Shown here piece after piece: positions 1 through 56,820 of a DNA stretch of 56,820 bases. The position numbers and the translations under genes were made by a program. The notes under the pieces were generated by a model. That model did no database searches, was not told where the DNA came from, and saw only the letters and a list, made by a program, of their open reading frames with translations. The DNA is from Buttiauxella noackiae ATCC 51607 (GTDB lineage Bacteria; Pseudomonadota; Gammaproteobacteria; Enterobacterales; Enterobacteriaceae): assembly GCF_001654865.1 (NCBI RefSeq), contig NZ_LXEO01000058.1:1-56820 (forward strand), given 5' to 3'. Every line of letters begins with the position of its first letter. Positions within the stretch are counted from its first letter, which is position 1.

Positions 1-85
1 TTATATCAGGACTAGTCATGCAGTTTAGGGCTTCGTCGGTGGGATTGGCACGGCGACATCCGACAAAATCGCTAATCTAAAACCT

Positions 86-197
86 CGTCTCAAAACCACG
101 ACATCGCGATTTTTATTGTCGCTGTTTGGTGACTATTAACTCATTGATAAAAAGTAATAATTCCAAACTCTAACTTAAGTGTCTCTAAAAAGAGACA
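86..197 (+). promoter_or_regulatory. Three GlrR-type activator sites upstream of glmZ
   Basis: Three copies of the GlrR (QseF) motif TGTC-N10-GACA are seen: 86-103 (one mismatch, CGTC...GACA), 117-134 (one mismatch, TGTC...GACT) and 180-197 (perfect). Their starts are 31 and 63 bp apart, that is about three and six helical turns, so all face the same side of the DNA. GlrR is the sigma-54 activator known to drive glmY, and glmZ in some enterics. The perfect site lies about 140 bp upstream of the glmZ start, a normal distance for such an activator. No convincing IHF site was identified in between. Confidence 0.8.
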
Positions 198-309
198 CTA
201 TTGCAGTGCTTCTCAGGTACAAAAATAGCTCACCCATTGCCAGAGGAGTGCCAGATAACATCATGAATATAAAATGATTCCTGGTGACGGATAATTATGA
301 ATTCAAACC

Positions 310-325
310 TGGCATGCATCGTGCA
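310..325 (+). promoter_or_regulatory. Sigma-54 promoter of glmZ
   Basis: TGGCA-N7-TGCA matches the -24/-12 consensus, with GG at 311-312 and GC at 323-324. Counting from the -12 C places the transcription start at 336-337, exactly where the GlmZ sequence begins. An AT-rich stretch at 326-333 could provide an overlapping sigma-70 -10 element, as described for glmY/glmZ in enterics. The sigma-54 reading is supported by the upstream GlrR-type sites. Confidence 0.82.
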
Positions 326-336
326 ATAATATACCT

Positions 337-538
337 GTAGATGCTCATTCCACTTATTATGTTTGCTTAGGCTTCATAAACCCAGGAATGACGCAGAGCC
401 GATTACGGTGCTTATCGTCCACCGACAGATGTCGTCTTTCAGGCCTCATCCAACACCATGGACATAACGTTGAGTGAAGCACCACTTAGTTGTCTTAAAG
501 ACCTGTTTTGACACCTGCCAATTGGCAGGTGTTTTTTT
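337..538 (+). ncRNA. glmZ: GlmZ small regulatory RNA
   Basis: The stretch opens with GTAGATGCTCATTCC, contains the conserved core around GGAATGACGCAGAGCCG and TACGGTGCTTATCGTCCAC, and ends in a strong terminator. This is the enterobacterial GlmZ RNA, about 200 nt, in its usual place next to hemY. GlmZ pairs with the glmS leader with Hfq help and raises glucosamine-6-phosphate synthase when glucosamine-6-phosphate is short; RapZ/RNase E inactivate it by cleavage near the pairing region (here about 485-505), and GlmY acts as decoy for RapZ. Length and both ends agree with the known RNA. Confidence 0.93.
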
Positions 539-540
539 TT
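512..540 (+). terminator. Intrinsic terminator of glmZ
   Basis: A perfect 20-base palindrome, CACCTGCCAATTGGCAGGTG, at 512-531 is followed by nine T residues. This is a textbook Rho-independent terminator on the plus strand and forms the 3' end of GlmZ. Confidence 0.95.
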
Positions 541-558
541 GCATGGAGGAAATAGATA

Positions 559-580
559 AGGGCGACAGTTAGCGCCCTTG
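559..580 (-). terminator. Possible weak terminator after hemY
   Basis: AAGGGCG and CGCCCTT form a 7-bp stem just after the hemY stop codon. On the minus strand it is followed by TATCTATTT, a poor U tract, so this is either a weak terminator of hemCDXY or only a 3' stabilising hairpin. Confidence 0.4.
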
Positions 581-585
581 GGGTG

Positions 586-1782
586 TTATGAATTGGGGTT
601 GTTTTGTAGGGTTAGCAGCAGGCCATCACGGCGCATCAAGGCCGCCTCTTCTGGGTTGTGCAGACGATCCAGGCAATCAGCCAACCATGCATAATCAAAG
701 GCATCAGGACGCTGTTTGAGTGCTTCACGGAAAGCCTCGCTTGCCTGTTGCCATTCACCGTGTTTCATCAATAACTGACCGAGTGTGCTATTGAGCAATG
801 GGCGATCGCCTTGTGTCTTGATCTGCTGGCGAAGGGCTTTTTCAAGTTGCTCCGGGTTGCCTGATTTCAGACGTGGCATCAGTAAAATCAAACGCTCGTC
901 GTACTGGCGTTTTAGGCCATCAAGAATGATTTCCTGTGCTGCATCATGATCGTCACACTCAATAAGATGCTCCGCCATCGCCACCTGTAGTACGGTTTCA
1001 TGGCGTGTCTTACGGCTTTGATTCTTCCACCAGGTCTTCAGCCCATCATTACCCTGATCAGCCATCGCTTGGTCCATCAAGCCAATCCAGGCTTGTTGTT
1101 GCAGCATGGCACGGTGTGCTTCATCGCCAACCTGCACTTTGTCCATCGCTGGCAAAATATCAAGCAGTGAACCCCATGCACCGGTACGCACATATGCCAT
1201 TTCGGCAAGGCGCAGCACTTCAGGGTGACGTGGTGCGGTCTCCAGCAATTTATCCACGCCGTGGCGCGCAGCATGGTTTTCGTTACGCACCAGTTGCAGG
1301 CGCACGCGGGTAATTTCTACCGGGAGTTGATCGCTATCTGCCAATTCGGCTGCACGTTCCAGATGCTGGTTTGCACGAATTTCATCGCCACGCTGTTGCG
1401 CTGCTTCAGCTGCCAACAAGTAGTTCACCACTGGTTGTTCAGCATGATCGGCGTTTTTCAGCATCAGCTTCTCAACTTGCTGATAGTCACCCTCTGCTAA
1501 TTTCAGCAGTGCAGCTTTGGTTTGCTTGCGCGCGCGACTGCTTTTGCGCCCAACAAACCAGCCACGAGTACGAGCCCCGGTACGGAAAACACGGCGCAGT
1601 ATCCATTCAATAGCAAACAGCACCACCATTGTCAGGATCAGGATGATCACCAGGCCTGTTACGCTGGTTTCGACGTTGTAATTGTCAGTTTGGATCAGCA
1701 CATAACCCTGATGTCCGGCGAGCATTGGTCCAAGAACGATCCCGGCGATCAACAGCAGAAAGAGTAATAAGACTTTAATCAT
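586..1782 (-). CDS. hemY: Haem biosynthesis-associated TPR membrane protein HemY
   Basis: A 398-residue protein matching enterobacterial HemY. Residues about 1-25 and 42-62 form two hydrophobic membrane segments, followed by a basic stretch and a long helical, tetratricopeptide-like domain (for example around residues 330-375) expected on the cytoplasmic side. It is the last gene of hemCDXY, starting 2 bp after hemX ends, so it is translated from the same message. Its biochemical role is not firmly settled in the family; it should not be confused with the protoporphyrinogen oxidase also called HemY in Bacillus. Length equals the E. coli protein. Confidence 0.95.
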   Translation of the reverse strand: MIKVLLLFLLLIAGIVLGPMLAGHQGYVLIQTDNYNVETSVTGLVIILILTMVVLFAIEWILRRVFRTGARTRGWFVGRKSSRARKQTKAALLKLAEGDYQQVEKLMLKNADHAEQPVVNYLLAAEAAQQRGDEIRANQHLERAAELADSDQLPVEITRVRLQLVRNENHAARHGVDKLLETAPRHPEVLRLAEMAYVRTGAWGSLLDILPAMDKVQVGDEAHRAMLQQQAWIGLMDQAMADQGNDGLKTWWKNQSRKTRHETVLQVAMAEHLIECDDHDAAQEIILDGLKRQYDERLILLMPRLKSGNPEQLEKALRQQIKTQGDRPLLNSTLGQLLMKHGEWQQASEAFREALKQRPDAFDYAWLADCLDRLHNPEEAALMRRDGLLLTLQNNPNS

Positions 1783-1784
1783 GC

Positions 1785-2963
1785 TTATTCTCCTTGAGTT
1801 GTTGCAGGCGCTTGTTCAGGCGCGGCAGGTTCAGCGGGAGTGGTTGCGCTCGCAGCAGGTTGGGCAAGTAAATTACGTACCCGAGTCTGCATCAGCTTTT
1901 CCAGTAAAGGCTGGCTTTCCAGCGTCTGCGGAACATCCATATTGATGCTTTGCTGGCTAAGAGAGTCCAGCTCATCAAGGAAGGATTTTGTTACGCTGTC
2001 GTTGGTGTCGTAATAGGCCCGAACCCAAGTGGAAACATTCTCCAGCGACTGTTTGTAGGTTTCATCCTGATGACGTGGAACCGCTTGTGCCGCAACCAGC
2101 AAGCGTGAACGAATATTCTCACGCAGATAAACATCTTGATTTGGCGCTAATAAAGGAACGGCGGTTTCATCGCGGCGGCGAACAGTAATGAAACTATCTA
2201 TAAAGTTGTGCCAGCTTTTAGTTAGATTTTCACGCCATTCCGTCACCGTGCTGGATAGCTCGCTGCCGTCGGAATCCATCGGCGTATCGTCACTATTGTT
2301 ATCTGCAAGACGTAGATTATCGACCTGATTAGAAAGCTGATTGAGCTTGAGAATAATCCCGTCGTAGTCGACCTGAGTAATTGCTGATAACGCAGAAATA
2401 TCGTCCGTCAGAGCACGGCGAACGCTAAGTAAGCTCGGGTCGTTCATATCAGCGAGGCTGGCATCAGCACTTTTCAAAAGTGCTGCCGCCGTGGTGACAT
2501 CCTGATCGCTCCACAATTTACGCCCGGCCAGTTTCACCAGGAAGTCGGATTGCGCTAACAACCAGGTTTTTGCATCGCTGCCGGAAATCGTGGCTACTTT
2601 TTGCTGCACTTCATCAAGTTCGCGAGCCAGATTTTCCTGCTGACGATCCGACTCCTGCAGTGCAGTTGCCTGCTGCTTGATGGTTGTTTCCAGAGAAGCT
2701 TGCTGCTGTTCTTGTTGCTTTTGTAAGGCGGTGAGCTGCGTTGCCAATGCATCGGTGTTGGCATTTTGCGCCGCTGCCTGATGCTTACCATAACTGTAAA
2801 GACCGCCACCTAACGCAAGGGCAATAGCAATGGCGATAGCACCTAGCGCAATTCCGGCAATACCACTACGATTTTTTTGTGGTGGCTGTTCTGAAAGCGG
2901 AGCGCTTTCTACCGCAGGTGTGGTCTCTTCAACCATGGCGGAGTTGTTTTGTTGTTCCGTCAT
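1785..2963 (-). CDS. hemX: HemX membrane protein, uroporphyrinogen operon
   Basis: The 392-residue product has an acidic, Glu-rich N-terminus, one membrane segment at about residues 34-58 (Gly/Ala/Ile-rich), a Gln/Glu-rich coiled coil at about 65-130 and a soluble C-terminal domain ending in a Pro/Ala tail. It resembles E. coli HemX, once thought to be a uroporphyrinogen III methylase; that activity is doubtful and a scaffold or regulatory role is assumed. The start MTEQQ at 2963 is chosen because it fits the family; an in-frame ATG at 2999 would add 12 residues encoded by ERIC-derived DNA. The gene follows hemD after an unusually long 91-bp gap. Confidence 0.93.
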
Positions 2964-2970
2964 TGTGGCG

Positions 2971-3050
2971 TCCCATATTGTTTCCCCTTCATACTTCAAG
3001 TTGCATGTACATTGGCCTCGCCTTACTGCAACTCAAATTATTTTGGGGAT
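2971..3050. repeat. Internally deleted ERIC repeat between hemD and hemX
   Basis: ATACTTCAAGTTGCATGTAC (2991-3010) with TTGGC just after it is one ERIC arm, and CTGCAACTCAAATTATTTTG (3026-3045) is the other; the central palindrome is missing. The element lies inside the hemCDXY message and accounts for the enlarged hemD-hemX spacer. Confidence 0.7.
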
Positions 3051-3054
3051 TGAT

Positions 3055-3795
3055 TTATTGTAACGCGCGAAGCAGCGCGTCATTGTCTGCGTTATCGGCG
3101 ACCCGAATATCTTGCCAGCCCAAATCCCGGGCAAGGTCTGCCAAACGCTCACTGACAACTAACAGTCGGCAGTGTAGTAACCAGTTTTTGCGATACCACT
3201 CCGGAATGAGTGCATAAAGTTGTTGTAGCATTTCACCGCTTGTCACGACCAGCGTTGAAACCCCACGTTCGCGCCAGCGAAAGGCTTCTTCCATTCCGTC
3301 ATAAATTCTGGCACTTCTTTGGTAGCATTCGCAGAATGTCACTTCTGCACCGCGTTCAGTTAGTGTTTCACCTAATAGCTCGCGTCCACCGTTTCCACGT
3401 AAAATGAGTGCCCGCTTTCCGGCAACATTCTGTAATTCAGGTAATTGTAGCAACACTTCCGACGTTTCCCTGTCTTGCGGATAGCGAATCGGCAAATGGC
3501 TAACCGTGTGAAACGCTAAGGCTGTCGTACGCCCAATGGCAAACCAGGCAATATGTGAAGGCCAGGAGATGCCGTTTTGGCGTAATTGGGGGTGGGCATA
3601 ATTTATGACGTGCTGCGATAACACGAACACCAGGTCGCCTTCATTCAGGCTTGCCAGCATCTGAGGCAGTTTGTCCAACTGTCGGCCGGGGGAAAACTCG
3701 ATAAGTGGAAAGCTATACGCCACCTGCCCCAGTGCGCGCAGTCTGCTCACTAATTCGTCCCCGGCAGGGGAAGGGCGGGTGACAAGTATCGTCAT
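3055..3795 (-). CDS. hemD: Uroporphyrinogen-III synthase
   Basis: A 246-residue cytoplasmic enzyme that closes hydroxymethylbilane with inversion of ring D to give uroporphyrinogen III, the branch-point precursor of haem, sirohaem and cobalamin. The N-terminus ([12 protein letters not shown]) and the later segment [12 protein letters not shown] fit the two-lobed HemD fold. It overlaps the 3' end of hemC by 4 bp (3792-3795), implying coupled translation of two consecutive pathway enzymes. The length is identical to the E. coli enzyme. Confidence 0.96.
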
Positions 3796-4733
3796 GCCGG
3801 AGCATCTCCGTCATAAACGGCGGCAAGAATTTCGCGCGCGCCTTTATCGAGAAGCTCTTCCGCAAGCGAAATGCCCATGACTTCGGCATCTTCTGGTTTA
3901 CCACGGCGTTCGCCACGCACCAATATCGAACCGTCTGGCGCGCCTACTAATGCGCGCAGCCATAGCTCGCCATCTTTCAATTCAGCATAACTGCCAATCG
4001 GCACCTGGCATCCACCTTCGAGGCGCATGTTCATGGCGCGTTCAGCACAGACGCGAATTGCAGTCTCTTCATGGTTAAGTGAAGCGAGCAGCGCTTGAGT
4101 GTATTCATCATCAAGACGGCATTCGATTCCCACCGCGCCCTGGCCTACAGCGGGTAGAGATATTTCCGCAGGCAATGCGTAGCGAATACGTGATTGCAAG
4201 CCAAGACGGTTAAGCCCGGCTACCGCCAGAATAATTGCGTCATAGTCGCCGTTATCAAGTTTACCCAGACGGGTTCCCACATTGCCGCGCAATGAGCGAA
4301 TCACAAGGTCCGGGCGGCGCTCGGCGATCTGGCATTGGCGGCGGAGGCTGGAAGTGCCTACAACGCTGCCTGCCGGGAGAGAATCAAGACTAGAGAAATT
4401 ATTGGAGACAAAAGCGTCACGCGGATCGTCACGCTCGCAAATCGTCACTAACCCTAAGCCTTCAGGAAATTCGACTGGCACATCTTTCATTGAATGCACG
4501 GCGATATCCGCGCGGCCTTCAAGCAGTGCTAACTCTAATTCTTTGACAAACAATCCTTTGCCACCAACTTTCGCCAGCGGTGTATCAAGAATGATGTCGC
4601 CACGCGTAACCATAGGCACCAGTTCAACCATGAGCTGGGGATGGCACGCCTCCAGGCGTTGTTTGACATAATGTGCTTGCCAGAGTGCTAATGGACTTTG
4701 GCGAGTGGCAATTCTTAATACATTGTCTAACAT
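3792..4733 (-). CDS. hemC: Porphobilinogen deaminase (hydroxymethylbilane synthase)
   Basis: The 313-residue enzyme polymerises four porphobilinogen units into hydroxymethylbilane. The dipyrromethane cofactor cysteine is present in [12 protein letters not shown] near residue 242, and the N-terminal [14 protein letters not shown] motif is typical. It is the first gene of hemCDXY, divergent from cyaA across a 281-bp region, and shares haem synthesis with hemB and hemG further along this window. Confidence 0.97.
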
Positions 4734-4903
4734 TGCTAGTTACCGTAATTATCGTCTCTGACCATCCTACCACTCTTCAAGGAAGGCTGTCAGTTTCAAC
4801 GGGTTTGCGGAAAAGAGGGACATATTTCGTATTATGGAAGATAAAGCCGGTAGGCGGAGCGGAAGTTGGCGCGTAGCGCATCTTTCTTTACGGTCAACCA
4901 GCA

Positions 4904-4925
4904 AGGTGTTAAATTGATCACGTTT
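4904..4925 (+). promoter_or_regulatory. CRP site in the cyaA promoter
   Basis: TGTTAAATTGATCACG at 4907-4922 is the CRP half-site pair TGTTA-N6-TCACG, the same as the operator known upstream of E. coli cyaA. In E. coli CRP-cAMP binding here represses cyaA, giving feedback control of cAMP synthesis. It lies 25 bp upstream of a TATAAT box. Confidence 0.85.
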
Positions 4926-4949
4926 CCAGCAATTCTTTGCCTTGTCGTT

Positions 4950-4955
4950 TATAAT
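4950..4955 (+). promoter_or_regulatory. -10 box of the main cyaA promoter
   Basis: A perfect TATAAT lies 60 bp before the cyaA start codon and just downstream of the CRP site, so transcription would start near 4962. No good -35 hexamer is seen 17 bp upstream. The rest of 4734-5014 must also hold the divergent hemC promoter, which could not be pinpointed. Confidence 0.7.
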
Positions 4956-5014
4956 AGAGGCAACAACCGGGAAACGGGTTTTTTCGTAATACTGAAACCA
5001 TCAGGCGATATGTC

Positions 5015-7567
5015 TTGTACCTCTATATTGAGACTCTTAAACAGAGACTGGATGCCATCAACCAACTGCGTGTAGATCGCGCACTTGCGGCAATGGGCCC
5101 TGCTTTTCAACAGGTCTACAGTCTTCTGCCAACATTGTTACATTATCATCACCCGCTGATGCCAGGTTACCTTGAAGGTAACGTTCCACATGGCATTTGC
5201 ATCTACACGCCTGATGAAACCCAACGCCACTATCTTAACGAACTCGAATTGATGCGCGGTATGCCGCCGCAGAAATCAGAATCCGGTGAATTGCCTATCA
5301 CGGGCCTCTATACCATGGGCAGTACATCGTCCGTTGGGCAGAGTTGTTCATCCGATCTGGATATTTGGGTTTGTCACCAGTCATGGCTCGATAATGACGA
5401 GCGTCAGTTGCTACAACGTAAATGTAGCGTGTTGGAAAGCTGGGCTGCATCTTTAGGTGTTGAAGTTAGCTTCTTCCTGATTGACGAAAACCGCTTCCGC
5501 CATAACGAAAGTGGCAGTCTGGGCGGCGAAGACTGTGGTTCAACACAACATATATTGTTGCTGGACGAATTCTACCGCACCGCTGTGCGCCTGGCCGGGA
5601 AACGTATTCTTTGGAGTATGGTGCCGGGCGATGAAGAAGATCATTACGACGATTACGTAATGAGCCTCTACTCGCAGGGCGTGCTTACGCCAAACGAATG
5701 GCTGGATCTCGGTGGTTTAAGCTCTCTGTCAGCGGAAGAATACTTTGGAGCCAGCCTGTGGCAGCTCTATAAGAGTATTGATTCACCTTATAAAGCCGTG
5801 CTCAAAACGCTGCTGCTGGAAGCCTATTCCTGGGAATACCCGAATACTCGCTTACTGGCAAAAGACATTAAACAACGTCTGCATAATGGCGAGATAGTCT
5901 CTTTTGGGCTTGATCCTTACTGCATGATGCTGGAGCGTGTGACTCATTACCTCACGCAAATTGAAGACACGGCGCGTCTGGACTTAGTACGCCGCTGCTT
6001 CTATCTGAAAGTGTGCGAAAAACTGTCCCGTGAGCGTGCCTGTGTAGGCTGGCGTCGTGAAGTCTTAAGCCAACTGGTCAAAGACTGGGGCTGGGACGAG
6101 CTACGTCTGGCGATGCTTGATAACCGCGCTAACTGGAAAATCGACCAGGTTCGCGATGCGCACAACGAACTCCTTGATGCGATGATGCAAAGCTATCGCA
6201 ACCTGATTCGTTTCGCTCGCCGTAACAACCTGAGCGTCAGCGCAAGTCCGCAAGATATCGGTGTGTTGACCCGTAAATTGTATGCAGCGTTTGAAGCGCT
6301 ACCAGGCAAAGTCACGCTGGTTAACCCGCAGATTTCTCCTGATTTGTCAGAGCCGAATCTGACCTTTATCCATGTTCCGCCTGGTCGTGCCAACCGTTCA
6401 GGTTGGTATCTCTACAACCGTGCGCCAAACATGGATTCCATCATCAGCCATCAACCGCTGGAATATAACCGTTATCTTAATAAGCTGGTGGCATGGGCCT
6501 ACTTCAACGGCCTGCTGACTTCGCGCACCCGCCTGTTTATTAAGGGCAACGGAATCTGTGATTTGCCAAAATTGCAGGAAATGGTTGCCGACGTTTCGCA
6601 CCACTTCCCGCTGCGTCTGCCTGCGCCAACCGCGAAAGCGTTGTATAGCCCATGCGAAATTCGCCATTTGGCTATTATTGTTAACCTCGAATACGACCCG
6701 ACTGCGGCATTCCGCAATCAGGTTGTTCATTTCGATTTCCGTAAGCTGGATGTGTTCAGCTTCGGGCAACAGCAACAGTGCCTGGTGGGAAGCGTTGACC
6801 TGCTTTACCGCAACTCCTGGAATGAAGTGCGTACCCTGCATTTCAACGGCGAGCAATCGATGATTGAGGCGCTGAAAACTATTCTGGGCAAAATGCACCA
6901 GGATGCAGCGCCGCCAGATAGTGTTGAAGTGTTTTGTTATAGCCAGCATCTGCGTGGGCTTATCCGCACACGCGTTCAGCAGCTGGTTTCTGAATGTATC
7001 GACTTCCGCTTGTCCAGCACACGCCAGGAACCTGGCCGTTTTAAAGCGCTGCGTATTTCGGGCCAAACGTGGGGGCTATTCTTCGAACGGCTGAGCGTTT
7101 CAGTGCAAAAACTGGAGAATGCAGTCGAGTTCTACGGTGCGATTTCGCACAACAAACTGCACGGTCTGTCAGTGCAGGTGGAAACCAATCAGGTTCAGTT
7201 GCCGTCAGTGGTAGATGGGTTTGCCAGTGAAGGGATCATTCAATTCTTCTTTGAAGAAGCGAGTGAGGATCACGGGTTCAATATCTATATCCTCGATGAG
7301 ACGAACCGCGCAGAGGTGTATCACCACTGTGAGGGCAGTAAAGAAGATTTAGTGCGTGATGTCAGCCGTTTCTACTCGTCTTCGCACGATCGTTTCACCT
7401 ACGGCTCAAGCTTCATTAACTTCAACTTGCCGCAGTTCTATCAGATTGTGAAAGTCGATGGGCGCTCGCAGGTGATCCCGTTCCGCACCCAGACTATTAC
7501 AGCAGCGACGCCGACTAATCATGATGATAGCAATGCGCCGCTACTTCAGCAGTACAGCAACAGCTAG
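5015..7567 (+). CDS. cyaA: Class I adenylate cyclase
   Basis: The 850-residue enzyme converts ATP to cAMP, the co-activator of CRP. The N-terminal catalytic half contains [20 protein letters not shown] (about residues 102-121), the nucleotidyltransferase-like motif of class I cyclases; the C-terminal half is the regulatory domain that senses phosphorylated EIIA-Glc. The start is the TTG at 5015 giving [13 protein letters not shown], the weak start also used in E. coli, which keeps expression low. Its stop codon overlaps that of convergent cyaY. Confidence 0.97.
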
Positions 7568-7884
7568 CTAAAGCTAACTGGTTCACCCGCTTGCTGTGTG
7601 CAAGCTTCTTCGAGTAATGCCCAAAACTCTGCGCCGCTACGGTCACAAATCCATTTGTCGTCTTTCAGGTTAAAATGGTAACCGCCACTTTTGGTGGCAA
7701 GCCATACCTGATGGAGAGGCTCCTGGCGATTGATAATAATCTTGCTGCGGTTCTCAAAACTCAGGGTCAGCACGCCGCCATTGATTTCGCAGTCAATATC
7801 GCTATCACCATCCCAGTCATCCAGGCGTTCTTCGATTGTTGACCACAGGCCGTCAGCTAAGCGATGAAATTCACTGTCGTTCAT
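7564..7884 (-). CDS. cyaY: Frataxin-like iron-sulfur assembly protein CyaY
   Basis: A 106-residue bacterial frataxin. The acidic first helix ([16 protein letters not shown], about residues 19-34) is the iron-binding surface, and [19 protein letters not shown] plus the [14 protein letters not shown] strand complete the frataxin fold. It binds the IscS desulfurase and tunes iron-sulfur cluster assembly. It is convergent with cyaA; the two stop codons share the tetranucleotide CTAG at 7564-7567, leaving no room for a separate terminator. Confidence 0.96.
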
Positions 7885-8012
7885 GTCTTTTTCTCAGTTG
7901 TTCGTCTTGCGGGCAGTATAAAAGCAACACAGGTGAATAGAAAAGAGTATTGCTTTTCAGGGATCACCTGCGATGATAGACAGCAGAATATTGGCTTACA
8001 GGCATCTCAATA

Positions 8013-8219
8013 ATGAAGAAAATTCTCTGCCCATTCGCTCTCATGCTGGCACTTTTTAGTCTTTCTGGCTGTGGCCTCAAAGGGCCTCTCTATTTCCCGC
8101 CAGCAGATGGTAAAACCAAGCCTACATCTCAGGTCACCCCTAAGCCACAGCCGCAATCAACCACGCCAGATCGTAATAATCGTGGTACTGATAACGCGCC
8201 GACTCAGGTTGTCTACTAG
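8013..8219 (+). CDS. lptM: Small outer-membrane lipoprotein LptM (YifL)
   Basis: A 68-residue prelipoprotein: signal peptide of about 19 residues, lipobox LSGC with the lipidated Cys at about residue 20, then the conserved GLKGPLYFPP segment and a Pro/Gln/Thr-rich disordered tail. In E. coli LptM binds the LPS translocon LptDE and assists LptD disulfide maturation by mimicking LPS. It lies 38 bp upstream of dapF and is probably co-transcribed with it. Confidence 0.92.
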   Translation: MKKILCPFALMLALFSLSGCGLKGPLYFPPADGKTKPTSQVTPKPQPQSTTPDRNNRGTDNAPTQVVY

Positions 8220-8257
8220 CACATTATTAATAAGTAGCCGCGTATATGGAGCAGAAG

Positions 8258-9082
8258 ATGCAGTTTTCGAAGATGCATGGCCTTGGCAATGACTTTATGG
8301 TCGTCGACGCGGTGACTCAAAACGTCTATTTCTCCCCTGAGCTTATCCGCCGTCTGGCCGACAGGCATTTGGGAGTGGGTTTTGATCAGTTGTTGGTGGT
8401 TGAACCGCCATACGATCCTGACCTCGATTTCCATTATCGTATTTTTAACGCCGATGGCAGCGAAGTCTCGCAATGCGGTAATGGTGCACGTTGCTTTGCG
8501 CGTTTTGTGCGCCTGAAGGGGCTTACCAACAAACGTGATATTCGCGTTAGTACCGCCAATGGCCGCATGATTCTCAGCGTGACGGAAGATGAGTTGGTAC
8601 GCGTGAATATGGGCGAGCCCAATTTCGAGCCTTCTGCTGTGCCGTTCCGCGCAAACAAAGCGGAAAAGACCTATATTATGCGTGCCGCTGAACAAACCAT
8701 TATGTGTGGCGTCGTGTCGATGGGTAATCCTCATTGCGTGATTCAGGTTGATGACGTAACAACGGCCGCTGTGGAAACACTGGGGCCAGTGATGGAAAAC
8801 CATGAGCGTTTTCCTGAGCGTGCAAACATTGGCTTTATGCAGGTTGTAACCAAAGAACATATCCGTCTGCGCGTTTATGAACGTGGCGCCGGGGAAACAC
8901 AAGCTTGTGGCAGCGGTGCTTGCGGCGCAGTTGCTGTGGGCATCTTGCAAGGGATACTTGCGGAAGAGGTTCGCGTTGAGCTGCCTGGTGGTCGTCTTGA
9001 TATCGCCTGGAAAGGGCCGGGAACGCCGTTGTTTATGACCGGCCCAGCGGCCCACGTCTATGATGGGTTTATACATCTATGA
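8258..9082 (+). CDS. dapF: Diaminopimelate epimerase
   Basis: The 274-residue cofactor-independent epimerase interconverts LL- and meso-diaminopimelate for lysine and peptidoglycan synthesis. The two catalytic cysteines are visible in the motifs [10 protein letters not shown] and [11 protein letters not shown]. The start at 8258 ([13 protein letters not shown]) is chosen because it matches the family and has GGAG about 8 bp upstream; an in-frame ATG at 8246 would add four residues. The stop overlaps the yigA start by 4 bp. Confidence 0.96.
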
Positions 9083-9783
9083 AGAATGCCGAGGAACAGC
9101 AAGAAGCCGTATTGGAACTGGATGACCGAATGGTGGCGGAATATCTGCTGCGTCATCCCGATTTCTTTATTCGTAATGCCCAGCATGTAGAACAGATGCA
9201 AGTGCCGCATCCGGTACGTGGCACTGTTTCGTTGGTTGAGTGGCACATGGCGCGTAGCCGTAACCATATCAATTTCCTTGAAGAAAACATGACCCTGCTG
9301 ATGGAGCAGGCGAGTGCCAACGAAGGTTTGTTTTATCGCTTACTGAAGTTGCAGGGTCGTCTGGCTTCTGCCACGAGTTTGCAGGATATGCTTAACCGCT
9401 TGCACCGTTGGGCGCGCGAAATGGGTCTGGCTGGCGCAAATGTGCGTCTTTTTGCGGACCGTTGGCGGATTGGTGCTCCTTCTGATTTTACCCATTTAGC
9501 ACTGAATCGGCAGGCTTTCGAGCCGTTGCGTATTCAACGTCTTGGGGGCCATCAGCATTATTTGGGGCCATTAAATGGCCCTGAATTACTGGTTGTTTTA
9601 CCTCAGGCGAAAGCCATTGGTTCAGTGGCCGTGTCTCTGATGGGTAGTGAGGCTGATTTAGGCGTACTGGTTTTCAGTAGCCGCGACCCTCAGCATTACC
9701 AGGAAGGGCAAGGCACACAATTACTTCACGAACTGGCGCTGATGTTGCCAGACTTGCTGGAGCGCTGGGTCGAGCGAGTATGA
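9079..9783 (+). CDS. yigA: DUF484 protein YigA
   Basis: A 234-residue cytoplasmic protein of the DUF484 family, with an N-terminal helical part ([17 protein letters not shown], then [12 protein letters not shown]) and a GAF-like C-terminal half. Its function is not established. Its place between dapF and xerC, with 4-bp overlaps at both ends, is conserved in enterics and suggests translational coupling rather than a known shared pathway. Confidence 0.93.
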
Positions 9784-10685
9784 CGGCCTCCCCACTGCAA
9801 CCTTTAGTCGACGGCTTTATGCGCTACCTGAAAGTAGAACGCCAGTTAAGCCCGCTGACATTGCTCAACTATGGCCGCCAACTGGCCGCGATAATCACCC
9901 TCGCAGGCGAGATGAAAATGAGCACATGGCAGCAGTGTGATGCCGCCGCGGTTCGCTCAATCACGGTTCGCAGCCGCAAGGCTGGCCTCGGGTCATCAAG
10001 CCTCGCATTACGTCTTTCTGCACTTCGTAGTTTCTTCGACTGGTGTGTGAGCCAGGGCGAACTCAAAGCTAATCCTGCAAAAGGCATTACTACGCCGAAA
10101 GCTGGCCGCCATCTGCCAAAAAATATCGACGTCGATGACGTTAGTCGTCTGTTGGATATCGACATCAACGACCCGCTTGCCGTGCGCGATCGCGCGATGC
10201 TTGAGGTGATGTACGGTGCGGGGCTGCGTCTTTCCGAACTGGTTAATATGGATTGTCGCCACATTGACCTTACGACAGGTGAAGTGTGGGTGATGGGTAA
10301 AGGCAGCAAAGAGCGCCGCGTGCCGATTGGCAAAACGGCGGTGACCTGGGTTGAACACTGGCTTGACCTGCGCGAGCTTTTTGGCCCGGACGATGATGCG
10401 TTGTTTCTCTCCAAACAAGGCAAGCGAATTTCGACGCGCAACGTTCAAAAACGTTTTAGCGAGTGGGGGATAAAGCAGGGGCTGAACAGCCATGTCCATC
10501 CACACAAACTACGTCACTCATTCGCCACGCACATGCTGGAGTCCAGCGGGGATTTGCGTGGTGTGCAGGAATTACTGGGCCACGCCAACCTTTCCACGAC
10601 ACAAATCTATACCCATCTCGACTTCCAACACTTAGCCACAGTGTATGATGCTGCGCATCCACGCGCTAAACGAGGGAAATCGTAA
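9780..10685 (+). CDS. xerC: Tyrosine recombinase XerC
   Basis: A 301-residue site-specific recombinase that with XerD resolves chromosome dimers at dif and plasmid multimers at cer-like sites. The N-terminal SAM-like core-binding domain covers about residues 8-95. The catalytic domain shows the first Arg in [10 protein letters not shown], the Lys in GKGSKERR, the HxxR pair in [11 protein letters not shown], the second His in [10 protein letters not shown] and the nucleophilic Tyr in TQIYTH. It is a core housekeeping gene, not a mobile integrase. Its TAA stop shares one base with the yigB ATG. Confidence 0.97.
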
Positions 10686-11401
10686 TGCATTTTTACCGTC
10701 CACTTGGGCCTATTGCCGCGCTCACTTTTGATCTCGACGACACGCTGTATGACAACCGTGAGGTTATTCTACGCACCGAGCGCGAATCAATGAGCTTTGT
10801 GCAGAATTACCATCCGAAACTCAGCCATCTGCAACGCCCCGACTTTTTGCGCATTCGACATGCGCTGCGCCTCGCAGAACCCGATATTTATCACGATGTC
10901 ACCGAATGGCGTCGTCGTGCCGTTGAACAGGCCATGTTAGACGTGGGCTTGTCAGTGGAAGAAGCCGCCGCAGGCGCGCAGGCTTCGATGGCGAATTTCG
11001 CTTACTGGCGTAGCCAAATCGACGTGCCGCAAGAAACGCACGACACATTAGCGAGTCTCGCAGAAAAATGGCCGCTGGTGGCGATTACCAACGGTAACGC
11101 CGAACCCCATCTTTTTGGCCTCGATAAATATTTCAAGTTTGTGCTGCGCGCGGGTCCGCACGGGCGTTCCAAGCCATTTAACGACATGTATCACCTGGCG
11201 GCAGAAAAGCTGGATGTTCCGCTTGCCCATATTTTACATGTTGGTGATGACCTGACCACTGATGTTGCAGGAGCTGTTCGCTGTGGAATGCAAGCCTGCT
11301 GGATAAACCTGCGTGATGGCGATCTGATGCAGATTGATGACAGCCGTTTATTGCCACATCTGGAAATTTCGCAGTTGGCATCCCTCACTGCGCTGATATA
11401 A
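10685..11401 (+). CDS. yigB: HAD-family flavin-pathway phosphatase YigB
   Basis: The 238-residue haloacid dehalogenase superfamily protein has motif I in [12 protein letters not shown] (nucleophile Asp, about residue 16), motif II in AITNGN, the motif III lysine in GRSKPF and motif IV in [10 protein letters not shown]. coli YigB dephosphorylates FMN and the riboflavin intermediate 5-amino-6-(5-phospho-ribitylamino)uracil. It is the last gene of the dapF-yigA-xerC-yigB unit; the following gap to uvrD carries a LexA box. Confidence 0.95.
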
Positions 11402-11410
11402 TCTGCTTAG

Positions 11411-11430
11411 TTCTGTATAAAATCACAGTA
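11411..11430 (+). promoter_or_regulatory. LexA (SOS) box upstream of uvrD
   Basis: TTCTGTATAAAATCACAGTA keeps the CTGT-N8-ACAG core of the 20-bp LexA operator. It lies 29 bp before the uvrD start, so uvrD should be induced by DNA damage, as in E. coli. Confidence 0.88.
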
Positions 11431-11458
11431 TATTTCTATCTCCTCAACGGCGGTGCCA

Positions 11459-13621
11459 ATGGACGTTTCTTACCTGCTCGACAGCCTTAATGACAAACAG
11501 CGCGAAGCCGTCGCGGCCACGCGTAGCAACATGCTGGTACTGGCTGGTGCAGGAAGCGGTAAGACGCGCGTATTGGTGCATCGCATCGCGTGGTTGATTA
11601 GCGTAGAAAACTGCTCGCCATACTCCATTATGGCGGTGACGTTTACCAACAAAGCAGCGGCAGAAATGCGCCACCGTATCAGTCAGTTGATGGGAACCAG
11701 CCAGGGCGGCATGTGGGTTGGTACCTTCCATGGCCTGGCTCACCGCTTGCTGCGTGCGCATCACATGGACGCTAACCTGCCGCAGGATTTCCAAATACTG
11801 GATAGCGAAGATCAGCTGCGTTTGTTAAAGCGCCTGATTAAAGCCATGAATCTCGACGATAAACAGTGGCCAGCACGCCAGGCAATGTGGTTTATCAACG
11901 GTAAGAAAGATGAAGGGCTTCGCCCACATCATATTGAAAGCTATGGTAATCCGGTAGAGCAGACCTGGCAAAAAGTGTATCAGGCGTATCAGGAAGCCTG
12001 CGATCGCGCAGGCCTGCTGGATTTTGCCGAGCTATTGCTGCGCGCCCACGAACTGTGGCTGAATAAACCGCACATTCTCAACCACTACCGCGAACGCTTT
12101 ACCAACATTCTGGTCGACGAATTCCAGGATACCAACAGCATTCAGTATGCATGGATCCGCATGCTGGCGGGTGATACCGGAAAAGTGATGATTGTTGGTG
12201 ACGATGACCAGTCAATCTATGGCTGGCGCGGCGCGCAAGTTGAGAATATCCAACGGTTTCTGACCGACTTCCCTGGCGCACAAACCATTCGCCTTGAGCA
12301 AAACTACCGCTCAACCAACAACATTCTAAATGCCGCCAACGCCCTGATTGCGAACAACTCAGGCCGTTTAGGCAAAGAGCTGTGGACGGATGGCAGCGAC
12401 GGCGAGCCCATCTCGCTGTATTGCGCATTTAACGAATTAGATGAAGCGCGTTTTGTGGTTAACCGCATTAAAACGTGGCAGGAAGCGGGTGGTGCACTCG
12501 AGCAGTGCGCGATTCTTTACCGTAGCAACGCCCAATCGCGTGTGCTGGAAGAGGCGTTATTGCAGGTCGGCATGCCATACCGCATTTATGGCGGTATGCG
12601 CTTCTTCGAACGTCAGGAAATCAAAGACGCGCTCTCGTATCTGCGCCTGATTGCTAACCGCAATGACGACGCGGCGTTTGAACGCGTGGTAAACACGCCA
12701 ACGCGTGGTATCGGCGACCGTACATTGGACGTGGTGCGCCAGACATCGCGCGACCAGCAACTGACAATGTGGCAAGCCTGTCGTTTGTTGCTTCAGGAAA
12801 AAGTGTTGGCGGGCCGTGCGGCTTCTGCATTGCAACGCTTTCTGGAGCTTATCGACGCGCTGGCACATGAAACCATCGATATGCCGCTGCACGTACAAAC
12901 TGACCGCGTTATCAAAGACTCGGGCCTGATGGTGATGTACGAGCAAGAAAAGGGCGAGAAAGGCCAGACGCGTATTGAAAACTTAGAAGAACTGGTCACG
13001 GCCACGCGCCAGTTCAGTTACCAGGATGAAGACGAAGACTTGATGCCGTTGCAGGCATTCTTGTCTCATGCGGCACTCGAAGCCGGAGAAGGGCAAGCCG
13101 ATACATGGCAAGATGCGGTGCAACTGATGACGCTGCACTCAGCAAAAGGGCTGGAGTTCCCACAAGTCTTTATCGTCGGTATGGAAGAGGGCATGTTCCC
13201 GAGCCAGATGTCACTGGATGAAGGTGGCCGCCTGGAAGAAGAACGTCGTCTTGCATACGTTGGCGTGACGCGTGCGATGCAAAAACTCACACTGACCTAT
13301 GCTGAAACCCGCCGTCTGTATGGCAAAGAGGTGTATCACCGCCCGTCACGCTTCATTGGCGAGCTGCCAGAAAACTGCGTGGAAGAAGTTCGCCTGCGTG
13401 CCAGTGTCAGCCGCCCGGTCAGCCACCAACGCATGGGCACGCCAATCTCTGAGAATGATTCAGGTTTCAAACTCGGGCAGCGTGTGCGCCATGCAAAATT
13501 TGGTGAAGGCACGGTCGTTAACCTGGAAGGGAGTGGTGAACATAGCCGTATTCAGGTGGCTTTCCCTGGGCAGGGAATTAAGTGGCTAGTTGCTGCTTAT
13601 GCACGCCTTGAATCGGCGTAA
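11459..13621 (+). CDS. uvrD: DNA helicase II
   Basis: A 720-residue superfamily 1A 3'-5' helicase acting in nucleotide excision repair, mismatch repair and removal of RecA filaments. Visible motifs are the Walker A GAGSGKT (about residues 29-35), the Walker B DEFQDTN, GDDDQSIYGWRG, LEQNYRS, LHSAKGLEF and VGVTRAMQ. The C-terminal segment KLGQRVRHAKFGEGTVVNLE is the Tudor-like tail that contacts RNA polymerase and UvrB. The ATG at 11459 matches the family start; a GTG two codons earlier is less likely. Confidence 0.97.
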   Translation: MDVSYLLDSLNDKQREAVAATRSNMLVLAGAGSGKTRVLVHRIAWLISVENCSPYSIMAVTFTNKAAAEMRHRISQLMGTSQGGMWVGTFHGLAHRLLRAHHMDANLPQDFQILDSEDQLRLLKRLIKAMNLDDKQWPARQAMWFINGKKDEGLRPHHIESYGNPVEQTWQKVYQAYQEACDRAGLLDFAELLLRAHELWLNKPHILNHYRERFTNILVDEFQDTNSIQYAWIRMLAGDTGKVMIVGDDDQSIYGWRGAQVENIQRFLTDFPGAQTIRLEQNYRSTNNILNAANALIANNSGRLGKELWTDGSDGEPISLYCAFNELDEARFVVNRIKTWQEAGGALEQCAILYRSNAQSRVLEEALLQVGMPYRIYGGMRFFERQEIKDALSYLRLIANRNDDAAFERVVNTPTRGIGDRTLDVVRQTSRDQQLTMWQACRLLLQEKVLAGRAASALQRFLELIDALAHETIDMPLHVQTDRVIKDSGLMVMYEQEKGEKGQTRIENLEELVTATRQFSYQDEDEDLMPLQAFLSHAALEAGEGQADTWQDAVQLMTLHSAKGLEFPQVFIVGMEEGMFPSQMSLDEGGRLEEERRLAYVGVTRAMQKLTLTYAETRRLYGKEVYHRPSRFIGELPENCVEEVRLRASVSRPVSHQRMGTPISENDSGFKLGQRVRHAKFGEGTVVNLEGSGEHSRIQVAFPGQGIKWLVAAYARLESA

Positions 13622-13989
13622 ATTAGCGAGTTAACTCATAGTTTTTCACGCTTTTGCTACCTTATAAATATCACCATAGTTTATTACTCCATGGTGTCCC
13701 GTTGCGTGTTGACGCCATATTTATGGTGGCGTAACATGCGCGCACGATTACGCTAAGAGGACACTCGCCTTGGACACACCCAGTAAATACTGGCTCAATA
13801 ACCTGTCATCCAGGTACAACTTCTAAGGCTATCCTCGAATGCTGATAGCCTTAGTGGTTGTCGGCGACCTCATATCTCGTATATCCCGTCGCAATGAGTC
13901 AGACTTTTTAATGGTCTGAAACCTAGTTAGTTTCTGTCTGTGTGCCAACCGAACTGTCCCTGATATTTTTTGCATTGGGAGTACCGGTC
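13622..13989 (+). promoter_or_regulatory. uvrD-corA intergenic region with structured corA leader
   Basis: A 368-bp stretch without a confident gene. It holds ACGCCA/TGGCGT (13713-13733), a 9-bp stem AAGGCTATC/GATAGCCTT (13825-13852) and TCAGAC/GTCTGA (13899-13919). A short ORF runs ATG 13839 to TGA 13919 (26 codons). In Salmonella the corA leader carries a small ORF (corL) whose translation controls Rho-dependent termination and RNA structure; this leader has the right size and position. Whether the 13839 ORF is its counterpart is not certain. Confidence 0.55.
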
Positions 13990-14940
13990 ATGCTGAGCGC
14001 ATTTCAACTGGAAAACAATCGTCTGTCCCGTCTTGAATTAGATGAGGCCGATAACCTGAGCAATTCTGTTTGGGTTGATTTGGTCGAGCCTGAAGAGAGC
14101 GAGCGTCAGCGCGTGCAAACGGAACTTGGTCAAAGCCTGGCAACCCGCCCGGAACTGGAAGACATCGAAGCATCCGCGCGTTTCTTTGAAGACGAAGACG
14201 GTTTGCATATCCACTCATTTTTCTTTTATGAAGATGCAGACGATCACGCGGGCAACAGCACCGTGGCATTTACTATTCGTGAAGGCCGCCTGTTTACGCT
14301 GCGTGAACGTGAATTACCTGCATTTCGCCTCTATCGTATGCGTGCTCGTAGCCAGAATATGGTGGATGGCAACGCTTACGAATTACTGCTCGACTTGTTC
14401 GAAACCAAAATCGAACAGCTGGCAGACGAAATCGAAAACATCTATAGCGACCTGGAAAAACTCAGCCGTGTCATCATGGAAGGGCATCAGGGCGATGAGT
14501 ATGACGCAGCACTTTCAACGCTTGCTGAGCTTGAAGATATCGGCTGGAAAGTCCGTTTGTGTCTGATGGATACCCAGCGTGCTCTGAACTTCCTGGTGCG
14601 TAAAGCGCGTTTGCCGAGTGGGCAGCTTGAGCAGGCTCGTGAAATTCTACGAGATATCGAATCCCTGCTGCCGCACAACGAATCTCTGTTCCAGAAAGTG
14701 AACTTCCTGATGCAGGCAGCGATGGGCTTTATCAACATCGAGCAGAACCGCATCATCAAGATCTTCTCGGTTGTATCCGTTGTATTCCTGCCACCAACGC
14801 TTGTGGCATCCAGCTACGGGATGAACTTTGAGTTTATGCCCGAGTTGAAATTGAGCTTCGGTTATCCGGCGGCGATCATCGTGATGATTCTTGCCGGGCT
14901 TGCGCCTTATCTCTACTTCAAGCGGAAAAACTGGTTGTGA
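13990..14940 (+). CDS. corA: Magnesium/cobalt/nickel channel CorA
   Basis: A 316-residue inner-membrane protein that forms a pentameric, magnesium-gated channel for Mg2+, Co2+ and Ni2+. A large acidic cytoplasmic funnel (for example [14 protein letters not shown]) is followed by two C-terminal membrane helices; the signature YGMNFEF lies between them and the basic tail FKRKNWL ends the chain. The start [10 protein letters not shown] at 13990 matches the family; an upstream in-frame ATG at 13942 would add 16 unlikely residues. Confidence 0.97.
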
Positions 14941-14951
14941 GATGAAATGAG

Positions 14952-14977
14952 AAGGGAGCCGATTGGCTCCCTTTTTT
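14952..14977 (+). terminator. Intrinsic terminator after corA
   Basis: AAGGGAGCC-GATT-GGCTCCCTT forms a 9-bp stem with a T-rich tail, 11 bp after the corA stop. The tail reaches the rarD stop codon, so the hairpin also lies at the end of convergent rarD. Confidence 0.93.
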
Positions 14978-15890
14978 ACTTCTGTGCGACGGTGCGCGCT
15001 GCTATCCGCGAGTTTCGCTGCGTATAAACTGCATCAAGAATAAACAGCGCCAGTGCTGCCCAGATAAAGCCGAAGGTCAGCATCTTATCTTTGCCGATCA
15101 CCTCACCGTAGAATGTCACGGCTAGCAGGAACATTAACGTCGGGCCAATGTACTGGAAGAAACCCAGTGTTGAGAGGCGCAAGCGCGTTGCTGCTGCGGT
15201 GAAACACAGCAATGGAATTGTTGTTACTACGCCTGCCGCAATAAGCATTAAGTTCAGCGACATTGGGTTTTGCCCCATATGACTGGTTGAACTGTCCGCG
15301 ATACCAAACAAATAGATAGCCGCAATTGGTAGCAGCCACAGCGTTTCAACTAACATTCCGGTTTGTGCATCAACGGCGATTTTCTTACGTACCAGCCCGT
15401 AAAACGCGAAGCTGAACGCCAGGCCAAGCGCGATGATGGGCAGCGAGCCGAATGTCCAAAGCTGAACCAGAACACCACAAGCAGCAAGGCCCACGGCAAC
15501 CCACTGCATTCTACGGAAGCGTTCACCGAGGAAAATCATGCCCAATAGCACGTTAACCAGCGGGTTGATGAAGTAGCCGAGGCTAGCTTCCAACATGTGA
15601 TTGTTATTCACAGCCCAAATAAACAGCAGCCAGTTACCGCCAATTAGCACCGCAGAAAGTGCCATGGCGAATACTTTTTTGCGGTTCTGACAGGATTTCT
15701 TTACCTGAGGCCACTGGCGGCTAAGGCTAATTAACACCACCATAAAGAAGAAAGACCAAATCACGCGATGCGTCAGGATTTCATCGGCCGGAACGTAGTG
15801 GATTAATTTGAAGTAAGCAGGCGCGATGCCCCAAATAAAATACGCCGCCAGCGCAAGTAACACGCCCTGGCGGGTTTGTTTCGCATCCAT
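14976..15890 (-). CDS. rarD: EamA/DMT-family transporter RarD
   Basis: A 304-residue inner-membrane protein with about ten hydrophobic helices in two EamA-type repeats; it opens with GVLLALAAYFIWGIAPAYFK, typical of RarD. The family belongs to the drug/metabolite transporter superfamily. RarD is annotated as a chloramphenicol-sensitive protein from an old phenotype, but its natural substrate is unknown. It is 51 bp downstream of yigI on the same strand and may share its transcript. Confidence 0.93.
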   Translation of the reverse strand: MDAKQTRQGVLLALAAYFIWGIAPAYFKLIHYVPADEILTHRVIWSFFFMVVLISLSRQWPQVKKSCQNRKKVFAMALSAVLIGGNWLLFIWAVNNNHMLEASLGYFINPLVNVLLGMIFLGERFRRMQWVAVGLAACGVLVQLWTFGSLPIIALGLAFSFAFYGLVRKKIAVDAQTGMLVETLWLLPIAAIYLFGIADSSTSHMGQNPMSLNLMLIAAGVVTTIPLLCFTAAATRLRLSTLGFFQYIGPTLMFLLAVTFYGEVIGKDKMLTFGFIWAALALFILDAVYTQRNSRIAARTVAQK

Positions 15891-15941
15891 GAAAAGAACT
15901 CGTTGATGAATAGTGTCCTAATTGTATCAGCAATAATTACT

Positions 15942-16412
15942 TCACCCCACCATGTAGGTGGCGGTCGCGCTGGCGATATGCAGTTGGTCTTCGTTGTGTA
16001 ATTCAACACGCGCCACGGCCACTTTATTCCCGGCTCGCAGCAGGCTGCTGCTGGCGGTAAAGCGCTGCCCACGCCCCGGACGTAAATAATCAACTCGCAA
16101 GTCGATAGTACCCATTTTCGACAGACGTTGGCGCAGTTCTTCTTCGCTAATACTGTCATGACGAGTGAGCGTGCTGCCCACGCAAACCAGGCCTGCTGCG
16201 ACATCGAGCGAAGAAGCAATCACGCCGCCGTGCAAAATACTTTGCGCCCAGTTGCCCACCATCATTGGTTGGTTATTAAAACTAAGCTCGGCGTAGTCTT
16301 TCTCATATTTTATAAGTTCCAGCCCCAGCGCACGGTTAAATGGCATGTGATAAACAAAAATCTCACCGACCAGTTGTAAGGCGGCTTCAGGGGTCAGAAA
16401 TGGCGTAGACAT
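15942..16412 (-). CDS. yigI: Hotdog-fold acyl-CoA thioesterase YigI
   Basis: A 156-residue PaaI/YigI-type hotdog thioesterase. The segment [18 protein letters not shown] holds the conserved HGG turn and the catalytic-helix Asp, and [15 protein letters not shown] is the family's substrate-pocket strand. E. coli YigI hydrolyses medium- and long-chain acyl-CoA. It is divergent from pldA, placing two lipid-related genes back to back. Confidence 0.92.
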
Positions 16413-16579
16413 GGATCATCCTCGATCAAAACAACAATGTTAATTAATTGTTTATTTTATGCTTCGTATTCGTTGATTGCTACTTTAAGAACTGTAGACC
16501 GAGCGTGCACATTCAGAACTATGTAGAATGTGTCCCTGATAATAATTTGAAACCTTTTTTGTTCAGGAGAATATTGCCG

Positions 16580-17449
16580 ATGCGCAAGTTTCTGGGATGG
16601 TTAGTGGCAGCAAGCCTGTTGCCTTTGACCGCTTACGCACAAGAAGCAACGATTAAAGAAGTGCATGACAAACCCGCAGTTCGCGGCAGTATCATCGCCA
16701 ATATGCTTCTGGAACACGATAATCCATTTACACTTTATCCGTATGAAACCAACTACTTAATTTATACGGTGACAGACGACCTCAATAAAGAAGCGATCAA
16801 AACCTACAACTGGGCTGATAACGCTAAAAAAGATGAAGTGAAATATCAGTTGAGCCTCGCGTTCCCCATCTGGCGCGGTATTCTGGGGCCTAACTCAGTT
16901 TTAGGTGGCTCATATACCCAAAAATCCTGGTGGCAGTTGTCGAACAGTGGAGAGTCTTCTCCTTTCCGTGAAACCAACTATGAACCGCAGCTTTTCCTCG
17001 GTTTTGCGACCGATGAATCTTTCGCCGGTTGGACATTACGAGATGTCGAGTTTGGTTATAACCATGACTCAAATGGTCGTTCAGACCCAACGTCCCGTAG
17101 CTGGAACCGTTTATACACGCGTCTGATGGCTGAGCACGGCAACTGGATGGTTGAAGTGAAGCCCTGGTATGTGATTGGCAGCACCGATGACAACCCGGAC
17201 ATTACCAAATACCTGGGCTATTACCAGCTGCGAGTCGGCTATGAGTTTGGCGATGCGATTCTGAGCATGAAAGGCCAGTACAACTGGAATACGGGTTACG
17301 GCGGCGCGGAATTAGGCTTTAGCTATCCGGTCACCAGGCATGTACGTCTTTATACCCAGCTTTACAGCGGTTACGGTGAGTCATTAATTGATTACAACTT
17401 TAACCAGACACGCTTCGGTGTCGGCGTTATGCTTAACGATCTGTTCTAA
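16580..17449 (+). CDS. pldA: Outer membrane phospholipase A
   Basis: A 289-residue preprotein: signal peptide about 1-20 (cleavage after AYA), then a 12-stranded beta-barrel ending in Phe. The active-site motif YNHDSNGRSDP contains the catalytic His and Ser, equivalent to His142 and Ser144 of the mature E. coli enzyme. OMPLA is a calcium-dependent dimer that destroys phospholipids misplaced in the outer leaflet. The start at 16580 has AGGAGA 9 bp upstream; the longer frame reaching back to 16448 would spoil the signal peptide. Confidence 0.97.
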   Translation: MRKFLGWLVAASLLPLTAYAQEATIKEVHDKPAVRGSIIANMLLEHDNPFTLYPYETNYLIYTVTDDLNKEAIKTYNWADNAKKDEVKYQLSLAFPIWRGILGPNSVLGGSYTQKSWWQLSNSGESSPFRETNYEPQLFLGFATDESFAGWTLRDVEFGYNHDSNGRSDPTSRSWNRLYTRLMAEHGNWMVEVKPWYVIGSTDDNPDITKYLGYYQLRVGYEFGDAILSMKGQYNWNTGYGGAELGFSYPVTRHVRLYTQLYSGYGESLIDYNFNQTRFGVGVMLNDLF

Positions 17450-17479
17450 GAATTCGGCGGTTTTAGTGGTGGGGAAAGC

Positions 17480-19306
17480 GTGACACAGGCGGAAGTAATT
17501 AATCAGGCAGTGCTGGCCAGACAGGTTTTGCAAGATACCTTCGGCTATCAACAGTTCCGCCCGGGTCAGGAAACCATCATTGAAACGGTGCTGGAAGGGC
17601 GCGACTGCCTGGTTGTCATGCCGACCGGCGGCGGTAAATCACTGTGCTACCAAATTCCAGCGCTGGTGTTTGGTGGGCTGACGGTTGTGGTTTCCCCGCT
17701 GATTTCCCTGATGAAAGACCAGGTCGATCAGCTACTGGCAAACGGCGTTGCGGCAGCATGTCTTAACTCCACTCAAAATCGCGAACAGCAACAAGAAGTG
17801 ATGACGGGTTGCCGTACCGGACAGATTCGCCTGTTATACATCGCGCCTGAACGGTTGATGATGGATAACTTCATCGACCAAATCAGTCACTGGCACTTGT
17901 CGATGGTTGCGGTTGATGAAGCGCACTGTATTTCGCAGTGGGGGCACGATTTCCGTCCGGAATATGCTGCACTTGGCCAACTGCGTCAACGCCTGCCTTC
18001 GGTGCCATTCATTGCCTTAACTGCAACGGCTGATGACACTACCCGTGCAGACATTGTGCGCCTGTTAGGCCTGCACGACCCGCTCATTCAAATCAGTAGC
18101 TTTGACCGCCCGAATATTCGCTACATGCTGATGGAGAAGTTTAAACCTCTCGATCAACTGATGCGTTACGTGCAGGAACAGCGCGGAAAATCTGGCATTA
18201 TTTACTGTAACAGCCGCGCTAAAGTGGAAGACACGGCTGCGCGTCTGCAAAGCAAAGGTATCAGCGCCGGGGCTTATCACGCCGGGCTTGAGCACCAGGT
18301 GCGTGCCGAAGTACAAGAAAAATTCCAGCGTGATGACCTGCAAATTGTCGTTGCGACTGTAGCGTTCGGCATGGGCATCAACAAACCCAACGTCCGTTTT
18401 GTGGCGCACTTCGACATCCCTCGTAATATCGAATCTTATTACCAGGAAACGGGTCGAGCCGGGCGTGACGGCCTGCCTGCGGAAGCGATGCTGTTTTACG
18501 ATCCGGCCGACATGGCGTGGCTGCGTAAATGCCTCGAAGAAAAACCCGTCGGGCAATTGCAGGATATTGAACGCCACAAACTCAATGCCATGGGCGCGTT
18601 TGCGGAAGCGCAGACCTGTCGCCGCCTGGTGTTGCTGAATTACTTTGGTGAAGGTCGCCAGCAATCTTGTGGTAACTGCGATGTTTGCCTCGATCCACCG
18701 CGTCGTTACGACGGGCTGGTGGATGCGCAAAAAGCGTTGTCCTGTATTTATCGCGTTAACCAGCGCTTTGGGATGGGCTATGTTGTGGAAGTGCTGCGCG
18801 GTGCCAATAACCAACGTATTCGTGAGTTTCAGCACGATAAATTACCGGTCTACGGCATTGGCCGGGACCAGACGCACGAACACTGGGTCAGTGTTATTCG
18901 CCAGCTGATTCACCTCGGTGTAGTGACGCAAAATATCGCGCAACACTCGGCATTGCAGCTTACCGAGGCAGCACGCCCGTTCTTGCGCGGAGAAGAACCT
19001 TTAATGCTCGCAGTGCCGCGCATTGTGGCAATCAAATCGAAATCCAGTCCGAAAGTATTCGGTGGAAACTACGACCGCAAGCTGTTCGCCAAATTACGTA
19101 AGTTGCGCAAAGCCATTGCAGATGAAGAGAACATCCCGCCGTATGTGGTGTTTAACGACGCCACACTGATTGAAATGGCCGAACAAATGCCGATTACACC
19201 TGGTGAAATGCTAGGTGTTAACGGTGTGGGTACGCGTAAACTGGAGCGCTTTGGGCGTGAGTTTATGGCGCTTATCCGCAGTCATGTCGACGGCGAAGAT
19301 GAGTAG
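17480..19306 (+). CDS. recQ: ATP-dependent DNA helicase RecQ
   Basis: A 608-residue superfamily 2 helicase of the RecF recombination pathway. Visible are FGYQQFRPGQETII (motif 0), Walker A MPTGGGKS (about residues 49-56), the DEAH box in VDEAHCISQWGHDFR with the aromatic loop, motif VI ETGRAGRDG, the zinc-binding RQC cysteines in CRR...CGNCDVC, a winged helix and a C-terminal HRDC domain. The start codon is GTG at 17480 with GGGGAAA just upstream. It begins 30 bp after pldA. Confidence 0.97.
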   Translation: MTQAEVINQAVLARQVLQDTFGYQQFRPGQETIIETVLEGRDCLVVMPTGGGKSLCYQIPALVFGGLTVVVSPLISLMKDQVDQLLANGVAAACLNSTQNREQQQEVMTGCRTGQIRLLYIAPERLMMDNFIDQISHWHLSMVAVDEAHCISQWGHDFRPEYAALGQLRQRLPSVPFIALTATADDTTRADIVRLLGLHDPLIQISSFDRPNIRYMLMEKFKPLDQLMRYVQEQRGKSGIIYCNSRAKVEDTAARLQSKGISAGAYHAGLEHQVRAEVQEKFQRDDLQIVVATVAFGMGINKPNVRFVAHFDIPRNIESYYQETGRAGRDGLPAEAMLFYDPADMAWLRKCLEEKPVGQLQDIERHKLNAMGAFAEAQTCRRLVLLNYFGEGRQQSCGNCDVCLDPPRRYDGLVDAQKALSCIYRVNQRFGMGYVVEVLRGANNQRIREFQHDKLPVYGIGRDQTHEHWVSVIRQLIHLGVVTQNIAQHSALQLTEAARPFLRGEEPLMLAVPRIVAIKSKSSPKVFGGNYDRKLFAKLRKLRKAIADEENIPPYVVFNDATLIEMAEQMPITPGEMLGVNGVGTRKLERFGREFMALIRSHVDGEDE

Positions 19307-19370
19307 TAGCCAGTCTTTGCTGCAACTCGTATAGTTATTCTCCAAATAATAATTCGGCGAGTTAATTCCT

Positions 19371-19991
19371 ATGTTGATGCTATTCCTCACGGTGGCACTG
19401 GTGCATCTTGTTGCGCTATTAAGCCCCGGTCCTGACTTTTTCTTTGTTTCTCAGACAGCCGTAAGTCGTTCCCGTAAAGAGGCGATGATGGGTGTACTGG
19501 GGATTACCATGGGTGTCATGATTTGGTCAGGCGTAGCACTACTTGGCCTGCATCTGCTGCTGGAAAAAATGGCGTGGTTGCATAACATCATTATGGTCGG
19601 TGGCGGGTTATATCTGTGCTGGATGGGCTACCAGATGCTGCGCGGCGCACTGAAAAAAGATAAACCTTCCGAGCAAGCGCCAGAAGTGGAACTGGCTCGT
19701 AGCGGGCGCAGCTTTATGAAAGGGTTGCTCACCAATCTTGCTAACCCAAAAGCTATTATCTATTTCGGTAGCGTGTTCTCGCTGTTTGTCGGCGATAACG
19801 TGGGTAGCGCGGAGCGTTGGGGGCTGTTTGTTCTGATCTCACTGGAAACGCTGGCCTGGTTTACCGTCGTTGCCAGCTTGTTCGCACTGCCGCAAATGCG
19901 CCGCGGTTATCAGCGCCTTGCGAAGTGGATTGATGGTGTTGCCGGTGCCTTGTTTGCCGGATTCGGCATTCACCTGATTATTTCCCGCTAA
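19371..19991 (+). CDS. rhtC: Threonine efflux protein RhtC
   Basis: A 206-residue LysE/RhtB-family exporter with about six membrane segments. The N-terminal VALLSPGPDFFFVSQTAVSRSR and the later GLLTNLANPKAIIYFGSVF are family signatures. RhtC exports threonine in E. coli. It lies tail to tail with rhtB, a paralogue, with only 14 bp between their stop codons. Confidence 0.95.
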   Translation: MLMLFLTVALVHLVALLSPGPDFFFVSQTAVSRSRKEAMMGVLGITMGVMIWSGVALLGLHLLLEKMAWLHNIIMVGGGLYLCWMGYQMLRGALKKDKPSEQAPEVELARSGRSFMKGLLTNLANPKAIIYFGSVFSLFVGDNVGSAERWGLFVLISLETLAWFTVVASLFALPQMRRGYQRLAKWIDGVAGALFAGFGIHLIISR

Positions 19992-20005
19992 TCGTTGTCT
20001 GCCCC

Positions 20006-20623
20006 TTATTGGCGTGCTGTGGCAAGCAGCGCGCCAATCAGCATAAACAGAGAACCAAAAACGCGGTTCAATGCTTTCATCTGGCGCGGCCCTTTAATCC
20101 AGCCTGCAATTCGTGTCGCAAGCCCCGCATAACCAATCATCACAATAATATCGACCACTACTGTCGTTACGCCGAGCACTAAATACTGTAAAGCCTGTGG
20201 CTCATGTGGAGAGATAAACTGCGGGAAAAGTGCGGCGAGAAAGACGATGCTTTTTGGGTTCGTGAGATTCACAAAAATCGCGCGCTTAAACAGGCGGCTG
20301 CGTGGTTGGGTGTTAGCCAGCGTATTTAAATCCAGCGCACCTGCGGCACGCCATTGCTGAATGCCAAGCCAGACAAGATAAGCTGCACCCGCCCATTTCA
20401 AAATTTCAAAAGCCAGCAGCGAGTGTGAGAACAGCGCACCAAGCCCAATCCCAACCAGTACGATATGAATCGCAAGCCCGGTTTGCAACCCGGCGATAGA
20501 TGCAGCCGCGCCGCGATAGCCGTGGCTAATGGCGGTGGTCATGGTATTAATTGCCCCGGAACCGGGTGAAAGACTCAGAATTATTGTGGTCAGGAGATAG
20601 GTTAACCACCACTCAACGCTCAT
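20006..20623 (-). CDS. rhtB: Homoserine/homoserine lactone exporter RhtB
   Basis: A 205-residue LysE-family protein with about six membrane helices; [22 protein letters not shown] and the [15 protein letters not shown] segment are the family signatures. E. coli RhtB exports homoserine, its lactone and some threonine. It is convergent with rhtC and divergent from pldB. Confidence 0.95.
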
Positions 20624-20702
20624 GTGAAATTCCCTGAAAGAACACTTTTATGCCACAATACGCTATTGTTGATGAGCGTGCTATGAATCACAAAAAAGCG
20701 AT

Positions 20703-21695
20703 ATGACTCAGCATAAAAATGGATGGTCTAACAGGGAAAACGCCTTTGCGGCTTTCACCACGGGTCCACAGATGGACTTCTGGCGCCAGCGCGAAGAGTG
20801 TGAATTTTCAGGCGTCGACGAAGTGCCGGTACGCTACGTACGGTTTCGCTCGCAGGATCATGACAGGGTCATTGTGGTTTGCCCTGGGCGTATCGAAAGT
20901 TACGTCAAATATGCCGAGCTTGCCTATGACCTTTTCCACTGTGGATTCGATATTTTAATTATCGATCATCGTGGCCAGGGGCGTTCCGGGCGCATGCTTT
21001 CGGATTCACATCGCGGCCATGTGGCGAAATTTAGCGACTACGTTGACGATTTTGACCGCTTTTATCAGCACGAACTCGCAAATGGCCCATGGAGAAAACG
21101 CTACGCTTTAGCGCACTCTATGGGTGGCGCAATCATCACACTGTGGCTTGAAAAGAATTCACTATGCTTTGATGCTGTCGCGCTATGTGCGCCAATGTTT
21201 GGCATCGCCTTGCGCTGGCCCGACTGGATGGTGCGCCATATTCTTGATTGGGCTGAAGGCCACCAACGTATTCGTGAGGGTTATGCAATCGGAACAGGCC
21301 GCTGGCGTGCATTACCATTTAGCGTTAATGTCCTGACCCATAGCCGTGAGCGTTACCGCCGTAACCTGCGTTTTTATGCTGATGAGCCAGCATTACGGTT
21401 GGGTGGGCCAACGAATCATTGGGTAAGAGAAGGGATACTCGCAGGAGAACAGGTTTTAGCAGGAGCCACTGCTATCACCACGCCGATATTTATCCTGCAG
21501 GCAGAAGAGGAACGCGTCGTTGATAACCGTGCGCATGACCAATTCTGTGAGCTTCGTGCCGCGGCGGGCCACCCTTGTGAGGGGGAAAAACCTTACGTCA
21601 TAAACGGTGCGTATCATGAGATCCTGTTCGAAAAGGACGATATGCGAACCGAAGCGCTGAATGCCATTATCGCGTTTTTTGATAGGCATAATTAA
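20703..21695 (+). CDS. pldB: Lysophospholipase L2
   Basis: A 330-residue alpha/beta-hydrolase of the monoacylglycerol-lipase type. The nucleophile elbow is AHSMGG (Ser about residue 140), the oxyanion/His region is DHRGQGRSGR, and the terminal GAYHEILFE supplies the catalytic His. It hydrolyses lysophospholipids at the inner membrane. With yigL it forms a two-gene unit (31 bp apart); in enterics SgrS pairs within the pldB 3' coding region to stabilise a yigL message, so the end of this gene may carry a regulatory site. Confidence 0.94.
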   Translation: MTQHKNGWSNRENAFAAFTTGPQMDFWRQREECEFSGVDEVPVRYVRFRSQDHDRVIVVCPGRIESYVKYAELAYDLFHCGFDILIIDHRGQGRSGRMLSDSHRGHVAKFSDYVDDFDRFYQHELANGPWRKRYALAHSMGGAIITLWLEKNSLCFDAVALCAPMFGIALRWPDWMVRHILDWAEGHQRIREGYAIGTGRWRALPFSVNVLTHSRERYRRNLRFYADEPALRLGGPTNHWVREGILAGEQVLAGATAITTPIFILQAEEERVVDNRAHDQFCELRAAAGHPCEGEKPYVINGAYHEILFEKDDMRTEALNAIIAFFDRHN

Positions 21696-21726
21696 TCTGA
21701 ATTCAACACCAGAGGTTCCAAATCCT

Positions 21727-22533
21727 ATGTACCATGTCGTTGCGTCTGACCTGGATGGCACGTTGCTGTCCCCCGATCATCTTCTGACCCCGTATGCTAA
21801 AGAAACGCTGAAACTGCTCACCGCTGAGGGTGTTCATTTCGTCTTTGCAACGGGCCGCCACCATATCGACGTGGGGCAGATTCGCGATAACCTCGAAATC
21901 AAAGCCTACATGATCACCTCTAACGGTGCGCGCGTTCACGATACTGACGGCAATCTGGTATTCAGCCACGATCTCGACCACGACATCGCGCAGGACCTGT
22001 TCGGGGTGGTGCATACCAACCAGGATATCGTGACCAACGTCTACCGCGGCGATCAATGGTATATGAACCGCCATCGCCCTGAAGAGATGAAATATTTCAA
22101 AGAAGCGGTGTTTAACTACACTCTCTTTGAGCCAGGTTTGCTGGAAGCAGATGGCGTCAGCAAAGTGTTCTTCACCTGCGATTCTCACGAAAAACTTCTG
22201 CCACTTGAGCAAGCATTAATTGCCCGTTGGGGTGATCGTGTGAACGTCAGCTTCTCAACCCTGACTTGCCTGGAAGTCATGGCAGGCGGCGTATCGAAAG
22301 GGCACGCGTTGGAAGCTGTATCCAAAGCAATGGGTTACAGCCTGAAAGAGTGTATCGCCTTTGGCGACGGCATGAACGATGCTGAAATGCTGAGCATGGC
22401 GGGTAAAGGCTGCATCATGGGCAACGCCCACCAGCGCCTGAAAGACCTGCTGCCAGAGCTGGAAGTCATCGGCACCAACGGTGATAACGCGGTCCCGCAT
22501 TACCTGCGTAAGATGTTCCTCGGTAAAGACTGA
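21727..22533 (+). CDS. yigL: HAD-family sugar/pyridoxal phosphatase YigL
   Basis: A 268-residue Cof-type HAD phosphatase: motif I ASDLDGTLLS (about residues 6-15), motif II TSNGARV, the motif III Lys in VSKGHAL, motif IV FGDGMNDAEML. E. coli YigL dephosphorylates sugar phosphates and pyridoxal phosphate and relieves glucose-phosphate stress when stabilised by SgrS. The start MYHVVASDL at 21727 matches the family; the frame's longer N-terminal extension overlaps pldB and is not credible. Confidence 0.95.
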   Translation: MYHVVASDLDGTLLSPDHLLTPYAKETLKLLTAEGVHFVFATGRHHIDVGQIRDNLEIKAYMITSNGARVHDTDGNLVFSHDLDHDIAQDLFGVVHTNQDIVTNVYRGDQWYMNRHRPEEMKYFKEAVFNYTLFEPGLLEADGVSKVFFTCDSHEKLLPLEQALIARWGDRVNVSFSTLTCLEVMAGGVSKGHALEAVSKAMGYSLKECIAFGDGMNDAEMLSMAGKGCIMGNAHQRLKDLLPELEVIGTNGDNAVPHYLRKMFLGKD

Positions 22534-22544
22534 TTTGCGATAAA

Positions 22545-22569
22545 CGAGTGGTGAATTAACCACCACTCG
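22545..22569 (+). other. 3' hairpin after yigL
   Basis: CGAGTGGTG at 22545-22553 and CACCACTCG at 22561-22569 form a 9-bp stem shortly after the yigL stop. No T run follows, so this is a stabilising hairpin or a weak terminator. Confidence 0.5.
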
Positions 22570-22645
22570 TCAACCAAATAAACCAACTTCTGCACATTCC
22601 CTTCGCTACAATGAAGCATTAATCTCCCGTAGTAGAGACTTCATC

Positions 22646-23545
22646 GTGCCGTTACTCATCATCACCACCATTCTGTGGGCCTTCTCTTTTAGCCTGATTG
22701 GCGAATACCTTGCCGGGCATGTCGACAGCTATTTTTCTGTGCTGATGCGCGTCGGACTTGCGGCGTTAGTGTTCCTGCCGTTCCTGCGTTTTAAAGGCTA
22801 CAGCGCGAAAACGTTGCTGCTGTACATGCTGGTGGGGGCGTTACAACTCGGCGTGATGTACCTGTTTAGCTTCCAGGCTTATCTCTACCTCACCGTCTCA
22901 GAATTCCTGCTGTTTACGGTAATGACACCGCTTTACGTCACGCTAATTTATGACCTGATTAGCGGCAATAAGCTGCGCTGGGGATATGCGTTAAGTGCCG
23001 GGCTGGCGGTGATTGGCGCCGCGATTATTCGCTACGACAAAATCAGCGATCACTTCTGGATCGGCCTGCTGCTGGTGCAGGCGGCGAACATCTGCTTTGC
23101 CATCGGCATGGTGGGTTATAAGCGCCTGATGGAAACGCGTCCGATGCCGCAACGCTGTGCGTTTTCCTGGTTCTATCTCGGGGCGGCAGTGGTAGCGGTC
23201 ATCGCGTGGTTTGCGCTGGGGAACCCGCAAAAACTCCCGACCACCAACCTGCAATGGGGCATCCTGGTGTGGCTTGGGGTGGTGGCTTCAGGGCTGGGTT
23301 ACTTTATGTGGAACTACGGTGCCACGCAGGTGGATGCGGGCACGCTCGGTATCATGAACAACGTGCATGTTCCGGCGGGGCTGCTGGTTAACCTCGCCAT
23401 CTGGCAAGAGCAGCCTCACTGGCCGAGTTTTATTATTGGCGGGTCTGTGATAATGGCTTCGCTATGGGTGCATCGCCATTGGGTCGCTCCGCGTTCTTCA
23501 CAAACGGCAGATGCTCGCAAGCGTGTGAACGCGTCGAGCGAATAA
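22646..23545 (+). CDS. yigM: Biotin transporter YigM (BioP)
   Basis: A 299-residue EamA-family protein with ten predicted membrane helices. It starts at GTG 22646 with [21 protein letters not shown], closely like E. coli YigM, which was shown to be a single-component high-affinity biotin carrier. The hydrophilic C-terminus ([11 protein letters not shown]) is encoded within a 113-bp convergent overlap with metR (23433-23545), an arrangement also known in E. coli. Confidence 0.93.
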
Positions 23546-24386
23546 AGGCTTCCGTCACCGGTTGACGCTGCTCGCCATCGCGCACTGCGGCGTACAACCG
23601 GCTCCACAGTCCTTCACCCAGGGTTTTGGTCACAACCAGACCCTGGCGTTCAACATTCTCCACTACCCAGTGTGGCAACGCGGCAATTCCCATGCGTGCC
23701 GACACCATCTGAATCAACAACAACGTGTTATCCACACTTTTCAGCGACGGGCTAACCCCGGCCGGTTGCAGGAAATGTCGCCAGATATCCAGACGTTGGC
23801 GCTGTACCGGGTAAATCAATAACGTTTCGCTGCTCAAATCTTCCGGCTCAATGCGCGTTTTAGCCGCCAGCGGGTGATCCGTTGCCAGCACCAGGCGCAC
23901 TTCATAATCAAACATTGGCGAATAATGCAGGCCGCTGCGCGGCAGGATGTCGGATGTTAAAACGATATCCAGTTCGCTCTGCTGCAACGCTGGCTGCGGG
24001 TCAAATGTCACACCAGATTTGAAATCCAGATCCACCTGTGGCCAGGTCTTGTGGAAATTTTCCAACGCAGGCGTGAGCCACTGAATGCAGCTATGGCATT
24101 CGATGGCGATACGCAGTGTGGTCTGATGCGGTTCATTGCAAGCCTGAAGCGCACGGGTTATCTGCGGCAACACTTGTTCAGCCAGTTGCAACAGAACCTC
24201 TCCCTGCGGTGTGAACCGTAGCGGCTGACTTTTACGGATAAACAGGCGGAACCCAAGACGCTGCTCCAGATCGCTGAACTGATGGGAGAGGGCCGATTGG
24301 GTCTGATGCAACGCGGCGGCGGCGGCGGCTAAAGAGCCGCAATTTCGTAACGCCTGGAGCGTCCGCAGGTGTTTTATCTCGATCAT
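23433..24386 (-). CDS. metR: LysR-type methionine regulator MetR
   Basis: A 317-residue LysR regulator: winged helix-turn-helix in residues about 1-60 ([20 protein letters not shown], then [20 protein letters not shown]), effector domain in the rest, homocysteine being the known co-activator. It activates metE and represses itself. It is divergent from metE, and a perfect MetR box overlaps its own start codon. The last 113 bp overlap yigM on the other strand. Confidence 0.96.
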
Positions 24387-24398
24387 GAAAGTCCTTCA
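24386..24398. promoter_or_regulatory. MetR binding box
   Basis: TGAAAGTCCTTCA is a perfect TGAA-N5-TTCA MetR site. It overlaps the metR start codon (24384-24386) by one base, suited to autorepression of metR while activating divergent metE. Confidence 0.8.
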
Positions 24399-24449
24399 CT
24401 TCGGCATGAGCAAATTGCGCTTGAGGAATATACAGTACCTGCACAAGAT

Positions 24450-24473
24450 AGATGTGTAAACATCCAGACGTCT
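24450..24473. promoter_or_regulatory. MetJ operator (tandem met boxes)
   Basis: A perfect met box AGACGTCT lies at 24466-24473, preceded by two contiguous weaker 8-mers, AAACATCC (24458-24465) and AGATGTGT (24450-24457). Tandem 8-bp repeats are the MetJ-S-adenosylmethionine operator, so metE and/or metR should be repressed by methionine excess. Confidence 0.85.
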
Positions 24474-24485
24474 AAAAAATTCGTC

Positions 24486-24595
24486 GTCTTTCGAGCCGCA
24501 GGGGTGTTGGCTGCACTCACGAACCCGAATCACTTACTGAAGTAAGCTCATCGGTATTCGCTCCCTGGCCGCCTACCTGCAACTCGAAATCCATA
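24486..24595. repeat. ERIC repeat in the metE leader
   Basis: TTGGCTGCACTCACGAACCC and CACTTACTGAAGTAAGCTCA are core ERIC sequences; the arm ends CTGCAACTCGAAAT. The central palindrome CTTACTGAAGTAAG folds into a hairpin. The element lies between the MetJ operator and the metE start, so it is probably transcribed as part of the metE 5' untranslated region. Confidence 0.85.
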
Positions 24596-24629
24596 GAATT
24601 TAAAATTGAAATATAAAGAGGCAGAAAAA

Positions 24630-26891
24630 ATGACGATTAAAAATCACACCCTCGGCTTCCCACGTGTCGGCCTGCGTCGCGAATTGAAAAAAGCACAAGA
24701 AAGCTACTGGGCGGGCAACTCCACTCAGGAAGAATTACTGGCAGTGGGTCGCGAACTGCGTGCTCGCCACTGGAACCAACAAAAAGAAGCTGGTGTGGAA
24801 CTGCTGCCGGTGGGTGATTTTGCCTGGTACGATCACGTTCTGACCACCAGCTTGCTGCTTGGCAACGTGCCGGCTCGTCATCAGAACGTGAACGGTAGCG
24901 TCGATATCGACACTTTGTTCCGCCTGGGCCGTGGCCGGGCACCAACCGGTACGCCTGCCGCCGCCGCTGAAATGACCAAATGGTTTAACACCAACTACCA
25001 CTATATGGTGCCGGAATTCACTAAAGGCCAGCAGTTCAAACTGACCTGGACCCAGCTTCTGGATGAAGTTGACGAAGCGCTGGCACTCGGCCACAAGGTG
25101 AAGCCAGTTCTGCTTGGCCCGGTAACTTATCTATGGTTGGGCAAAGTGAAGGGCGAGCAGTTTGACCGCCTGAGCCTGCTGAAAGACATTCTTCCGGTTT
25201 ACCAGCAAGTGCTGGCTGAACTGGCAAAACGCGGCATCGAATGGGTGCAAATAGACGAACCTGCATTGGTGCTGGAGTTGCCGCAAGAGTGGCTGGACGC
25301 ATTCAAACCGGCTTACGAGGCGCTTGCTGGCAACGTTAAGCTGCTGCTGACTACCTATTTTGAAGGTGTGACGCCAAATCTAAATACTATTACTGCGCTG
25401 CCAGTACAGGGTCTGCACGTTGACTTTGTACATGGTAAAGATGATATCAACGCTCTGCATCAGCAGCTCCCGGCAGACTGGCTTTTGTCTGCGGGTGTGA
25501 TTAATGGCCGTAACGTCTGGCGTGCTGATTTAACTGAGAAATACGCGCAACTGAAGGATCTTGTTGGCAAACGTGAACTTTGGGTCGCCTCTTCTTGCTC
25601 GCTGCTACACAGTCCAATCGACCTGAGCGTTGAAACTCGTCTGGACGCTGAAGTGAAGAGCTGGTTTGCCTTCGCCCTGCAAAAATGTGCCGAGTTGTCT
25701 TTACTGACTGAGGCGCTCAACAGTGGTGATACAGAAAAACTGGTTGAGTGGAGTGCGCCGATTCAGGCCCGTCGCCATTCACAGCGCGTACATAACGCGG
25801 CAGTGGAACAACGCCTGGCGACGATCACTGCGCAAGACAGCCAACGCCAGAACAACTACACCGTTCGCGCGCAGGCTCAGCGTCAGCGCTTCAATCTGCC
25901 AGCATGGCCGACCACGACCATCGGTTCATTCCCCCAAACCACTGAAATTCGTGGCCTACGCCTCGATTTCAAAAAGGGAAATCTGGATGCCAACAACTAC
26001 CGCACTGGTATTGCGCAGCATATCAAACAGGCCGTAGCCGAGCAGGAACGTTTAGGTCTCGACGTGCTGGTCCACGGCGAAGCCGAGCGTAACGACATGG
26101 TGGAATACTTCGGCGAGCACCTCGACGGATTTGTGTTTACGCAAAACGGTTGGGTGCAGAGCTACGGTTCCCGCTGCGTGAAGCCACCGGTGGTTATTGG
26201 TGATATCAGCCGCCCGGAAGCGATCACCGTAGAATGGGCGAAATACGCGCAATCCCTGACTGACAAACCGGTGAAAGGCATGCTGACTGGCCCGGTGACA
26301 ATTCTTTGTTGGTCATTCCCGCGCGAAGATGTCAGCCGTGAAACCATTGCCAAACAAATCGCGCTGGCATTGCGTGATGAAGTGGCGGATCTCGAAGCGG
26401 CAGGTATCGGCATCATCCAGATTGACGAACCGGCTCTGCGCGAAGGTTTACCGCTGCGCCGCTCCGACTGGCAGGCATATCTGCAGTGGGGCGTGGAAGC
26501 CTTCCGCTTGAACGCTGCGGTCGTGCGTGATGACACGCAGATCCACACTCACATGTGTTACTGCGAGTTCAACGACATCATGGATTCCATCGCGGCGCTG
26601 GATGCGGATGTGATCACTATCGAAACATCACGTTCAGATATGGACCTGCTGGAGTCGTTTAAAGAGTTCGAATACCCGAACGAAATCGGCCCGGGCGTGT
26701 ATGACATTCACTCGCCAAATGTCCCAAGTGTGGAATGGATTGAAGCGCTTCTGAAGAAAGCGGCTGAATCTGTCCCAGCCGAGCGCCTTTGGGTGAACCC
26801 TGACTGTGGCCTGAAAACCCGCGGCTGGCCGGAAACCCGTGCCGCGTTGTCTAATATGGTGAAGGCGGCGAAGAACTTGCGTAGCGCTTAA
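24630..26891 (+). CDS. metE: Cobalamin-independent methionine synthase
   Basis: A 753-residue enzyme that methylates homocysteine from 5-methyltetrahydropteroyl-triglutamate. Two (beta/alpha)8 barrels: the N-terminal half begins [17 protein letters not shown], and the C-terminal half carries the zinc/homocysteine ligands in [10 protein letters not shown] (His and Cys), a Glu nearby and the Cys in [12 protein letters not shown]. The ATG at 24630 fits the family and has a GAGG ribosome site; an upstream in-frame start at 24606 is rejected. Regulation is by MetR and MetJ. Confidence 0.97.
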
Positions 26892-26898
26892 GAGTCAG

Positions 26899-26930
26899 CG
26901 CCTTCTCTGTTTTCGGGGAAGGCGTTTATG
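26899..26930 (+). terminator. Intrinsic terminator after metE
   Basis: CGCCTTC (26899-26905) pairs with GAAGGCG (26918-26924) and is followed by TTTATG, 8 bp after the metE stop. It marks the left border of the catabolic island. Confidence 0.75.
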
Positions 26931-27033
26931 TTTGGTGAAAAAGGCAGATTGCTGGCTTCATCACTACTGTCCTGAACGTCAAATTAATACCGGATGTTGC
27001 TACGCTAATCTACCTTAGAGAGTTCCAACAAAA

Positions 27034-27942
27034 TCAGTTCCCCCCACTCAATTTCCCGCTCACCGCAGGATGCTGCAAATACTCCATACACCAGCGGCAA
27101 ACTTTCCCCATGCCGTCGGAACGGGCGGCCAGAAAGAGTTTTGTGGCGTGCTTGTGTTCCTGCATTGGCTTTTTTACCAGTTGGCCGTTATTCAGTAATG
27201 GCTGCGCCAGGTGATGGGGAATATAACCAATACCGACGTTTTTCTGGATTAGCGAAATGGCAGTCAGGAAGTCAGGTACGAATAAGGGCTTTTGCCCTTC
27301 CAGTAGCCAGGCCTGTTGAGGAATAAAATTAACCGCAGTATCGCGGATACAAATAGCAGGATATTGGCGTAATTCGGCGTTTTGCAGTGGCTGAACCTGG
27401 GTTGCCAGCGGGTGCTGCGGGCCGACAACAAAATCCCATTCCAGTTGGCCGATAGGCTCGCTAATAATCCCTTCAGTGCTTGGCACCGCATGCGGTGCGC
27501 CAATCACTAAATCGGCGCGTTTACTGTAGAGCGCATCCCAGCAGCCGTTGTAAACCTCAAGATTGATTCTCAACGTGGTCGAGGGAAACTGGCGCTCAAA
27601 ATCACAGATAAACTCCACCAGAACCGGCGTGGGAATAATGTTATTCACCGCGACCACCAGTTCCTGTTCAACGCCGTCATGAATCAGCACGGTATTACGT
27701 TTCAGGGCTTCCAGATCGTTGAGGATATTTTTGCTGTGCTGGATGAAATATTCGCCCGCAGATGTCAGCTCGATGTAACGGCCTTTGCGGATAAAGAGTT
27801 CGGCGCCAATGGCTTCTTCTGCTTTTTTGATGGTGTAGCTTATCGCCGAGGGGACTTTGTTCAGTTGTTCAGCAGCCGTCGTAATGCTCTGGTATTTAGC
27901 GACCAGATGGACAACGCGAATGGTTTCATCGGAGATAAACAT
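27034..27942 (-). CDS. AllS-like LysR-type regulator of the island
   Basis: A 302-residue LysR-type regulator. The helix-turn-helix spans about residues 1-60 (ITTAAEQLNKVPSAISYTIK), then an effector domain. Many positions agree with AllS, the allantoin-pathway activator of E. coli: SAISYTIKKAEE, the HDGVEQELVVAVNNIIPTP segment, YNGCWDAL, DLVIGAPHA and VGIGYIPHHLAQ. The ATG at 27942 is preferred (AGGGA upstream); an ATG at 27993 adds 17 unlikely residues. It is the promoter-distal gene of the minus-strand cluster, 77 bp after the permease. It probably senses the pathway substrate; that is inference. Confidence 0.85.
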   Translation of the reverse strand: MFISDETIRVVHLVAKYQSITTAAEQLNKVPSAISYTIKKAEEAIGAELFIRKGRYIELTSAGEYFIQHSKNILNDLEALKRNTVLIHDGVEQELVVAVNNIIPTPVLVEFICDFERQFPSTTLRINLEVYNGCWDALYSKRADLVIGAPHAVPSTEGIISEPIGQLEWDFVVGPQHPLATQVQPLQNAELRQYPAICIRDTAVNFIPQQAWLLEGQKPLFVPDFLTAISLIQKNVGIGYIPHHLAQPLLNNGQLVKKPMQEHKHATKLFLAARSDGMGKVCRWCMEYLQHPAVSGKLSGGN

Positions 27943-27963
27943 TGAGATTCCCTGGTGGCGTTG

Positions 27964-27994
27964 AATGGCCGGATCGTTCCTCGTTCCGGCCATT
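27964..27994. other. Hairpin between permease and LysR gene
   Basis: AATGGCCGGA (27964-27973) and TCCGGCCATT (27985-27994) form a perfect 10-bp stem with an 11-base loop. No U tract follows on the minus strand, so it looks like an intercistronic processing or partial-termination hairpin that could set regulator expression below that of the catabolic genes. Confidence 0.6.
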
Positions 27995-28019
27995 TGATTA
28001 TGCCCATTATACCCAGGAT

Positions 28020-29243
28020 TTAGTTGTGGCTACGTATTTTGCTTAGCACTGCATATGCAACGCAGGCCACAAGAATGGAATCCAGTGAGGGAATGGTTGT
28101 TAGCGTAAACAGGCCTTTAACGGTCATAAAGCCTACTGCTGAGCCCAGAATCCACGCAACAAACGTCAGCACTTTGATTTGTGGCTCGCGTGTCAGCACC
28201 GACTCTTCATAACCATTACGGCGATAAAGGAAGAAGTCGGAGATGTAGATCCCGGCGACCGGCGGTGTGGCAATGCCGAGGAACAGCAGGAACGGAATGA
28301 ACCACGCCATGATATCCATACTGCCGACTATCGCCGCCAGCACGCCAAGTGCGATGGTGATTTGCCATTTCGGAAAACGGGTCAGCAGCGTAGAAACTAC
28401 TAACGTACCCTGGAACATGTTCCCGGCATTACCCGTTACGCAGGCAAAAATAAGCAGCAGCGCGGCAGGCATTACTGCACCGAATACTGCCATCGCTCCT
28501 AACAACGAATTTTGCCCACTCAGTGCGCTCGGAGTGGCTCCCGCCCAATACAGCAGCGGATAGGCCACCAGGAAGGTTATCGCAGCGGCAATAATGGCGT
28601 GTTTGCGGTTATGCACGAAGCTGCCAAAATCGGGTAGGGTAGCAACCAGCACAATAATCGTGCCCACGACCGTTGAAACCGCAACGCCGGTATTCATGCT
28701 GACTACCGCAGCGGGTGCGGCAACGTCGGTATGAGTGGCGACATACAGGCAGTAGCAAAGCACGGCGGCAATGACCGGAACGGCAATTTGCGCGACTTTG
28801 CCCAGCACCGCGAAGCCAAACGCAGTAGAGGCGACAAAAATCACGCAACCTGCCGCAACCAATAGTTGCACCGGCACTTCCAGCCCGTGCTGCGCCAGTA
28901 AATCGTGTACCGAATGGCCGAACATATTGGCCGTGACCGCAATCCAGCCAAACAGGCTGATTGCCATCAGAATGTTGATAGCAATTGCACCTTTTTCACC
29001 AAATGGATATTTCACAATCCCGTAGGTGGGCAGACGGGCTTTTTCGCCTACGCTGATGGTGATGGCGGCGAGAACGGTCAGGATCAACCCGCCGATAATC
29101 ACCACGCTAACCAGGCCTGAGCTGGAAAGCTGGCTTCCCAGGCTTGAGGACGATAGCAGGACCGGTGTTACAGCGATCCCCAGCAAAATCATGGCAATAC
29201 GCAACCCTGACGCCGTGTTGAGACTTTCTTCTGTCTTACGCAT
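28020..29243 (-). CDS. NCS1-family permease, CodB-like
   Basis: A 407-residue polytopic membrane protein with about 11-12 hydrophobic helices. It resembles the cytosine/purine/hydantoin (NCS1) family in length and in landmarks such as the ATLPDFGSFVHNRKHAII segment and the unwound-helix region around GNAGNMFQGTL, equivalent to the substrate region of CodB. NCS1 carriers import nucleobases, hydantoins, allantoin and similar small planar ureides with H+ or Na+. Residues differ enough from CodB that cytosine should not be assumed. It is probably the uptake step for the compound degraded by the upstream genes. Confidence 0.85.
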   Translation of the reverse strand: MRKTEESLNTASGLRIAMILLGIAVTPVLLSSSSLGSQLSSSGLVSVVIIGGLILTVLAAITISVGEKARLPTYGIVKYPFGEKGAIAINILMAISLFGWIAVTANMFGHSVHDLLAQHGLEVPVQLLVAAGCVIFVASTAFGFAVLGKVAQIAVPVIAAVLCYCLYVATHTDVAAPAAVVSMNTGVAVSTVVGTIIVLVATLPDFGSFVHNRKHAIIAAAITFLVAYPLLYWAGATPSALSGQNSLLGAMAVFGAVMPAALLLIFACVTGNAGNMFQGTLVVSTLLTRFPKWQITIALGVLAAIVGSMDIMAWFIPFLLFLGIATPPVAGIYISDFFLYRRNGYEESVLTREPQIKVLTFVAWILGSAVGFMTVKGLFTLTTIPSLDSILVACVAYAVLSKIRSHN

Positions 29244-29267
29244 ATCTTGTTCCTTCTGAATTGCGTT

Positions 29268-29660
29268 TTACGCAGTATGGAAATGCCCGGTGTATTTGCG
29301 CCAGCTTCCCAGCTCGGTTATCTCTTTCTGGCCTTCGGTCAGCCAGTTTTCTGCCAGTACGCCCAGCACGATGCTGCCGTCGGCCAGTTTTACTTTGCCG
29401 ATAGACAGGCCAGCCGGTTCGCTTTCCAGCAGAGCGGCAAAGCTTGCCAGTGGCAGTTCCCAGATTTCCAGCTCCACGCTGGTGCCGCCATGCATCACAC
29501 GGATCATGCCAGGATGATCGTCGTTAATGCTCCACAGGCGATAGTGCGGGTCGGTGCGGTCTTCACGCACGAAGATGCCGCCTGCTTTTTGCATGTTTGG
29601 GTTCAGTTTCAGGCCGCGCATCAGGGTGCCGTTTACCGCGAGTAACGTTGTTGCTGTCAT
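29268..29660 (-). CDS. Stand-alone allophanate hydrolase C-terminal-type domain
   Basis: A 130-residue protein that matches the C-terminal domain of allophanate hydrolases (AtzF/DUR1,2 type): NGTLMRGLKLNPNMQKAGGI at the N-terminus, a DPHYRLWSI strand, GMIRVMHGGTSVELEIWELP, and IGKVKLADGSIVLGVLAE. In the full-length enzyme this domain follows an amidase domain, and in the yeast enzyme it decarboxylates the N-carboxycarbamate product. Here there is no amidase; the domain is encoded alone, 4 bp after the carbamate kinase gene and 24 bp before the permease. It may process or bind an allophanate-like intermediate; that is inference. Confidence 0.75.
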   Translation of the reverse strand: MTATTLLAVNGTLMRGLKLNPNMQKAGGIFVREDRTDPHYRLWSINDDHPGMIRVMHGGTSVELEIWELPLASFAALLESEPAGLSIGKVKLADGSIVLGVLAENWLTEGQKEITELGSWRKYTGHFHTA

Positions 29661-29664
29661 GGTG

Positions 29665-30636
29665 TTATTCCTTATTCTCAGAGGTAATCCAGGTGCCGCT
29701 TTGATGATTCAGTGCGGCTTTAATCGCTTGTGGGCTGGTGATCAGGCCGTTGGCATTTTTGCCGTTTTTTTGGCTGGCGTTGACGAAGCCAAGAATCGCT
29801 TCCACTTTCGGCTGCATGCTGCCAACGCCGAACTGGCCTTCATCAAGCAGCGTTTGGGCTTGCGCGATGCTCAGCGTATCCAGCCATTGCTGTTGTGGAG
29901 TGCCGAAGTTAATCGCCACTTTCTCCACGCCGGTTGGGATCAGCAGCAGATCCGCACCGAGCTGGCTTGCCAGCAGCGCAGACGCCAGATCTTTATCGAT
30001 CACCGCTTCAACGCCTTTCAGTTGATGCTGTTCATCGCGAACCACCGGAATACCGCCGCCGCCGCAGGCGATAACGATATAACCCTGCTTAACCAGGTTG
30101 GCGATGGTGTCGCGTTCGATGATTTCGAGCGGAGCCGGTGACGGTACGGTACGACGCCAGCCGCGACCCGCGTCTTCCATCATCGTCCAGCCGAGTTCCT
30201 GCTGGCGCTGAACGGCGGTTTGTTCGTCCATAAACGCGCCAACGGGTTTGTTCGGATTAGCGAAAGCGTGGTCGTTTTGATTCACCAGCGTTTGAGTTAC
30301 GAGAGTGACAACGGGTTTTGAAATGCCACGGCGCGCCAGTTCGTTGTGCAACGCTTTCTGGAACATGTAGCCGATTGCGCCCTGGGTATCGCCGACTGCA
30401 TAGTCCAGCGGTACCGGAGCGACTTCTGCACTGGCAAGTTCGGAGCGGCGCAGAATAAAGCCGACCTGCGGACCGTTACCATGGGTGAGCACCAGATTCC
30501 ATCCGGCTTCGACCATATCGGTAATGTGCTTAACGCTTTCCATCACCGCTTCGTACTGATCGGGAATGCTGTTGTGGCGATCGTCCTGGATTAGGGCATT
30601 GCCGCCTACAGCGACGACAGCTAAAGGCTTGCTCAT
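29665..30636 (-). CDS. Carbamate kinase (AllK/ArcC-like)
   Basis: A 323-residue amino-acid-kinase-fold enzyme. Signatures seen: VAVGGNALIQ at the N-terminus, LTHGNGPQVGFI (about residues 50-61), the VIACGGGGIPV loop and AVIDKDLASALLA. It makes ATP from carbamoyl phosphate and ADP, releasing carbamate that breaks down to CO2 and NH3. It overlaps the upstream AllG-like gene by 4 bp, which ties the kinase to a carbamoyltransferase; in the E. coli allantoin cluster the kinase AllK has the same role. No arginine deiminase genes are nearby, so this is not an arc operon. Confidence 0.93.
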   Translation of the reverse strand: MSKPLAVVAVGGNALIQDDRHNSIPDQYEAVMESVKHITDMVEAGWNLVLTHGNGPQVGFILRRSELASAEVAPVPLDYAVGDTQGAIGYMFQKALHNELARRGISKPVVTLVTQTLVNQNDHAFANPNKPVGAFMDEQTAVQRQQELGWTMMEDAGRGWRRTVPSPAPLEIIERDTIANLVKQGYIVIACGGGGIPVVRDEQHQLKGVEAVIDKDLASALLASQLGADLLLIPTGVEKVAINFGTPQQQWLDTLSIAQAQTLLDEGQFGVGSMQPKVEAILGFVNASQKNGKNANGLITSPQAIKAALNHQSGTWITSENKE

Positions 30637-32054
30637 TTTTTTGCTCCCTGCATTACGGTTTGCGCCAGTGCCTGAATTGCATCTACGAAACAGGACATCG
30701 GCGCGGTGGTGATCCCGGCGCCAATCTGGCCTACGCCTGCCTGTTTGTGGGCGATACCGGTGTTAATGACCGGCAGAATGCCGCGGTCAGCCACTTTGCG
30801 TGCGTCGATGCCCGCCGCCGTTGGTGCGAAGTTCAGCGCTGGCAGAGTAAACGCCGGGTTTGAGCCAAGCGTGATGAACTGCATACGACGGCTGTTATTG
30901 GTAGCATCAGCAGGGGTGCCGCCCACGAATTTCACGATTGCCGGAGAAGAGGCCATAGCGAAGCCGCCGACGCCTGCGGTTTCGGTGATTGCACTGTCGC
31001 CCAAATCCGCCGCAGCGTCGTCCACGCCGTAGCCTGGGAAGAACAGGCCTTCAACCGGGTTCGCCGGAGCCTGGAACCACTGGTCGCCCGTGCCGGATAA
31101 GCGGATCCCAAAATTCACGCCGTTGCGCGCCATGACCGTAACCATTGAGCTGAACGGTACGCCAGCGGCGGCGTCCATCATGACTTTACAGGCCGCCATC
31201 GAAAGATTAAGGAAGAAATGGTCGTTGCCGGTGATAAACGCCACCACGCGTTGCATGACTTCCAGCGGCAGATTGCTGGCCAGCAGAGCAGGCACCAGAC
31301 GTTTGATCAGTAAGCCTGTGGCAGCAGCGTTGCGGTTGTGCACTTCATCGCCCATGTGCAGCGCTTGTGCCATCAGCGGTTTTAATTCCAGCTCGCCGAT
31401 ATGACGTACCGCCACTTTCAGCGCCGGAGCCAGTTCGTTGCGCATCCAGTGCAGACGTTGCAACACTTCGTCGTTATTCGCGCCAAAGCGTAAAACTTTG
31501 CCCAGCCCTTCGTTGAAGTTACAGAACGCACGCTGGCCGTTTGTTTTGTTTTCAATCACCCACAGCGGCATGGACGGGCTGATAATCCCCGCCATTGGGC
31601 CGACGGCGGTGTAGTGGTGGCATGGCTCGAGATCTATATTGCCGCTTTTGGCGAGCAGTTCGGCCTCTTCATGTCTGGTGGCCCAGCCTTCAAACAGGAT
31701 CGCGCCGACAATCGCGCCTTTCACCGGGCCGCACATATTTTCCCAGCTAATCGGCGGGCCAGAGTGCAAAATCAGTTTGCGTTCGGCCATTGCCGGAATG
31801 GCTTCATCGGCCATCATCACGTCAACCAGCACCGGCTGGGCGTTCAGGTAACGCTCCATCGCCACCTGGTTGGCTTGCTCAACGAGTGGGTGGCGCAGTA
31901 AATCCGCCAGATCTAAACCGGCGTCGATATTCCCCAACGCAGGGGGTTGCCAGCTTAGCGCGATGGCTTCGCCACCCACTTTCTGAATATTGTTGGCGAA
32001 GCCCGCAAGCCCCGCATTGACCACTTTCAGCGGCTGATTAAATAAGGTGTTCAT
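30633..32054 (-). CDS. AllG/YlbE-like DUF1116 carbamoyltransferase component
   Basis: A 473-residue protein of the DUF1116 (YlbE) family; landmarks are LHSGPPISWENMCGPVKGAI, GPMAGIISPSMPLWVIEN and NGVNFGIRLSGTGDQWF. In E. coli, YlbE (AllG) is one of three proteins needed for oxamate carbamoyltransferase, which turns oxalurate and phosphate into oxamate and carbamoyl phosphate at the end of anaerobic allantoin use. It overlaps the FdrA-like gene by 4 bp and the kinase gene by 4 bp. It is longer than the E. coli protein (about 419 residues). The substrate here is unknown. Confidence 0.88.
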   Translation of the reverse strand: MNTLFNQPLKVVNAGLAGFANNIQKVGGEAIALSWQPPALGNIDAGLDLADLLRHPLVEQANQVAMERYLNAQPVLVDVMMADEAIPAMAERKLILHSGPPISWENMCGPVKGAIVGAILFEGWATRHEEAELLAKSGNIDLEPCHHYTAVGPMAGIISPSMPLWVIENKTNGQRAFCNFNEGLGKVLRFGANNDEVLQRLHWMRNELAPALKVAVRHIGELELKPLMAQALHMGDEVHNRNAAATGLLIKRLVPALLASNLPLEVMQRVVAFITGNDHFFLNLSMAACKVMMDAAAGVPFSSMVTVMARNGVNFGIRLSGTGDQWFQAPANPVEGLFFPGYGVDDAAADLGDSAITETAGVGGFAMASSPAIVKFVGGTPADATNNSRRMQFITLGSNPAFTLPALNFAPTAAGIDARKVADRGILPVINTGIAHKQAGVGQIGAGITTAPMSCFVDAIQALAQTVMQGAKK

Positions 32055-33610
32055 GCGGATACTCCGTTTTTCTTAACCTGAATCTGTGCAGCGATGCTCG
32101 CCCAGGTGGCGGCCTGTGCGTTGCAATCGGCAACGATAACGCCTGCCGCGCGCAGGGCATCAATCTGGCGGCTGCGCTGTTGCGGATCTGCCTGGGTGCC
32201 GCAAACGTGGGCGATCAGCAGCGGAGCGTTGGCTTTGTCGATTTTTGCCAGCAACTCCAGCAATTCGGCGGCGGGTTCTTCGGCTGCGCCATAGCCCAGC
32301 ACCAGGTCAAATAGCACAACGGCGGTTTGCGGATCGTTGAGTTCTGCAAGCAGGCGCTGGTTACGCAGCGTTGGATCGATCATCGGGTGCGGTTTGCCAC
32401 GAGTGAAATCGTCGTCACCCATGTCGATCAGCGTATGTCCCGCGCTCTTCCAGATGTCGGCCAGTTTGCTGTTGCCGGAAACAGGTGTGTTGGACGAAGC
32501 TGTAAAGCCGTGCTGTTGGCAAAGTAGCTGCGCTTCGTAACAGAAGGTGCCGCCAGCAAATACACCGCGAATCAACTGGCGAGTTGCAGGCAAGGGAAGG
32601 CAGGCTTTTTCCAGCGCGGCGATTTGTGCGGCATCTGGCTGCAAGGCGTGCTGAGCCAGGGGCGTTTTATTCAGCAGTGCGACGGCAAGGTCGGCTGCGC
32701 TGGCGAGGGTGCACGCTGCGGTAACGTTAGGGCGGGTAATATCTTCTGATTTGGCACCGAGGAAGTTAACAACTACCGGTTTACCTGCCGCCTGAGCCTG
32801 TTCCAGAATGCGTTCAGCTACGGCTTTTGAAGGTGGCTTGGAGATTAACACGATCACTTTTGTCGCTTCATCTTCTGCCAGTGCTTGCAGGCCGAACAAC
32901 ATAGAAATGCCGCCGATTTCCTCGCTTAAATCGTGCCCGCCGGTACCGAGTGCCTGGGAAATACCCGCGCCAAGCTGGTCGATACGGCAGGTGACTTCCT
33001 GCACGCCAGTGCCGGATGCACCGACTACACCAATCGCACCACGATTCACAACGTTGGCAAAGCCGAGCGGAATACCGTTAACAATGGCGGTGCCGCAGTC
33101 CGGCCCCATCACAATCAGGTTGCGTTCGCGGGCGTGGACTTTAATCGCTTTTTCCTGCGCGACGCTGACGTTATCGCTGAACATCATCACGTTCATGCCG
33201 AGGTTCAGCGCTTTCATGGCTTCGGCGGCGGCGTAATCGCCAGGGACGGAAATCAGTGCCAGATTCGCCTGTGGCTCTTTTTCCAGCGCCATCTCCATGC
33301 TGACCAAATCTGGCGTGCGTACACCGTCGTTATTGTCTTGTGCAGGTTTGCTGTTCAGGCGTTCATGGGCCAGAGCCAGCGCTTCCTGGCAGGCGTCTTC
33401 TTCGCCCATCACTGCAATGATCAGGTCGTTCGGCCCGGCGCTGATGTTGTCCCCAAGCCCGACGTCATGCAGTTGTTCGAGGTTGGTGGCGGTGCCCATA
33501 ACGACCGATGCCTGCTGAATGCCGGGTAACTTGCTGATTTGGGCTGAAATCTGCATCAGGGAGACGGAATCCTGATAGAGATTTTTGAAAACTTTATAAT
33601 CTACTTTCAT
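32051..33610 (-). CDS. fdrA: FdrA/AllF-like carbamoyltransferase component
   Basis: A 519-residue protein of the FdrA family, related to succinyl-CoA synthetase alpha chains: NLYQDSVSLMQIS at the N-terminus, MMFSDNVSVAQEKAIK, VMGPDCGTAIVNGIPLGFAN, GVVGASGTGVQEV (nucleotide-binding-like turn) and KPHPMIDPTLRNQRL with a conserved His. FdrA (AllF) is the large part of the E. coli oxamate carbamoyltransferase. The ATG at 33610 is preferred over a TTG at 33655 because MKVDYKVFKNLYQDSVSLM aligns with the family start. A 95-bp gap separates it from the AllH-like gene, the longest in the catabolic part. Confidence 0.9.
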   Translation of the reverse strand: MKVDYKVFKNLYQDSVSLMQISAQISKLPGIQQASVVMGTATNLEQLHDVGLGDNISAGPNDLIIAVMGEEDACQEALALAHERLNSKPAQDNNDGVRTPDLVSMEMALEKEPQANLALISVPGDYAAAEAMKALNLGMNVMMFSDNVSVAQEKAIKVHARERNLIVMGPDCGTAIVNGIPLGFANVVNRGAIGVVGASGTGVQEVTCRIDQLGAGISQALGTGGHDLSEEIGGISMLFGLQALAEDEATKVIVLISKPPSKAVAERILEQAQAAGKPVVVNFLGAKSEDITRPNVTAACTLASAADLAVALLNKTPLAQHALQPDAAQIAALEKACLPLPATRQLIRGVFAGGTFCYEAQLLCQQHGFTASSNTPVSGNSKLADIWKSAGHTLIDMGDDDFTRGKPHPMIDPTLRNQRLLAELNDPQTAVVLFDLVLGYGAAEEPAAELLELLAKIDKANAPLLIAHVCGTQADPQQRSRQIDALRAAGVIVADCNAQAATWASIAAQIQVKKNGVSA

Positions 33611-33705
33611 CGGTTTATGCCTGTTTCTTACTGCCCAATCGTGAAATTCGGGCAAAGCGATCCCGTGCAGAGTTTCTGTGGCTCTACAGGGGGGATTTTG
33701 TAATG

Positions 33706-34581
33706 TCAGAGCGTGGCTTTTAAGTTACGCAACCCGTGCAGCATTCCGGCGAGACAATCCACGCCTGATGAGGCGCCAAACTGCATAACCTGTTCGGCAG
33801 CGTGGACAACCGCCATAGTCTGCGCCTGTGAGGTGAGTTGTTCCTGCAACGCGCAAACGGGCTGTGAAAAATGACCTTCCAAAGCCCGGCTGAGATAGTG
33901 ACGGCTGATGTCCGTGGTTCGCGTCAGGTGCTGCGCTATCAGCGATTGCATCCGCTTCTGGTGCGTTTGTAGTTCTGGCGTGAGTTTCCAGGGACTAAGG
34001 GCTGCCAGATAACCCAACAGATAATCATCGCCATCCGGCGTTAAACCTTTGCCATAGCCGATTAGCTTCACGACCTGGTTTTCGAGCGACTCAGGTTGTT
34101 CCTGTGGTATCAGTCGCAGCCTGCTTTCGTCTTGGCTCACCGGAGCGGAGGCCCAAAACAGATCGCTTTCCACCCGGTGTTCCAGGCAGTAGAGCAGCAA
34201 TTGCGAGGCCAGCGTTTCGTAGTGCTGCAAAGCCTCTGGCAGCGCGTTCAGACTTAACGACTTGCCGCTAAGCCTGGGTTGCCAGACTACCGCTTCACTT
34301 AACTTCACCTGCCAATGCAGCGACTGAATGTGTTCCGCTGTCAGTTGAACGGCTTCACCCCGGTTTGCCTGCTGTCGCCAGTCCCAGTTGTGGGGTAAAT
34401 CCACACACACGGCATCGGGTAAGTTCTGGTAAAACTCTGCATCTAAAAGCGTGAAAAGATAGCCATCGTCAGCGATAAGGTTTAAAGTGTGCGCAAAACA
34501 GCTATGAACATGCGCATTCTTCGGTAACCGTGTGGCAGCGAGATACCCAATGGATACGGCTGCATGCGTGACGATAGCCAT
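33706..34581 (-). CDS. AllH/YlbF-like DUF2877 protein
   Basis: A 291-residue protein of the DUF2877 family (E. coli YlbF/AllH). The recognisable core is LIGYGKGLTPDGDDYLLGYLAAL, the family hallmark, and a C-terminal FGASSGVDCLAGMLHGL segment. AllH is the third component required for oxamate carbamoyltransferase activity. It starts 5 bp after the hydrolase gene, so the two are probably co-translated. The catalytic contribution of this subunit is not known in detail. Confidence 0.86.
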   Translation of the reverse strand: MAIVTHAAVSIGYLAATRLPKNAHVHSCFAHTLNLIADDGYLFTLLDAEFYQNLPDAVCVDLPHNWDWRQQANRGEAVQLTAEHIQSLHWQVKLSEAVVWQPRLSGKSLSLNALPEALQHYETLASQLLLYCLEHRVESDLFWASAPVSQDESRLRLIPQEQPESLENQVVKLIGYGKGLTPDGDDYLLGYLAALSPWKLTPELQTHQKRMQSLIAQHLTRTTDISRHYLSRALEGHFSQPVCALQEQLTSQAQTMAVVHAAEQVMQFGASSGVDCLAGMLHGLRNLKATL

Positions 34582-34586
34582 GTTGC

Positions 34587-35252
34587 TTAGCCTTTCAGAC
34601 CTTTGATGATGGCATCGGCGTTGCTGACCCAGCCAAAGATCGCGCCCTGGGCTTTGATCATCTCCAGCGCGTATTTTTGGAATTCAGGGAAGTAAGAACC
34701 TACGCAGTCTTCTGGAATGATGCACTCGTAGCCGCGATCGTTCGCTTCACGCACCGTGGTGTTCACGCAAACTTCGGTCGTTACGCCGCACACAATCAGC
34801 GTTTTGATGCCGTTGTTTTGCAGAATCAGATGTAAATCAGTTTGGTAGAACGCACCTTTACCCGGTTTGTCGATGATTGGCTCACCGGCAACGGGATACA
34901 GTTCAGGAATGATGTCGTGCCCGGCTTCGCCACGTACCAATGTGCGGCCCATTGGGCCTGGTTCGCCGATAAAAGTCTTACCGCCGCGAGTGAGTTTGGC
35001 TGGTGGGCAATCGGTCAAATCCGGGCGATGGCCTTCACGAGTGTGGATAACCAACAGATCTTTGTTTCGCGCCACTTCCAGTACGTGTTTACACGGTTCA
35101 ATCGCACTGCGAACCAGTGAAACATCATTACCTAACGCTTCGCCAAAACCACCGGCTTCCACGAAATCACGCTGCATATCAATCATCACCAGCGCGGTTG
35201 TTTTTCGATCAAAGGGCAGAGCAAAAGGTTGAGCTTCAAAAGCATGAGTCAT
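34587..35252 (-). CDS. Isochorismatase-family amidohydrolase, biuret-hydrolase-like
   Basis: A 221-residue cysteine hydrolase. The catalytic triad of the family is visible: Asp25 in VMIDMQRDF, Lys129 in IIDKPGKGAF and Cys162 in VTTEVCV. As remembered from the Rhizobium biuret hydrolase BiuH (Asp36, Lys142, Cys175, Gln215), the Lys-Cys and Cys-Gln spacings are kept, with Gln202 in KAQGAIFG; HTREGHRPDL, GEPGPMGRTLVRGEAG and TVREANDRGYECIIPEDCVG also agree. Likely reaction: biuret plus water to allophanate plus ammonia. Related ureido or N-carbamoyl amides are possible. It is the first gene of the island operon. Confidence 0.82.
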   Translation of the reverse strand: MTHAFEAQPFALPFDRKTTALVMIDMQRDFVEAGGFGEALGNDVSLVRSAIEPCKHVLEVARNKDLLVIHTREGHRPDLTDCPPAKLTRGGKTFIGEPGPMGRTLVRGEAGHDIIPELYPVAGEPIIDKPGKGAFYQTDLHLILQNNGIKTLIVCGVTTEVCVNTTVREANDRGYECIIPEDCVGSYFPEFQKYALEMIKAQGAIFGWVSNADAIIKGLKG

Positions 35253-35266
35253 CTTAAAATCTCCAG

Positions 35267-35279
35267 TTCACCAGGTGAA
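35267..35279. promoter_or_regulatory. LysR-type box (T-N11-A) before the island operon
   Basis: TTCACCAGGTGAA is a perfect 6+6 palindrome around one base and fits the LysR T-N11-A pattern. It lies 15 bp before the start codon of the first island gene, next to its GGAG ribosome site (35262-35265). The island's own LysR regulator is the natural candidate to bind it, though a site this close to the start codon would suit repression or autoregulation of leader RNA better than activation. Confidence 0.5.
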
Positions 35280-35401
35280 TAATTACATTGTCTGTAGACG
35301 AGTATTCAGAAGATGTGCTGCTTAAAACAGCGAAATAGTTTCCGTGGGTGCAACGAATAATTTGCATTAACGAAATTGATTAACAAGTGCTGGAGATGAA
35401 T

Positions 35402-35417
35402 TGTGAGAGGGGTCAAA
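35402..35417. promoter_or_regulatory. Possible CRP site upstream of the island operon
   Basis: TGTGAGAGGGGTCAAA matches TGTGA-N6-TCACA at nine of ten conserved positions. It is about 150 bp upstream of the operon's first start codon, a plausible place for catabolite control. No clear -35/-10 pair was recognised on the minus strand in 35280-35400, so the link is weak. Confidence 0.35.
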
Positions 35418-35450
35418 TTGTGGACGGGCAACTGCAAAAAAGTTGATGTA

Positions 35451-35504
35451 AAAGCCCGTCAGGCACTAAAAAATTGTCGCAATAATGTGAGCCTGACGGG
35501 CTTT
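35451..35504 (-). terminator. 14-bp inverted repeat downstream of ysgA
   Basis: AAAGCCCGTCAGGC (35451-35464) and GCCTGACGGGCTTT (35491-35504) are perfect inverse copies separated by 26 AT-rich bases. Read on the minus strand the hairpin is followed by a T-rich stretch, so it likely ends the ysgA transcript 12 bp after the stop codon and insulates the island promoter. Confidence 0.65.
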
Positions 35505-35516
35505 GAATTAAATGGG

Positions 35517-36341
35517 TTACTTGCTTGCACCATAGCGCTCAAACCACGCTAACATCCGTTGCCAGCCATCTTTGGCTGAATCTGCATGATAGCTCGGGCG
35601 ATAGTCGGCATTAAAAGCATGTCCAGCTTCCGGATAAACGATGATTTCTGCGTTGGCATTAGCAGCACGCAACGCATGGCGCATGGTTTCCACAGTATCC
35701 TGCGCAATGCCCGTATCCTGCCCGCCATAAAGCCCAAGCACTGGCGCATTTAAATTGACTGCGATGTCGACAGGGTGATGCGGAGAATTTAATGTCTTTT
35801 CGCCCACTAATTTGCCATACCAGGCCACGGCCGATTTCAACTGCGGATTATGTGCGGCATACAGCCAGGTTATTCGGCCACCCCAACAAAACCCCGTCAT
35901 CATCAAACGATGTGCATCACCACCGTTTCTTGCCGCCCAATTGGCGACGTGATCCAGATCCGCGAGCACCTGTGCATCGGGCACTTTTGAAACCAGCTCG
36001 CTGAACAAGGTAGGGATATCGGCATAATCATTAGGATCACCCTGGCGGAAATAGAGCTCCGGCGCGATTGCCAGGTACCCTTCCAGCGCCAGGCGACGGC
36101 AGACATCGCGAATATGCTCATGCACGCCGAAAATTTCCTGCACTACAATCACGATGGGTAAGGGGCCAGCAGCATCTTTTGGCCTGGCGTGATAAGCAGG
36201 CATGTTTTCGCCCTGCGTAGGAATTGAGGTTTCCCCTGCATGAAGAGCATCATTTGGGGTATGCAATGCGGTTGAAGCAAGAGGGGAGGCCGCTGGCGCA
36301 AAATGCCCGCCCGGTGATTTATCTATATGTTCTTCTTTCAT
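35517..36341 (-). CDS. ysgA: Dienelactone hydrolase family protein YsgA
   Basis: A 274-residue alpha/beta-hydrolase. The catalytic Cys sits in MMTGFCWGGRITWLYA, the Asp in YGGQDTGIAQ and the His in PEAGHAFNADYRPS, the Cys-Asp-His triad of dienelactone hydrolases. VVIVVQEIFGVHEHIRD is the oxyanion region. Its natural substrate in enterics is not known. In E. coli it sits directly next to metE; here the island separates them. Confidence 0.92.
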   Translation of the reverse strand: MKEEHIDKSPGGHFAPAASPLASTALHTPNDALHAGETSIPTQGENMPAYHARPKDAAGPLPIVIVVQEIFGVHEHIRDVCRRLALEGYLAIAPELYFRQGDPNDYADIPTLFSELVSKVPDAQVLADLDHVANWAARNGGDAHRLMMTGFCWGGRITWLYAAHNPQLKSAVAWYGKLVGEKTLNSPHHPVDIAVNLNAPVLGLYGGQDTGIAQDTVETMRHALRAANANAEIIVYPEAGHAFNADYRPSYHADSAKDGWQRMLAWFERYGASK

Positions 36342-36470
36342 TGGTATTCTCCTTACCAGAAATAGCGCATTGCGATAACTATAGCTTTTCCCCGTTATTC
36401 TTCGAGTTGCTGGTGGATTGTTTGGTTGCTCTCATCTCAATATCAGAACGACGAACACCACCCCTTTAAG

Positions 36471-36486
36471 TGTGATTTTCATCACT
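36471..36486 (+). promoter_or_regulatory. Upstream CRP site of udp
   Basis: TGTGATTTTCATCACT is a near-perfect CRP site (TGTGA-N6-TCACT). Its centre is 52 bp from the second CRP site, the spacing that lets CytR bind between two CRP dimers in the CytR regulon. Confidence 0.88.
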
Positions 36487-36522
36487 ATTGCAGTTGAAAA
36501 TAATGTAACTTGTTTGATTCAA

Positions 36523-36538
36523 AGTGAAATGCGTCACG
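36523..36538 (+). promoter_or_regulatory. Promoter-proximal CRP site of udp
   Basis: AGTGAAATGCGTCACG (AGTGA-N6-TCACG) is centred at 36530.5. With the -10 hexamer TACAGT at 36560-36565 the predicted start is 36572, placing the site at -41.5, the class II activation position. CytR repression relieved by cytidine is known for udp in E. coli. Confidence 0.82.
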
Positions 36539-36611
36539 AAATTCTTTGCGGGGGTTCTGTACAGTACCCCCATAGCAATGTAAGCCAACCTATTCAACGC
36601 AGGAGTCTGTT

Positions 36612-37373
36612 ATGTCCAAGTCTGATGTTTTTCACCTCGGCCTCACTAAAAGCGATCTGCAAGGGGCAACACTTGCCATCGTCCCGGGCGATCCAGAGCG
36701 AGTTGAAAAAATCGCTGTGCTGATGGACAAGCCGGTCAAATTGGCTGCCCACCGTGAATTTACTACCTGGCGTGCTGAGTTAGATGGCAAGCCAGTTATC
36801 GTCTGTTCCACCGGTATCGGTGGTCCATCAACCTCTATCGCGGTTGAAGAGCTGGCGCAGCTGGGGATTCGTACTTTCCTGCGTATCGGGACGACCGGTG
36901 CCATCCAGCCACATATCAATGTTGGTGATGTTCTGGTGACAACTGCTTCTGTGCGCCTTGATGGTGCCAGTCTGCACTTTGCACCAATGGAATATCCAGC
37001 CGTTGCTGACTTCGCCTGTACTACCGCACTGGTTGAAGCCGCGAAATCTATCGGCGCGACCACACACATTGGTGTGACTGCATCTTCCGATACCTTCTAC
37101 CCAGGCCAGGAGCGTTACGACACCTTCTCAGGCCGCGTAGTTAACCGCTACAAAGGCTCCATGGAAGAGTGGCAGCAGATGGGCGTGATGAACTATGAGA
37201 TGGAATCTGCAACACTTCTGACCATGTGTGCAAGCCAGGGGTTGCGTGCGGGTATGGTTGCAGGCGTGATTGTGAACCGTACTCAGCAAGAAATTCCTAA
37301 CGCTGAAACGATGAAGAAAACCGAAAGCCACGCAGTGAAAATCGTTGTAGAAGCAGCTCGTCGCCTAATCTAA
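36612..37373 (+). CDS. udp: Uridine phosphorylase
   Basis: A 253-residue enzyme that splits uridine with phosphate into uracil and ribose 1-phosphate. [19 protein letters not shown] and [12 protein letters not shown] form the phosphate-binding start, and [18 protein letters not shown] is the nucleoside phosphorylase signature. Length equals the E. coli protein. Preceded by two CRP sites and followed by a strong terminator, it is a single-gene unit. Confidence 0.97.
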
Positions 37374-37381
37374 TTCCGCTA

Positions 37382-37407
37382 AAGCCGGCGCAAGCCGGCT
37401 TATTTTT
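37382..37407 (+). terminator. Intrinsic terminator after udp
   Basis: AAGCCGGC-GCAA-GCCGGCTT forms an 8-bp stem with a GNRA-type loop, followed by ATTTTT. Confidence 0.93.
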
Positions 37408-37507
37408 ATGCTTTGCGTAATGCCTCGCAGTAAACTCCTTTTCATCTGGACATTTATACAGCACAATTTTATTTTGCTGGTGTCTGGCATGGCTTGTGGG
37501 AGTGACT

Positions 37508-38941
37508 GTGGATATTTCTATTTTATTCGGGCTCGGTATTGCGCTGGTTGGTGTTCTGACTGGCTGGCTGCTGGCAAGTTTGCGGGCAGCACAGCGGCAA
37601 TCCGCACTGCATGAAGAACAACGAGAAATCTACGGCGAGCTGACTGCCGCCCGGCAGGAGTTACAGCAAAATCAGCACTGGAAGGATGAGTGCGAGCAAC
37701 TCAATCGCGAATTGCGCACTCAGCTTGAAATTAACAGTGCCCAGGAAGCAGATATCCGCGAACTCTCCACGCTACTAGAACAAACCCGCCTTAATGCCGA
37801 TGATAAACATCGTCAGATGCTCAATAGTGAACAGCGCCTGAGCGAACAGTTTGAAAACCTCGCCAACCGTATTTTTGAGCAAAGTGGCCGCAAAGTTGAA
37901 GAACAAAACCGCCAGAGTCTGAACGGCTTACTTTCCCCTTTGCGTGAACAACTGGATGGCTTTCGCCGCCAGGTTCAGGAAAGTTTTGGGCAGGAAGCTC
38001 GCGAGCGCCACACGCTAACCCACGAAATTCGTAACCTTCAGCAGCTTAATGCTCAAATGGCGCAAGAGGCGCTGAACCTTACTAAAGCGCTGAAAGGGGA
38101 CAATAAAACGCAGGGCAACTGGGGTGAAGTTGTATTAACGCGTGTTCTGGAGGCATCCGGTTTACGCGAAGGTTATGAATACGAAACCCAGGTGAATATT
38201 CAGCTAGAAAATAATAGCCGCATGCAGCCTGATGTGATCGTGCGTTTGCCGCAAGGTAAAGACGTGGTGATCGACGCCAAGATGACGCTGGTGGCCTATG
38301 AGCGTTACTACAATGGTGACGACGAATTAACTCGTGAAAGCGCACTCAACGAACACATTGCTGCGGTACGTAACCATATCCGCATGCTTGGCCGTAAAGA
38401 TTACCAACAGTTGCCTGGGCTACGTTCACTGGATTATGTGCTGATGTTTATTCCTGTAGAGCCTGCATTTTTACTGGCTATCGATCGCCAGCCGGAACTG
38501 ATCAGCGAAGCCCTCAAAAATAACATCATGCTGGTTAGCCCGACCACTTTGCTGGTGGCGCTACGAACAGTTGCCAATTTGTGGCGTTACGAGCACCAAA
38601 GCCGGAATGCGCAACAAATTGCCGAACGCGCCAGCCGCCTGTATGACAAAATGCGCCTCTTTGTTGATGATATGTCGGCAATTGGTCAAAGCCTGGATAA
38701 AGCGCAGGATAACTACCGGCAGGCTATGAAAAAACTCGCTACCGGACGCGGAAATATTCTGCTCCAGGCCGATGCATTTCGTGGCCTTGGTGTTGAGGTT
38801 AAACGTGAGATTAATCCAGATTTAGTCGAGCAGGCCAGACTTGAAGACGGCGATAACACCGAGCGCCATGGGTATGAAAACGACGAAGAAAACAACGCAG
38901 AGAACAGTTTAGAAGATCGACGCATCGTAGGTGAGCGTTAA
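37508..38941 (+). CDS. rmuC: DNA recombination protein RmuC
   Basis: A 477-residue protein: an N-terminal hydrophobic segment (about residues 4-24), a long coiled coil (about 30-170), and the conserved RmuC nuclease-like domain containing GNWGEVVLTRVLEASGLREG and VVIDAKMTLVAYERYY (PD-(D/E)XK-like). It limits recombination at short inverted repeats. Three in-frame GTG codons occur at 37496, 37502 and 37508; the last (GTG GAT ATT, after GGAG) matches the E. coli start and is chosen. Confidence 0.92.
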   Translation: MDISILFGLGIALVGVLTGWLLASLRAAQRQSALHEEQREIYGELTAARQELQQNQHWKDECEQLNRELRTQLEINSAQEADIRELSTLLEQTRLNADDKHRQMLNSEQRLSEQFENLANRIFEQSGRKVEEQNRQSLNGLLSPLREQLDGFRRQVQESFGQEARERHTLTHEIRNLQQLNAQMAQEALNLTKALKGDNKTQGNWGEVVLTRVLEASGLREGYEYETQVNIQLENNSRMQPDVIVRLPQGKDVVIDAKMTLVAYERYYNGDDELTRESALNEHIAAVRNHIRMLGRKDYQQLPGLRSLDYVLMFIPVEPAFLLAIDRQPELISEALKNNIMLVSPTTLLVALRTVANLWRYEHQSRNAQQIAERASRLYDKMRLFVDDMSAIGQSLDKAQDNYRQAMKKLATGRGNILLQADAFRGLGVEVKREINPDLVEQARLEDGDNTERHGYENDEENNAENSLEDRRIVGER

Positions 38942-39031
38942 GCGCTGCCTAAGCTCGCGGCTTGAAGCATAGGGCTTTAGGCCTCATTCTGTTACACTTC
39001 ACAAACATTTTTTGGATAAGCAGGCATCGAG

Positions 39032-39787
39032 ATGGTTGAAGAATCCCAGGAAACAACACACTTTGGCTTCCGCACTGTAGCGAAGGAACAAAAGGCCGAT
39101 ATGGTCGCTCATGTGTTCCATTCTGTAGCGGCAAAATACGACGTGATGAATGACCTGATGTCATTCGGCATCCATCGTATCTGGAAGCGTTTTACCATTG
39201 ATTGCAGTGGTGTTCGCCGTGGTCAACGTGTACTGGATTTAGCCGGAGGGACTGGCGATTTGACCGCGAAGTTCTCCCGTCTGGTTGGCGAAACGGGCGA
39301 AGTGGTTCTGGCGGATATCAACGATTCCATGCTGAAAATGGGCCGTGAAAAACTACGCAACATCGGTGTGGTTGGCAACGTGAACTATGTTCAGGCTAAC
39401 GCTGAAGCTCTGCCATTCCCGGATAACTTTTTTGATTGCATCACTATCTCTTTCGGCCTGCGTAATGTGACAGACAAAGAGAAAGCGCTGCGTTCGATGT
39501 ACCGCGTGTTAAAACCAGGTGGCCGCCTGCTGGTGCTGGAATTCTCCAAACCAATTATCGAACCACTGAGCAAAGCTTACGATGCATACTCCTTCCACAT
39601 TTTACCGCGTATCGGTGAAATTGTTGCGCAGGATGCAGAAAGCTACCGCTACCTGGCTGAGTCTATTCGTATGCACCCGGATCAAGATACGCTGAAAGCG
39701 ATGATGGAAGATGCAGGTTTTGAAAATACTACCTACTTCAACCTGACTGCGGGCGTAGTTGCTCTGCACCGTGGCTATAAATTCTGA
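39032..39787 (+). CDS. ubiE: Ubiquinone/menaquinone C-methyltransferase
   Basis: A 251-residue class I SAM methyltransferase that C-methylates both demethylmenaquinone and the ubiquinone benzoquinol ring. Signatures: motif [36 protein letters not shown], and [17 protein letters not shown]. It leads ubiE-ubiJ-ubiB, 13 bp before ubiJ, all serving ubiquinone synthesis. Confidence 0.97.
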
Positions 39788-39800
39788 CAGGGAGTTCGTG

Positions 39801-40406
39801 ATGCCATTTACACCCCTGATGACGGCTGGAATTGAAAATATCCTCAATACATTTCTCTGGCGTGACCGTGGCTTAAAGGCGGCACGTCAGCGCTTAGTGG
39901 GTAAGGTGTTGCGTCTTGAACTCAAAGAGTTTTCATCGCCTATCGTTTTGGTGTTTAGCGAACAGCAAATTGATGTCTTAGCCCAGTGGGAAGGCGAAGC
40001 CGATTGCCTGGTGATCACAGGGCTTAGCACCTTGCCAAAACTACGCGACAGGCAGCAGCTTACTGCGCTAATTCGCAGCGGTGAATTGGAAGTACAAGGC
40101 GATCTTCAGGTGGTCCAGAATTGGGTTGCTTTGACGGATCTTGCCGAATTTGACCCAGCCGAACTGTTAGCTCCGTATATTGGCGATATTGCCGCCGAAG
40201 GTATCAGCAAGGTTATCCGTGGTGGCGGTAAGTTATTCAAAAAAGGATTTACTCGTAATCAGCAATACCTGTCAGAAGCCATTACGGAAGAGTGGAAAAT
40301 GGCACCGGGATCGCTTGAGGTTGCATGGTTTGCTGAGGAAACGGCAGCAGTCGAAAGGAATGTTGACGCACTCATCGCGCGACTGAACAAACTGGAGAAC
40401 AAATGA
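39801..40406 (+). CDS. ubiJ: Ubiquinone biosynthesis accessory factor UbiJ
   Basis: A 201-residue SCP2-domain protein. It carries the lipid-binding sterol-carrier fold (about residues 15-110, with the [18 protein letters not shown] strand) and a C-terminal coiled coil. UbiJ with UbiK holds hydrophobic ubiquinone precursors in the soluble Ubi complex. The ATG at 39801 (GGGAG upstream) matches the family; the frame's upstream start overlaps ubiE and is rejected. In E. coli the 3' part of this gene also yields the RNA EsrE. The end overlaps ubiB by 4 bp. Confidence 0.93.
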
Positions 40407-42043
40407 CGCCTGGAGAAATTCGTCGCCTCTATTTCATTGTCCGCACTTTTCTTAGTTATGGTCTGGATGAACTGATACCTCGTGTCCGCATTACACTGCC
40501 ATTACGTATCTGGCGGCGTATGCTGTTCTGGATGCCAAACCGCCATAAAGAAAAGCCTCTGGGTGAGCGTTTACGTCTGGCTTTACAAGAGCTTGGCCCG
40601 GTGTGGATCAAGTTTGGGCAGATGCTTTCTACACGTCGTGATTTGTTCCCGCCGCAAATTGCCGATCAACTGGCTATGTTGCAGGATCGCGTTGCACCGT
40701 TTGACGGAGCATTAGCTAAAAAACAAATCGAACAAGCGATGGGAGGGCTTCCTGTAGAAGCCTGGTTTGACGATTTTGAAATCAAGCCGCTCGCGTCAGC
40801 TTCCATTGCCCAGGTCCATACCGCTCGTCTGAAAGAGAATGGGCGAGAAGTGGTTATCAAAGTTATTCGTCCGGATATTCTGCCGATCATCAAAGCGGAT
40901 ATGAAACTCATCTATCGCCTCGCACGATGGGTGCCGCGTTTACTGCCTGATGGTCGTCGTTTGCGTCCGCTTGAAGTTGTACGCGAATATGAGAAGACCT
41001 TAATTGATGAGCTAAATTTGCTGCGCGAGTCGGCAAACGCCATTCAATTGCGCCGCAATTTTGAAGGCAGCTCGATGTTGTATGTGCCGGAAGTGTTTTC
41101 TGACTATTGCAGTCAGGACATGATGGTGATGGAGCGAATTTACGGTATTCCGGTTTCTGATATTGCGATGCTGCATCAGCAAGGTACCAATATGAAACTG
41201 TTGGCAGAACGCGGAGTGCAGGTCTTCTTCACTCAGGTGTTCCGTGACAGCTTCTTCCATGCCGATATGCACCCAGGCAATATCTTTGTCAGTTACGACC
41301 ATCCAGAAGACCCGCAATACATTGGTATTGACTGCGGCATTGTGGGTTCGCTCAATAAAGAAGATAAGCGCTATCTGGCAGAAAACTTTATCGCCTTCTT
41401 TAATCGCGATTATCGTAAAGTCGCTGAACTGCATGTGGATTCAGGTTGGGTACCGCCAGACACCAATGTCGAAGACTTCGAATTTGCCATTCGTACCGTT
41501 TGCGAGCCTATCTTTGAAAAGCCATTAGCGGAAATTTCCTTTGGCCATGTACTGCTGAACCTGTTCAATACGGCACGTCGCTTTAATATGGAAGTGCAGC
41601 CACAGCTTGTTTTACTACAAAAGACGCTACTTTACGTTGAAGGGCTTGGAAGGCAGCTTTATCCGCAACTTGATTTATGGAAAACCGCCAAACCTTTCCT
41701 GGAAGATTGGATCAAAGATCAGGTGGGGATTCCTGCACTTATCCGTTCTTTTAAAGAAAAAGCACCGTTCTGGATAGAAAAAATGCCAGAATTGCCAGAA
41801 TTGATGTACGACAGTTTGCGCCAGGGTAAACAATTACAGCACAGTGTTGATAAAATAACGCGAGATTTGCAACGCAATCAGGTACGTCAATCGCAATCGC
41901 GCTATTTGTTTGGTATTGGCGCTACGCTGATGTTAAGCGGGACTTTATTATTGATTAATAAACCAGAATGGGAATTTATGCCTGCCTGGTTGATGGCCGG
42001 GGGTATTGTGACCTGGTTGATCGGCTGGCGGCGCTCAACCTGA
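40403..42043 (+). CDS. ubiB: UbiB atypical kinase/ATPase for ubiquinone synthesis
   Basis: A 546-residue UbiB/ADCK-family protein. KxGQ motif in [17 protein letters not shown], Ala-rich loop [13 protein letters not shown], the VVIKVIRP Lys strand, catalytic-loop region [13 protein letters not shown] and metal site IGIDCGIVG. Two C-terminal membrane helices (from about residue 498) anchor it in the inner membrane. It is needed for ubiquinone hydroxylation steps, likely by helping extract lipid precursors. Confidence 0.96.
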
Positions 42044-42126
42044 GTTGTTTTTAATCGTTTTTAACAGACAACGTGCGGTACAATACAGGCCGTAATCTAT
42101 TCATCACTGTGATTTGAGGCAACATT

Positions 42127-42387
42127 ATGGGTGGTATCAGTATTTGGCAATTGTTGATCATTGCCGTGATCGTCGTTCTGCTTTTCGGCACCAAGAAACT
42201 GGGTTCTATCGGTTCTGATTTGGGCGCATCCATCAAAGGCTTTAAAAAGGCCATGAGCGATGATGAAGACAAAGAGAAAGATAAATCCGTTCAGGATGCT
42301 GATTTCACAGCGAAAACGCTTGCAGATAAGCAGCCTGGCGAAGTGAAAAAAGACGAAGCAAAGAGCAACGATAAAGAGCAGGTGTAA
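42127..42387 (+). CDS. tatA: Tat protein translocase subunit TatA
   Basis: An 86-residue single-span protein: membrane helix about residues 4-20 ([18 protein letters not shown]), hinge with GTKKL, amphipathic helix [16 protein letters not shown], then a charged tail. TatA oligomers form the passage for folded twin-arginine substrates. First gene of tatABC; 83 bp after ubiB, with a possible -10 TACAAT at 42079-42084. Confidence 0.96.
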
Positions 42388-42390
42388 ACC

Positions 42391-42942
42391 GTGTTCGATA
42401 TTGGTTTCAGTGAGTTGCTGCTGGTATTCGTGATTGGCCTGATTGTCCTCGGGCCACAACGTTTGCCTGTGGCAGTTAAAACGGTTGTCGGTTGGGTTCG
42501 CGCTTTGCGTTCGCTTGCGGCAACTGTGCAAAATGAACTGGTTCAGGAACTGAAAATCCAGGAGTTGCAAGACAGCCTTAAGAAGGTTGAAAAAGCGAGC
42601 ATGGATAATCTCACTCCGGAGCTAAAGGCATCAATGGATGAGCTGCGTCAAGCCGCTGAGTCAATGAAGCGCTCGTATACTCATGAACCTGAAAAGGGGA
42701 GCGACGAGGCTCATACCATTCATAACCCATTGATAAAAGATGCCGAGGATAGGCACGATGGCGTGACACCAGCCGCTGCTGCACACCAGGCCAGTGCGCC
42801 CGATCAGGCTCCTGCCGTTGAGTCTGAAACAGTTCCTGCACCTGTGGCAGTTTCTGACGAGTTGATCCAGCCTCAGATTAAACCCGTGGCAGAACCAGTC
42901 AAAATACCAGCGTCTTCTCAACCTTCGAGTGATAAACAGTAA
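42391..42942 (+). CDS. tatB: Tat protein translocase subunit TatB
   Basis: A 183-residue protein, GTG start 3 bp after tatA. N-terminal helix [25 protein letters not shown] with the typical Glu at position 8, then a long amphipathic/coiled region and a Pro/Ala-rich tail longer than in E. coli (171 residues). TatB works with TatC as receptor for twin-arginine signal peptides. Confidence 0.95.
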
Positions 42943-42944
42943 AC

Positions 42945-43736
42945 ATGGCCGTAGAAGATACCCAACCGCTTATCAGCCATCTGATTGAGCTACGCAAGCG
43001 ACTGTTAAATAGCATTATCGCTGTGCTGGTGATTTTCCTGGCACTGGTTTACTTTGCCAACGACATTTACCAAATCGTCTCCGCACCGCTTATCAGCCAG
43101 ATGCCGATAGGCTCGACGATGATTGCTACCGATGTCGCATCACCGTTTTTTGCGCCAATTAAACTGACGATTTATGTCTCGGTTTTCTTGTCAGCACCGG
43201 TCATTCTTTATCAAATCTGGGCGTTTATTGCGCCTGCGCTTTATAAACACGAGCGCAAACTGGTTATGCCACTGCTGTTCTCCAGCACGATGCTGTTTTA
43301 TATCGGCATCGCTTTTGCCTATTTCGTGGTGTTTCCGCTAGCGTTTGGGTTCCTGACGAAAACCGCGCCTATAGGCGTCGTGATGTCTACTGACATAACG
43401 AAATACCTCGATTTTGTCATGGCATTGTTTATGGCATTTGGTGTGGCGTTTGAAGTACCGGTGGCGATTATTCTTTTGTGCTGGATGGGTGTAACCAGCC
43501 CGGAAGCGTTAAAGAAAAAGCGCCCGTACATTCTGGTTGGTGCATTTGTGGTTGGCATGCTGTTGACTCCGCCGGATGTCTTCTCGCAAACACTGCTGGC
43601 AATTCCGATGTACTGCCTGTTTGAAGTCGGTGTGTTCTTCTCTCGTTTCTATGTCGGTAAAGGACGTAGAAGAGGTGAAGAAGACCCGGAAGATGCTCCA
43701 GAAGCAGAAGACCAACACTCTAATAAAGAGTCATAA
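42945..43736 (+). CDS. tatC: Tat protein translocase subunit TatC
   Basis: A 263-residue membrane protein with six predicted helices. The N-terminal [14 protein letters not shown] motif and the [18 protein letters not shown] segment (conserved Glu) belong to the signal-peptide binding site. Starts 2 bp after tatB, hence strictly co-transcribed. The hydrophilic C-terminal tail is rich in Glu/Asp. Confidence 0.97.
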
Positions 43737-43743
43737 TTTCAGG

Positions 43744-43759
43744 CCGCCCATCAGGGCGG
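43744..43759 (+). other. Hairpin between tatC and tatD
   Basis: CCGCCC-ATCA-GGGCGG is a 6-bp GC stem 7 bp after the tatC stop codon. No T run follows, so it may reduce rather than stop readthrough into tatD. Confidence 0.5.
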
Positions 43760-43778
43760 TCGTCGTTTGGAAGGCGCT

Positions 43779-44558
43779 ATGTTTGATATCGGTGTAAATC
43801 TTACCAGCTCACAGTTTGCGAAAGACCACGTAGAGGTTGTCGCTCGAGCGCATTCAGCGGGAGTCAGTGGCATGTTGCTGACCGGTACGAATCTGCATGA
43901 AAGTCAGCAGGCTTTGTTACTGGCGCAACAGTATCAAGGATGTTGGTCCACGGCTGGTGTTCACCCTCATGATGCCAGCCAGTGGCAAGACGAAACGGCA
44001 GAGGCCATTCGCAAACTTGCTGGTGCTTCTGAAGTGGTTGCAATCGGCGAGTGTGGCCTGGATTTCAACCGTAATTTCTCCACACCTGCTGAACAAGAGC
44101 GTGCTTTTACCGCACAACTGGCCCTTGCGGCTGACCTGATGATGCCGGTATTTTTACACTGCCGTGAAGCACACGAACGCTTTATTGCTCTGCTTGACCC
44201 CTGGCTCGATAAATTGCCAGGTGTGGTGCTGCACTGCTTTACCGGTACAGAAAATGAAGCTCGTGAGTGTCTGGCACGTGGACTTTTTATTGGCGTGACC
44301 GGTTGGGTGTGCGATGAGCGCCGTGGCCTTGAACTACGTGAGTTGCTACCCGTGATTCCCGCGCATCAACTGCTGCTGGAAACTGATGCCCCCTATTTGT
44401 TACCGCGGGATCTAAAACCAAAACCTGCTTCCCGTCGGAACGAACCCTGCTACTTGCCACATATCCTGAACAAGGTGGCCCAATGGCGTGGAGAAGATCC
44501 TGCCTGGCTTGAGCAAGTAACAGATGACAATGCCCGCCGTCTTTTCCGGCTGGCTTAA
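43779..44558 (+). CDS. tatD: 3'-5' DNA/RNA exonuclease TatD
   Basis: A 259-residue TatD-family metal-dependent hydrolase (TIM barrel): [50 protein letters not shown] and [12 protein letters not shown] carry the metal-binding His, Glu and Asp residues. It degrades single-stranded DNA and RNA and helps repair oxidative damage; despite its name it is not part of the translocase. Start [11 protein letters not shown] at 43779 has GGAAGG close upstream; hemB follows after 15 bp. Confidence 0.95.
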
Positions 44559-44573
44559 TTCAGGAGAAAGTAA

Positions 44574-45596
<1,023 letters not shown>

Positions 45597-45609
45597 AGTC
45601 AAAATGTAG

Positions 45610-45633
45610 GGCCAGTCATCGCTGGCCTTTTTT
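45610..45633 (+). terminator. Intrinsic terminator after hemB
   Basis: GGCCAG-TCATCG-CTGGCC followed by TTTTTT, 14 bp after the hemB stop. The T run touches the stop codon of convergent rfaH. Confidence 0.92.
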
Positions 45634-46120
45634 ACGTCTTTTTGAAATCCGTATTCTTCACGCTCTGCATCACTTGTTTATTCAACAAGTTGAGCAGCAG
45701 CATAGAGCGGGCTTCTCCGTCCGGTTCGCTAAAAATCGCCTCCAGACCTTCGAACGCCCCTTCGGTTATCACCACGCGATCGCCTTCGTACGGCGTATCC
45801 GGGTCCAGAACGTTCTCTGGGGTGTGGTTGATGAGCTGCTCAATCACATCACTCGGTACAGTAGCCGGCAGGCTGCCGAAACGAACGAAATGGCTCACAC
45901 CGCGCGTGGAGTTTATGGTTGTAGTATGAATATTTTCAGGGTCAAACCGGACAAACATATAGTTTGGGAATAATGGTTCATCGACCGCAGTGCGTTTGCC
46001 TCGAACGATCTTTTCAATTTTGATCATCGGGGTAAGGCAATTCACTTCCTGACGCTCGAGATGCTCTTGCGCCCGTAGTAATTGACCTCGTTTGCAGTAC
46101 AACAAATACCAGGATTCCAT
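45632..46120 (-). CDS. rfaH: Transcription antiterminator RfaH
   Basis: A 162-residue NusG paralogue: N-terminal NGN domain ([38 protein letters not shown]) and C-terminal KOW domain (about residues 110-162), which in RfaH switches from an alpha-hairpin to a beta-barrel after binding ops-paused RNA polymerase. It permits expression of long LPS, capsule, pilus and toxin operons. The ATG at 46120 (MESWYLLYC) is chosen; an ATG six codons upstream is less likely. Confidence 0.95.
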
Positions 46121-46304
46121 AGTTTCTCTTTTCCTCATTAATCGAGGAAGAATAGCAAAAGGCCGTTATCAGGGATAGACGGCTCAGGTATAACCAATCA
46201 CTGATTGGTCATCAGATAAGCATTTACGCGTTATTAACAAAAATACAGCATGCTGTGCATGAAGCCCGTATAATGAGCGCCAAATCCTGACTACGATTAA
46301 TTGC

Positions 46305-47789
46305 ATGAAATACCACGACCTACGCGACTTTCTGGAACTACTCGAACAACGCGGTGAGCTAAAGCGTATCGCAATGCCAGTCGATCCGTACCTGGAAATG
46401 ACTGAAATTGCCGATCGTACTTTGCGCGCCAATGGTCCTGCGCTGCTTTTTGAGAACCCTAAAGGGTACGACATGCCAGTGTTGTGCAACCTGTTTGGCA
46501 CGCCAAAACGTGTCGCGATGGGGATGGGGCAGGAAGATGTGTCGGCGCTGCGCGAAGTGGGTAAGTTACTGGCCTTCCTGAAAGAGCCGGAGCCACCGAA
46601 AGGTTTCCGCGACTTGTTCGATAAACTGCCACAGTTTAAGCAAGTCCTGAATATGCCGACTAAGCGGCTGCGTAACGCCCCTTGTCAGGAACAAATTTGG
46701 GAAGGTGATGAAGTCGATTTATCCCGCATCCCTATCATGCAATGCTGGCCGGAAGATGCGGCACCGCTGATTACCTGGGGTCTGACGGTAACGCGTGGCC
46801 CGCATAAAGAGCGTCAGAATCTGGGCATTTATCGCCAGCAGCTTATTGGTAAAAACAAACTGATCATGCGTTGGTTGTCGCATCGCGGCGGTGCGCTTGA
46901 TTTCCAGGAGTGGTGTGCTGAACATCCGGGTGAGCATTTCCCAGTTTCAGTTGCTTTAGGCGCAGATCCTGCGACTATTCTTGGCGCGGTAACGCCGGTG
47001 CCTGATACGCTTTCCGAATATGCGTTCGCCGGTTTGCTACGTGGCACAAAAACCGAAGTCGTGAAGTGTATTTCCAACGATCTCGAAGTGCCTGCCAGTG
47101 CGGAAATTGTGCTGGAAGGCTATATCGAGCCAGGTGAAATGGCACCGGAAGGGCCATATGGTGACCACACGGGTTACTACAATGAAGTAGATGACTTCCC
47201 GGTATTTACCGTGACGCATATTACTCAGCGGCAGAATGCTATTTATCACTCAACTTACACCGGACGCCCACCGGATGAGCCCGCGGTTCTGGGTGTTGCG
47301 CTGAATGAAGTGTTTGTGCCGATTCTGCAAAAGCAGTTCCCGGAAATTGTTGATTTTTATCTGCCGCCGGAAGGCTGCTCTTATCGCCTTGCGGTTGTCA
47401 CCATTAAGAAGCAGTACGCGGGCCATGCTAAACGCGTGATGATGGGAGTCTGGTCTTTCCTGCGACAGTTTATGTACACCAAGTTTGTCATCGTTTGTGA
47501 TGATGATGTCAACGCGCGTGACTGGAACGATGTAATTTGGGCCATCACCACGCGTATGGACCCGGCGCGTGATACCGTACTGGTAGAAAACACGCCAATT
47601 GATTACCTGGATTTTGCCTCGCCGGTTTCCGGTCTTGGTTCAAAAATGGGACTGGATGCCACCAATAAATGGCCTGGGGAAACCCAACGTGAATGGGGTC
47701 GTCCTATTAAGAAAGATGCAGAAGTATGTGCGCGTATTGATGCAATCTGGTATGAACTGGCTATTTTCGACGACAGTAAAAACGCCTGA
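46305..47789 (+). CDS. ubiD: UbiD decarboxylase (ubiquinone pathway)
   Basis: A 494-residue prenylated-FMN-dependent decarboxylase that removes the carboxyl group of 3-octaprenyl-4-hydroxybenzoate. Cofactor-binding segment [20 protein letters not shown] and [10 protein letters not shown], catalytic Glu region [20 protein letters not shown], and the C-terminal [13 protein letters not shown] helix are clear. Starts at [13 protein letters not shown]. It lies 47 bp before fre, which in other systems supplies reduced flavin. Confidence 0.95.
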
Positions 47790-47836
47790 GTGGCGGATTT
47801 TACGGTTTTGCATTATTGACCCGACAGAGGGGAAGC

Positions 47837-48538
47837 ATGACAACCTTAAGCTGTAAAGTGACCTCGGTAGAAGCGATAACTGATACGGTATATCGCGTTC
47901 GATTACTGCCGGAAGCGAAGTTCTCCTTTCAGGCCGGGCAGTATTTGATGGTGGTGATGGATGAGCGCGACAAACGCCCGTTCTCCATGGCATCCACGCC
48001 GAGCGACCACGAGTTTATCGAGCTGCACATTGGCGCGTCAGAGATTAATCTGTACGCCATGGCGGTGATGGACCGTATTTTGAAAGAAAAAGAGATCGTT
48101 GTTGATATTCCACACGGCGACGCCTGGCTGCGTGACGACGAAGATCGTCCGCTGATTCTGATTGCAGGCGGCACCGGCTTCTCTTATGTGCGTTCAATTT
48201 TGCTGACGGCTCTTGCGCGTAATCCACAACGTGAAATCGCGATTTACTGGGGCGGCCGTGAAGATAAACATCTTTATGATCTGTCTGAGCTGGAAGCGCT
48301 GTCCGTGGTTCACCCAAATCTGCGTGTTGAAGCGGTTGTTGAACAACCGGAAGAAGGTTGGCGTGGACGTACTGGCACAGTGTTAACTGCGGTAATGCAG
48401 GATTACGGAACGCTTGCCGGGCACGACATCTATATTGCCGGGCGTTTTGAGATGGCGAAAATTGCCCGCGACTTGTTCTGCAATGAACGTAGCGCGCAGG
48501 TTGATCGTATGTTTGGTGATGCGTTCTCATTTATCTGA
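47837..48538 (+). CDS. fre: NAD(P)H-flavin reductase
   Basis: A 233-residue ferredoxin-reductase-fold protein that reduces free FMN and riboflavin. Flavin-binding RPFSMASTP (about residues 46-54), nicotinamide-binding [13 protein letters not shown], the [15 protein letters not shown] stretch and the C-terminal FGDAFSFI match E. coli Fre (233 residues). The ATG at 47837 has GAGGGGAA just upstream. Confidence 0.96.
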
Positions 48539-48546
48539 TGCATAAA

Positions 48547-48569
48547 GGCCACCGTTTTCTACGGTGGCC
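48547..48569 (+). other. Hairpin after fre
   Basis: GGCCACCG and CGGTGGCC form a perfect 8-bp stem with a 7-base loop, directly after the fre stop. No T run follows; it sits between convergent fre and the small secreted-protein gene. Confidence 0.55.
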
Positions 48570-48584
48570 AAGTGTTAACAACGT

Positions 48585-48923
48585 TTATTCAAACGGTGTG
48601 TAATGGAAATAGAGCGGTTTTTTGTCTGATTCATACAGACACAGTATAGAGCCGAGCCTTTTTTGCGAACTGCTAATCGTTGCCACAACCTCGCTAGACA
48701 CAGGCTGCTTGCCTAGCTTTTCTTCGTATCTGTTAATCTGAATCCCTTCGTTTTTTATTTTTGCTTGATTTAACAAGACCATCATATCTGGGCTGTTTTT
48801 CATGACCCGCTTTCCATACGCCAGGCAATCTTTAGCCATTTTGACATCACCAGATTCTGCTGCATTGGCCCCGATAGAGGCCAGACACAGGCTGGTCATC
48901 AGTAAAGCCTGAACAATCTTCAT
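48585..48923 (-). CDS. Small secreted/periplasmic protein of unknown function
   Basis: A 112-residue protein not recognised as any family. It has a clear signal peptide (MKIVQALLMTSLCLASIGANA, cleavage after residue 21 or 22), no lipobox, and a mature part of about 90 residues that is lysine- and serine-rich with just two cysteines (33 and 95), which could form a disulfide in the periplasm. AAGGGA lies close before the ATG. It is absent from the E. coli fre-fadA junction, so it looks like a lineage-specific gene; no function is proposed. Confidence 0.75.
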   Translation of the reverse strand: MKIVQALLMTSLCLASIGANAAESGDVKMAKDCLAYGKRVMKNSPDMMVLLNQAKIKNEGIQINRYEEKLGKQPVSSEVVATISSSQKRLGSILCLYESDKKPLYFHYTPFE

Positions 48924-49022
48924 CTTATTCCCTTAATTAGAATGGCGTCATAGCCAGGCGAAATATAGAACGTTGAGATAGTCAGAGCAATATATGTACA
49001 ACGAGGGAGGTTCGGGGAAAAG

Positions 49023-49047
49023 AAAAAACCCGCCCCTGACAGGCGGG
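49023..49047 (-). terminator. Intrinsic terminator of fadBA
   Basis: On the minus strand CCCGCC-loop-GGCGGG is followed by TTTTTT (plus-strand A run at 49023-49028). It lies about 160 bp after the fadA stop, beyond the ERIC element. Confidence 0.85.
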
Positions 49048-49082
49048 AAAAACGGCAACTAAACTTTTTTCTGCCTCATTGA

Positions 49083-49185
49083 AGCTATAGCTTTGTTGGC
49101 TGCCTTAGTTCACCCCGGTCACATAGTTATCTATGCTCCCGGGGATTCACTCAGTTGCCGCCGTGCCATAGCACCAATGGCTTTG
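49083..49185. repeat. ERIC repeat downstream of fadA
   Basis: TTGGCTGCC, CACCCCGGTCACATAG, CTATGCTCCCGGGGATTCAC and TCAGTTGCCGCC follow the ERIC core. CCCCGG (49113-49118) pairs with CCGGGG (49139-49144) and CATAG with CTATG. It sits between the fadA stop and the terminator, so it is transcribed in the 3' untranslated region of fadBA. Confidence 0.82.
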
Positions 49186-49206
49186 AAAAAACGACAAAGA
49201 AAACGT

Positions 49207-50379
<1,173 letters not shown>

Positions 50380-52569
50380 TCAGGCACTTTTCAGGTCACT
50401 GGTTGGGCGCGCGGCTTCAACCGGTGGATAGTACGGCTCGTTACGGGACGCTTTTGTACGCAGACCATCAGGCACCTGGTATAGCGGGCCGAGATGCTCA
50501 TACTGCTGGGCCATATCGAGATATTTGGCGCTGCCGATGGTGTCTAACCAGCGGAAGGCACCGCCGTGGAACGGAGGGAATCCCAGGCCGTAAACCAGAG
50601 CCATATCAGCTTCTGCCGGGCTTGCGATAATGCCTTCTTCCAGGCAACGCACCACTTCGTTGACCATTGGGATCATCATGCGAGCAATGATCTCTTCGTC
50701 GCTGAAGTTATGACGTGGCTTGCTGACATCTGCCAGCAGGCTGTCGGTGGCTTCGTCTTGTTCTTTACGGGGCTTGCCTTTGCTGTCTTGTTTGTAGCGA
50801 TAGAAACCCTGCTGGGTTTTCTGGCCGTAACGGCCTGCGTCAAACATCGCATCAACCGCATCGCGGTAATCTTTTTGCATACGCTGTGGGAAACCAGCGG
50901 CCATAACAGCTTGCGCGTGGTGCGCGGTATCAATACCAACCACGTCTAGCAGATACGCCGGGCCCATTGGCCAACCGAACTGTTTTTCCATCACTTTGTC
51001 GATTTGACGGAAATCGGCACCGTCGCGCATCAGTTGGCTGAAACCTGCAAAGTACGGGAACAGCACGCGGTTGACGAAGAAGCCTGGGCAGTCGTTCACA
51101 ACGATCGGGGTTTTGCCCATTTTGCTGGCCCACGCCACGACCTTCGCGATAGTTTGCTCAGACGTTTTATCTCCACGAATGACTTCGACTAACGGCATGC
51201 GATGCACAGGGTTAAAGAAGTGCATGCCGCAGAAGTTTTCCGGGCGCTTCAGGCTGTTTGCCAACTCGCCAATAGGAATGGTCGATGTGTTTGACGCCAG
51301 AACGGTATCTGGACGTACTTTATCTTCCACTTCTGCCAGAACGGCTTTCTTAACTTTCGGATTTTCAACAACCGCTTCAACCACTACATCGACACGCTCA
51401 AAACCGGCGTAATCGAGCGTCGGATGAATAGTGGCAATTACACCTGCCAGTTTCATGCCGTCGATTTTGCCGCGTTCGAGCTGTTTGTTCAGTAGCTTAC
51501 TGGCCTCGTTAATACCCAGTTCCAGCGACTTCTCATTAATATCCTTCATTAATACCGGTACGCCTTTCCAGGCAGACTGGTAAGCAATGCCGCCGCCCAT
51601 GATCCCGGCACCAAGAACGGCTGCCTGTTTCGGGGTTTCGGTATTTTTGGTCAGCTTTTTCGCCTGACCTTTTATGTATTGGTCGTTAAGGAAAATCCCG
51701 ACCAGCGCACGGGCCTCATTGGAACGTGCCAACGGCACGAAACTTTGAGTCTCCAGTTTTAATGCTTCATCACGCCCCAGACGCGCCGCGGCTTCAATGG
51801 TTTTTACTGCCGTCATCGGAGCAGGGTAGTGTTTACCGGCAATTTGCATCACCATGCTCTTAGCAATGGTGAAGCTCATGGTGGCTTCGATTTTGCTCAG
51901 TTTCAGAGGTTGGAGTTTCGGTGCGCGTTTGGCTTTCCAGTCCAGATCGCCATTAATCGCCTGGCGCAGTATTGCCAGTGCGCCATCGCGCAGTTTTTCA
52001 GTTTTGACGACACCGTCAACTAAACCGAGTTTTTGTGCTTCAACTGCACCAACATCTTTCCCGGCGGTGATAATCTCCAGCGCGCTGTCAGCACCCAGTA
52101 AACGTGGCAGACGCACAGAGCCACCGAAACCAGGCATGATGCCCAGCTTGGTTTCCGGCAGGCCGATACGGGTGTCAGGCGTGGCCAGACGGTAATCTGT
52201 TGCCAGGACACATTCACATCCGCCGCCAAGGGCATAACCATTAACTGCCGAAATGGTAGGGACCGGTAAATCTTCCAGGCGATTGAAAACGCTGTTGGCG
52301 AATTGCAGCCAGTGAGTCAGTTGCTCCGCAGGAACCAGGAACAGCGACAGAAATTCGGTAATATCAGCGCCAACGATAAACGCTGCTTTATTGGAACTGA
52401 GCAGCAGGCCTTTTAACTGCGGCTGCTTTTCCAGCACATCCAGCGCGTGGCCGAGGCTTGCTACGGTCGCGGTGTCGAGTTTATTCACTGAGCCGGGTGC
52501 ATCGAATACCAATTCTGCGATGCCATCTTCCAGCCAGTCGAGATGTAAGGTTTCACCTTGGTAGAGCAT
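50380..52569 (-). CDS. fadB: Fatty-acid oxidation complex alpha subunit FadB
   Basis: A 729-residue multifunctional enzyme. N-terminal enoyl-CoA hydratase/isomerase (residues about 1-190) with catalytic Glu in [14 protein letters not shown] and [14 protein letters not shown]; Rossmann 3-hydroxyacyl-CoA dehydrogenase (about 315-495) with [13 protein letters not shown] and the catalytic His in [11 protein letters not shown]-terminal dehydrogenase dimer domain. It pairs with FadA in an alpha2beta2 complex. A FadR operator lies 27 bp upstream. Confidence 0.97.
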
Positions 52570-52595
52570 GTCAGTCTCCTGAATCCAGCAATGGG

Positions 52596-52612
52596 ATCTG
52601 GTCGTACCAGAT
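52596..52612. promoter_or_regulatory. FadR operator of fadBA
   Basis: ATCTGGTCGTACCAGAT is a 17-bp FadR site; on the minus strand it reads as the operator known for E. coli fadB. FadR represses fadBA until long-chain acyl-CoA releases it. Confidence 0.9.
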
Positions 52613-52633
52613 GGAGAGGAGTGTGGAATTGAT

Positions 52634-52648
52634 GTTAATGAAATGCAA
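52634..52648. promoter_or_regulatory. Possible ArcA box upstream of fadBA
   Basis: GTTAATGAAATGCAA is close to the ArcA consensus GTTAATTAAATG. ArcA represses fadBA under low oxygen in E. coli. It lies between fadB and divergent pepQ. Confidence 0.45.
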
Positions 52649-52763
52649 ATAGCTCTTTAAATATTTGCAAAGATGATCACAGCCACTGGAAATAAGTTCG
52701 CAAACTTTACGGTGTGCTAAGATGCGTGGCGTTCAGTTTATGAAAAAAACAGAAGGGTAAATC

Positions 52764-54095
52764 ATGGATTCACTGGCCTCACTTTATAAAGATCATGTGG
52801 CAACTTTGCAGGAGCGTACCCGCAATGTTCTGGCGCGTTTTAATCTCGACGCGCTGTTGATTCACTCGGGCGAGTTGGTCAACGTCTTCCTCGATGATCA
52901 TCCGTATCCGTTCAAAGTTAACCCACAATTCAAAGCCTGGGTTCCGGTGACACAAGTGCCCAACTGCTGGCTGCTGGTGGATGGTGTTAACAAACCGAAA
53001 CTGTGGTTCTACTTGCCGGTTGATTACTGGCACAACGTTGAGCCGCTGCCAGAATCCTTCTGGACTGACGAAATTGAAGTCATTGCTTTGCCAAAAGCAG
53101 ATGGCATTGGCAGCCAGTTGCCTGCCGCACGTGGCAATATCGGTTACATCGGCCCTGTGCCAGAGCGTGCTGTGCAGCTTGAAATTCAGGGTGCGAATAT
53201 CAATCCGAAAGGGGTGATTGATTACCTGCATTACCATCGCTCTTATAAAACAGATTATGAATTGGCGTGTATGCGTGAAGCGCAGAAAACCGCAGTGGTT
53301 GGCCACCAGGCAGCTCATGAAGCCTTCTTGTCTGGAATGAGCGAGTTTGATATCAACCTGGCTTATTTGACGGCAACCGGACACCGCGATACCGATGTGC
53401 CATATGGCAATATTGTGGCACTCAACGAGCACGCAGCAGTTCTGCACTACACCAAATTAGATAATCGCGCGCCTGCGGAAATGCGTAGCTTCCTTTTAGA
53501 TGCTGGCGCGGAATACAACGGCTATGCGGCTGATTTAACGCGTACCTGGTCGGCTAATAGCGACAATGATTATGCTCAATTGGTGAAAGACGTTAACACC
53601 GAGCAACTTGCGTTAATTGACACCCTGAAAGCGGGGGTGCGCTATACCGATTATCATATTCAGTTCCATCAACGTATCGCGAAGTTGCTGAACCGCCATA
53701 AGCTAGTTACGGGCATTAGCGAAGAAGCGATGGTAGAAACCGGTATTACTGGGCCGTTTATGCCGCACGGTTTGGGTCACCCGTTGGGTCTGCAGGTTCA
53801 TGATGTCGCTGGCTTCATGCAGGATGATACCGGTACGCACCTTGCTGCTCCTTCTCAATATCCGTATCTGCGCTGCACGCGTATTCTGGAGCCGCGTATG
53901 GTTCTGACTATCGAGCCGGGCATTTACTTCATTGAGTCTTTACTCGCGCCATGGCGCGAAGGCCAGTACAGCAAACACTTTGACTGGCAGCGCATTGAAG
54001 CAATGAAACCTTTCGGTGGTGTTCGCATTGAAGACAACGTCATTGTTTACGAAAACAGTGTTGAAAACATGACGCGTGATTTGAAACTGGCGTAA
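52764..54095 (+). CDS. pepQ: Xaa-Pro dipeptidase PepQ
   Basis: A 443-residue metallopeptidase of the M24 (pita-bread) family that cuts X-Pro dipeptides. The two-metal site is visible in order: [18 protein letters not shown] (two Asp 11 residues apart), [14 protein letters not shown] (His), TIEPGIYFI (Glu) and [13 protein letters not shown] (Glu). Length equals the E. coli enzyme. Divergent from fadBA; its stop shares one base with the yigZ start. Confidence 0.96.
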
Positions 54096-54706
54096 TGGAT
54101 AGCTGGCTGATTCCTGCTGAATCCGTCACGGTCAGTGAGGAAATCAAGAAAAGTCGTTTTATTACGCTGGTCGCGCATACGGCTGGCGTAATAGCGGCGA
54201 AAGCGTTTCTTGAAAAAATACGTTCTGAACACCCGGATGCCCGGCATCATTGCTGGGCCTGGGTGGCTGGTGCGCCGGATGACTCGCAGCAGTTAGGCTT
54301 TTCTGATGATGGCGAACCCGCAGGTACTGCTGGAAAACCAATGCTTGCCCAGCTTATGGGAAGTGGTATAGGTGAAATTACTGCTGTAGTCGTTCGCTAC
54401 TCTGGCGGAATCAAACTCGGAACAGGCGGTTTGGTCAAAGCCTACGGCGGCGGGGTGCAGGCGGCATTAAACCAATTGCCTACTGTGCTCAAAGTTCCGT
54501 TAACCGAATATACTTTGCAATGTGACTACGCACAGCTTGCGGGAATCGAAACGCTACTCAAGCAGTACGACGGTATTGTGATGCAAAGTGATTTCCAGGC
54601 ATCTGTACTATTACGTGTGGCATTGCCACAGGCAAAATTCACTGATTTTTCAGTCAGACTTGCTGATTTTAGCCGCGGTGCATTGCATTTATTGCCGGCT
54701 GAATAA
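54095..54706 (+). CDS. yigZ: IMPACT-family protein YigZ
   Basis: A 203-residue protein of the UPF0029/IMPACT family. The N-terminal domain has KKSRFITLVAHT, HHCWAWVAGAPDDSQ, FSDDGEPAGTAGKPML and VVRYSGGIKLGTGGLVKAY; the C-terminal part is an EF-G domain-V-like fold. Members are linked to translation or ribosome interaction, but the bacterial role is not settled. ATG overlaps the pepQ TAA (TAATG). Confidence 0.93.
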   Translation: MDSWLIPAESVTVSEEIKKSRFITLVAHTAGVIAAKAFLEKIRSEHPDARHHCWAWVAGAPDDSQQLGFSDDGEPAGTAGKPMLAQLMGSGIGEITAVVVRYSGGIKLGTGGLVKAYGGGVQAALNQLPTVLKVPLTEYTLQCDYAQLAGIETLLKQYDGIVMQSDFQASVLLRVALPQAKFTDFSVRLADFSRGALHLLPAE

Positions 54707-54751
54707 TAATTCCCTCTCGTTATTTTTTTGATAGTTAAGGAAGCGGCTGAA

Positions 54752-56203
54752 ATGCATTTTCGCGCCATAACCCGAATCGTTGGTCTGTTAGTTATTCTTT
54801 TTTCCGTGACCATGATTATTCCAGGGTTGGTAGCTTTAATTTATCGCGATGGTGCTGGCCGAGCTTTTACCCAGACTTTCTTCGCAGCGTTACTCATTGG
54901 TTCTTTTTTGTGGTGGCCTAACAGACGACAGAAAAGTGAGCTCAAACCTCGAGAAGGGTTCCTGATCGTCGTATTGTTCTGGACAGTGCTGGGGAGTGTG
55001 GGGGCGTTGCCCTTTATTTTTGCGGAACAGCCTAATCTCACTATTACCGATGCGTTCTTTGAATCGTTCTCGGGCTTAACCACTACCGGGGCGACAACGC
55101 TCGTTGGGCTCGATACGCTTCCTCACGCCATTCTCTTTTATCGGCAGATGTTGCAGTGGTTCGGCGGTATGGGGATCATTGTTCTCGCCGTGGCAATTTT
55201 GCCGATACTGGGCGTCGGTGGGATGCAGCTTTATCGCGCTGAAATGCCGGGGCCGCTTAAAGATAATAAAATGCGTCCGCGTATCGCGGATACAGCAAAA
55301 ACCCTGTGGCTCATCTATGTCTTGTTAACCGTTGCGTGCGCTCTGGCGCTCTGGTTTGCGGGCATGCCTGCATTTGATGCAATAGGCCATAGTTTTGCGA
55401 CTATAGCTATTGGTGGTTTTTCCACTCATGACGCCAGTATTGGCTATTTCGATAGCCCAACAATTAACACTATTATCGCCATCTTCTTACTGATCTCCGG
55501 TTGTAACTATGGCCTGCACTTCTCTTTATTAAGTGGGCGTAATTTAAAAGTCTACTGGCGCGATCCTGAGTTCCGTATGTTCATTGGCGTGCAACTGACG
55601 CTGGTGGCTATTTGTACCCTGGTATTGTGGTTCCATAATACTTACCAGACTGCTTTGCTCACGCTGAACCAGGCATTCTTCCAGGTGGTATCGATGGCGA
55701 CGACCGCCGGCTTCACCACCGACAGTATTGCGCGTTGGCCTCTGTTTTTACCTGTGTTGTTACTGTGCTCTGCTTTTATAGGTGGCTGTGCGGGTTCAAC
55801 GGGTGGTGGGCTCAAGGTCATTCGTATTCTGTTGCTGTTCAAACAAGGCAACCGTGAACTTAAACGCCTCGTGCACCCCAACGCGGTATATAGCATCAAG
55901 CTTGGGAACCGTGCGTTACCGGAACGAATCCTTGAAGCGGTATGGGGATTCTTCTCTGCTTATGCACTGGTCTTTATCGTCAGCATGCTCGCGATTATTG
56001 CGACTGGCGTGGATGACTTCTCGGCCTTTGCTTCCGTTGCTGCAACATTAAATAACCTTGGCCCAGGGTTGGGTGTTGTGGCAGACAATTTTGCCAGCAT
56101 GAACCCAGTGGCAAAATGGATATTGATTGCCAACATGCTGTTTGGCCGTCTTGAAGTGTTTACCTTACTCGTACTGTTCACGCCAACTTTCTGGCGAGAG
56201 TAA
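54752..56203 (+). CDS. trkH: Potassium uptake channel subunit TrkH
   Basis: A 483-residue membrane protein with four tandem pore-type repeats; selectivity-loop signatures are FSGLTTTGATTLVG, ATIAIGGFSTHDAS, SMATTAGFTTDS and NNLGPGLGVV. Works with TrkA to import K+. The start MHFRAITRIVG at 54752 has AAGGAAG 8 bp upstream; a start eight codons earlier does not fit the family. 45 bp after yigZ. Confidence 0.96.
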   Translation: MHFRAITRIVGLLVILFSVTMIIPGLVALIYRDGAGRAFTQTFFAALLIGSFLWWPNRRQKSELKPREGFLIVVLFWTVLGSVGALPFIFAEQPNLTITDAFFESFSGLTTTGATTLVGLDTLPHAILFYRQMLQWFGGMGIIVLAVAILPILGVGGMQLYRAEMPGPLKDNKMRPRIADTAKTLWLIYVLLTVACALALWFAGMPAFDAIGHSFATIAIGGFSTHDASIGYFDSPTINTIIAIFLLISGCNYGLHFSLLSGRNLKVYWRDPEFRMFIGVQLTLVAICTLVLWFHNTYQTALLTLNQAFFQVVSMATTAGFTTDSIARWPLFLPVLLLCSAFIGGCAGSTGGGLKVIRILLLFKQGNRELKRLVHPNAVYSIKLGNRALPERILEAVWGFFSAYALVFIVSMLAIIATGVDDFSAFASVAATLNNLGPGLGVVADNFASMNPVAKWILIANMLFGRLEVFTLLVLFTPTFWRE

Positions 56204-56215
56204 CCGGAGCCTGTA

Positions 56216-56749
56216 GTGAGAACTTTGATTCTGTTTTCGACCCGTGATGGTCAAACTCGTGAGATTGCTTCTTATATAGCATCTGAGTTGAAAGAGCTTG
56301 GTGTAGAGAGCGATGTGGTTAATCTGCATCGCACCAAAGATATTGCCTGGGATAACTATGAGCGGGTCGTTATTGGTGCGTCTATTCGGTACGGACACTT
56401 TCATTCATCAGTTGCGGCGTTTGTGAAGAAGCATCAGCAAGCGCTGAACAACATCCCAAGCGCTTTCTTTTCCGTAAACCTGGTTGCACGCAAACCAGAG
56501 AAGCGTTCACCACAAACCAACTCTTATACACGTAAGTTCTTGTTGACCTCGCCGTGGCAACCAAATCACTGCGCCGTATTCGCTGGAGCACTGCGTTACC
56601 CGCGTTATCGTTGGTACGATCGCATGATGATTCGTTTGATTATGAAGATGACTGGTGGTGAAACGGATATTAGCAAAGAAGTTGTTTATACAGATTGGCC
56701 GCAGGTAGCTCGTTTTGCCCATGAGATAGTGCACTTAAACAGCAAATAG
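56216..56749 (+). CDS. hemG: Menaquinone-dependent protoporphyrinogen oxidase HemG
   Basis: A 177-residue flavodoxin-fold enzyme: FMN-binding loop [17 protein letters not shown] (residues about 6-22), [16 protein letters not shown], and the long insertion loop [16 protein letters not shown] typical of HemG. It oxidises protoporphyrinogen IX, passing electrons to menaquinone or ubiquinone. The start is GTG at 56216 with GGAG 6 bp upstream, 12 bp after trkH. Confidence 0.95.
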
Positions 56750-56751
56750 TG

Positions 56752-56771
56752 TCCAAAACACACGTTTTGGA
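56752..56771. other. Hairpin after hemG
   Basis: TCCAAAAC-ACAC-GTTTTGGA is a perfect 8-bp stem right after the hemG stop. It is followed by an A run, not a T run, so it is not a standard plus-strand terminator. Confidence 0.5.
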
Positions 56772-56820
56772 TAAAAAAAACGCGCTCAGTCATATTTTTG
56801 CAATAAACACTTGTCAGCTC
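56772..56820 (+). promoter_or_regulatory. Partial rRNA operon P1 promoter at window edge
   Basis: In E. coli hemG is followed by rrnA. Here an AT-rich stretch (56772-56810) precedes TTGTCAG at 56811-56817, the -35 element typical of rrn P1 promoters. The -10 box and the 16S gene would lie beyond the window. Confidence 0.5.

Follow-up and report, generated by a model that had tools for sequence, protein, structure and literature searches.

A TrtA-type hydrolase beside AllFGH-like and carbamate kinase genes in Buttiauxella noackiae: a candidate energy-conserving operon for ureide nitrogen

Several described systems come close to the operon presented here. In E. coli, AllFGH and the carbamate kinase AllK act on an N-acylurea carboxylate together with phosphate, and this oxamic transcarbamylase (OXTCase) is reported to require all three subunits (PMC11326118). 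Triuret, which arises by oxidation of urate and has been reported from human urine, is handled in Herbaspirillum by a TrtA-(TrtB)-BiuH-AtzF system where the triuret hydrolase TrtA yields 1-carboxybiuret, BiuH being a biuret hydrolase; the same source describes the TrtA and cyanuric acid hydrolase routes as converging on carboxybiuret, and one generalist BiuH as accepting biuret and triuret alike (PMC7948467). Pseudomonas ADP passes through this node with AtzD-AtzE/G/H-AtzF, AtzE/G/H being reported as the 1-carboxybiuret hydrolase module (PMC6219798). In nitrifiers, both comammox and archaeal ammonia oxidisers (AOA), clusters of trtA/biuH/atzF beside allFGHK are already in print; there the triuret and oxalurate pathways are read as separate, comammox has AtzF, and the available parts of the source hold no proposal of AllFGH acting on 1-carboxybiuret (PMC12625717). 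In the open-access full-text literature we found no earlier description of a triuret-to-ATP route, and biuret, carbamate kinase and allophanate appeared together only in PMC12625717. Triuret and carbamoyl were named together in PMC7948467, in PMC12625717 and in work on prebiotic chemistry or herbicide decay.

Within the window, the whole analysed stretch of 56,820 nucleotides from Buttiauxella noackiae ATCC 51607, we have identified eight minus-strand ORFs, all open, at 27034-35252 between metE and ysgA, with spacings of -4 to 50 bp between neighbouring genes. The ORF check and the Pfam matches agree with the components named in the initial annotation, and no allantoin gene is found among the eight, as had been stated there:

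34587..35252, minus strand: TrtA-type isochorismatase-like hydrolase (isochorismatase domain, 159.8 bits; 57.3% identity to TrtA 6xix and 53.0% to BiuH 6azo; residue signature and tree below), predicted to convert triuret to 1-carboxybiuret and NH3
33706..34581, minus strand: AllH-like subunit (DUF2877; PF11392, 90.2 bits)
32051..33655, minus strand: AllF/FdrA-like subunit (CoA_binding and Ligase_CoA; NF004760, 501 bits against a cut-off of 433; solved homologue 3dmy)
30633..32054, minus strand: AllG-like subunit (DUF1116; PF06545, 326.6 bits; solved homologue 3clq), within the AllG clade of TrtA/TrzD context
29665..30636, minus strand: carbamate kinase (AA_kinase; TIGR00746 arcC, 363.0 bits, above the cut-off of 358.25), carbamoyl phosphate + ADP to carbamate + ATP
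29268..29660, minus strand: stand-alone AH_C protein with a cyclotransferase-like fold, homologue of c4763 (PDB 5c5z, 250.8 bits; PF21986, 140.7 bits)
28020..29243, minus strand: NCS1-type permease (Transp_cyt_pur, PF02133, 52.8 bits; cytosine permease model 148 bits, below its cut-off of 326), presumed importer
27034..27993, minus strand: LysR-type regulator (PF00126, PF03466), nearest models PunR and AllS, under both NCBIfam cut-offs (285 against 345 and 231 against 372)

Two genes likely start at inner ATG codons: the AllF/FdrA-like gene at 33610, which would give 1560 bp, the annotated length of the E. coli homologue, and the LysR-type gene at 27942. The order TrtA-(AllH)-FdrA-AllG-CK (carbamate kinase) recurs in Enterobacterales, Burkholderiaceae, Vibrio, Dyella, Silvimonas and mycobacteria, an arrangement that is well past chance. 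For the earlier description of the locus as an island, the only support is its uneven distribution: the same-genus genome G199 has just two AllG matches, all-type and yah-type. The GC content of the operon (0.549 against 0.544 and 0.505 in the flanks) is not an outlier.

The hydrolase had been annotated as biuret-hydrolase-like, with biuret as first substrate and allophanate as product. BiuH is indeed its nearest NCBIfam model, yet it scores 271.4 bits against the equivalog cut-off of 370. At the six positions that discriminate TrtA from BiuH (35, 41, 134, 160, 187 and 205, as given in PMC7948467), both the operon hydrolase and TrtA read FNAEYI, whereas BiuH 6azo reads YYSDTV; the operon protein thus has the TrtA residue at six of six sites and the BiuH residue at none. 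It also equals TrtA at nine core sites (DQFKKVTCQ), and these are unchanged in all 54 aligned operon homologues, as are the catalytic Asp24, Lys129 and Cys162 and the binding residues Lys132 and Gln202. At the discriminating sites, 43 of the 54 homologues agree with TrtA at all six, nine at five and two, from Firmicutes, at four; a BiuH-type serine stands at site 134 in nine relatives, and YYSDTV is seen in none of the aligned rows. This count leaves out L041 (match too short), L100, L101, L103, L107 and L114, the last being read with the tree set instead. In that tree (28 rows, with a warning for long branches), the operon hydrolases group with TrtA in an 18-row clade, made up of TrtA and 17 hand-picked operon proteins (support 97/93, internal order not resolved), and five BiuH-like proteins form a separate clade (99/98). 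By these sequence criteria the enzyme is better described as triuret-hydrolase-like, and biuret as its first substrate is probably wrong, although the signature, at an identity to TrtA of just 57%, would be no proof of triuret as the substrate. Since TrtA residues occupy all six sites, the expected product is 1-carboxybiuret and not allophanate.

The gene contexts agree with this product. In five loci TrzD, a cyanuric acid hydrolase that makes the same compound, stands in place of TrtA, with AllG and FdrA nested in the TrtA-context clade and no BiuH in the operon. This lineage is mostly plasmid-borne; the TrzD of L032 scores 538.5 bits against a cyanuric acid amidohydrolase cut-off of 360, passing NF052395, and shares 95-97% identity with each of the remaining four. 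The five loci are near-identical and so amount in effect to a single event. Barbiturase, which would supply ureidomalonate to AllFGH, was considered as the plasmid ring-opening enzyme and discarded, the best structure matches of the L032 protein being cyanuric acid hydrolases (548 bits, against 305 for barbiturase). In Paroceanicella, a TrtA-like gene with six of six sites adjoins AtzE-, AtzG- and AtzH-like genes. Because the TrtA, TrzD and TrtA plus AtzE/G/H contexts all meet at 1-carboxybiuret, it appears as the node common to these clusters.

All three subunits of an AllFGH-type complex are present in the operon by Pfam and NCBIfam matches. In the AllG tree the operon clade is well supported and separate from the E. 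coli oxalurate (all) clade. The co-occurrence outside all clusters that the initial annotation proposed to look for is seen among the 62 loci of this clade: FdrA and carbamate kinase accompany AllG in every one, TrtA in 57 and TrzD in five, and within the stretches examined none has AllB/C/D/E genes, a second TrtA/BiuH-like gene or an AtzH-like gene. AllH is absent from the matches in 14 of the 62; the AllH-like subunit of the operon was modelled with a mean pLDDT of 89.7, and its fold search against the PDB gave no match at E<=0.001. In 398 sampled genomes of the host's phylum, five AllG loci belong to the operon clade (window included), all five with TrtA. Firmicutes TrtA-AllFGH loci fall outside the clade, so the same association by descent may or may not hold for them. 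Formamidase-like genes adjoin TrtA/BiuH in L119 and L120 and have no counterpart in the AllFGH loci; one weak match is in L078 (own genome). AllG occurs at three chromosomal sites in E. coli MCJCHV-1, a strain that carries the operon. Together with the separate clade and the missing allantoin genes, this supports the earlier proposal that carbamoyl phosphate and ATP would be obtained from a ureide other than oxalurate through AllFGH-type proteins and carbamate kinase.

On balance, we lean towards a nitrogen-scavenging, energy-conserving operon in which triuret would pass through 1-carboxybiuret to carbamoyl phosphate and allophanate by AllFGH phosphorolysis, with ATP formed afterwards. The NCS1 permease would import triuret, and the TrtA-type hydrolase would cut it at one amide to NH3 and 1-carboxybiuret. 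Using phosphate, the AllFGH-type complex would then cleave 1-carboxybiuret ahead of the loss of CO2 from this unstable compound, and carbamate kinase, presumably with flux towards ATP, would turn carbamoyl phosphate into ATP, NH3 and CO2. Allophanate may undergo a second split to carbamoyl phosphate and carbamate, be lost as urea or, in hosts with AtzF, be hydrolysed by that enzyme. Its phosphorolysis, the central step of the initial annotation, is possible as such a second step; whether one AllFGH-type complex would work twice, on 1-carboxybiuret and then on allophanate plus Pi, seems doubtful to us, and in that case two ATP might be gained per triuret, or per cyanuric acid in the plasmid form.

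The substrate of the AH_C protein may be either an N-carboxylated compound of the route or a precursor. Allophanate hydrolase (AtzF) joins an amidase domain to an AH_C domain; the operon protein has 130 aa and stands alone, with no amidase domain among the eight operon genes. The motif NGTLMRG and Glu81 set stand-alone forms apart from AtzF C domains: GTL and Glu81 occur in 57 stand-alone proteins (window, 5c5z and 55 loci, with L101 counted here although an identity cut-off had put it with the AtzF rows), and GAH without Glu81 in six AtzF C domains. In a fold search, the model (mean pLDDT 75.6) was nearest to 5c5z (88% identity), AtzF C domains and gamma-glutamylamine cyclotransferase, an E82Q mutant being among the matches; from its position, Glu81 might be guessed to correspond to the catalytic Glu of the cyclotransferase. 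For the C domain of AtzF, an enzyme reportedly studied by Fan in 2013, the presumed reaction is decarboxylation of an N-carboxy compound. The two domains of AtzF are described, in the part of the source available, as acting one after the other. Since the AtzF motif GAH is missing, the usual C-domain job is not supported as such for the operon protein. Such an activity would matter if 1-carboxybiuret, spontaneously or through AH_C, became biuret, which AllFGH would then split with phosphate to carbamoyl phosphate and excreted urea. We consider this unlikely: biuret is likewise an acylurea and the decarboxylation half-life of 1-carboxybiuret is reported as about 20 min (PMC7948467), but oxalurate, on which the family is known to act, has a carboxylate that is missing from biuret, and stand-alone AH_C was not found in TrzD or Firmicutes loci.

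Less probable still is a route in which the hydrolase would turn biuret into allophanate, and AllFGH would cleave allophanate to carbamoyl phosphate and carbamate. The shared isochorismatase subfamily, the BiuH model and the generalist BiuH speak for it, as do archaeal ammonia oxidisers with BiuH, not TrtA, near allFGHK, where a biuret or allophanate reading fits (PMC12625717); the TrtA residues, the grouping with TrtA and the TrzD operons devoid of BiuH speak against it here. We give equally little credit to two unrelated scavenging functions lying side by side, TrtA for triuret and AllFGH for oxalurate from other organisms, a reading that draws on homology to OXTCase and is published for the similar nitrifier arrangement (PMC12625717), but that is at odds with the distinct AllG clade, the three AllG places of MCJCHV-1, the lack of oxalurate-making genes in the examined stretches of all 62 loci, and the close association with either of two enzymes that make 1-carboxybiuret, one able to stand in for the other.

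Certain observations count against the triuret reading itself: AtzF lies near TrzD operons (about 4 kb beyond the LysR gene in pHS08204; at the locus edge, and cut off by it, in L032), AllH is not found in every locus, and another contig of the host carries an AtzF-type gene with a urea-carboxylase-like gene after it. Owing to this AtzF-type gene, the claim that no allophanate hydrolase is available was dropped for this host. In E. coli, the operon is found in 1543 of 5426 complete genomes, including the laboratory strain C41(DE3), which we take to be a BL21 descendant, and an AtzF DNA match in three; by this measure, the lack of allophanate hydrolase apparently holds for nearly all E. coli. 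The operon is also found on IncF-type plasmids; ColV, we assume, is the label of one plasmid in this analysis. If the triuret reading is true, a function would be assigned to the whole operon, including a crystallised protein labelled "uropathogenic E. coli-specific", and a urate oxidation product would be tied to bacterial energy metabolism. To our knowledge, this would be the first route to recover triuret or cyanuric acid nitrogen with ATP made instead of plain hydrolysis. Under the more doubtful reading in which the complex works twice, with two ATP per molecule, products of uric acid oxidation and the s-triazine ring would undergo a true catabolism of fermentation type, encoded partly on conjugative plasmids and by more than a quarter of the complete E. 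coli genomes searched.

Compared with the known systems, the operon has the three subunit families and the carbamate kinase of E. coli AllFGH and AllK, but its AllG belongs to another clade, allB/C/D/E are not near, TrtA or TrzD lies upstream and AllH is at times not found. The yahDEFGHIJ cluster of E. coli has the AllH-FdrA-AllG-CK core in common, with an AllG clade of its own, the amidohydrolase YahJ and the ankyrin protein YahD; the host also carries a yah-type cluster (L065). Our AH_C protein is 88% identical to c4763, the above crystallised protein, which a second-hand account links to urea breakdown as a homologue of allophanate hydrolase, with no mention of the operon in the accessible part of that source (PMC7558591); the occurrence of this protein type in C41(DE3) indicates that it is not restricted to uropathogens. 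With Herbaspirillum the operon shares the first enzyme and its signature, but it has no BiuH, AtzH-like or formamidase-like gene or full AtzF, and has a transcarbamylase and a kinase instead. With Pseudomonas ADP it shares the 1-carboxybiuret node, the related plasmid operons using TrzD; the known route is hydrolytic, whereas phosphorolysis is proposed here. Finally, the nitrifier clusters show the same co-location, and our analysis differs in reading it as a possible phosphorolysis of 1-carboxybiuret.

The window operon is flanked by metE and ysgA and is encoded on the minus strand.

35252 down to 27034, minus strand: cysteine hydrolase, AllH, FdrA (AllF), AllG, carbamate kinase, a 130-aa stand-alone protein of the allophanate-hydrolase C-terminal type (AH_C), NCS1 permease and LysR regulator, in this order
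33706-34581, minus strand: AllH

Since the successive intergenic gaps (5, 50, -4, -4, 4, 24 and 26 bp) span only -4 to 50 bp, the eight genes are likely to form a single transcript. In E. coli C41(DE3) all eight genes occur in this same position (ysgA - operon - metE), without any being annotated as a pseudogene, and in E. coli MCJCHV-1 the operon likewise follows udp and ysgA, with different genes beyond.

The hydrolase, termed biuret-hydrolase-like in the initial annotation, is by its sequence like the triuret hydrolase TrtA. According to the available part of the source, six positions distinguish TrtA from the biuret hydrolase BiuH, and the active sites are otherwise similar (PMC7948467). 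When 54 operon homologues, one per locus, were aligned with TrtA (6xix) and BiuH (6azo), the core residues were identical to TrtA in all 54, and the six sites had the TrtA reading FNAEYI in the window and in 43 of the 54. Nine homologues read FNSEYI, the serine at 134 being the BiuH residue, and two from Firmicutes read FNAHFI, against YYSDTV in 6azo and YYADTV in RhdBiuH, the second solved BiuH. In a tree of 28 rows, which included 17 hand-picked operon proteins and drew a program warning of long branches, the proteobacterial and actinobacterial operon proteins grouped with TrtA (support 97/93, the order within the group unresolved), the Firmicutes operon proteins were the next to branch (93/93), and a separate group (99/98) held five BiuH-like proteins, including two with solved structures. 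A phmmer search with the window hydrolase also placed TrtA on top (261.7 vs 238.7 bits).

GTDB species genomes were scanned by pattern with the window AllG as query, an approach that detects close relatives only, and 62 loci were obtained; within the stretches examined, 52 carried a TrtA-type gene, 2 the cyanuric acid hydrolase TrzD, 5 an AtzC-like amidohydrolase (28-33% identity) without TrtA or TrzD, and 3 none of these. In a maximum-likelihood tree of 89 AllG rows, its bootstrap not fully settled, the operon AllG formed a clade of 62 rows (98/95) distinct from the oxalurate-type (all) and E. coli yahDEFGHIJ-type (yah) clades, and a quick tree of 76 rows placed the window AllG within the operon clade, beside that of Buttiauxella sp. 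A111 (93% identity). This clade comprises the 52 TrtA scan loci minus two from Firmicutes (L061 and L064), both TrzD loci of the scan, and a further 10 taken from plasmids, E. coli and sampled genomes. FdrA and the kinase were found in all 62 clade loci, TrtA in 57 (counting L041, where it is partial at a contig end) and TrzD in 5. In the stretches examined, none of the 62 had AllB, AllC, AllD, AllE or YahJ, and neither a further TrtA/BiuH-like gene nor one like AtzH was found; amidase matches of the allophanate hydrolase (AtzF) type occurred in four, as AtzF in L072 and L032 and at 31% in L107 and L051. On this phylogeny, the operon transcarbamylase is predicted to be an enzyme other than the oxalurate one. 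The window's genome encodes AllG twice, once in the operon and once as a yah-type gene, and an all-type AllG was not found in it. The MCJCHV-1 chromosome has three AllG places and therefore probably encodes the oxalurate enzyme besides the operon.

Several other arrangements were observed. In the yah-type operon of the window's genome (YahD, FdrA, AllG, kinase, YahJ), AllG and the kinase are separated by a gene for a 512-aa xanthine-permease-like protein. In three Firmicutes loci (L114, L061, L064), TrtA is flanked by two xanthine-permease-like genes, followed by AllH-FdrA-AllG-kinase; ureide-derived ATP would count most in the fermenting members. AllG-like and FdrA-like genes (38-40%) lie within the MSMEG_0565-0572/Nit6803 nitrogen-starvation nitrilase cluster of Methylocystis, and a Rhodococcus plasmid carries an AllG homologue without an FdrA match among glutamine synthetase-like and SDR genes.

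AllG of any type was matched in 193 of 72,556 plasmid records. Of 5426 complete E. coli genomes, 1543 had a match extending over at least 80% of the operon, and matches of any length occupied 1618 places (1489 chromosomal, 129 plasmid). On one E. coli IncF plasmid the operon lies beside genes for cytochrome b562 and for bacteriocin immunity. Among 398 genomes sampled evenly across the window's phylum (Pseudomonadota, judged from its relatives), 16 had an AllG match, 15 above the cut-off; five loci (the window, G249, G255 and two in G321) fell inside the operon clade, all with TrtA. A record named Chryseobacterium shares its AllG with a Citrobacter record of the same isolate series, so that the assembly is probably contaminated or mislabelled.

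The node common to the TrtA and TrzD forms is 1-carboxybiuret, which is the TrtA product by NMR and also the product of cyanuric acid hydrolase (PMC7948467, available part). In the five TrzD loci (Klebsiella twice, Huaxiibacter, Aeromonas and Enterobacter; four plasmid records, and a contig for Huaxiibacter), TrzD and an NCS2 permease replace TrtA, AH_C and NCS1 ahead of AllH-FdrA-AllG-kinase, with a LysR gene after the kinase end in four. TrzD of L032, one of these loci, scores above the curated cyanuric acid hydrolase cut-off. The five are near-identical and were counted as one event. Because they nest within the TrtA-context clade in both the AllG tree and an FdrA maximum-likelihood tree (71 rows, quick method), the swap probably arose from the TrtA form. 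The E. kobei unit lies between IS26 copies. An AtzF amidase match was absent from the E. kobei 29 kb and Aeromonas 21 kb stretches; in K. pneumoniae pHS08204, AtzF lies ~4 kb beyond LysR on the opposite strand, and in L032 it is cut by the locus edge.

Independently of the TrzD swap, a Paroceanicella TrtA-like gene (6/6 sites) adjoins AtzH-, AtzG- (DUF4089) and AtzE-like genes. The source, in its available part, describes AtzH, AtzG and AtzE as acting on 1-carboxybiuret in Pseudomonas ADP, and cautions that other substrates, too, are associated with atzG-E-H clusters (PMC6219798). What is called the "regulator" in this cluster is related (43-52%) to the xanthine-permease-like proteins on either side of TrtA in Peptoclostridium, which are also found close to TrtA in L101. 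On two plasmid stretches, atzC adjoins what is left of an AllG gene (57% over 173 aa) and a gene for carbamate kinase (47%); atzC may have arrived there with an AllFGH-type cluster.

Of the 57 clade loci with TrtA, 56 have a stand-alone AH_C, the cut-short L041 being the exception, and in 53 of the 56 it lies within 300 bp of the kinase; stand-alone AH_C was found in none of the five TrzD loci and none of the three Firmicutes TrtA loci. Since it accompanies TrtA and not TrzD, AH_C may act upstream of 1-carboxybiuret. It retains NGTLM and Glu81, where six aligned AtzF C domains have GAH without the Glu, and its predicted model matches 5c5z (homologue c4763) first, then AtzF C domains, then cyclotransferases. 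A tblastn search detected no AllH in 14 of the 62 clade loci, in all 14 of which TrtA lies 17-190 bp from FdrA, and a profile search of 13 of them gave only an 8-bit match in L034. In these loci (L009, L011, L031, L034, L101 and nine mycobacterial) TrtA is immediately upstream of FdrA. A transcarbamylase without AllH may thus exist. The window AllH is modelled with confidence by AlphaFold (mean pLDDT 89.7); no PDB entry matched the model at E<=0.001, and the protein possibly represents an unsolved fold.

Allophanate, which the proposed route would leave, could meet different fates. The window's host encodes an AtzF with amidase and AH_C domains; the gene after it is of biotin-carboxylase type and is read here as urea carboxylase. 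Genes for a urea-type ABC transporter are present as well (the carboxylase and transporter were named by reading rather than by family search), and urease was not found in the host's genome. Of 5426 E. coli genomes searched at the DNA level with the host's AtzF, 3 gave a match, a search that more distant AtzF could escape, and an E. coli control genome had no amidase-family or urease match. AtzF would thus not be at hand in nearly all E. coli, and there allophanate would either undergo a second phosphorolysis by the operon or be lost as urea.

In nitrifiers, allFGHK co-located with biuH, trtA and atzF were interpreted as separate pathways, according to the available part of the source (PMC12625717). 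We found no proposal of 1-carboxybiuret or allophanate phosphorolysis in the open-access papers searched. The individual parts are already known, and it is the combination of TrtA identity, TrzD swap and shared node that seems new. Oxalurate is -OOC-CO-NH-CO-NH2 and 1-carboxybiuret is -OOC-NH-CO-NH-CO-NH2, and each is an acylurea with a distal carboxylate. On chemical grounds, phosphorolysis would be expected to yield carbamoyl phosphate together with oxamate from oxalurate and with allophanate from 1-carboxybiuret, and carbamate kinase would then make ATP.
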